Source: Alphaproteobacteria bacterium (GTDB lineage Bacteria; Pseudomonadota; Alphaproteobacteria; JAPULJ01). From it: DNA of 39,696 bases. Location: positions 1-39,696 of the forward strand of contig JAPULJ010000348.1 of NCBI GenBank assembly GCA_027295145.1. The letters are read 5' to 3'. Of this stretch, positions 1 to 39,696 are shown piece after piece (the first letter of the stretch is position 1; every line of letters starts with the position of its first letter). Both the position numbers and the translations under genes were made by a program. The notes beneath the pieces are model-generated. The model worked only from the letters and a program-made list of their open reading frames with translations. It ran no database searches and was not told the origin of the DNA.

Positions 1-47
1 ACCTCCCCTATTCCCAATTTCCTGGCGATATTCACGTTCCCACGTTC

Positions 48-290
48 CTATTCGTGTTTTCCCGCCTCTTTTCGTTTCTCATCACGAATCCTGAACCAAG
101 CCGATATCGTGAAACATGAAATGGAAATTGCGAGCGCCAACGCAGCGATCAATTTATCAAATAAATCGAACGCGTCCTTGGAAGGCTTCGGTAGGGACTC
201 TGGGTTGGGGATTGGTAAATCGACCGACAACAAAACGAGCGCCAATATCAGAAATACCCAGCCCGAGATGCGTAGTATTTTTCTAGCCAT
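48..290 (-). CDS. small membrane protein, hypothetical (two predicted hydrophobic segments)
   Basis: 80-aa ORF with hydrophobic stretches (WVFLILALVLLSVDL; LIAALALAISISCFTISAWF); no family recognised. Confidence 0.45.
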   Translation of the reverse strand: MARKILRISGWVFLILALVLLSVDLPIPNPESLPKPSKDAFDLFDKLIAALALAISISCFTISAWFRIRDEKRKEAGKHE

Positions 291-401
291 AACAGATGAA
301 TACCTAATGCGTTTCGAGTTTGTCCAGATCGCCGATCAGCTGACAGCTGACGCGTGTGGCGCCATTCTTGATTTAGTGTGGCTGTCATACATCACAGGCA
401 C

Positions 402-1310
402 TCACAGCGCCCCAACATCCGTCACCAACCGTCCCGCACGCACCCACCAGTCGGGATGCGCGGAGGCGATCTCAGCGGCGGCGTGGTCGGCCTCGGTGTC
501 GCTTTCGAAAAGCGCGAAGCAGGTCGGGCCGCTGCCCGACATGCGCGTCAAAAGCGCTCCTGGCGCGGCGTCGAGCACGTCGAGGATAGTGCCGATCTCG
601 GGCAGGCAGCGCCGGGCGGGGTCGGCGAGATCGTTGTGGCGGGTGGCCAGCAATTCGGCCAGCTCGCATGCGTCGGCCGGTGGGCGCTCGAAACGGTCCG
701 CCGCACTAAAGCGTCCATCGAACGCATCGAACACCGCCTTCGTCGCCAACGGGCGCGTGGGATTGGCCAGGACAAGCGCCGCCGGCGGCAGGCGCGGCGC
801 GGGGTCGAGGCGCTCGCCTGCCCCGCTCATGTAAGAAGCGCGCCCGGCGAGGCAGACCGGCACGTCGGCGCCCAGTTCCATCGCCAAGCCGACCAGGTCC
901 GGCGCACCCAGATCGATCTTCCACAGCATTGCAAGCGCCCGCAATGCCGCCGCTGCATCGGCCGAACCGCCGCCGATGCCGCCAGCTACCGGCAGACGCT
1001 TGATCAGTCCGATCGCCGCGCCGTCCGAGACGTTTGCCGCTGCCGCCAACGCCCGCGCCGCCTTGAGAACAAGGTTATCGGGCTCGTCCGCCAGCGCAGG
1101 CGCGAATGGCCCCTCGACGTTCAGGCCTATTTCGGCCGCCGGGCGCACCGATATCGTATCTTGAAGATCGGCGAAGGCGACGAGGCTGTCGAGCTCGTGG
1201 TAGCCGTCGGTGCGCTTGCCGGTGATGTGAAGGGTGAGATTGAGCTTGGCCGGCGCGGGCTGAACGATCGCGGCGCCCTCAGCCGGACCGCCGAACGCGC
1301 CCTCACTCAA
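402..1310 (-). CDS. ispE: 4-diphosphocytidyl-2-C-methyl-D-erythritol kinase
   Basis: GHMP-kinase motifs: PAPAKLNLTLHITGKRTDGYHELDSLVAFADLQD, LPVAGGIGGGSADAAAALRAL, ARMSGSGPTCFALF-like end. Confidence 0.95.
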   Translation of the reverse strand: MSEGAFGGPAEGAAIVQPAPAKLNLTLHITGKRTDGYHELDSLVAFADLQDTISVRPAAEIGLNVEGPFAPALADEPDNLVLKAARALAAAANVSDGAAIGLIKRLPVAGGIGGGSADAAAALRALAMLWKIDLGAPDLVGLAMELGADVPVCLAGRASYMSGAGERLDPAPRLPPAALVLANPTRPLATKAVFDAFDGRFSAADRFERPPADACELAELLATRHNDLADPARRCLPEIGTILDVLDAAPGALLTRMSGSGPTCFALFESDTEADHAAAEIASAHPDWWVRAGRLVTDVGAL

Positions 1311-1326
1311 AGCCTGCGGCCTGGGC

Positions 1327-3102
1327 TCAAAGTTTGCGGCCCAGCTTCTTGGCTTTTCCGAGGCCGTGCTCGATCTTTTTATTGATAATCGTGACCTGGT
1401 CCTTCTCCGGGCCGAACGACAGCGCCCGGCGCCACTGCACCCGCGCCTCGACCTTGCGTCCGACGCGCCAGTAGGCGTCGCCCAGATGGTCGTTGATAGT
1501 CGGATCGTGGGGCCGTAGTTCGACCGCGCGTTCGAGGTGGCGGACCGCTTGCCTGTACTTACCCATGCGGTAGAGCACCCAGCCCAAACTGTCGGTGATG
1601 TAGCCGTCGTTGCGGCGCAGCGAGACGGCCTTCTCGATCATCTTGCGCGCGCGGGCAAGCTGGACCCCGCGCTCGACCCATGAATAGCCGAGATAGTTGA
1701 GAACGAAGGGTTGGTTCGGCTGGAATTCCAGCGCCTTGAGGAAATCCCTCTCCGCCCGCACCCATTTCTTCGATCGCTCGAGGGCGATGCCGCGGGCGTA
1801 GAGAATGCTCCAATGCCGCTTGTCCAGCTTGGGAATGCGCGCGATCACCTGGTCATAGGCGGCGGTGGCCTCCGCAAACCGGTCGTGGCCGCGCAGGATG
1901 TCGCCCAGTGCCCTTGGCGCGTCCCAGCGCTTGGGGCGCTCCTTTGCCATGCGTTTGAGCAGTCCGATCGCCTCGTCGGTGCGTTTAAGGTCGTCGAAAA
2001 TCCGGGCCGAAGCCAAACGCGAGGTCCAGGCCATCGGTGAGCTGGACGGCACCATGCGATAGAGCACCAAGGCCGCCTCGCGCTGCTCCCGGCCTTCGAG
2101 GATATTGGCAATGAGGATCTGGGCCGGCGCGAAGCGCGGTCGCATAAACAGCGCAAGACGCGCCAGCATCAGAGACCGCCGCACGCCGCGCCCGCGCGTC
2201 ATCAGGCTTGCCGCATCGAACAGCGCTTCGGCCATGGCTTCAGTGGGATTGCGCACGAAGGCCGGTGGCCGCCGCTTGCGAAGCGCCCGCTGCAGCGAGA
2301 AATCAATCGCCTGATATTGTGGGTTACGTTTGAGGAATTTGCGGTAGAGCGCGATCGCCTTGGCCCGCTGGTTCGAGCGCTCGTAAAAAACGCCGACCGC
2401 GTAAATCATACGCAGACCAGGCCGCTTCCCTTTCCGCAAGGCCACTTCATAACGCGCGCCGGCTTGCTTGATACGCCCGCTCATCTGGAGCATGAGCCCT
2501 GTGTGCAAGATATGGAAGTTGCTGAAACCGCGCATATCGGCGAATTCGTCGATCTGTTCCAGCCCCCGCTCCCGGCGGCCGCTGGCGAACGTAATCCAAC
2601 CCCGAAGCAAAGGCAGAAGGACGCGATTGATGCCCCGCTTCGGCAGCTTAGTGAGGCGGCGTTCGGCTTCGGGGTAGCGGCCGGTGGTAGCGGCCTTTAG
2701 GGCGAGGACGAAATTGGCTAGGCGCGAATCGGGCTGCAGTTTGACCAGCCGGCGGGCCAGCGCAACGGCCTCGGAATTGCGCCCGTCGGCGACCATCAAA
2801 TAAAGCGTGCGCCCAAGCAGCGGCTTGTTCTCGGGATCGACCGCCAGGACCCGCGCGTAGAATGTGGCGGCATCGGTTATGGCGAAACTGCCAACCGCGT
2901 GCTTGCCCGCAAGATAAGCGCCGTAGGTAGAATGGCTGTTCGGGGTCGTCTTGGCCGCAGCGAGCGCTGGCGGGCCGGCGAGGGAAACGAGGGCTGCCAG
3001 AAGAATGCCGGCGCGCCGGCAGGCGCGTGCCCAAACTCGGTAATTCTTGTTTCTCATTCCTACCATCATGCTTGGACTTATGCCGTCGCGAGGATTGTGC
3101 AA
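1327..3102 (-). CDS. tetratricopeptide repeat protein with N-terminal signal-like segment
   Basis: repeated TPR signatures (FVLNYLGYSWVERG, YITDSLGWVLYRMGKYRQAVRHLERAVELRPHDPTINDHLGDAYWRVG); start codon uncertain. Confidence 0.9.
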   Translation of the reverse strand: MHNPRDGISPSMMVGMRNKNYRVWARACRRAGILLAALVSLAGPPALAAAKTTPNSHSTYGAYLAGKHAVGSFAITDAATFYARVLAVDPENKPLLGRTLYLMVADGRNSEAVALARRLVKLQPDSRLANFVLALKAATTGRYPEAERRLTKLPKRGINRVLLPLLRGWITFASGRRERGLEQIDEFADMRGFSNFHILHTGLMLQMSGRIKQAGARYEVALRKGKRPGLRMIYAVGVFYERSNQRAKAIALYRKFLKRNPQYQAIDFSLQRALRKRRPPAFVRNPTEAMAEALFDAASLMTRGRGVRRSLMLARLALFMRPRFAPAQILIANILEGREQREAALVLYRMVPSSSPMAWTSRLASARIFDDLKRTDEAIGLLKRMAKERPKRWDAPRALGDILRGHDRFAEATAAYDQVIARIPKLDKRHWSILYARGIALERSKKWVRAERDFLKALEFQPNQPFVLNYLGYSWVERGVQLARARKMIEKAVSLRRNDGYITDSLGWVLYRMGKYRQAVRHLERAVELRPHDPTINDHLGDAYWRVGRKVEARVQWRRALSFGPEKDQVTIINKKIEHGLGKAKKLGRKL

Positions 3103-3149
3103 TCTAATGTTTTTAGAGCGTCCCTACATATCAGAGCGAACAGGGTCGT

Positions 3150-4805
3150 TCACATATTTGGATAGTTTGGACCGCCGCCGCCTTCGGGCGCTACCCAGGT
3201 AATGTTGCGCGATGGGTCCTTGATATCGCAGGTCTTACAGTGGACGCAGTTCTGGGCATTGATCTGTAGGCGCGGGTTGGCGCCGTCCGCGTCGCTCAGG
3301 ATCTCGTAAACCCCGGCCGGGCAGTATAGCTGCTCGGGCGCGCTGTAGAGGGGCAGGTTTGCATCGACCGGTATTGCAGGGTCGGCCAGCTTCAGATGCA
3401 CCGGCTGGTTCTCCTCGTGGTTGGTGTTCGAGAGGAAAACCGAGGAAAGTTTGTCGAAGCTGATCTTGCCGTCGGGTTTGGGATAGTCGATCTTCTTGCT
3501 TTCGGCGGCCGGTTTCAGGCTTTCCCAATCGGCGTGGGGGTGTTTTAGCGTCCACGGTGCGCGGCCGCGGAACAGGATCTGGTCGATCCCAGCATAGAGC
3601 GTCCCCAACATCAGCCCCCATTTGAAAGCCGGCCGAACGTTACGCGCGGTGTTTAGCTCCTTATGAACCCAGGAGGATTTGAAGCTCTCGGCATAGGCGC
3701 TCAACTCGGCCGGCGGCGCCTCGCCGGAGAGCGCTGCGTGCGCCGCCTCGGCGGCCAGCATGCCGGACTTCATCGCCGTATGGGTGCCCTTGATCTTGGG
3801 CATGTTGAGCGTGCCGGCTTCGCAGCCGATCAGCGCGCCGCCGGGGAAGGTAAGCTTGGGCAGGCATTGCAGACCGCCCTCGATGAGCGCGCGCGCGCCA
3901 TAGGAGATCCGCCGGCCACCTTCGAACAGGGAGCGTATCTTGGGGTGCAGCTTGAAGCGTTGGAATTCGTCGTAAGGGCTCATATAGGGGTTCTGGTAGT
4001 CGAGCCCGATGACGAAACCGACCGACACCTGGGTGTCCTCGACATGATAGATGAACGAGCCGCCATAGGTTTTGCTATCGAGGGGCCAGCCGGCGGTGTG
4101 GACGACCAGTCCTTCGTGATGCTTTTCCGGCTCGACTTCCCACAGCTCCTTGATGCCGATGCCGTAGGTCTGCTCCTGCACCCCATCGTCGAGATTAAAG
4201 CGTTCCATCAATTGCTTGCCCAGCTGTCCCCGGCAGCCTTCGGCAAAAAATGTATAGCGGGCGCGCAATTCGATGCCCTGTTGGTAGTTGGCTGTATGCT
4301 CGCCGTCGCTACCGACCCCCATATCGCCGGTGGCAACGCCGGTGACTTCGCCATCCTCGCCGTAGAGGATTTCCGACGCGGCAAAGCCGGGATAGATCTC
4401 GACCCCCAGCGCCTCGGCCTGCTCGGCCAACCAGCGGCACAGATTACCAAGCGAGATGATGTAGTTGCCGTGGTTTTTCATCGCCGGCGGCAAAAAGAAC
4501 GTCGGCCAGGAAACCCCGCCTTTGGCGGTCAGGAAGAGGAATTTTTCGGCCTTCACCGCTGTCTTGACCGGCGCACCCTTTTCCGCCCAGTCGGGGATCA
4601 GCTCGTCGAGGGCCCTGGTTTCGAGCACCGCGCCCGACAGGATATGGGCGCCGACCTCCGAGCCCTTCTCGACGATGCAGACATTGGTCTCGCGGCTTGC
4701 CTCGGCGGCCAGTTGCTTCAGCCGTATCGCCGCGCCGAGGCCCGCCGGCCCGGCGCCCACGATCACGACATCGTACTCCATCGATTCGCGTTCCATCGAT
4801 GCCAA
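3150..4805 (-). CDS. electron transfer flavoprotein-ubiquinone oxidoreductase
   Basis: FAD motif [18 protein letters not shown] and C-terminal Fe-S ligand region CPAGVYEIL...[37 protein letters not shown]; true start may be 4781. Confidence 0.96.
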
Positions 4806-4875
4806 TACCTATTTCCAGCGCTGGCGCGCTTATAGCACAGTCTGTCGGTGCGCGAGCCCCGATGGTAAAGTGCAA

Positions 4876-5706
4876 ATGATGTCAAAGCGAGCCGATCCTA
4901 CCCAAGGCGAAATGGTCGCCGCCCTGCGCTGGCAAGTCGAGGCGGGCGCCGACGAGGCGGTCGGTGAATTGCCCATCGACCGCTACGCTGCCGCGCGCGC
5001 GGCAAAGCCCGCACCGACGCCCGCGCCTACAACCTCACCAAAAAAATCTCCACCCCGCCCCGCCCCGGCGCCGCTGGTCTCGGCCGAAGCGCAGCGCGCC
5101 AACGCCCGTGCGCTGGCCGCTGGTGCCGGCTCGCTGGACGCGTTGCGCCAGGCGGTCGAGGATTTCGACGGCTGCGCGCTCAAGCTGACGGCGACCAACA
5201 CTGTCTTCGCCGACGGCGATCCGTCGAGCGACACGATGTTCATCGGCGAGGCGCCGGGGGCCGAAGAGGACCGCCAGGGCCTGCCCTTCGTCGGCGTCTC
5301 GGGCCAACTCCTCGACCGCATGATCGCCTGCATCGGACTTGAACGCGGCGGCCAGGGCCGCGCCGGCGCCTATATCTCGAACATGCTGTTCTGGCGGCCA
5401 CCCGGCAACAGAAACCCCTCGGCCGACGAGATCGCCACCTGCCTGCCATTCGTCGCCCGCCATATCGAACTCGCCGCTCCCAAGCTCCTGGTCTTCGTTG
5501 GCGGCACCGCTGCCAAGACCATGCTGCAGACCACCACCGGCATCATGCGCCTGCGCGGTCGCTGGTTCGAATACGAGACCCCCGACGGCGCCACGATCCC
5601 GGCCACGCCAATCTTCCACCCAGCCTACCTCTTGCGCTCGCCAGCCCAGAAACGCGAAGCCTGGCGCGACCTGCTGGCGATCAAGGCAAAGCTCGACGGG
5701 GCTTAA
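4876..5706 (+). CDS. uracil-DNA glycosylase, family 4-like
   Basis: [77 protein letters not shown]; the longer ORF from 4465 is antisense to ETF-QO, so the ATG at 4876 is preferred. Confidence 0.93.
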
Positions 5707-5775
5707 ACGGTGTGCCGATAACTCTTACGGCAGCGTCTTCGGACTTACGGTTACGGCGGCCATTGTCTAGGTCCT
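5655..5775 (+). repeat. direct repeat A, copy 1 (UDG 3' end plus downstream noncoding)
   Basis: hand alignment to 9594-9712: about 87% identity, two 1-nt gaps, including a 30-nt identical block tgctggcgatcaaggcaaagctcgacgggg and a shared gacttacggttacggcggc. Confidence 0.92.
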
Positions 5776-6021
5776 ATTTTGACCAAGGCTGTGTAAATAA
5801 TCGGTCCGGATGAGCGTTTGTGTAACAGTAGAATCTGATTTTGCGGATGCGTGGATCATTCTTGCCTGCGACGACAGCTAGTCGAAATCATTGTTGCGCG
5901 CTCGGACTTCGCAAATCGTTTTCGCACCGCCTGGACCCAATGCCGAAATTTGGCCTCGATGGACAGGATCGCCCACTAAACGTAGACTTTGGCCGGACCG
6001 CGACGGAGTGGAGGCCGCTAG

Positions 6022-9000
6022 ATGGCCGAGGACATCTCGCAATGGCTTGACAGCATTGGCCTCGGCCAGTACGCGCGGGCGTTCGCTGACAACGGTATCG
6101 ACATAGAAGCACTGCCATATCTTCGGGACGAGGACTTTGAACAGCTTGGGGTTCTGTTGGGCCATATGCGCAGACTCCAAGCCGCCATAAGAACCCTACC
6201 CGCCAACGATTCTCCCACCCGATCAATCCAACCTCCGAGCCCGGAACCTGAAGCCCATCCCGCTGAGGCTGAGCGGCGCCAACTGACCGTGATGTTCTGC
6301 GATCTGGTTGGTTCGACAGCGCTGTCTCAAAAACTCGACCCGGAGGATTTACGCGATGTCATGCGGAGCTATCAAGACGCCGTAGTGGATGCTGTTTCGC
6401 GATTTGGAGGACATGTCGCAAAATATCTAGGTGATGGTGTCCTCGCCTATTTTGGTTGGCCACAGGCTTATGAGGATCAGTCTGATCGTGCGGTTCGCGC
6501 GGGTCTTGACGCGGTCTCGGCGGTGGCAAGGCTGACGCTCGACAATGGCCAACCACTGGCGGCGCGCGTCGGTATCGCCACCGGCCAGGTGGTGGTTGGA
6601 GACTTGGTAGGAAAGACCGGCCGTGAAACCGAGGCGGTGACCGGGCAGACCCCGAACCTCGCCGCGCGCCTGCAGAGCCTGGCCGAACAGAACCAAGTGG
6701 TAATAGGCGCCGACACCCGCCGGCTGATCGGGACCGCATTCGAACTGGAGGATTTCGGCAAGCATGACCTCAAGGGATTTTCCCAGCCCGTGTCGGTGTG
6801 GCGTGTCGTCGGCGAAGATGTAGGGGAGAGCCGATTTGAGGTGATGCGGGGCACCACACTTGCACCTCTAATCGGCCGCGAGCATGAGCTGGGTCTGCTG
6901 TTGGAACGATGGGAATTGGCGATGGGGGGCGAGGGCCAAGTTGTGGAACTATCCGGCGAGGCGGGTATAGGCAAGTCTCGCATCGTTCGGACCTTGCTGG
7001 AGGCGATTGCCGAGAAGCCCCACTTCCGTTTGCGATATCAATGCTCACCACATCACACAAACAGCGCCTACTATCCGATCATTAGCCGAATCGAACGGGC
7101 CGCCAGTTTTGCCAGTGCCGACGATGCCGATGCCCGGCTGGACAAGCTGGAAAAGCTGCTGCGCATGTCGGGACAGGATATAAGAGCGGCCGCACCGTGG
7201 TTTGCGGCCTTGCTGTCGCTGCCGGGCGAGAAGCGTTACGGCAAGCTGGACCTAACACCCCAGCAGCTCCGTGAGCACACCTCAAAGGCGCTGATGGATC
7301 AGGTTTTGGGGCTGGCGCGACTACGGCCGGTGCTCTTCGTGCTGGAAGACGTTCATTGGATAGATCCGACAACTTGGGAATTTCTGGAACAGTTGGCTCC
7401 TGGCATCGCCGATGCTGCGGTATTGATATTGATCACCCACCGCCAGGAGGAAGCGCGGCCCTTGGCGGCGCTTTCGCATCTAACTTCGGTAACCTTGAAC
7501 CGGCTGAGCCGGGTCCAGGGCAAGAAGATCATCCTGACGGCCGGCGGCGCAGCCTTCCCAGACGAAGTAATGGACCAAATCGTGGCGCGTGCCGACGGTG
7601 TGCCTTTGTATGTGGAGGAGCTCACGCGCTCGGTCGTGGATGCTGGAGGCGAGGCCAGCGCGGCGGACATTCCCGAAACACTTCAAGCCTCTTTGACGGC
7701 GCGTCTGGACCACTTGGGCGAAGCCAAGGAGATCGTGCAGATCGGCGCCGTCATCGGGCGAGACTTCGGACACGGTTTGCTGGCTGCTGTGGCCGACCGA
7801 ACCGAGATTGAACTGGCCACTGCTCTCGACCGGATAGTCCGCTCCGAATTGGTGTTTCGACGCGGTGTACCGCCAGATGCCACCTATACCTTCAAGCACG
7901 CGTTGGTCCAGGACGCCGCCTATCAATTGCTTCTCAAGCCGATGCGTCAGGACCTCCACCGGCAGGTGGCTGAGCAGTTGGAAAGCCGGTTCCTTGAAGT
8001 GACACAGACCCAGCCAGAGCTGTTGGCCCATCACTATATCGAGGCGGGGTTGGCCGAGAAGTCGGTGCCCTATTGGTTCAAGGCCGGCCAACAGGCGGTT
8101 GAGCGCTCCGCCAATCTGGAAGCAATCGTGCATCTGACCAGGGGGCGGGCGCTTCTGGTCGAGCTGCCGGCAAGCGCCGAGCGAGATCTGCAAGAGCTAG
8201 AATTTTGTCTGGCCTTGGGTCCGGCCTTCATGTCCACCAAGGGGCTCGCGGCGGCGGAAGCCGAGGAGATTTATGTGCATGCCCGCAAACTCAGCCAGTC
8301 CATCGACCAGGCAGCTCTATCGTTTCAGGCCGCCTGGGGTCTTTGGCTGGTCTTCCAACAGCGTGGCCAGATCGATCTGGCGCAAACGGCGACCGAAGAG
8401 GTTCTGTTGCTTGCCGAGCGGCAGAAGGAGAACGTGGATTACTCGCTACAGGCGCATCATGCCGCCTGGACGACGCAATTGTTCATCGGCAAATTTGCCA
8501 CAAGTCAGACCCACATCGTGGAAGGCGAGGCGCTTTACGACATCGAAAAGCACCGCAACCACGCCTTCATCTATGGCGGCCATGACCCCGGGGTCTGCGC
8601 CAAGACCACCGCCTCGGAGACGCTCTGTCTGTTGGGATACGCCGAGCAGGCGGTGAAAAAAGCGGTGGAAGGGGTGGCTTTGGCGGAACGGCTGTCCCAT
8701 CCCTTCAGCTTGGTCATGGCCCACTATTTCATGGGCCAGGTCCATCAGTATCGCCTGGAGCCCGCTATCGTTCGCACCCACGCCCAAGTAACCTTCACGA
8801 TGTGCGAATCGCACGGCTTTGAGAGCTACAAGGCACAAGCGGCAGTGCTTCTGGGTTGGGCGACCGCGGCCGGAGGCGAATGCGAGACCGGCATAGCGCA
8901 AATCCGCGAAGGCTTGGCTGCCTGGCAGTCGACCGGTACCGGCATGCGCCGCCCCTATTTTCTGGCGCTCCTCGCCGATGCCCTGCTGCTCGCCGACCAA

Positions 9001-9351
9001 ACCGAGGAAGGGCTGAATATTATCGCAGAAGCTGAGGCTCTAATCGAACGCACGGGCGAAACCCGTTGGCATGCTGAAACGGTGCGCTTGAAGGGTGCGC
9101 TAATGGACCGCACCGGTGCCGCGACAGAGGACATCGAGGCCACCTACCAACGCGCTTTGGAAATCGCGCGCGGACAGGAAGCACGGTGTTTGCAGCTAAG
9201 AGCAGCGACGAGTCTCGGCCAACTTTGGCACGGCCGAGGCAAGGGAAGCGAAACGCGCGAACTCCTTGGCCCTCTTTACGCCTGGTTCACCGAAGGCTTC
9301 GAGACCCCAGACGTAATACGCGCAAGGGCGCTCCTGGACGAATTGCCTTGA
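6022..9351 (+). CDS. SAM domain - class III adenylate/guanylate cyclase - AAA ATPase - TPR protein
   Basis: N-terminal SAM-like region (ISQWLDSIGLGQYARAFADNGIDIEALPYLRDEDFEQLGV), cyclase motifs (LTVMFCDLVGSTALSQKL, KYLGDGVLAYFGWPQAYEDQSDRAVRAGL), Walker A GEAGIGKSR, long helical C-terminus. Confidence 0.93.
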   Translation: MAEDISQWLDSIGLGQYARAFADNGIDIEALPYLRDEDFEQLGVLLGHMRRLQAAIRTLPANDSPTRSIQPPSPEPEAHPAEAERRQLTVMFCDLVGSTALSQKLDPEDLRDVMRSYQDAVVDAVSRFGGHVAKYLGDGVLAYFGWPQAYEDQSDRAVRAGLDAVSAVARLTLDNGQPLAARVGIATGQVVVGDLVGKTGRETEAVTGQTPNLAARLQSLAEQNQVVIGADTRRLIGTAFELEDFGKHDLKGFSQPVSVWRVVGEDVGESRFEVMRGTTLAPLIGREHELGLLLERWELAMGGEGQVVELSGEAGIGKSRIVRTLLEAIAEKPHFRLRYQCSPHHTNSAYYPIISRIERAASFASADDADARLDKLEKLLRMSGQDIRAAAPWFAALLSLPGEKRYGKLDLTPQQLREHTSKALMDQVLGLARLRPVLFVLEDVHWIDPTTWEFLEQLAPGIADAAVLILITHRQEEARPLAALSHLTSVTLNRLSRVQGKKIILTAGGAAFPDEVMDQIVARADGVPLYVEELTRSVVDAGGEASAADIPETLQASLTARLDHLGEAKEIVQIGAVIGRDFGHGLLAAVADRTEIELATALDRIVRSELVFRRGVPPDATYTFKHALVQDAAYQLLLKPMRQDLHRQVAEQLESRFLEVTQTQPELLAHHYIEAGLAEKSVPYWFKAGQQAVERSANLEAIVHLTRGRALLVELPASAERDLQELEFCLALGPAFMSTKGLAAAEAEEIYVHARKLSQSIDQAALSFQAAWGLWLVFQQRGQIDLAQTATEEVLLLAERQKENVDYSLQAHHAAWTTQLFIGKFATSQTHIVEGEALYDIEKHRNHAFIYGGHDPGVCAKTTASETLCLLGYAEQAVKKAVEGVALAERLSHPFSLVMAHYFMGQVHQYRLEPAIVRTHAQVTFTMCESHGFESYKAQAAVLLGWATAAGGECETGIAQIREGLAAWQSTGTGMRRPYFLALLADALLLADQTEEGLNIIAEAEALIERTGETRWHAETVRLKGALMDRTGAATEDIEATYQRALEIARGQEARCLQLRAATSLGQLWHGRGKGSETRELLGPLYAWFTEGFETPDVIRARALLDELP

Positions 9352-9398
9352 GTCTGTTTATCGCTGAGGCTGTTCTCTCGGTTATCTATGCATGCGCA

Positions 9399-9481
9399 CT
9401 CTCGGTCAGTAGTCTGCATATGGATCAAGTTAATTTGGTGAGTAACCAAAAATTCATGGGCTCAATCAATAGATTGATAGG
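9399..9481 (+). repeat. direct repeat B, copy 1 (B'), noncoding, downstream of cyclase
   Basis: gapless hand alignment to 11507-11589, about 75% identity over 83 bp (ctctcggtca...tggatcaag...ttcatgggct...tagattga.agg); weaker similarity continues to about 9540. Confidence 0.85.
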
Positions 9482-9593
9482 ATAAATTGCAGAGCGGCGT
9501 TGCCAACACGCTTTAGGCGCGCCCGCATTGCAGTCAAGCAAAGTCTCGCTGCTGGCGTGCAGCTAACAAATGTTGATCTTCAGCCTGGCGATC

Positions 9594-9712
9594 CGAAGCT
9601 TGGCAAGACATGCTGGCGATCAAGGCAAAGCTCGACGGGGATTGAGGGGCTGGCCGATCACTCTTACGGCAGCGTCAGCGGACTTACGGTTACGGCGGCA
9701 TTGTCTGGTCCT
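9594..9712 (+). pseudogene. direct repeat A, copy 2 (A'): 3' remnant of a second UDG gene plus downstream noncoding
   Basis: one frame reads [17 protein letters not shown]-stop, matching [20 protein letters not shown]-stop; no upstream UDG coding sequence. Confidence 0.88.
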
Positions 9713-9771
9713 GTAATGACTCTAAACGGACCATGCGCAACGGCTCCATGACAGAAAATGCGCGATAGTTG

Positions 9772-9822
9772 TTGACGGAAAATCAAATCTCGCTTATGTA
9801 TCCTGACCGGTATATATACATA
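9772..9822 (+). promoter_or_regulatory. putative sigma70 promoter with overlapping palindromic operator
   Basis: TTGACG (9772-9777), 17 nt, TATGTA (9795-9800); inverted repeat TATGTAT-N14-ATACATA (9795-9801/9816-9822) overlapping the -10, just upstream of the Ldi-like ORF. Confidence 0.6.
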
Positions 9823-9838
9823 ATTGAGGCAGCTTTGG

Positions 9839-10867
9839 ATGCAGACGGACACAGCCACGGATATCGCGGCACAACGGCTTGATGCCTGCTACGCCGGCGC
9901 CAACCCGGATTGGCGGCAGTTCTACACGCCGCGTCAGGAGATGCGGAACTTCGCTACGCGCTACCATCTCGTGTATCCAGCCCTGTCCTATTTCGTTGGA
10001 CTGAAACAAGACCCGGATCTTACCGATAACTACCGGCCCAAGCTGGACACGATTTACAAAGGCCTTCTGGATCAGCGCGTGTGGAATTACTGGCATTCCG
10101 AGCTAAACGAGCCGTCGCCACCGCTCAAGGAACGCAATCTGACATATGCCGGGCGGCTGGCTACATTTGTCGGGTTCTACATCGACGCGTTTGGAGAACC
10201 GCCCGCGGAGAAGATCGAAGTCGATGGACACGTAACGGATTACCGGGAACTTTCCGCCAATCTACACCACCAGATGACGTCGGAACCAAGTCGCGGCGTC
10301 ACCTGCTACCACCACCAATCGATGGTCATGTGCAACGCACATATGCTGATCAACAACGTCTTGCATGACCGCCTGTATGGAACGAAATTTTCACGCGCGA
10401 ACGAAGCTTGGCTGGCAACGACGCAAACGAGCCTGTTGCGCGATGAAGACACCGGACCGCTGTTCTATTATGGCACCAAGGCGCGCAGCGCTCTGCCCGA
10501 GGAAACGACGAAGTCAGTCGGCGCAGATATCTGGGCGCTGTTTTTGATGAGCGGGGTCGTGCCCGAGCGCGTTTCCGCCTGGTTCGAGACCTGGCAACGC
10601 AACATCAGCTACGAAGACCACCGAGCCCGCGTATTGATCGGCGAGAAGCAGGAGAAGTTCGAAATCTCCTCTACGTCGTTGGCGACCGGCTGGGCCTATT
10701 GCCTGTCACGGGAACTCGGCCAGCAGGTCCGGGCCGAGTTGCTTAGGAATGCGCTGGCAAAACAGGCCGAAGAGGGCTTTGAGCTTGATCCGCTGCTGTC
10801 AGGACTCTTCCTGCTCGGCGACCGGCTGCAGCCCGGCTCCTTTCACAAACTCGTCACCGGTGGGTAG
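9839..10867 (+). CDS. linalool dehydratase/isomerase (Ldi)-like protein
   Basis: CYHHQSMVMC places two cysteines nine residues apart, as in Ldi Cys171/Cys180; NLTYAGR and NNVLHDRLYGTKF resemble Ldi NIMYKGH and WVYDRLHGTDY; ATG at 9839 with upstream GAGG preferred over TTG at 9824. Confidence 0.82.
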   Translation: MQTDTATDIAAQRLDACYAGANPDWRQFYTPRQEMRNFATRYHLVYPALSYFVGLKQDPDLTDNYRPKLDTIYKGLLDQRVWNYWHSELNEPSPPLKERNLTYAGRLATFVGFYIDAFGEPPAEKIEVDGHVTDYRELSANLHHQMTSEPSRGVTCYHHQSMVMCNAHMLINNVLHDRLYGTKFSRANEAWLATTQTSLLRDEDTGPLFYYGTKARSALPEETTKSVGADIWALFLMSGVVPERVSAWFETWQRNISYEDHRARVLIGEKQEKFEISSTSLATGWAYCLSRELGQQVRAELLRNALAKQAEEGFELDPLLSGLFLLGDRLQPGSFHKLVTGG

Positions 10868-10878
10868 TCGAAGCGGTC

Positions 10879-11457
10879 ATGCGAGGTACAGCAGACAAAA
10901 CGCGTAAAAAGATACTCAAAGCAGCCAGCAAGCTTTTCTACGAAAATGGCATTCGCAGCGTCGGCGTTGATCTGGTTGCCGAGACGGCGGGAGTGACCAA
11001 GCGTACGCTCTACTATCACTTCAAATCGAAAGATGTATTGATCGCCGCCTACCTGGAAGCACGCAACGAGCCCGTTCTCGCCGGCCTGAAGTCAGCGATT
11101 GAAAATGCAAATGGCAGCCCCGCCGACAGGGTTGCAGCGCTTTTCGACATGTTGGCGGCAGGGAGTCGCGCACCGACATGGCGGGGCTGCCCATTCGCAC
11201 GAATGGCCGCGGAGCTTCCGGCTGAGCGGACACATCCGGCCCGGCAGATTGCGTCAGATCACAAACACGCCTTCGAGGCGTGGCTTACCGGGTGGTTTCG
11301 GGCCCAAGGAGTGGGCCGATCACAAATGCTCGCGCAGCAGATCATTGTGCTCGTGGACGGCGCACTCACGCAGATGCTGATCCATGATGACCCTGGCTAT
11401 GCCAAAGCCTCCGGCATGGCCGCCAGATCGTTGATTGACGCGGTCGGCGGGAATTGA
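10879..11457 (+). CDS. TetR/AcrR family transcriptional regulator
   Basis: N-terminal HTH: TRKKILKAASKLFYENGIRSVGVDLVAETAGVTKRTLYYHFKSKDVLIAAYL; starts 11 nt after the Ldi-like stop. Confidence 0.93.
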   Translation: MRGTADKTRKKILKAASKLFYENGIRSVGVDLVAETAGVTKRTLYYHFKSKDVLIAAYLEARNEPVLAGLKSAIENANGSPADRVAALFDMLAAGSRAPTWRGCPFARMAAELPAERTHPARQIASDHKHAFEAWLTGWFRAQGVGRSQMLAQQIIVLVDGALTQMLIHDDPGYAKASGMAARSLIDAVGGN

Positions 11458-11506
11458 GGCAAAAGCCGTGATATCGACTGCCCCCGACTAATCGTGGATA
11501 TCGGGT

Positions 11507-11589
11507 CTCTCGGTCAACAGACTGCAAGTGGATCAAGGTAAACCGTCGGTTAATCATAATTTCATGGGCTTTATCTATAGATTGACAGG
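11507..11589 (+). repeat. direct repeat B, copy 2, downstream of tetR
   Basis: see B' at 9399-9481. Confidence 0.85.
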
Positions 11590-11746
11590 AAGGATTACGG
11601 GGCGGTGCAGCCTGATATCTGATGCGCCCTCCCGTTGCGCTCAGGCGAGGGATGATTATCTCTTGCGGCACGAATAGGTTCAAAAGGCGGCTGAAATGCG
11701 CCATGTTCATCAGCGCGTGCCGTAGACTATCGACAAAGGGGGCTCG

Positions 11747-13807
11747 ATGAGCCGATTTGCCGTTTTGTTGACCCGTCCATTGATCGTGGCCGCGGCGATA
11801 GCGATCGCTGGCTCCTGGGGTTTCGCCCAAGCCGCCGAAACGATCAATTCCGAAACCCCCGGCGCCCTCATCGCGCCGCGGCTTGAGCCAACGGCACAGC
11901 CCCCGGCCAATCCTCCCCAGGCAAAACCGCAGACGGCCCCCCAAGCCAAGCCGCAGGCCATTCCTGCACCTATCATTGTAACCGATGGGACGCTCAATCC
12001 TCCGGCCAAGCCCGCTGCGAGCGTTCTGGCCAGGCCCAGTGCCAATCCCACAGGCGCCAGGCCCAGCGGGGCCACACCTACTGCCTCACCGCAAGCTAAA
12101 CAGGAACCAGCCAAGCCGGTAAATACCACCCTGCCCGAGATCCTCAAGCCCGCCGATGTCGAGCGCTACCGGCGGATATTCGCGCTTCAGAACCGCGGTG
12201 CGTGGCGCCAGGCCGACCGCGAGATCAGGCGGCTTTCCGATCGTGTCCTGCTCGGCCACGTGCTCTTCCAGCGTTATATGAGCCGCCGCTACCGCAGCCG
12301 CTACGCCCAATTGCGGTCCTGGATGGCGCGCTACGCCGACCACCCGCAAGCCAAGCGCATCTACAAGCTCGCCCTGCGCCGCAAGCCGCGCCGCGCCCAC
12401 TATCCGCGCGGGCCGGTGCGGGTCGCCCTGGGCGGCGGCGGTGTCGCGCTTCGATATACCGCCGGCGTGCGTCCCGCGCCGCGGCCCCGTCTGTCGCGAC
12501 GCCAGCGCCGCCAGGCGCGCTACCTGCGCCGGATAACCGGCCGCCATATCGCCCGTGCCCGCTTCGCCAGGGCCGAGCGCTACCTCGCCCGCCGCGACGC
12601 CGAACGCCTCCTCGGCAAGGCCGGCTACGACCGCCTGCGCGCGCGTCTCGCTTTCGCCTATCTGGGCAAGGGCAACGCCGAGAAGGCCTATGAGATCGCC
12701 ACCCTGGCAGCCGAGCGTTCGGGCGAATACGTGCCCTTCGCCGGTTGGACCGCCGGGCTCGCCGCTTTCCGCCTGGGCAAGTATGCCGACGCCGCCGCCC
12801 GCTTCGAGACGATGTCGCAAGCCGGGGCTTCGAGCTGGACCCGTTCGGCCGGCGCCTATTGGGCGGCGCGCGCCCACCTTCGCGACGGCAAGCCCGAGAA
12901 GGTCAATAGCTGGCTCGACACGGCGGCGCAGAACGCCCGAACTTTCTATGGCATCCTGGCCCGCCACCAGCTCGGTCTGGCGACCAGGTTCAACTGGACC
13001 ATCTCAGCCAAATCGGGGGCCGACATGGACCGCCTGCTCGAATCGGCGGCGGCGGTGCGGGCCATCGCCCTCGTACAGGTCGGCCAGAACACCCGCGCCG
13101 GGCGCGAGTTGCGGCGGCTCTATCGTGGCGGCGACGCCGGTATCGGCGCGGCCATACTGGCGATCGCCGAGAAGGGCAAGCTGGCCAGCGCCTCGATGCG
13201 TATCGCCCGGCTGATGATCAATCGCGACGGCAAGGCGCTCGATGGCGGGCTCTATCCGGTGCCCCATTGGAGGCCGAAGGACGGCTTCACGATCGATAGA
13301 GCGCTGGTCTACGCCGTCATGCGCCAGGAATCGGCATTCCGGACGCGGGCCCGCAGCCGGGTCGGCGCTCGCGGGCTGATGCAGCTGATGCCGCGCACGG
13401 CGAGCCTCGTCGCACGCGATCGCTCATTGCGCCGCCGGCGCGGGCGCAACAAGCTCTTCGATCCCTCGCTCAATATTTCGCTGGGCCAGAAATATATCAC
13501 TTTCCTGCTCGGCAAGGACGGCATCAACGGCAACCTCATCTTCACATTCGCCGGCTACAACGCCGGCCCCGGGGCGGTGCTCAAATGGCAGGCCTCGATC
13601 GACCACCGCGACGATCCTCTGTTCTTCCTCGAGAGCATTCCTTACCGCGAGACTCGCGGCTATGTGACCCGGGTGATGGCCAATTTGTGGGCTTATCGCG
13701 GGCGGCTCGGCCAGAAACCATATTCGCTGGATCAGGTCGCCGCCGGCAGGTGGCCAACCTACAAGGCGCAGGACGTCCCCGGCGTTGCGGCAATGCCGAC
13801 GCAATGA
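11747..13807 (+). CDS. soluble lytic murein transglycosylase (SLT domain)
   Basis: IDRALVYAVMRQESAFRTRARSRVGARGLMQLMPRTA...FTFAGYNAGPGAVLKW...IPYRETRGYVTRVMANLWAYR; Pro/Ala-rich N-terminus after signal-like segment. Confidence 0.95.
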   Translation: MSRFAVLLTRPLIVAAAIAIAGSWGFAQAAETINSETPGALIAPRLEPTAQPPANPPQAKPQTAPQAKPQAIPAPIIVTDGTLNPPAKPAASVLARPSANPTGARPSGATPTASPQAKQEPAKPVNTTLPEILKPADVERYRRIFALQNRGAWRQADREIRRLSDRVLLGHVLFQRYMSRRYRSRYAQLRSWMARYADHPQAKRIYKLALRRKPRRAHYPRGPVRVALGGGGVALRYTAGVRPAPRPRLSRRQRRQARYLRRITGRHIARARFARAERYLARRDAERLLGKAGYDRLRARLAFAYLGKGNAEKAYEIATLAAERSGEYVPFAGWTAGLAAFRLGKYADAAARFETMSQAGASSWTRSAGAYWAARAHLRDGKPEKVNSWLDTAAQNARTFYGILARHQLGLATRFNWTISAKSGADMDRLLESAAAVRAIALVQVGQNTRAGRELRRLYRGGDAGIGAAILAIAEKGKLASASMRIARLMINRDGKALDGGLYPVPHWRPKDGFTIDRALVYAVMRQESAFRTRARSRVGARGLMQLMPRTASLVARDRSLRRRRGRNKLFDPSLNISLGQKYITFLLGKDGINGNLIFTFAGYNAGPGAVLKWQASIDHRDDPLFFLESIPYRETRGYVTRVMANLWAYRGRLGQKPYSLDQVAAGRWPTYKAQDVPGVAAMPTQ

Positions 13808-14340
13808 GCGCTGTCAGCGCGTCGGTAGAGTTCCTGCCGGTCCACATCGCCGTGATGACCGTCTCCGACAGCCGCACCGCTTCCGACGACAAGTCGGGAG
13901 ACATCCTCGAAAGCCGGTTGCTCGAAGCCGGGCACAAACTGGCCGCGCGAACCATCGTCAAGGACGAAATCGATGCGATCGTCGCACAGCTCCGCGCCTG
14001 GATCGAAGATCCCCAGATCGATGCGGTGATCGCCACCGGGGGCACAGGTGTGACCGGGCGCGACGTAACGCCGGAAGCTTTCCAATCGGTCTACGAGAAG
14101 GAAATCGCCGGCTTCGGCGAGCTCTTCCGGATGATCAGCTATGAGAAGATCAAGACCTCGACGATGCAGTCGCGGGCCACCGGCGGGGTGGCCAACGGCA
14201 CTTACTTATTCGCGCTGCCGGGCTCGCCGGGAGCCTGCCGCGACGGCTGGGACGAGATCCTCGTCCACCAACTCGACATTCGCACCCGCCCCTGCAATCT
14301 CGTCGAGCTGATGCCGCGCTTGAACGAGCATCTCGGCTGA
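13804..14340 (+). CDS. moaB: molybdenum cofactor biosynthesis protein B
   Basis: HIAVMTVSDSRTASDDKSGD, IDAVIATGGTGVTGRDVTPEA, FALPGSPGACRDGWDEIL; ATGA overlap with the transglycosylase stop. Confidence 0.92.
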   Translation: MSAVSASVEFLPVHIAVMTVSDSRTASDDKSGDILESRLLEAGHKLAARTIVKDEIDAIVAQLRAWIEDPQIDAVIATGGTGVTGRDVTPEAFQSVYEKEIAGFGELFRMISYEKIKTSTMQSRATGGVANGTYLFALPGSPGACRDGWDEILVHQLDIRTRPCNLVELMPRLNEHLG

Positions 14341-14448
14341 TAGGCAACGGCGCTGGTAACCGGCCATTAAGTGAACTTCTCTAGGCTGGAGCCTTCAATA
14401 GCTCGGCCAGCGCCGAGCCTCCGATGGAACGAGACAGATTGAGCCGCG

Positions 14449-15180
14449 ATGCCAAAAGTCCTTGCTGCCCTATCGGTCTTTTTATTGCTGGCTTCGGTCC
14501 TGCCCGGATCGGCCGCTGACCGCTCGCCGCGACAAACGCAAGTCCCGCCGCTGGCCGAGTTGGTCGACCAGTATCGCCGGGTCGCCTTAAGCGCAGAATT
14601 CGGCGGCGCCTACCGGCGCGGCCGCATCATCAAATGGAACGGGCCGATCGTTGCCCGCCTGAAGGGCGCGAACGCCCACCGCTACATGCGCGAAATCGTC
14701 AGTCAATTCACATTGCTGGCTAAACTCACCGGCTTGCGCTTCCGGGTGCTGGGCCCCGGCGCGCCGGCAAGCACCCGCGCCAACATGACCATCACCTTCA
14801 TCGACAATGGCGGGCGCGGCCCGGCCAATCTCGAACGGGCCTGCGGGGCGGAAGTCTTTACCGACCGCAACCTCGTCATTCGCCGGGCTAGGATCACGAT
14901 AAATGCCGACTGGCGAGCCCTGCGCCGGCACTGCATCATCGAGGAGATCACCCAGGCGCTGGGATTGATGAACGATTCCGGCTACCTCTTCCCCTCGATC
15001 TTCAACGACAATTCAAGACAGCAGCGCCTCTCGCCCTGGGACCGCATGGTGATCCGCGCCCACTACGACCGACGCTTACGCTCCGGCATGGACTGGTCCA
15101 CCGCCGAGCCGATCGTCCGCCGCAACCTCTACAATCAACTCGGCGGCGCAACTGGGGTCGGGGTGATGCTGAAACGCTAG
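14449..15180 (+). CDS. DUF2927-like secreted protein
   Basis: signal-like N-terminus; IIEEITQALGLMNDSGYLFPSIFNDNSRQQRLSPWDRMVIRAHYDRRLRSGM. Confidence 0.75.
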   Translation: MPKVLAALSVFLLLASVLPGSAADRSPRQTQVPPLAELVDQYRRVALSAEFGGAYRRGRIIKWNGPIVARLKGANAHRYMREIVSQFTLLAKLTGLRFRVLGPGAPASTRANMTITFIDNGGRGPANLERACGAEVFTDRNLVIRRARITINADWRALRRHCIIEEITQALGLMNDSGYLFPSIFNDNSRQQRLSPWDRMVIRAHYDRRLRSGMDWSTAEPIVRRNLYNQLGGATGVGVMLKR

Positions 15181-15229
15181 CGCCTTAATTCGGGAAGATA
15201 TTGCTTCGTTCGCGACATTCCGTTTCCCC

Positions 15230-15625
15230 TCACCCCTGCAGCGCGACGCATTCGATCTCGATGTCGAACTCCCAGGGCCATGAGCCGACGGTGGCGAAAG
15301 TGCGCGCCGGCGGGTCTTGCGGGAAATAGCGGCGGTAGATGTCGTTCACCGTCGGGAAATAGGCCGAATTTGCGATGTAAATGGTCACCTTGACGACGAG
15401 GTCGAGTGAGCTTCCGGCTGTTTCGAGTACGAGTTTCAAGCCATCGAGTACCGCCTCGGTCTGGACGATAATATCCCCCCTGATGATCTCACCTGTCTTG
15501 AGGTTCATCGGCGGCAAGCCCGAGCAGAAGACGAAACCGTTTGCCTTGACCGCCAGCGACAGCGGTACTTTGTACTTCTCCAGCGCCTCGGACAGTACCG
15601 GGACGCGCACGATCTCCTTAGTCAT
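15230..15625 (-). CDS. RidA family protein
   Basis: GFVFCSGLPPMNLKTGEI...QTEAVLDGLKLVLETAGSSLDLVVKVTIYI...PARTFATVGSWPWEFDIEIECVAL; start set at MTKEIVRV inside a longer ORF. Confidence 0.9.
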   Translation of the reverse strand: MTKEIVRVPVLSEALEKYKVPLSLAVKANGFVFCSGLPPMNLKTGEIIRGDIIVQTEAVLDGLKLVLETAGSSLDLVVKVTIYIANSAYFPTVNDIYRRYFPQDPPARTFATVGSWPWEFDIEIECVALQG

Positions 15626-15726
15626 CGCTTCAGACCTCACTTTGCAGATACGCCAAGCTGGCAGTGTGCCCGACAGGCGCTTGCCGCGCGAGTCCCGTCG
15701 CAAGAGGGCTGCACAGGGCGACGGAT

Positions 15727-15749
15727 TCATGTAAAAGCACTTAACATGA
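15727..15749. promoter_or_regulatory. inverted repeat overlapping a tetR start
   Basis: TCATGT-N11-ACATGA overlapping the ATG at 15746. Confidence 0.35.
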
Positions 15750-16384
15750 GCTGGTCCAAGCAAAAAGGCGGCCGGTCCCGGCGCGGCTACCACCACGGCA
15801 ATCTGCGCGAGGCGCTGATCGAGGCGGCGCTCGACCTGATCGGCAAGACGGGCCCGGCGGGCTTCACCTTCGCTGAGGCCGCGCGCGCCGCTGGGGTCAG
15901 CCCGGCCGCGCCCTACCGCCATTTCCGCGACCGCGATGCGCTGATGGCCGACATCGCCCAGCGTGGCTTCGAGCGCTTTGGGGCCAATCTGAAAGACGCC
16001 TGGAACGACGGCAAGCCCAACCCCTCGAGCGCCTTCAAGAATGTCGGGCGCGCTTATCTGGCATTCGCCCGCTCCGAGCCGGCCTACTACGCGGCAATGT
16101 TCGAGGCCAGGCTGCCGCCCGGCATGAACCGCGAGCTGGACCACGCTAGCGAGCAGGCCTTCGCCGTCATACGCCAGGCTTCGGAGACGCTCGCTGGCAA
16201 GCTGCCGAAGAAGAACCGGCCGCCTGCCATGATGATGGCCCTGCATATCTGGGCCCTGTCGCACGGTATCGCCTCGCTGTTCGCCCGCGGCGACGCCGGG
16301 CGCCGCAGCGTTCCGATGCCGCCTGAGGATTTGCTTGAGGCCGGCGTGCTGGTCTACTTGAGCGGGCTCGGGCTCGGCGATTAA
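15746..16384 (+). CDS. TetR/AcrR family transcriptional regulator
   Basis: GYHHGNLREALIEAALDLIGKTGPAGFTFAEAARAAGVSPAAPYRHFRDRDALMADIA. Confidence 0.94.
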   Translation: MSWSKQKGGRSRRGYHHGNLREALIEAALDLIGKTGPAGFTFAEAARAAGVSPAAPYRHFRDRDALMADIAQRGFERFGANLKDAWNDGKPNPSSAFKNVGRAYLAFARSEPAYYAAMFEARLPPGMNRELDHASEQAFAVIRQASETLAGKLPKKNRPPAMMMALHIWALSHGIASLFARGDAGRRSVPMPPEDLLEAGVLVYLSGLGLGD

Positions 16385-16501
16385 GAACTTAGTTCTCCGT
16401 CCAGCAACGGCCCAATTCCTGGCCAATCAAAAAACCGACTCACTTTTTGATCGGCACCCCCATCCAAAGCCTTGACTCACGCACCTGGACCCGCCACATA
16501 T

Positions 16502-16534
16502 GTGAATGTAAAGAACATTTACATGGAAATTCAC
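16502..16534. promoter_or_regulatory. nested inverted repeat upstream of the DUF2852-like gene
   Basis: ATGTAAA-gaaca-TTTACAT (16506-16524) within GTGAAT (16502-16507)...ATTCAC (16529-16534). Confidence 0.5.
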
Positions 16535-16545
16535 GAGAGGGCGTA

Positions 16546-16992
16546 ATGGAAATCGCGGCAAAACTAGACGATTACGGCAAGCCAGCCTGGATCACCGTGA
16601 TGGTCCTCGGCTTCATCCTCTTTTGGCCCATCGGCCTGGCAATCTTGGCATACCTAATATGGAGTGGACGCATGGGAAGCTGGAAAACTAAGAGCGCGGC
16701 TCGCTGGCGCGCCGAGAGAGGCGCGTGGTCTTGCGGTGGAAAACGCCGGAGCAGCAGCCGGCAACACACGTCGCCGAGCGGCAACGCCGCATTCGACGAA
16801 TACCGCGAGGAAACCCTGAGCCGGCTCGAAGACGAGCAGAAGGAATTCTTCGACTATCTCGAACGCCTGCGCCAGGCAAAGGACAAGTCGGAGTTCGATC
16901 AGTTCATGTCCGAACGCGGGATGCGGCCCGAAGCCCCCGACGCCTCGAAGCCCCCCAAGGACAAGGACTCCAAACCCCAACCGGAAGCCTGA
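16546..16992 (+). CDS. DUF2852-like membrane-anchored protein
   Basis: PAWITVMVLGFILFWPIGLAILAYLIWSGRMG then NAAFDEYREETLSRLEDEQKEFFDYLERLRQAKDKSEFDQFMSER. Confidence 0.82.
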   Translation: MEIAAKLDDYGKPAWITVMVLGFILFWPIGLAILAYLIWSGRMGSWKTKSAARWRAERGAWSCGGKRRSSSRQHTSPSGNAAFDEYREETLSRLEDEQKEFFDYLERLRQAKDKSEFDQFMSERGMRPEAPDASKPPKDKDSKPQPEA

Positions 16993-17029
16993 GCTACAGA
17001 TTTCGGGCAATCCACTTGCAGAACGACCG

Positions 17030-17056
17030 GCGCCGGGCCTTTGAAACGCCCGGCGC
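17030..17056. terminator. hairpin between convergent genes
   Basis: GCGCCGGGC-N9-GCCCGGCGC, perfect 9-bp stem between stops of the DUF2852-like gene (+) and TIGR04282-like gene (-). Confidence 0.6.
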
Positions 17057-17682
17057 TAATCGTTTGTGCCTACCCCACGTGATTTTCGCCAACGCCGGTA
17101 CGCCGGTCCCTCATCGATATCTTCCAGCATTTCCAGCCGCGCCACGCGCGCTTCCGGCGACAGGTTCGCCGCCGTGTCGGTCAGCGCGTGCTCGCTCGAC
17201 CAGCGCACGTTATCGAACAGTCTCGGCCGCCGGAACCAGGCGCGCGCGGCGATCAGCCAGTAGCCGCCGTCGCGGGCCGGGCCGAAGACCACATCGTGGC
17301 CGTTGAGCCCGGCAAACGCCTCGCCGACAATCCTTGCATCGAGCGCCGGCACATCGCTGCCGACGATGGCGCAGGCGCCCGGCGGCAGGCCCACCAGGGC
17401 CCGGCCCATGCGTTGCCCGATGTCGCCCGGACCTTGGGGAATAATCGTGATCCCAAGGCGGCTCGCCAGCCTCCAATGCCCAGGGCCCGCACACAGATCG
17501 GGGGTGACCGCGAGCCAAGTGCGCCATCGCCTGTCCCGGCCGACCCGGCGCAACAGCCCGTCGAGACTGGCCCGGTAGAAGCGTAGCGCCTCGACCGCGC
17601 CAATCTCGCGCGCCAGGCGTCGCTTGACCGCGCCGAGGCGGGGGGCCCGGGCGAAGATCACAAGGTGGCGGTCTTGCCTCAT
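17056..17682 (-). CDS. TIGR04282-like (DUF2064) rSAM/selenodomain-associated transferase 1
   Basis: LVIFARAPRLGAVKRRLAREIGAVEALRFYR, CAIVGSDVPALDARIV, DVVFGPARDGGYWLIA. Confidence 0.88.
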   Translation of the reverse strand: MRQDRHLVIFARAPRLGAVKRRLAREIGAVEALRFYRASLDGLLRRVGRDRRWRTWLAVTPDLCAGPGHWRLASRLGITIIPQGPGDIGQRMGRALVGLPPGACAIVGSDVPALDARIVGEAFAGLNGHDVVFGPARDGGYWLIAARAWFRRPRLFDNVRWSSEHALTDTAANLSPEARVARLEMLEDIDEGPAYRRWRKSRGVGTND

Positions 17683-18437
17683 GCGTAGAGCCGCGCGATC
17701 AGGCGTGTCGGAAGGCCGAGAAAATAGAGTGCAAGGCACAGAAGGTTGCGCGCCGGGCGGAGCAGGTAGCCGCCCTCCCGGTAGCGCCGGGCCGAGGTTA
17801 CGGCGGCGGTCTCGAGCCAGATCAGGCGGCGCCGGCCAATACGGCGAACCAGCGCGACATCCTCCATCAGCGCCAATGGTCGATAGCCACCGATTGCGTC
17901 ATAGAATACGCGGGCGATAAGCAACCCCTGATCGCCATAGGGCAGACCCAGCCGGCGGCCGCGCCAACCGGCAATGCGTTCGAGCCGCCGCGCCGGCGCC
18001 GCCTCGTCGTCGAGGACAAAACGAAATATCCCCACGCGCTCGGCATTTTCGGGCTGGGCAATGAAGTCGGCAACCTCCGCCTGCCACCCCGTTGAAAGTC
18101 GCGTATCGGCGTGCAGGAATAACAGCCAATCGCCCTTGGCCGCCGCCGCGCCGGCGATTAACTGGCGCCCCCGCCCGTGCGCGCTGTCGACGATACGCGC
18201 GCCAAGTCGTTCGGCGAGGACCACCGTTTTATCCGCCGAGCCGCCATCGGCGACGACGATCTCGCGCGCCAAACCCGAGGCCGGTGCGAGCGCGGCGATC
18301 GTCGCTCCGAGTTCTGCTTCGGCGTCAAGGGCGGGGATGACGATGCTGAGCAACCGGCAGCTCCCTGTATTCGCCAATCGCGCCCGCTTGCCAACGGGGC
18401 CAGTGGGAACCATACAGGGTGGCCTGGCTTCTTTCAA
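17679..18437 (-). CDS. TIGR04283-like glycosyltransferase, rSAM/selenodomain-associated transferase 2
   Basis: LSIVIPALDAEAELGATIAAL, IVVADGGSADKTV, DWLLFLHADTRL, YGDQGLLIAR, PLALMEDVALVRRI; true start probably downstream of 18437. Confidence 0.88.
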   Translation of the reverse strand: MKEARPPCMVPTGPVGKRARLANTGSCRLLSIVIPALDAEAELGATIAALAPASGLAREIVVADGGSADKTVVLAERLGARIVDSAHGRGRQLIAGAAAAKGDWLLFLHADTRLSTGWQAEVADFIAQPENAERVGIFRFVLDDEAAPARRLERIAGWRGRRLGLPYGDQGLLIARVFYDAIGGYRPLALMEDVALVRRIGRRRLIWLETAAVTSARRYREGGYLLRPARNLLCLALYFLGLPTRLIARLYA

Positions 18438-18457
18438 AACGGCCCACTAACAACCCG

Positions 18458-19537
18458 ATGCCCGATATCGACGCGATCCACGCCACGCTCACCCAACTCC
18501 CGGAATGCGGCAACGTGCGGCCTGACGATCTCGAGCCGCTGTCGGTGACCGGCATCGCCCACGACCATATCCGCGTGCGCGGGCTGATCCTCGCCGGCAA
18601 ACCGGCGCTGCTCCGTATTCCGCGCCTCAGCCAGTGGGGCCTCGAAGCCAAAGCCAACCTTGCCTACCAGCACGCCTGTTTCGAGCGGGCGACGCCAAGC
18701 GCCGTGACGCCCAAGTTGCTCGGCGTGCTGCCGGTCTCTGGCCACCTGCCGATGGGCGCATTGGTCGTCGAGGAGATTGCCGGTCGCAAACCGCGCCTGC
18801 CCGGCGACATGGGAGCGATCGCGCGTTGCCTGGCTTCCATCCACGCCCTGCCCGTGCCGGCCGTCCGCGCGCCTTTGCAGGTCCACGACGATCCCATCGC
18901 TGGGACCCTGGCGGTGATCGAGGCGCAGGCCGGTTTCCTCGACGAATGCAGCATCAACACCAAAGCGCGCGCGGCGATCGCTGAAGAGTTGGCCTGGGCT
19001 AGGGATTTTTCTGACCACATTCCACCCGGCGCGCAGCCCCAGTGCCTCGTGGCCACCGACGCCCATCCGGGAAACTTTCTGATGAGCACGCAAAGAGCCA
19101 TTCCATCGAGCAACAAAGCCGACCACGCCGTGCTCGTCGATCTCGAAAAGATGCTCTACGGCTCACCGGCGATCGATCTTGCCCATGCCAGCCTCGCCAC
19201 CTCGACGATGTGGGACCCGGATTGTGCCGACATTCTGAACGCTAGGGAAGTTGCTGGCTTCATCGACGATTATTTCGCTGCCGCCGGCAGCGGCCCGGCG
19301 TCAGCGCTGAAGCCCTGGATCCTGCCCATGCGCAGGCTCACCTGGCTGCGCACGATGACGTGGTGCGCTCGCTGGCTGGTGCTCTCGCGGACCAGCGAGG
19401 ACTGGTCCGCCGGTCGCCTCGACCCGGCCTTCGCTGACCACCTGAAACGAACCATTCCGGGTTATTTTACGTTTGAGCGGATCGCCGCGAGCCGGGCGGA
19501 ATGGCTCGATCCGCAGGGTTTGATGTCATTTCTCTGA
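18458..19537 (+). CDS. aminoglycoside phosphotransferase-like (APH family) protein
   Basis: CLVATDAHPGNFLMS catalytic-loop-like, VLVDLEKMLYGSPAIDLAHA metal-binding-like motif. Confidence 0.78.
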   Translation: MPDIDAIHATLTQLPECGNVRPDDLEPLSVTGIAHDHIRVRGLILAGKPALLRIPRLSQWGLEAKANLAYQHACFERATPSAVTPKLLGVLPVSGHLPMGALVVEEIAGRKPRLPGDMGAIARCLASIHALPVPAVRAPLQVHDDPIAGTLAVIEAQAGFLDECSINTKARAAIAEELAWARDFSDHIPPGAQPQCLVATDAHPGNFLMSTQRAIPSSNKADHAVLVDLEKMLYGSPAIDLAHASLATSTMWDPDCADILNAREVAGFIDDYFAAAGSGPASALKPWILPMRRLTWLRTMTWCARWLVLSRTSEDWSAGRLDPAFADHLKRTIPGYFTFERIAASRAEWLDPQGLMSFL

Positions 19538-19580
19538 TATTGTTCTTGCTATGTTCCATATTCATGATTAACTTCGCAAG

Positions 19581-20705
19581 ATGGAACAAAGCATGTACGA
19601 TCCGACTCGGGAAGCCGCACCCGACGCTCTCCCTCAGCGCATCCGCAAGGGCCGCGGCGCAATCGGCAATGCCAGCGGACGCTTCGAGCCGGTCACAAGG
19701 CACCCGATCGACGACGGCTGGGGCCACCCTTTTCGAACCCGCGAGATCGAACCGCCGATCAAGACGACAGTATCGATCGACCGCAGCCGAACCATCATCG
19801 CCCGCAACACCTCCCCCGACATCGGCTTCGAGCAGTCGATCAACCCCTATCGGGGCTGCGAGCATGGCTGCGTTTATTGTTTCGCGAGGCCGACCCATGC
19901 CTGGCTTGGTCTCTCGCCGGGGCTCGATTTCGAGAGCCGGCTGTTCGCCAAGCCCGATGCGCCAGCGCTGCTAAGGAAGGAACTCAGCGCCAAGTCCTAC
20001 CGCTGCAGCCCCATCGCCATGGGCACCAACACCGATCCCTACCAGCCGATCGAGCGCGACTACCGCATCACCCGGCGCATCCTCGCGGTGCTGAGCGATT
20101 GCGGCCACCCGGTCACCTTGGTCACAAAATCGGCGATGGTCTTACGCGATCTCGATATCTTGGCGCCGATGGCGAAACGCGGCCTGGTCAAGGTGTGCCT
20201 TTCGGTCACGACCCTCGACCGGGGCCTGGCGCGCCGCATGGAGCCCCGCGCCTCGACGCCGGTTCGCCGGCTTGAGGCGATCGCCGGCCTGAAGGCGGCC
20301 GGGGTGCCCGTCGGGGTGATGGCCGCGCCGATGATCCCGGCGCTCAACGATATGGAACTCGAAAGGATCCTCGAAGCCGCCTCGTCGGCGGGCGCAAGCG
20401 AGGCTGGCTACATCCTCCTGCGCCTGCCGCTCGAAATCAAAGCGCTGTTTGCCGACTGGCTGCAGAGCCATTTTCCGGACAAGGCCAAGCACGTTCTGAG
20501 CCTCGTGCGCGAAACCCGCGGCGGCAAGCTCTACCAGTCCGGGTTCGGCACACGCATGGTCGGCCAGGGACCTTACGCCGAACTCCTCAAGGCGCGCTTC
20601 GCCTCAGCCTGCCGGCGTTTCGGCCTCAACGAACGGCGCTTCGATCTCGATACCAGCCAGTTCGAGCCGCCGAGCCCGAATGCCGGGCAGTTAAAATTGC
20701 TCTGA
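19581..20705 (+). CDS. PA0069-like radical SAM protein
   Basis: NPYRGCEHGCVYCFARPTHAWLGLSPGLDFESRLFAKPDAPALLRKEL; CxxxCxxC motif. Confidence 0.92.
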   Translation: MEQSMYDPTREAAPDALPQRIRKGRGAIGNASGRFEPVTRHPIDDGWGHPFRTREIEPPIKTTVSIDRSRTIIARNTSPDIGFEQSINPYRGCEHGCVYCFARPTHAWLGLSPGLDFESRLFAKPDAPALLRKELSAKSYRCSPIAMGTNTDPYQPIERDYRITRRILAVLSDCGHPVTLVTKSAMVLRDLDILAPMAKRGLVKVCLSVTTLDRGLARRMEPRASTPVRRLEAIAGLKAAGVPVGVMAAPMIPALNDMELERILEAASSAGASEAGYILLRLPLEIKALFADWLQSHFPDKAKHVLSLVRETRGGKLYQSGFGTRMVGQGPYAELLKARFASACRRFGLNERRFDLDTSQFEPPSPNAGQLKLL

Positions 20706-20843
20706 TAGTAATTCGTCACGAGGGTGAGCGGTTGTCGTTCCCTGGAGATACCGGGCGCCGGCTTGTAGCTTGGCGGACCTTTCGCCGTGGACACCACATT
20801 GTTAACCATGTTGAAAAATCCGCTGTGTTAGGGTTAACCCATC

Positions 20844-22241
20844 ATGGGCGAGCAGTTCAATCTCACCGGTATGGCCGTCGTCGCGCTCGGCGCGCTGGTC
20901 TGTGGCATTGCGATGGCGCGGCTCAAGCAGCCGGCGATCGTCGGCTATATCCTCGCCGGGGTCATCCTCGGGCCCTCGGGGTTCGGGCTGGTCGAGAACC
21001 GCGAGGCGATTTCCGTCCTCGCCGAGCTCGGGGTAATCCTGCTGCTGTTCCTGGTCGCCATGGAGCTCAGCCTGCGCGGCTTCATGAAGGTCTGGCGCGT
21101 CGCCATCGCTGCCTCGCTTCTGCAGATATTGATCAGTGTCGGGGTCATGTTGGCGCTGTCGACCGCCTTCGGCTGGTCGCTCGAACTCGCTGTCCTGCTG
21201 GGTTTCGTCGTCGCCCTGTCGAGCACCGCGGTGGTCGTCAAGATGCTCGAACAGCTCAACATCCTGCGCACGCCGGCCGGCCAGCTCGTCATCGGCATCC
21301 TGATCGCTCAGGACCTCGCCGTGGTGCCGATGATCCTGACCTTGAAGGCCCTCTCCACACCCACTTTTGGCGCCCTCGATATCCTGAAGATCGTCGCCTC
21401 GATCACCCTGCTCGCCACGCTGACGGTCTATCTCAGCCGGCGTAAGCGCATCACCCTGCCCTTCGGGCGCATCGTCGCCGGCCAGGTCGATCTGCGCCCG
21501 CTGGCCGGCCTCACCGCCTGTTTCGCTGCCGCCGCCTTGAGTGGCTTCGCCGGCCTGTCGCCGGCCTACGGCGCCTTCCTTGCCGGTCTCATCATCGGCA
21601 ACTCGAACGCAAGGGCGATGATGATCCGCTCGACCCGGCCAGTGCAGAGCGTGCTGATCATGGTTTTTTTCCTCTCGATCGGACTGCTCATCGATCTCGC
21701 CTTTATTTGGCAGAATATCGGCACCGTTCTGTTCCTCCTGTTGCTCGTTACGGTGCTCAAGACGGCCCTTAATATCGGCCTCCTGCACCTCTTGCGCGAA
21801 CCCTGGCCGCATGCTTTCGTCGCCGGTGTCATGTTGGCGCAGGTCGGCGAGTTTTCCTTCGTTCTCGGCCAAACCGCCGCCGCTGGCGGGCTGATCGACC
21901 AGCCGGCGGTTCGGCTGATCGTCTCCATCACCGCCCTTTCATTGCTGGTCTCGCCGGTGTGGATGATCGCCGGGCGGCGGCTGATGCGGATCATCCTGCT
22001 CAGCGTCACCTCGTTCGACGAAACGGTCGAACTTTTGGCCGGATCCGACATTCGCCGCCTGCGCACTGCCAGCCGAGCGGCAGGCAGTATCTGGCGATCG
22101 ATATTCCGCATCCGCGGCCGCTCCAAGCTCCGCAATCCGGCCAACGACCCCGCGCCGGACCCGGAAGGCGAGCCCCCGGCGCGCGACGCCGGCAAGGTTG
22201 CCAAGGGCGCCCAGAAATCATCCCGGCGTAAGCGGGTCTGA
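20844..22241 (+). CDS. CPA2-type cation:proton antiporter, no C-terminal RCK domain seen
   Basis: multi-spanning; PAIVGYILAGVILGPSGFGLV, LGFVVALSSTAVVVKMLEQ, GQLVIGILIAQDLAVVPMILTL; ends soon after the last membrane segments. Confidence 0.92.
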   Translation: MGEQFNLTGMAVVALGALVCGIAMARLKQPAIVGYILAGVILGPSGFGLVENREAISVLAELGVILLLFLVAMELSLRGFMKVWRVAIAASLLQILISVGVMLALSTAFGWSLELAVLLGFVVALSSTAVVVKMLEQLNILRTPAGQLVIGILIAQDLAVVPMILTLKALSTPTFGALDILKIVASITLLATLTVYLSRRKRITLPFGRIVAGQVDLRPLAGLTACFAAAALSGFAGLSPAYGAFLAGLIIGNSNARAMMIRSTRPVQSVLIMVFFLSIGLLIDLAFIWQNIGTVLFLLLLVTVLKTALNIGLLHLLREPWPHAFVAGVMLAQVGEFSFVLGQTAAAGGLIDQPAVRLIVSITALSLLVSPVWMIAGRRLMRIILLSVTSFDETVELLAGSDIRRLRTASRAAGSIWRSIFRIRGRSKLRNPANDPAPDPEGEPPARDAGKVAKGAQKSSRRKRV

Positions 22242-22327
22242 CGGGGCCGCCGCAGCGGTTTGCCGCTGGCTCTATTCGTGCTCTGATCGCGGTTCTGCGT
22301 AGACCGCACGCGACAACGAGCTTTCGG

Positions 22328-22753
22328 ATGGAAAAAGTCTGCATCGCGGAAATTTACGGACTTCATGATTTTTTTGTCGATTGGCTAACCGGAGCGCTGC
22401 CCAAGACTGGCCAGGCATTTGCCCGCTGCGCCGGAGCTTTGGCCGAAGGGTTCGTCCTCATCGGACCGCAAGGGCTGGCAACGCCGCGAAAAAGGCTTCT
22501 CGATCAACTTGAAGGCGCGCATGGCGTCCATGCCGAAGCCGATCCACTCTTCACCATCCGCATCGAGAACCCTGAGCTCCTGCATCGGTGGGAGGATTAC
22601 GCGCTGTTCACTTACCAGGAATGGCAAGACGGCGGCGCAAGCGGGACGACCGGCCGGCTGAGCACCGTCCTCTTTGCCCGTGATAGCTCGGCCCCAGCCA
22701 GTGTCGCCTGGCTGCACTTGCACGAAACCTGGATCGACGGCCACGGCCCCTGA
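22328..22753 (+). CDS. small hypothetical protein, possibly SnoaL/DUF4440-like
   Basis: 141-aa ORF ending ARDSSAPASVAWLHLHETWIDG; assignment tentative. Confidence 0.55.
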   Translation: MEKVCIAEIYGLHDFFVDWLTGALPKTGQAFARCAGALAEGFVLIGPQGLATPRKRLLDQLEGAHGVHAEADPLFTIRIENPELLHRWEDYALFTYQEWQDGGASGTTGRLSTVLFARDSSAPASVAWLHLHETWIDGHGP

Positions 22754-22783
22754 GCGCCACGGTCCCTGACCAATGGAGACCCC

Positions 22784-23386
22784 TTGCCCGATCTAGCGCT
22801 GGAGATGGAAGCCGGCGGCCTCGTCGCCGGGATCGACGAGGCGGGGCGCGGGCCGCTGGCCGGTCCCGTCGTGGCGGCGGCGGCGATTCTCGATGCCTCT
22901 CTTCTGGCGCCGTCCCTGGCGGCGGCGATCGACGATTCCAAGCGCCTCAGCCCCCGGCGCCGGCGTGAGCTGTTTGCGGTATTGCCGACTTTCGCGCGGG
23001 TAGGTCTGGGCGCCGCCAGCGTCACCGAGATCGACCGCCTCAACATCCTCGCCGCAACGATGCTGGCGATGCGCCGGGCCATCCTTGCCCTGGGCGTTGT
23101 CCCCGATTTGGCCTTGATCGACGGCAACCGCGCGCCCGATCTGCCCTGTCCGGCGCGCACATTGGTCGGCGGCGACGGGATTTGCCTGTCGATCGCCGCC
23201 GCCTCGATCGCCGCCAAGGTGGTGCGCGACCGCATCATGACCGCCCTGGCCCAACGCCATCCCGGCTTCGGCTGGGAGCGCAACGCCGGCTATCCGACCC
23301 TCGAGCACCGGGCGGCGCTGGTCCGCCTCGGCGCCACGCCACACCACCGCCGTAGCTTCGCCCCAGTTGCGCGGGTCCTGCAATAA
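22784..23386 (+). CDS. rnhB: ribonuclease HII
   Basis: [61 protein letters not shown] start. Confidence 0.95.
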
Positions 23387-23412
23387 GTTCCTACAATAAC
23401 TTTCCGCAATAA
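23381..23412. repeat. three CAATAA motifs at exact 13-bp spacing
   Basis: CAATAA at 23381, 23394 and 23407; partial similarity in flanks (CAATAAgTTCC, CAATAAcTTTCC). Confidence 0.6.
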
Positions 23413-23418
23413 CGCGTT

Positions 23419-24557
<1,139 letters not shown>

Positions 24558-24565
24558 AGAACGCG

Positions 24566-24799
24566 CTACTTCCCGGCGCTGCGCTTATTCGCACCGAATA
24601 TCGAATCCCAGTTGCTGCGATAGGCTTTGGTCACCGGCTTTTGGTTCTCGCCGCGGCTATAGTTCTTGGACGCGCTGCCGGCACTGTCATCGCTTTTGGA
24701 ACTGGTATCAGCCGATTTGTCCGATTTGTCCGATTTAGTATCGGATTTGGTATCGGATTTGGTATCGGATTTCGTTTCAGTCTTTTTCTTGTCGGCCAT
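24566..24799 (-). CDS. small Lys/Ser/Asp-rich protein with tandem-repeat N-terminus
   Basis: MADKKKTETKSDTKSDTKSDTKSDKSDKSAD... then ENQKPVTKAYRSNWDSIFGANK; downstream end abuts ccrM. Confidence 0.7.
   Translation of the reverse strand: MADKKKTETKSDTKSDTKSDTKSDKSDKSADTSSKSDDSAGSASKNYSRGENQKPVTKAYRSNWDSIFGANKRSAGK
24712..24780. repeat. intragenic short tandem repeats (9-bp and 12-bp units)
   Basis: repeated tccgatttg followed by three gtatcggattt(g/c) units; unit lengths are multiples of three. Confidence 0.85.
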
Positions 24800-24863
24800 G
24801 ACAACGCCCCGTTGGTCTGTCTTGGCGGCTATATGGGGGTGCGTCGGCCGGCGTCAATTCCCC

Positions 24864-26213
24864 TTACCCCGCCGCCGGCAGTCTTAGGACGGCGGCAAGG
24901 CCGCCAAGCTTAGCGCTTTCGAGCGTCAGCGCGCCGCCGTAGCTGTCGGCCAGGTCGCGCACGATCGACAGGCCGAGACCGCTGCCGGGAACCTCCTCGT
25001 CGAGCCGCTGCCCGCGTTTGAGCGCCGGCTTGCGCTTGGCCGGCTTCAAGCCTGGCCCATCATCTTCTATGCGGATAGTGAGATGGCGCTTGACCTGCTC
25101 GACACTCACCACCACACGCGCTTTTGCCCACTTGCAGGCGTTGTCCATCAAATTGCCAAGCATCTCCTCGACATCGTGGCGCTCGCCGGCAACAGCAGCC
25201 TCGTTCGGCGCCGCAACCTCGATGGTCAAATCGCGATCGCGGTGGATAGCCAAAAGAGTGCGCTTGATCGCCTCGAGCACCGGAGCGACCTCGGCGCGGG
25301 CGCCAATTGCACTTGCGCCGGCCGCCGCCCGCGCCCGCGTCAAATGGTGCTCGACCTGGCGCTGCATGATTTTCGATTGCTCGATCACCGCCCGGGCCAG
25401 CGGGCCCTTTTTGTTGTCGCTCTCGTTGGCCAGCACTGCCAGCGGGGTTTTCAGTGCGTGGGCGAGGTTGCCGACATGGGTGCGCGCGCGCTCGACGATC
25501 TCGCGGTTGTGTTCGATCAGCTTATTGAGCTCTTCGGCCAGGGGTTCGACCTCGGAGGAGAACTGCCCGGAGAGGCGTTCGGACTGGCCCGAGCGGATAG
25601 CGGCCAGGGCCGAGGGGATGCGCCTCAGCGGCCGCAACCCAAAGCGCACTTGGATGAAAACCGCGAGGATCAACAGAAGCCCAAGTCCGCCCAGGGACCA
25701 GCCGAGATAGCGGTTGAACAGCGCGACTTCAGCTTCAAGCTCGTCGCGGTTTCCGGCAACGGCCAGAGTGTACGGCGCGCTGCGGCGACCACGCTCGTCG
25801 GCCACCAAAACGGTCTGCACGAGGACCCGCAAATGCTGATCCTCGGGCCCTCCGATAAAGAGGAAGGTCGGCTTGTTCTTGACCATTTTATGGACCAGCT
25901 GACGGTCCCACAGGGAGCGCGAGCGGCCGGCCACCGTTTTGCCCTTCGAGATCTGCCAGTACCAGCCGGAGAATATTTGATCGAAGGCCGGCTCGCCCGG
26001 CTCGCCCAGCATTCGCAGCTTACCCGCGCGGTCGACCCGGCTGACGGTATAGAGGCTGTCCCACAGCACCGCCAAGCGGGCATCGAAACCGCGCTCGACA
26101 TAATCGCGGAACAGCGCCGACAGCAGAAAGGCGCCGCCGAGAAGCCCCGCTGCTACCCAGAAAGCGGCGCCGGCGACCAGGCGGACGGCGAGTGATTTGG
26201 TTCCGATTGCCAC
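24864..26213 (-). CDS. sensor histidine kinase (PhoQ/FeuQ-like)
   Basis: NLAHALKTPLAVLANE (H box), MLGNLMDNACKWA (N box), IEDDGPGL, GSGLGLSIVRDLADSYGG; GTG start at 26213 preferred. Confidence 0.92.
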   Translation of the reverse strand: MAIGTKSLAVRLVAGAAFWVAAGLLGGAFLLSALFRDYVERGFDARLAVLWDSLYTVSRVDRAGKLRMLGEPGEPAFDQIFSGWYWQISKGKTVAGRSRSLWDRQLVHKMVKNKPTFLFIGGPEDQHLRVLVQTVLVADERGRRSAPYTLAVAGNRDELEAEVALFNRYLGWSLGGLGLLLILAVFIQVRFGLRPLRRIPSALAAIRSGQSERLSGQFSSEVEPLAEELNKLIEHNREIVERARTHVGNLAHALKTPLAVLANESDNKKGPLARAVIEQSKIMQRQVEHHLTRARAAAGASAIGARAEVAPVLEAIKRTLLAIHRDRDLTIEVAAPNEAAVAGERHDVEEMLGNLMDNACKWAKARVVVSVEQVKRHLTIRIEDDGPGLKPAKRKPALKRGQRLDEEVPGSGLGLSIVRDLADSYGGALTLESAKLGGLAAVLRLPAAG

Positions 26214-26229
26214 ATTCCGGCCCTGGCGG

Positions 26230-26898
26230 TCAGCTCTCGGCGGGCGGCTCGAGCCGGTAGCCGAGCCCACGGACCGTCTGGATCAGATCGACTTCCAGCT
26301 TCTTGCGCAGGCGCCCGACGAAGACTTCGATGGTGTTCGAATCGCGATCGAAATCCTGATCGTAGATATGCTCGGTCAACTCGGTACGCGAGATCACTTT
26401 GCCCTGATGGTGCATCAGGTAGGCCAGCACCTTAAACTCGTTGGCGGTGAGCTTTACCGGGTTGCCATCGACCGAAGCTCGGCCCGAACGTGTATCGACC
26501 CGCAACGGCCCGCAGATCAGCTCCGGCGAGGCCAGTCCGGCGGCGCGGCGGATTAACGCCCGCAAGCGCGCGATAACTTCTTCCATATGGAACGGCTTGG
26601 TAACGTAGTCATCGGCCCCAGCATCGAAGCCGGCGACCTTTTCGTTCCACTGGTCGCGGGCGGTGAGAATGAGAACCGGCGTATCGCGCCCATCTTCGCG
26701 CCAGCGGCGCAACACGGTGACACCGTCGATCTTAGGCAGGCCGAGATCGAGGACGATGGCATCGTAAGGCTCGGTGTCACCGAGATGGTGCGCTTCCTCG
26801 CCGTCGCTGGCATGATCGATCGTATAGCCGGCATCCGCTAACGCTTTTGTCAGCTGCCTTGCCAGATCGGGATCGTCCTCGGCAATCAGTAGTCTCAT
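26230..26898 (-). CDS. OmpR-family response regulator (PhoP/FeuP-like)
   Basis: MRLLIAEDDPDLARQL...AIVLDLGLPKIDGVTVLRRWR...LTAR...GADDYVTKPFHMEEV; winged-helix C-terminus. Confidence 0.95.
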   Translation of the reverse strand: MRLLIAEDDPDLARQLTKALADAGYTIDHASDGEEAHHLGDTEPYDAIVLDLGLPKIDGVTVLRRWREDGRDTPVLILTARDQWNEKVAGFDAGADDYVTKPFHMEEVIARLRALIRRAAGLASPELICGPLRVDTRSGRASVDGNPVKLTANEFKVLAYLMHHQGKVISRTELTEHIYDQDFDRDSNTIEVFVGRLRKKLEVDLIQTVRGLGYRLEPPAES

Positions 26899-27302
26899 CT
26901 ACGCCGCCTGCGGTACCAGGGCTTGACATTACGATATTGTTGCGAGCCCCGATACTGGGGCCGCCTATTATATATCCGCCCGGCGCCGCGAACGCCAAGT
27001 ATCTGGCCGGTGCGCGCATTGGCTTTTATCACGGCGACACGGCCCTGATCAGTGAGCATCCTGATCTGATAGATCCACGGCCCTCCGCGGCAACCGCGGA
27101 GCGTGACCCCGACTAGGCGGCCGCGAACCCGCCGGCGCACACGCGCCAGGATCGTGCCGAGGGGCAGGATCAAACCTGACCGCACGGCCTGGCGGGCGCA
27201 TTCGTGGTTGGTCTGTGCCTGGACTGGCTCGGCGGCTCCTGAGAGCAACCCAAGCCCGAGCAACAAAGCCGCCCCGAACCGTATGAGAATAAGGCGTGTC
27301 AT
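26895..27302 (-). CDS. PepSY-like domain secreted protein
   Basis: signal-like N-terminus; PWIYQIRMLTDQGRVAVIKANARTGQILGVRG; ATG/TGA overlap with response regulator. Confidence 0.78.
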   Translation of the reverse strand: MTRLILIRFGAALLLGLGLLSGAAEPVQAQTNHECARQAVRSGLILPLGTILARVRRRVRGRLVGVTLRGCRGGPWIYQIRMLTDQGRVAVIKANARTGQILGVRGAGRIYNRRPQYRGSQQYRNVKPWYRRRRR

Positions 27303-27473
27303 GGAGCAGGTTATAGTAATTACCCGATGAACCGCGGATGAACGGTTCGGTTGGACGCGGTTCAGGTGTGCCGGGCGGCGTTTTCTGACAGATGGTGCGG
27401 CCGTGACTTGGTTCATGTTCTCACAGACGCCGGGCCTCGGCTTCTGGATTGGTGCATGACCACTCCGGAGCGA

Positions 27474-28589
27474 TCATCCTGCGGAGCAGGCGGAGCCCGT
27501 ATCTTGAAGGATGCGCGCATGGCGCAGGACCTTCTTCATCAGCGACGGCAACGCGTACTCTGAAAGTCGGTCCGGCGGGCACCATAGGCCTTCGCAAGGA
27601 ACGCTCCTCGCAGCGCCTGCATCCCATGCAAGAACCGAAAGTTCTAGATGGAAATGGGTGAAGGTGTGGCGAACACCGCCAGGCAGTTCCCGCCATGCAG
27701 CCTCCACCGGCGCGAAGCGGACCGCCTCGCCGATCGGCCAGGGCTCGGCCCGCCATTCGGTTGAAGGAAGCTCCATCATGCCACCAAGAAGCCCGCGCTC
27801 GGCCCGCCGGCGCAGCAGCACCGCGCCTTTCGCATCGGTGGCCAGGAACACCACGCCGCGCCGTATCGGCCGCGCGGCTTTCGGCGTTCGCCGGGGCAGC
27901 TCAGCTTCGATCCCGCGCGCCCGCGCAAGGCATCCAGCGGACCACGGGCAGACCTCGCAGCTTGGCCGTCGGGGCGTGCAGACCGTAGCTCCAAGATCCA
28001 TCACCGCCTGGGCGTAGTCCCCTGGCCGCGCTGCTGGGGTCAGGCGGTCAGCGTATTTCCGCAAACTCGGCTTGGCCCCGGGCAGCGGCTCCTCGATGGC
28101 ATTGAGGCGGGCCATTACCCGCTCGACATTGCCGTCGACCACCACCGCTCGACGACCAAAAGCGATTGCCGAAATCGCCGCAGAAGTGTAGGCGCCGATC
28201 CCGGGCAAGGCCCGCAACTCTGCCTCGTCGGCGGGAAAGACGCCGGCATATTTGTCCGTCACCAACCGCGCACAACGGTGCAGGTTGCGGGCGCGGGCGT
28301 AGTAGCCGAGCCCTTGCCAGGCGTGCAGCACATCGTCGAGGGGCGCGGCGGCGAGCGATCCGACATCCGGCCAGCGCGCGACAAACGCCTCGAAGTAGGG
28401 CGTCACAGCGGCAACGCTCGTCTGCTGCAGCATGATCTCGCTGAGCCACACAATGTAGGGGTTGGGGATCCGCCCAGGTGCGGCCCGCCACGCAAGCACC
28501 CTGCGGTGCCGGTCGTACCATGCGAGCAGGGCCCGCGGTGCGTCGTCGAATTTATCAGGAATTGTTCTTTGTGGCGCTGGCGGCATCAC
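27474..28589 (-). CDS. mutY: A/G-specific adenine glycosylase
   Basis: VWLSEIMLQQTSVAAVTPYF, LPGIGAYTSAAI, VVVDGNVERVMARL, Fe-S ligands CTPRRPSCEVCPWSAGC; NUDIX-like C-terminus. Confidence 0.95.
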   Translation of the reverse strand: MMPPAPQRTIPDKFDDAPRALLAWYDRHRRVLAWRAAPGRIPNPYIVWLSEIMLQQTSVAAVTPYFEAFVARWPDVGSLAAAPLDDVLHAWQGLGYYARARNLHRCARLVTDKYAGVFPADEAELRALPGIGAYTSAAISAIAFGRRAVVVDGNVERVMARLNAIEEPLPGAKPSLRKYADRLTPAARPGDYAQAVMDLGATVCTPRRPSCEVCPWSAGCLARARGIEAELPRRTPKAARPIRRGVVFLATDAKGAVLLRRRAERGLLGGMMELPSTEWRAEPWPIGEAVRFAPVEAAWRELPGGVRHTFTHFHLELSVLAWDAGAARSVPCEGLWCPPDRLSEYALPSLMKKVLRHARILQDTGSACSAG

Positions 28590-28683
28590 ACTTTGGCCAT
28601 TATGCTTGGTCGGAATACCGAGCGGATGATTCTAGCGCTAAGACGCCCGCTTTCGCCACCTCGAAGGGTCAAATAATACCATC

Positions 28684-29208
28684 ATGACCGCTCGCTCCAA
28701 ACCCGCCTCCAAGGAAGCCCAGTCCAAGCGATCGGCGCCGGGTCTGCGCTCGATCGCCGCGCCGGTATCGAAGGTGGCGCGCCCCATGCTCAAGCGCCGC
28801 GGCTTGGCGGGTGGGCGCATCGTCGCCGAATGGCCGCAAATCGTCGGCGTTGCGCTTGCCAAATGCAGCTGCCCCGAGAAGCTGAGCCCGGCCAGGGGCG
28901 AGAATGACGGAGTCTTGAGAATCCGCGTCGACGGGCCGCTGGCCATCGAGCTGCAGCACCTCGAACCGCAAATCATCGAGCGGATCAACGGTTATTTCGG
29001 CTACCGGGCGGTCGGTCGGCTGGCGATGGTGCGCGGGCCGCTCCCCAAACCGCCCCCACCCAGACCGCGTCGAAAACGCGCGCCCAACCCCGCGGCGGCG
29101 CGGGAAGCCGCCCAGCATTTTGACCAAATCGGCGACGATGAGCTCAAAGCAGCCCTCGAATCCCTTGGCCGGGCGGTGCTCGGAGAAGCCGGAGCCGAAG
29201 GCGGTTGA
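28684..29208 (+). CDS. DUF721 (DciA-like) protein
   Basis: IVAEWPQIVGVALAKCSCPEKLSP, LAIELQHLEPQIIERINGYFGYRAV; located between mutY and dsbA-like/smc. Confidence 0.85.
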   Translation: MTARSKPASKEAQSKRSAPGLRSIAAPVSKVARPMLKRRGLAGGRIVAEWPQIVGVALAKCSCPEKLSPARGENDGVLRIRVDGPLAIELQHLEPQIIERINGYFGYRAVGRLAMVRGPLPKPPPPRPRRKRAPNPAAAREAAQHFDQIGDDELKAALESLGRAVLGEAGAEGG

Positions 29209-29310
29209 ACGGCGCAAGAAAACCTCCCAAGTGACCGGAAAGAGGCCTTTCCCCAGCTTGTGGAGTTCGAACCCAACCCCTATACTGACCCTACATCTTG
29301 TGGCAAGGAG

Positions 29311-29970
29311 ATGAAATTGCGCAAAGTTTTGATGAAATTGCTGATTTTTACCCTTCCCCTGCTTGCCTTGGCAGGTCTACCGGGAAACGCAGCCGAAAAG
29401 GAACAGCCCAGGCAAGCAAGCGAACAAATGGCCGGCCGGGTCACCCTTAAGGAGGCCCTGGCTGACAAGGTGCTGGGCAAGAAGGATGCGCCGATCACAA
29501 TCTTGGCCTTCGAATCATTGACTTGCCCCCATTGCGCCACCTTCCACCGCAACACCCTGCCACAGCTGAAGAAGGAATACATCGATACCGGCAAGGCCAA
29601 GTTGGTGTTCATCGACTATCCCCTCGACGGCCGTGCCATGCTGGCGGCGATGCTGGCACGATGCTCCGGTGAAGAGCGCTACTTCGCGATCATCGAAATG
29701 CTGTTCAACAGCCAACAGACCTGGGGACGGGTCAAGGACGTTATGGGCGAGCTAGGCCGCATTGGGCGGTTCGGCGGCATGACCGCAGACGAGTTCAAGT
29801 CCTGCATGGCCAACAAAGCGCTGTTCGACGGGATCAAAAAGCGCCAGTTCGCGGCCGACAAGGAGCACAGCATTCGCTCGACGCCGACATTCGTCATCAA
29901 TGGCCAGAAGTTGCTCGGTGCGCAGCCCTTCGCCGAATTCGACAAGCTGATGAAGCCGATGGTCAAGTAG
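29311..29970 (+). CDS. DsbA-family thioredoxin-fold protein
   Basis: ITILAFESLTCPHCATFHRNTLPQLKKEY (CPHC), HSIRSTPTFVINGQKLLGAQPFAEF; signal-like N-terminus. Confidence 0.93.
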   Translation: MKLRKVLMKLLIFTLPLLALAGLPGNAAEKEQPRQASEQMAGRVTLKEALADKVLGKKDAPITILAFESLTCPHCATFHRNTLPQLKKEYIDTGKAKLVFIDYPLDGRAMLAAMLARCSGEERYFAIIEMLFNSQQTWGRVKDVMGELGRIGRFGGMTADEFKSCMANKALFDGIKKRQFAADKEHSIRSTPTFVINGQKLLGAQPFAEFDKLMKPMVK

Positions 29971-30033
29971 TCCCGAAATGCCGGGCAATCTCGATCGCCA
30001 GAATTCCGTTCGCCAGGAGGTCAGCTTCTAGCT

Positions 30034-33000
30034 TTGGTCCAGTTCACCAAATTCCGCATCACCGGCTTCAAGTCGTTCGTTGACGCGACAGAGTTGCCCA
30101 TCGAGCCCGGGTTGACAGGCGTCGTAGGTCCCAACGGCTGCGGTAAGTCCAACCTGCTTGAAGCGCTGCGCTGGGCCATGGGCGAGGGTTCCGCCAAAGC
30201 CATGCGCGGCAGCGAAATGGACGACGTGATCTTCAACGGCACCACCGAGCGCACCGCGCGCAACATCGCCGAAGTGGTCATCTCGCTCGACAATTCGGAG
30301 CGCTCGGCGCCGGCCAAATACAACGACGCTGTCGAAATCGAGATCACCAGGCGGATCGAGCGCGGCGAGGGATCGAACTACCGGATCAACGGCGTCGATG
30401 CCCGTGCCCGCGACGTCCAGCTGCTGTTTGCCGATCTCTCGACCGGCGCGCGCTCGACAGCGATTGTCAGCCAGGGCCGTGTCGGCGCCTTGATCAACGC
30501 CAAACCGGCCCAGCGCCGTCTGTTGCTCGAAGAGGCTGCCGGGATCACCGGCCTCTATTCGCGCCGCCACGAGGCAGAGCTGCGCCTGCGCGGGGCGGAG
30601 AACAACCTGGCCCGGCTCGACGATGTCATCATCGCCCTCGAAGGGCAGATGCAGGGCCTCAAGCGCCAGGCCCGCCAGGCCAAGCGCTACCGCAACATCG
30701 GCGGGCAGATCCGCAGCACCGAGGCGGTCTTGCTGCACCTGCGTTGGCGGTCGGCGACAACCGAACTGGACGCCGCTCAAGGCGGGCTGGCCCGCACCGA
30801 AACCGAGGTTGCCGACTTCGCCGGACAAGTATCTTCAGGAACCGCGAAGCAGGCCCAGGCCGCCGAAGCGCTGCCCGAATTGCGCCAACTCGAAGCCGCC
30901 GCCGCGGCCCAGTTGCAACGCTTGACCCTGGCCCGCGAAGCGCTCGATGCCGAGGAGGCGCAGATCGCCGAGGCAAGGGCCGAATATCAGACCCGCCTCG
31001 AGCAGACCGAGCGCGACATCGCCCGTGAGCGCACGCTCATCGATGAAGCGCGCGCGGCGATCGTGCGGCTCGATGAGGAAGCCGCCGTGCACGCGGCATC
31101 GGACGAGGTGGCTGGCGACGAGGATGATGGCGCCGTCTCGGACGAAGCGTTGGCCGAAACCGAATCAGCGCTGGTATCGCTGGAAGGCGAGTTCACCCGG
31201 ATTACTGAGACTGCGGCCGAGGCCGAAGTCTTGCGCGCCGGCGCCAGCGAGCGTCTCGAGTCCTTATGCGCCCGCCGCTCCCGGCTCGAGGATCGCGCGC
31301 AGGCAATCGAAGAGGAGCGCGGCCAGCTCACCGCTTCGGCCAATGCCGCGCCGCTCGACAGTACTGGAGAAACCGCCGCCGCTGAGGCCCGCCTCGACGA
31401 AGCGCGCCAACGCTCGGAAGCCATCGAGGCCACCGCAGCAACGGCGCGCGCCAAGGATACGCAAGCGCGGACCACGTTGATGAGAGCCGAGGAAACGCTT
31501 GCCGCCCTGCGCGCCGAGGAACGAGGGCTCATCGCCCTGACTTCAAATGATGAAGAGATCGCCGACCCAATCCTCGGTCATGTCAGCGTTTCAAAGGGCT
31601 ACGAAGCGGCATTGGGTGCAGCGCTGGGAGAGGATCTGCGGGCTTCTGGCGACGACAGCGCACCGCTGCATTGGCGCGAATTGGCGAGCGATGGCGCGGC
31701 CCCCAAACTCCCCGGTGGATGCACGCCCCTGGCGGAATTCGTCGATGCCCCCAATGTGCTGGGCCGCCGACTTGCCCAGATTGGCGTTGTCGAGAATTCC
31801 GGAGCGGGGCCGGACCTCGCCCGCCAGTTGGTCCAGGGCCAGCGCCTGGTCAGCAAGGACGGGGCCTTATGGCGCTGGGACGGTTTTACTGCGGCTCCGG
31901 GCGCGGCCAACCCGGCCGAGGGGCAATTGCGTCAGCGTGGCCGGCTGGCCGAAATTACCGGCGAGCGTGCCACTGCCGAGGCCAATGCCGCGGCTTGCCG
32001 TCAGGCTGCCGAGGCATCGGAGCGCGAATTCAAAGGCACCGCCCAAGCAGAGAATGAAGCCCGCGAGGCCCTGCGCTCAGCAATGGCTGTACTGGGTGAG
32101 GCCCGCGCGGCCCAGGCTGGGGCGGCCAAGCTGGCTGCCGAACGTGCGACCCGATTGACCGCCCTGGACGAAGCAAGAGAGGGGTTGGCTGGCGACCTTG
32201 CCGAGCTTAGCGAGGAATTGGAAGGCGCCGAGGCAGCGTTGGCGCGGGCACCGGACAGCGCTCCCGCGCGCACCGAGCGCGAACGACAACGCGTGTTGGT
32301 CGAGGATCACCGCGCGAAGCTCCTCGGCCTGCGGCAGACCCGCGACCGGCTTAAAGGCGAGGCTGATGCGTTACGCAAGCGCATTACCGGCATGGCGGAG
32401 GAACGCACGGGCTGGCAGGCGCGCATCACCAACGGCGAAACCCAAATCGGCCAGCTCGAGGATCGGCGCGCCGACGCTTCGAGCACGCTCGAACGCCTGC
32501 AGACCCAGCCGGCCGAGATCGAGGCAAAACGCGTCGGGCTGATCGACGGTCTCGAAGCGGCGGAGGAAAAGCGCAACCTTGCCGCCACCCACCTCGGCGA
32601 GGCTGAAGCGGCGCTATCGGAGATCGACAAATCCCTGAAGGTGGCCGAGGGCGCCTTGGCCGACGCCCGCGAGGAACGCGGCCGCGCCCAGGGCGCCGTC
32701 GCCCAGGGTGAACAAGCGTTGGCGGCGGTCACCGAACGTATCACCGAGCGGCTGGCCTGCCGGCCCGAAGACGCCCTCGCAGCTGGCGAAGTGAAAGATG
32801 AGGAAAACCTGCCGGCCCTGGATGACATCGAACGAAAACTCGAACGGTTGATCCGCGAGCGCGACAATATGGGGCCGGTCAATTTGCGCGCCGAGCAGGA
32901 ATCCGAAGAGCTGGAGCAGCAGATCGACGTGATGCAAACCGAGCGCGAGGATTTGACCGGCGCCATCGCGCGCTTCCGCAAAGCCATCACCGGCCTCAAC

Positions 33001-33495
33001 CGCGAAGGGCGGACAAGGCTCCTTGCCTCGTTCGAGAAGGTCGACGCCCATTTCCGCGAATTGTTCGAGCGGCTGTTCGGCGGTGGCCGCGCCCACCTCA
33101 AGCTTGTCGAATCCGACGATCCTCTGGAAGCCGGTCTCGAGATCATGGCCCAACCGCCGGGCAAGCGGCTCCAGGTCATGTCATTGCTGTCGGGCGGCGA
33201 GCAGGCCCTGACCGCGCTGGCGCTGCTGTTCGCCGTGTTCATGACCAACCCCGCCCCGATCTGCGTCCTCGACGAGGTCGACGCCCCCCTCGACGACGCC
33301 AATGTCGACCGCTTTTGCAACCTGCTCGACGACATCACACAGCGGACCGGCACCCGGTTCCTGCTGATCACCCACCACCGCATGACGATGGCCCGTATGG
33401 ACCGGCTGTTCGGCATCACCATGGCCGAGCGCGGCGTCTCGCAACTGGTCTCGGTCGATCTCCGCGAGGCACAGCGCCTGCGCGCTATCGCCTGA
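30034..33495 (+). CDS. smc: chromosome segregation protein SMC
   Basis: GVVGPNGCGKSNLLEALRWAMGE, coiled coil, central hinge, LSGGEQALTALALLFAVF, CVLDEVDAPLDDANVDRFCNLL; TTG start. Confidence 0.96.
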   Translation: MVQFTKFRITGFKSFVDATELPIEPGLTGVVGPNGCGKSNLLEALRWAMGEGSAKAMRGSEMDDVIFNGTTERTARNIAEVVISLDNSERSAPAKYNDAVEIEITRRIERGEGSNYRINGVDARARDVQLLFADLSTGARSTAIVSQGRVGALINAKPAQRRLLLEEAAGITGLYSRRHEAELRLRGAENNLARLDDVIIALEGQMQGLKRQARQAKRYRNIGGQIRSTEAVLLHLRWRSATTELDAAQGGLARTETEVADFAGQVSSGTAKQAQAAEALPELRQLEAAAAAQLQRLTLAREALDAEEAQIAEARAEYQTRLEQTERDIARERTLIDEARAAIVRLDEEAAVHAASDEVAGDEDDGAVSDEALAETESALVSLEGEFTRITETAAEAEVLRAGASERLESLCARRSRLEDRAQAIEEERGQLTASANAAPLDSTGETAAAEARLDEARQRSEAIEATAATARAKDTQARTTLMRAEETLAALRAEERGLIALTSNDEEIADPILGHVSVSKGYEAALGAALGEDLRASGDDSAPLHWRELASDGAAPKLPGGCTPLAEFVDAPNVLGRRLAQIGVVENSGAGPDLARQLVQGQRLVSKDGALWRWDGFTAAPGAANPAEGQLRQRGRLAEITGERATAEANAAACRQAAEASEREFKGTAQAENEAREALRSAMAVLGEARAAQAGAAKLAAERATRLTALDEAREGLAGDLAELSEELEGAEAALARAPDSAPARTERERQRVLVEDHRAKLLGLRQTRDRLKGEADALRKRITGMAEERTGWQARITNGETQIGQLEDRRADASSTLERLQTQPAEIEAKRVGLIDGLEAAEEKRNLAATHLGEAEAALSEIDKSLKVAEGALADAREERGRAQGAVAQGEQALAAVTERITERLACRPEDALAAGEVKDEENLPALDDIERKLERLIRERDNMGPVNLRAEQESEELEQQIDVMQTEREDLTGAIARFRKAITGLNREGRTRLLASFEKVDAHFRELFERLFGGGRAHLKLVESDDPLEAGLEIMAQPPGKRLQVMSLLSGGEQALTALALLFAVFMTNPAPICVLDEVDAPLDDANVDRFCNLLDDITQRTGTRFLLITHHRMTMARMDRLFGITMAERGVSQLVSVDLREAQRLRAIA

Positions 33496-33638
33496 TCGAC
33501 CACTAAATATTTCATTGTAAATTCAATTGCTTAATGGGCATTTGGCGTCCTTGACACACCCCAGGCGAGGCAATATGGTTCGCGCGGCCTTGGATGGGGA
33601 AACCTCGAACGGGGCCAGAGCACTTGGCGCGCCAAAAA

Positions 33639-34013
33639 ATGTCCGAGAAAAAGCCGCCGCCGGCGTTACGGGACCTCGACAACAAATTGCGCGAGGCCCG
33701 GGCACGGCGCGAATCGAAGGACAGGGGATCCGGCGCGCGGACGGGGGGAATGGCCGGTCTCGGCCTCGCCATCCGACTGGGGCTCGATTTTATAGCTGGC
33801 GTGGTTGTCGGGGTCGGTATCGGGCTTCTGCTCGATTGGTGGTGGGGAAGCAAACCCTTGATGATGGTGTTGTTTTTTGTGATCGGCGCGGCCGCCGGCA
33901 CAGCCAACGTGATCCGCACGGCCAGCGGGTACGGCGGCGCGGTCGGATTTCACCCCGCAAGCGGGGATAAGGGCACGGCCAATAAGGCACGCGACAAACC
34001 GGGCAAGAAATGA
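33639..34013 (+). CDS. atpI: ATP synthase protein I (AtpI)
   Basis: GLAIRLGLDFIAGVVVGVGIGLLLDWWWGSKPLMMVLFFVIGAAAGTANVIR; immediately upstream of atpB. Confidence 0.85.
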   Translation: MSEKKPPPALRDLDNKLREARARRESKDRGSGARTGGMAGLGLAIRLGLDFIAGVVVGVGIGLLLDWWWGSKPLMMVLFFVIGAAAGTANVIRTASGYGGAVGFHPASGDKGTANKARDKPGKK

Positions 34014-34014
34014 T

Positions 34015-34059
34015 GATGGACCAAGCGTAGATGGACTGGGCGTAGATGGACTGGGCGTA
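34015..34059 (+). repeat. three tandem 15-bp units, each containing a 4-codon ORF with stop
   Basis: gATGGACCAAGCGTA / gATGGACTGGGCGTA / gATGGACTGGGCGTA followed by g; reads MDQA*, MDWA*, MDWA*. Confidence 0.95.
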
Positions 34060-34065
34060 GAAGGC

Positions 34066-34821
34066 ATGGCGGCAAAAGGCGAAGGTTTCGACCCCTTACA
34101 CCAGTTCGTGATCGAAACGTTGGTGCCGATCAAGATCGGCGGCATCGATATCTCGTTCACCAACTCCTCGCTGTTCATGACCCTGGCGCTGGTGCTTGGC
34201 TCGTGCCTTCTGGTCTTTGGCATGGGGCGGGGCAACGTTGTGCCGGGGCGCTGGCAGTCGATCGCCGAGCTGTCCTACGAGTTTGTCGCCGGCTTGATCC
34301 GCGACACTATCGGCGCTGAGGGCAAGCGGTATTTCCCTATCGTCTTCACCCTGTTCATGTTCATTCTGTTCGGCAATCTGTTGGGCATGGTGCCCTACGC
34401 CTTCACCTTCACCAGCCACATCATCGTCACCTTCGCGTTGGCATTCGCGGTTTTCATCGGCGTGACCATTTTGGGTTTTGCCAAGCACGGGATTCGCTTC
34501 TTCAGTTTCTTCGTGCCGCCCGGGGTGCCGATCGCCATGTGGCCGCTGTTGATTCCGATCGAGATCATCTCCTACCTCTCGCGCCCGATCAGCCTTTCGG
34601 TGCGCCTATTCGCCAATATGCTAGCCGGCCATACCTTGCTGAAGGTGATCGGCAGCTTCGTCTTCGGCCTCGGCGCACTGACCTTCGGCATCGGCGGCGC
34701 TCTGCCGGTGGCGCTGATCTCGGCGCTGACCGGCCTCGAAATCGTCATCGCATTTTTGCAGGCTTACGTCTTCGCCATCCTCACCTGCCTCTACATCAAC
34801 GACGCGCTGCACATGCATTAG
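34066..34821 (+). CDS. atpB: F0F1 ATP synthase subunit a
   Basis: LFIPIVFTLF-like FPIVFTLFMFILFGNLLGMVPYAFTFTSH, LSLSVRLFANMLAGHTLLKV (ISLSVRLFANMLAGH), LEIVIAFLQAYVFAILTCLYINDALH. Confidence 0.97.
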   Translation: MAAKGEGFDPLHQFVIETLVPIKIGGIDISFTNSSLFMTLALVLGSCLLVFGMGRGNVVPGRWQSIAELSYEFVAGLIRDTIGAEGKRYFPIVFTLFMFILFGNLLGMVPYAFTFTSHIIVTFALAFAVFIGVTILGFAKHGIRFFSFFVPPGVPIAMWPLLIPIEIISYLSRPISLSVRLFANMLAGHTLLKVIGSFVFGLGALTFGIGGALPVALISALTGLEIVIAFLQAYVFAILTCLYINDALHMH

Positions 34822-34883
34822 GATTGCGGCGCACCCGGCAAACCAACGATCGAACGAACGACAACGAAGGAAAGAGAACAGCA

Positions 34884-35111
34884 ATGGAAGAAGCAGCAGC
34901 CAAATTCCTCGGCGCCGGTATCGCCGTCCTCGGCGTGATCGGTTCCGGCATCGGCATCGGCAGCATATTCGCCGCCTTCATTCAGGCGGTCGGCCGCAAC
35001 CCGGCGGCGCGCAACGAAGTCTTCACCATGACCATGCTGGGTTTCGCGCTGGTCGAGGCGCTGGCCCTGTTCGCGCTGATCGTGGCGCTGTTGTTGCTGT
35101 TCGCGCTCTGA
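34884..35111 (+). CDS. atpE: F0F1 ATP synthase subunit c
   Basis: GIGIGSIFAAFIQAVGRNPAARNEVFTMTMLGFALVEALALFALIVALLLLF. Confidence 0.97.
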   Translation: MEEAAAKFLGAGIAVLGVIGSGIGIGSIFAAFIQAVGRNPAARNEVFTMTMLGFALVEALALFALIVALLLLFAL

Positions 35112-35178
35112 TTTGGGGGGTGGGCCGCCATATACGTTTGAGCCGGACCCACCCGCCGTTTCAAGCAGGAAGCAAACA

Positions 35179-35769
35179 GTGAACAGACCACGTCTCATAT
35201 TTGGGCTCGGCGTCTTCGCCGGGACGGTTTATCCGTTTGCCTCGGTGCTGGCGGAGGAAACCAAGAAGTCGGGCATGCCCCAACTCGATCCCTCGACCTT
35301 CGCCTCGCAGCTCTTCTGGCTGGCGGTGACCTTTGGGCTCTTCCTGCTGATGGTCTGGCGGGTTGCGCTGCCAAAGATCGGCCGCGTCCTGGAGGACAGG
35401 CGCGAGCGCATCGAGCGCGATATCGCCCGCGCCGGCGAGATCAAGACCGAAGCCGAGCAGGTCCTGGCCGCTTACGACCGCCTCTCCGCCGAGGGCAGGG
35501 CGAGCGCCCAAAGCCTTATCCGCGAAGAGCACCAACGCGCCGCGGCAGAGGCCGCTGCCGACCATGAAAAGCTCGGCGCGCGGTTGAACGACGAGATTAC
35601 TGCCGCCGAAAGCCGCATCGCGGAGGCGCGTAAATCCGCGCTGATCGAAATCGCCGGCATCGCTGGCGAAATCGCCCAGAGTGCGGCCGAACGCCTGATC
35701 GGGGTCAAAATCGACAAGAAATCGGCGACGGCGGCGACCCGCAAGGCGGCCAAGGAACGCAGCGCATGA
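35179..35769 (+). CDS. F0F1 ATP synthase subunit b'
   Basis: MPQLDPSTFASQLFWLAVTFGLFLLMVWRVALPKIGRVLEDRRERIERDI; GTG start preferred. Confidence 0.92.
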   Translation: MNRPRLIFGLGVFAGTVYPFASVLAEETKKSGMPQLDPSTFASQLFWLAVTFGLFLLMVWRVALPKIGRVLEDRRERIERDIARAGEIKTEAEQVLAAYDRLSAEGRASAQSLIREEHQRAAAEAAADHEKLGARLNDEITAAESRIAEARKSALIEIAGIAGEIAQSAAERLIGVKIDKKSATAATRKAAKERSA

Positions 35770-36257
35770 CCGAATTGCTCAAGACCGCTGAAATTTGGGT
35801 CGCCATATCCTTCCTCATCTTCGTCGCCTTCGTGCTGTGGAAGGGGTTGAAGCCGATGCTCGGTTCTCTCGACGCCCGCGCCGCGCGCATCAAGCAAGAG
35901 CTCGACGACGCCCAGCGCTTACGCGAAGAAGCCCAAAAACTGCTCGCCGAGTACCAGCGCAAAGAGCGCGACGCGGCGAGCGAGGCCGAGGCCATGCTGG
36001 CCCACGCCCGCGAAGAAGCGGGCCGGCTGCGCGCCAAAGCGGCCGAAGATCTCAAAGCCTCGATCGCCCGCCGCGAAGCCCAAGCTCTCGATCGCATCGC
36101 CCAGGCCGAGGCCCAGGCCGAGGCGGACGTCCGGGCCGAGGCGGTCAACCTCGCCGTCGCCGTCACCCACCACCTCTTGGCCGACAATCTCGATGCCAAG
36201 GAATCCGACAAACTTATCGACCAGTCGATCAAGGAACTCCCCGGCAAACTCCACTGA
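35766..36257 (+). CDS. atpF: F0F1 ATP synthase subunit b
   Basis: WVAISFLIFVAFVLWKGLKPMLGSLDARAARIKQELDDAQRLREEAQKLLAEYQRK. Confidence 0.94.
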   Translation: MTELLKTAEIWVAISFLIFVAFVLWKGLKPMLGSLDARAARIKQELDDAQRLREEAQKLLAEYQRKERDAASEAEAMLAHAREEAGRLRAKAAEDLKASIARREAQALDRIAQAEAQAEADVRAEAVNLAVAVTHHLLADNLDAKESDKLIDQSIKELPGKLH

Positions 36258-36301
36258 TCGGGGCGTGGGCCGGGACCGATCCAAATTAAAAGGATAATTC
36301 C

Positions 36302-37588
36302 TTACCCCGGTCGGCGGCCGATATTGTAGACGGACTCGGTCGCGCGGGCCTCGGCGGGGCTGAGAATGCGACGGTCGCGGCCACGCCAGGCCAGCGACCA
36401 GAAGGCAATAAGCGCCAGCACCGACATCGCCGCGAGGCCCAGGCTCATCGTCAGTTGTGTCCAGCCCACCGCGTAGGCCACGCCGATGGTGACGCCGGCC
36501 GCCGTGGTCAACTGCAAAAAACCGAGCAGCGCCGAGGCCGCCCCCGCTTTGGTCGAATATGGACCGATGGCCCCGGCAAGGGCATTCGGTAGCGTGAACC
36601 CGAGGCATGTCATGAAGATCCCCTGAGGCACAAGCAGGGTCAGAAGCGTGCGCTCGCCAACCAGTGACAGACCGGCCTGGGTGAGCCCCGCCAACGCCCC
36701 AATGCCGACCCCGATCAGCACCATGCGCTCGATGCCCACGCGCAATGTGATGCGCGCGGCGAGTAGTGTGCCGGCGCTGTAGCTGAGCGCCATGGCGGCA
36801 AAGTAGTATCCGTAGACGTTCGGCGAGACGCCGTGTTGAGTGATGATCACGTGAGGCGAGCCGGAGAGAAATATGACGAGCCCCCCGATAGTGAAAGACA
36901 CGGTGAGCGCGAAGCCCATGAAGCCACGTTCGCCCAGCATCTCGCGGTAGTTCGCGGCCATGCGCCGGCGGTTGAGCGCATCGGGATCGAGGCGCTGATT
37001 TGTTTCGTGAAAGAGGCCTGCAAGGCTCAGCAGCGTTGCCGCGCCGATCACAGCCATGGCAATGAAGATCGCCCTCCAGTCGAAGCTAGTGAGCAGATAG
37101 CCGCCCAAAATCGGTGCCAATGCCGGGATCAGCCCCATCGCCGCGCCCAAATAGGCGAGGGCTCGGGCCGCATGCTCGCGGCTGAATACGTCGCGCACTA
37201 CCGCGCGCGCGATCGTCGGCCCGGCGCAACAGCCGATTGCCTGGAAGAAGCGCGCCGCGATCAACGCTTCAATGCTGGGGGCGAAGATGCAGGCAAGGGA
37301 TCCTACGAAAAAGATCGCGATACCCACGATAAGAACGGGCTTGCGCCCGAAACGATCGGAGAGCGGCCCATAGAAAAGCTGCGCCGCGGCGGTGCCAAGG
37401 AAAAATGCGGAGAGCGTCCACTGCACCATCGCCGCGTCGGTCCCGAAGGCGCGCGCGATCGCTGGCAGCGCCGGCAGATAGGTGTCGGTTGCGATCGGCT
37501 GGTAGGCGATCAATGTGACCAGCAGCGCCCAAAAGGCTACGCGCTTCAATTGTGTCTCCAGTATCAGGGGGCGGCGGCACCCGAGCAT
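36302..37588 (-). CDS. Bcr/CflA family MFS transporter
   Basis: YQPIATDTYLPALPAIARAFGTDAAMVQWTLSAFFLGTAAAQLFYGPLSDRFGRKPVLIVG; 12-TM pattern. Confidence 0.92.
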   Translation of the reverse strand: MLGCRRPLILETQLKRVAFWALLVTLIAYQPIATDTYLPALPAIARAFGTDAAMVQWTLSAFFLGTAAAQLFYGPLSDRFGRKPVLIVGIAIFFVGSLACIFAPSIEALIAARFFQAIGCCAGPTIARAVVRDVFSREHAARALAYLGAAMGLIPALAPILGGYLLTSFDWRAIFIAMAVIGAATLLSLAGLFHETNQRLDPDALNRRRMAANYREMLGERGFMGFALTVSFTIGGLVIFLSGSPHVIITQHGVSPNVYGYYFAAMALSYSAGTLLAARITLRVGIERMVLIGVGIGALAGLTQAGLSLVGERTLLTLLVPQGIFMTCLGFTLPNALAGAIGPYSTKAGAASALLGFLQLTTAAGVTIGVAYAVGWTQLTMSLGLAAMSVLALIAFWSLAWRGRDRRILSPAEARATESVYNIGRRPG

Positions 37589-37688
37589 ATAGCGATGCGA
37601 TCTACCGCCGACAATCACCGGCCTCGCGGAAGCGTCATGCACGCAGGGTATGCGTGGGAGCGAGATACTCACGCTCGACCACGCTCGA

Positions 37689-37757
37689 TAACAATAAATC
37701 GGAGACAGTATACTTATTATTACTGATAATAGGTATACTGTCTCCGATTTATTGTTA
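37689..37757. repeat. 69-bp palindrome, REP/MITE-like
   Basis: perfect 25-nt arms TAACAATAAATCGGAGACAGTATAC / GTATACTGTCTCCGATTTATTGTTA (37689-37713/37733-37757); inner TTATTAT/ATAATAG extends the stem. Confidence 0.93.
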
Positions 37758-37785
37758 CACGCACTGCTGCGCTACTGGCCCGAGC

Positions 37786-38406
37786 CTAAAAATCCTCAAT
37801 CACACGATCATCCCTGTGCGAAGCGAGGGCGCGCGCGTAGCGACGGGTCAATGCCGGCATGATCGGGCCCAGCCCCTTGGCGCCCGCCGGTCGCTTTAGA
37901 CCAAAGACTTCGCCCGGGAAATCGAGCTCTTTCTGGATCGCCCAGATTTCGTCATGACGATCCGGCGGCAGGATTTTTGCCGGATTGCCGACCGCAACCC
38001 AGCCGATCGGCACCACCGCATCCGGAGCCAACCGTGTCTTGATATGGACCACCCCGTTGATCCGCACCTGGGCGCCATGGCCGATCACCGCGCCATTGAA
38101 GATGGAAACGCCAGTCGCCAGGAACGCCTCATCCTCGACCGTGCAGCCCGAAAGATAGGCCCGCGGGCCGACCAGTACATTGTTGCCGATGGCCACCGGA
38201 TGACGCGCGGTGCCACGGATCACCGCGTTTTCCATGACGATGGTCTCGGCGCCAATCGAGATCGCGCCGCTCTCGGCGGTGATCACCGCGCCGTGCAGGA
38301 TGCAGGCCCCCGATTCCACTTTGACCTCACCAGAGAGGACCGCCGTCGTCGCAATCGTGGCATCGGCATCGACGACCGGGCAATTTCCTGCGTGTTCGAT
38401 CCGCAT
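37786..38406 (-). CDS. gamma-carbonic anhydrase-like / hexapeptide-repeat protein
   Basis: left-handed beta-helix hexapeptide pattern (VLSGEVKVESGACILHGAVITAESGAISIGAETIVMENAVIRG). Confidence 0.85.
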   Translation of the reverse strand: MRIEHAGNCPVVDADATIATTAVLSGEVKVESGACILHGAVITAESGAISIGAETIVMENAVIRGTARHPVAIGNNVLVGPRAYLSGCTVEDEAFLATGVSIFNGAVIGHGAQVRINGVVHIKTRLAPDAVVPIGWVAVGNPAKILPPDRHDEIWAIQKELDFPGEVFGLKRPAGAKGLGPIMPALTRRYARALASHRDDRVIEDF

Positions 38407-38451
38407 CAGGATTATTCCTTGTTCATGTTCCCTCAATCGCCGGCCGGTCGT

Positions 38452-38470
38452 CCCTGAGCTTGTCTAAGGG
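38452..38470. repeat. degenerate CCCTGAGCTTGTC(T)AAGGG intergenic repeat
   Basis: cccTGAGCTTGTCtaAGGG; resembles dispersed alphaproteobacterial repeat CCCTGAGCTTGTCGAAGGG. Confidence 0.6.
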
Positions 38471-38515
38471 CGCACTCGCCCACAAGCCGGATACCGGACC
38501 CTCTACCCACCGCCA

Positions 38516-38542
38516 GTCACCCCGGACTTGATCCGGGGTGAC
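38516..38542. repeat. palindromic intergenic repeat
   Basis: GTCACCCCGGA-cttga-TCCGGGGTGAC, perfect 11-bp stem; the ccccggacttgatccgggg core is common in alphaproteobacteria. Confidence 0.85.
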
Positions 38543-38589
38543 AAGGTGGAGATGAAGTGGTGCTTGTCCGGATATCCGATGAGCAAAGC

Positions 38590-39693
38590 TCACCGGTTTG
38601 TTGTATTAGCGCGCGCCCGTTCGCGCTCGATCAGGCCGCGTTTGCGATTCTCGCCCCAGCGATAGCCGCCGAGCCCGCCATCCCCGCGCACCGCCCGGTG
38701 GCAGGGGATCAGCAGCGAGACCGGATTGCCGGCGCAGGCCCGGCCGACGGCGCGCCTTGCGCCCTCATTGCCGAGCATCGCGGCGATCTGTGAATAGCTT
38801 CTGGTCTGGCCGTCGGGGATCGTGGTCAAGGCCCGCCAGACCCGGCGCTGGAACGCTGTCGCCCGCACATCGAGCGGCAGATCGGGGTGCGGTGCGCCCT
38901 CGACAAGATAGCGCAGCACGGCGTTGAGCACGTGCCCCAGAGCCTCATCGTCCCGATAGCGCTCGGCCGCCGGAAACTCCGCCTGTAGTGCTTTCTCCAG
39001 CGCCGCATCGTTGTCGCCGAAGGCGAGGAAGGCGACCCCTGAGCCGGTCGCCGCCACCAGGAAGCGGCCGATGGGGCCGTCGGCGATGGCGTAGCCGAGA
39101 TGCGCTCCGGCGCCGCCCCGCGCGTAGCTCGCCGGGGTCATCCCAAGGTGCGATCCGGCGCGCTCGTAGAGTCGGCTGGCCGACCCGTAGCCGGCCTCGT
39201 AGAGGGCGCCGGTCACATCGTCGCCCCCCCTGACGGCAACGCGAAAACGGGCCAGTCGCCTTGCATCGGCGTAGTCGCGCGGGCTGATTCCGACGAGGCG
39301 TTTGAACAGGCGCTGCAGGTGCGAAGGGCTGAGGCCGACCCGTTCGGACAATTCGCTCAAGGAGACCATACGCTCGGGGTTGTCGTCGATATAGGCGCAG
39401 GCAGCACGCACGGACTTAAGATGCGGATCGGCCGAGGCCACACGCTCCGGCCGGCAGCGCTTGCAGGCGCGAAATCCCTTGGCTTCGGCCGCCTGCGGCA
39501 CCTCGTAGAACTCGACAAAGCGACGCGCGGGCCGGCGCGAGGGGCACGAGGGCCGGCAGTAGATCCCCGTCGAGCGCACGGCGTAGACGAAGGCGCCGTC
39601 CTGCCTCCCATCATGGTCCAGCACCAATTGCCAGCGGCGCGCGTCGGCATCGCTTGCCTGGGGAGAAATTTTACTCGCGCGTATCGTGGTCAT
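38590..39693 (-). CDS. ada: bifunctional Ada regulator / methylated-DNA-protein cysteine methyltransferase
   Basis: FVYAVRSTGIYCRPSCPSRRPARRFVEFY...FRACKRCRPE (Zn site), AraC HTH, active site NPVSLLIPCHRAVRGDGGLGGYRWG. Confidence 0.96.
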   Translation of the reverse strand: MTTIRASKISPQASDADARRWQLVLDHDGRQDGAFVYAVRSTGIYCRPSCPSRRPARRFVEFYEVPQAAEAKGFRACKRCRPERVASADPHLKSVRAACAYIDDNPERMVSLSELSERVGLSPSHLQRLFKRLVGISPRDYADARRLARFRVAVRGGDDVTGALYEAGYGSASRLYERAGSHLGMTPASYARGGAGAHLGYAIADGPIGRFLVAATGSGVAFLAFGDNDAALEKALQAEFPAAERYRDDEALGHVLNAVLRYLVEGAPHPDLPLDVRATAFQRRVWRALTTIPDGQTRSYSQIAAMLGNEGARRAVGRACAGNPVSLLIPCHRAVRGDGGLGGYRWGENRKRGLIERERARANTTNR

Positions 39694-39696
39694 ATC

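Follow-up and report, generated by a model that had tools for sequence, protein, structure and literature searches.

Organization of the locus

The interval between the genes for a uracil-DNA glycosylase (UDG) and a soluble lytic transglycosylase (slt) raises the question of how two cargo modules came to lie in tandem, among paired and diverged repeats, in a single intergenic slot. It was analysed in a stretch of 39,696 nucleotides, here called the window (positions 1–39,696, forward strand, of contig JAPULJ010000348.1, assembly GCA_027295145.1), from an Alphaproteobacteria bacterium (GTDB lineage Bacteria; Pseudomonadota; Alphaproteobacteria; JAPULJ01). The source assembly is fragmented (5.4 Mb, 813 contigs, 6.8% contamination). 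The order along the window is ETF-QO (minus strand), UDG, A, cyclase, B', A', Ldi, tetR, B, slt, and the features are as follows.

4882–5706, plus strand: UDG (uracil-DNA glycosylase superfamily), left core gene of the slot (PF03167, 112.9 bits; ETF-QO/UDG/slt synteny; start codon approximate)
5655–5783, plus strand: repeat A, comprising the last 16 codons of UDG, the stop and 3' flank; from ~5768 onward it overlaps the left end of R
5768–5950, plus strand: R, a degenerate element of MITE type whose terminal inverted repeats measure ~34 bp, kin to a DUF772/IS1182-like insertion sequence in the same genome
5953–5993, plus strand: short block GGACAGGATCGYCCACTAAACGTARACTTT adjoining R, also in contig C294
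6022–9351, plus strand: cargo 1, a SAM–class III nucleotide cyclase–AAA ATPase protein of 1109 aa (PF00536, PF00211, PF13191)
9399–9504, plus strand: repeat B' (core 9399–9482, 76% identical to B)
9505–9593, plus strand: stretch at the B'–A' junction, resembling neither the slt leader nor UDG
9594–9720, plus strand: repeat A', the 16-codon tail of a diverged UDG, stop and 3' flank
9794–9823, no strand assigned: inverted repeat TTATGTAT-N14-ATACATAA before Ldi, candidate TetR operator
9839–10867, plus strand: cargo 2a, linalool dehydratase/isomerase-like (Ldi-like) protein (PF18566, 57.9 bits; PDB 6thm, E 5e-15; G183 orthologue, 61%; start codon approximate)
10879–11457, plus strand: cargo 2b, TetR-family regulator (PF00440, 58.2 bits; G183 neighbour 51% identical)
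11507–11612, plus strand: repeat B, upstream of slt
11747–13807, plus strand: slt, right core gene of the slot (PF01464, 88.5 bits)

Only three genes lie inside the slot (cyclase, Ldi-like, TetR), none of them an integrase, and neither a tRNA nor an Rfam RNA match was found at the locus. The original prediction had listed integrase, transposase and tRNA as not visible; this holds for tRNA and, among the slot genes, for integrase, but positions 5768–5950 are a MITE with an autonomous relative in the genome. Elsewhere the window contains two near-perfect palindromes, one of 69 bp (37689–37757; AT-rich, with a small loop) and one of 43 bp (17022–17064), both terminator- or REP-like.

Two pairs of diverged flank repeats

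On comparison of the window with itself, A/A' and B'/B stand out as two direct repeats. A and A' (5655–5783 and 9594–9720) are identical at 112 of 130 alignment columns (86%), with a local alignment score of 158 against a best of 28 for shuffled sequences, and a blastn E value of 1e-33 inside the window. Identity by part is 46/52 in the UDG-coding segment, 55/60 plus four gap columns in the 3' flank, and 11/14 in the last 14 bases. B' and B (9399–9482 and 11507–11590) are identical at 64 of 84 positions (76%; local score 68, shuffle maximum 29; blastn E 2e-10). The paired repeats and their predicted order around the cargos are therefore real, with similarities far above those of shuffles. Their divergence is unequal: B (64/84) has changed more than the untranslated part of A (55/60), with an uncorrected Fisher p of 0.024.

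Repeat A consists of the final 16 UDG codons and the stop, followed by ~61 bp of 3' flank. A' retains the UDG reading frame and stop, and changes R to Q and L to M, both of which are also present in UDG orthologues. Similarity between A and A' reaches 5783, taking in the first ~15 bases of R; the description of A as UDG 3' end plus UTR stands to ~5768, but the sequence beyond is a dispersed MITE-like repeat and not slot flank. Within the 5.4-Mb genome A is confined to its two window sites, B' was not detected outside this locus, and the B'–A' stretch had no other match. A and B are thus not dispersed repeats, the alternative against which the original prediction had been framed. That prediction also took A...B'A'...B as two alternative occupants of one slot joined in tandem; the order is seen, but 89 bp (9505–9593) between B' and A' match neither flank.

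No similarity to B or B' was detected in the slt leaders of two relatives, G063 and G078, so the assignment of B as the ancestral slt leader rests on position. B and B' also lack similarity to the module end of the Ldi-tetR pair in G183, and B' has no clear match downstream of cyclase paralogues. The spacing from cargo stop codon to repeat is near-equal, with 47 bp to B' (9351–9399) and 49 bp to B (11457–11507), which may be chance or a hint that B belongs to the cargo side. Structured RNAs were considered for A and B and rejected: A, A' and B fold no better than shuffles, the folding signal of B' is weak, and there is no Rfam match.

A variable slot between UDG and slt

Relatives were compared across other orders of Alphaproteobacteria, the window's own order being represented by this single genome. 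A genome-contig search with UDG gave two matches at 49–50%, in Ferrovibrio and an unclassified alphaproteobacterium; none was found in viral contigs or in G183. Synteny of ETF-QO, UDG and slt is widespread in relatives. Among 59 linked loci, defined by slt following UDG inside the fetched stretch (13 further loci without slt in reach are omitted), 53 have no gene-sized gap and 6 are occupied by other genes. This agrees with the predicted single intergenic slot, with the 3' end of UDG on one side and the slt leader on the other, while the term hotspot is not borne out by 6 occupied junctions in 59, a figure for UDG–slt alone.

The best UDG match, G063, has an empty junction of 141 bp. In G078 the slot holds genes for a metallophosphoesterase/laminin-G protein, a DUF2270 protein and an M23 peptidase. 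Two Ferrovibrio-like genomes have an MFS gene, probably from one event, G193 has an EamA gene, and G300 and G002 have single small ORFs. With syntenic flanks and both empty and differently occupied states, the UDG–slt interval is a variable gene slot. Two modules in tandem are not the universal form, and relatives include slots that are empty, carry a single cargo or carry other cargo, as had been anticipated, but no relative with only the window cyclase or only Ldi-tetR was found in the 59 loci across orders. Nor was a UDG tail matching A' found among the genomes compared, which belong to other orders. Without its two cargos the window slot would shrink to about 61 bp of A flank and 240 bp of slt leader, near the size of the empty gaps in relatives.

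The G193 assembly contains two versions of the whole locus (L145 and L146, on contigs C53 and C140), 76–80% identical over >5 kb, of which one is empty and the other has the EamA gene. Similarity stops at the UDG stop and returns in the slt leader, without flank duplication. The divergence of the two versions resembles that of A/A' and B'/B; they may represent a strain mixture or a large duplication.

The cargo genes

The best paralogue of the window cyclase in the same genome is just 47% identical, and the gene is therefore not a recent local copy. GC3 is 0.64–0.72 in the cargo and 0.71–0.85 in most neighbours. Low GC3 was rejected as proof of foreign cargo because cyclase paralogues elsewhere in the genome have similar values (0.67–0.71). 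Nucleotide cyclases show a large expansion in this genome: 76 matches to the cyclase protein were obtained, mostly cyclase-domain genes, with about a dozen SAM–cyclase–AAA paralogues.

The Ldi-like protein scores 57.9 bits against a PF18566 cut-off of 26.1, and its alignment to 6thm shows two cysteines spaced nine apart, matching the solved enzyme; it is accordingly a predicted enzyme of the linalool dehydratase/isomerase family. Besides the window's own, the only strong Ldi match among 386 genomes of the class is in G183, and none was found among 399 genomes of the phylum or in viral contigs and plasmids. G183 carries an adjacent Ldi and TetR pair, 61% and 51% identical to those of the window, at an unrelated locus with a cyclase gene of other architecture on one side and a methyltransferase gene on the other. 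These comparisons support Ldi-tetR as a separable two-gene module, rare, patchy in distribution and portable. An inverted repeat lies directly before Ldi at both loci (window, TTATGTAT-N14-ATACATAA; G183, TTTAGTATAC-N6-GTATACTAAA), as expected of a TetR operator, for which both are candidates, and Ldi-tetR is probably a self-regulated operon. Overall, a slot with portable cargo is supported.

A MITE at the border of the cyclase module

R is a non-coding, dispersed element of ~183 bp; its termini are inverted repeats of ~34 bp, its body is largely self-complementary, and it lies exactly at the end of A on the A/cyclase border. About nine other full or partial copies (70–79%) are present in the genome (contigs C451, C546, C636, C294, C799, C333, C314, C764, and C91), several at contig ends. 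The terminal repeat sits 44 bp before a DUF772/IS1182-like transposase in C577 and also precedes transposase fragments in C541, C129, and C689, and R therefore appears to be a MITE belonging to a resident insertion sequence, with which it has its terminal inverted repeats in common. The ends of the window copy are degenerate and a target-site duplication is not readable from them.

A cyclase paralogue on C451 is likewise preceded by R, at ~75 bp from the start codon (71 bp in the window), and the other side of this paralogue carries the start of the IS transposase. About 25 bp adjoining R are alike in the alignment of the two loci. Four of ten R copies (C277, C451, C799, C314) adjoin a cyclase-domain gene, where ~0.3–0.4 would be expected from 76 cyclase matches in 5.4 Mb (a rough, uncorrected estimate). 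The ~30-bp block GGACAGGATCGYCCACTAAACGTARACTTT is common to the window cyclase (5953–5993) and C294 (L068, 1179–1220), where a YHS-domain gene comes after it. A second short palindromic repeat family (L066, 1–262; L064, 6783–6855; L067, 2032–2104 and 3162–3224) has the motif TGTCCGCTT...AAGCGGACA in common with the outer end of R.

Origin of the tandem arrangement

Our preferred account, held tentatively and falling a little short of probable, is that a diverged second version of the slot was added beside the first, by homology on the slt side and a non-homologous join after B'. The ancestral UDG–slt junction would have been near-empty, a state seen across the class, and would have gained in this lineage the cyclase gene with the MITE as its upstream border. 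A related strain or species may then have donated a DNA fragment carrying its own occupied slot (UDG tail, A', Ldi, tetR, slt leader). Homologous recombination at slt and joining of the other end without homology, just past the recipient's old slt leader B', would yield A-cyclase-B'-A'-Ldi-tetR-B; of the donor UDG the product would therefore keep the tail only, as A'. We infer that the second allele was foreign, that events ran in this order and that the join was one-sided, by homology-facilitated illegitimate recombination. In favor of this account are the locus-specific repeats in the order A B' A' B, the slot being empty in 53 of 59 linked loci and filled by other genes in 6, the portability of Ldi-tetR, the junction at 9505–9593, unlike both flanks as an illegitimate join could leave, and the empty and occupied pair in G193, diverged like A/A' and B'/B. 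Against it, allelic import alone does not predict the unequal divergence of the A UTR and B, the 89-bp junction is filler that it leaves unaccounted for, and no donor, matching UDG tail or slot with just one of these cargos was found among the relatives compared, which are of other orders. Integration of linear DNA by homology at one end and an illegitimate join at the other has been described (PMC3240628), and slots that lack an integrase and recombine at their flanking core genes are common (PMC5635113, Oliveira et al.).

A rather unlikely alternative is tandem duplication, within the genome, of a segment from UDG tail to slt leader, with or without cargo; the two copies would then have diverged and gained or lost cargo independently, and no foreign allele would be needed. 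It would produce the order A...B'A'...B in a single step, and A' is similar enough to A for an old local copy. However, it predicts a slt leader abutting upstream UDG at the junction, which is not found, and requires each copy to have gained or lost its own cargo precisely at a later time, a process of which no relics are seen; the unequal divergence of A flank and B also speaks against it. The original prediction, that unequal recombination between alleles at B'/A' joined two alternative occupants, draws on the same repeats and slot evidence as the preferred account and differs from it solely in how the left join was made. It is quite improbable, given that B' and A' have no common homology for a crossover and that 89 bp of neither lie between them. 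One-sided homologous and illegitimate joining is mildly favored over both clean unequal crossing-over and tandem duplication: either of these would set slt leader straight against upstream UDG sequence, but this ~89-bp junction matches neither flank.

Transposition, in which the cyclase module came with or was bordered by the IS1182-like element or R and IS rearrangement left the flank repeats behind as a side effect, accords with the position of R exactly at the end of A and with the arrangement in C451. Yet a search of the right end of the window cyclase showed no terminal repeat, the whole R-to-start spacers of the window and C451 are not significantly similar (p = 0.10), and B'/B and A' are left unexplained, making this reading distinctly unlikely. 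It seems similarly doubtful that the element and its MITE partly spread the cyclase genes of this genome, with the window cyclase a copy delivered into a core-gene slot. A metagenome assembly artefact, misjoining two strain versions of the locus, might be suspected from the fragmented and partly contaminated assembly and from the two alleles in the single assembly of G193; a misjoin requires common sequence, which the B' and A' sides lack, and repeats 76–86% identical are too diverged for merging, so that this is very unlikely.

Relation to known systems

A site-specific integrative island carries an integrase gene and an att site, usually a tRNA; the present slot has no tRNA, and its genes are those for the cyclase, the Ldi-like protein and TetR. 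Some islands create a second copy of the 3' end of the gene into which they insert (tRNA or protein-gene att sites). The window likewise has a second gene 3'-end copy at the far side of inserted DNA; unlike such islands, it has no visible integrase, its copies are 14% diverged, and a second repeat pair (B) belongs with the other flank. R resembles MITEs of IS1182-like elements in length (~183 bp), in being non-coding and largely self-complementary, and in its terminal repeats common with an autonomous element, but the window copy is degenerate and lacks a defined target-site duplication.

The integrase-free UDG–slt slot fits the general model of Oliveira et al. (PMC5635113), with core-gene boundaries, variable cargo and no integrase or tRNA. 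In contrast to slots of that type, cargos in the window were added in tandem with duplicated flank pieces, not swapped, and whereas hotspots in that work denote high turnover within species and raised recombination of flanking genes, the window was compared across orders only. Homology-facilitated illegitimate recombination (PMC3240628) of linear foreign DNA with one-sided homology would likewise give the window's order of parts; the published cases are laboratory experiments, while the window is read from one old scar with an 89-bp junction.

The locus looks like a second, diverged version of a site spliced beside the first by ordinary recombination; as genome evolution this is real but fairly ordinary. 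If the preferred account is right, it would be a readable scar of cargo added beside earlier cargo, rather than swapped, at an integrase-free slot, and partial core-gene tails within intergenic regions could mark such additions. Its relevance would be mainly to the study of how accessory genes enter chromosomes without dedicated recombinases.
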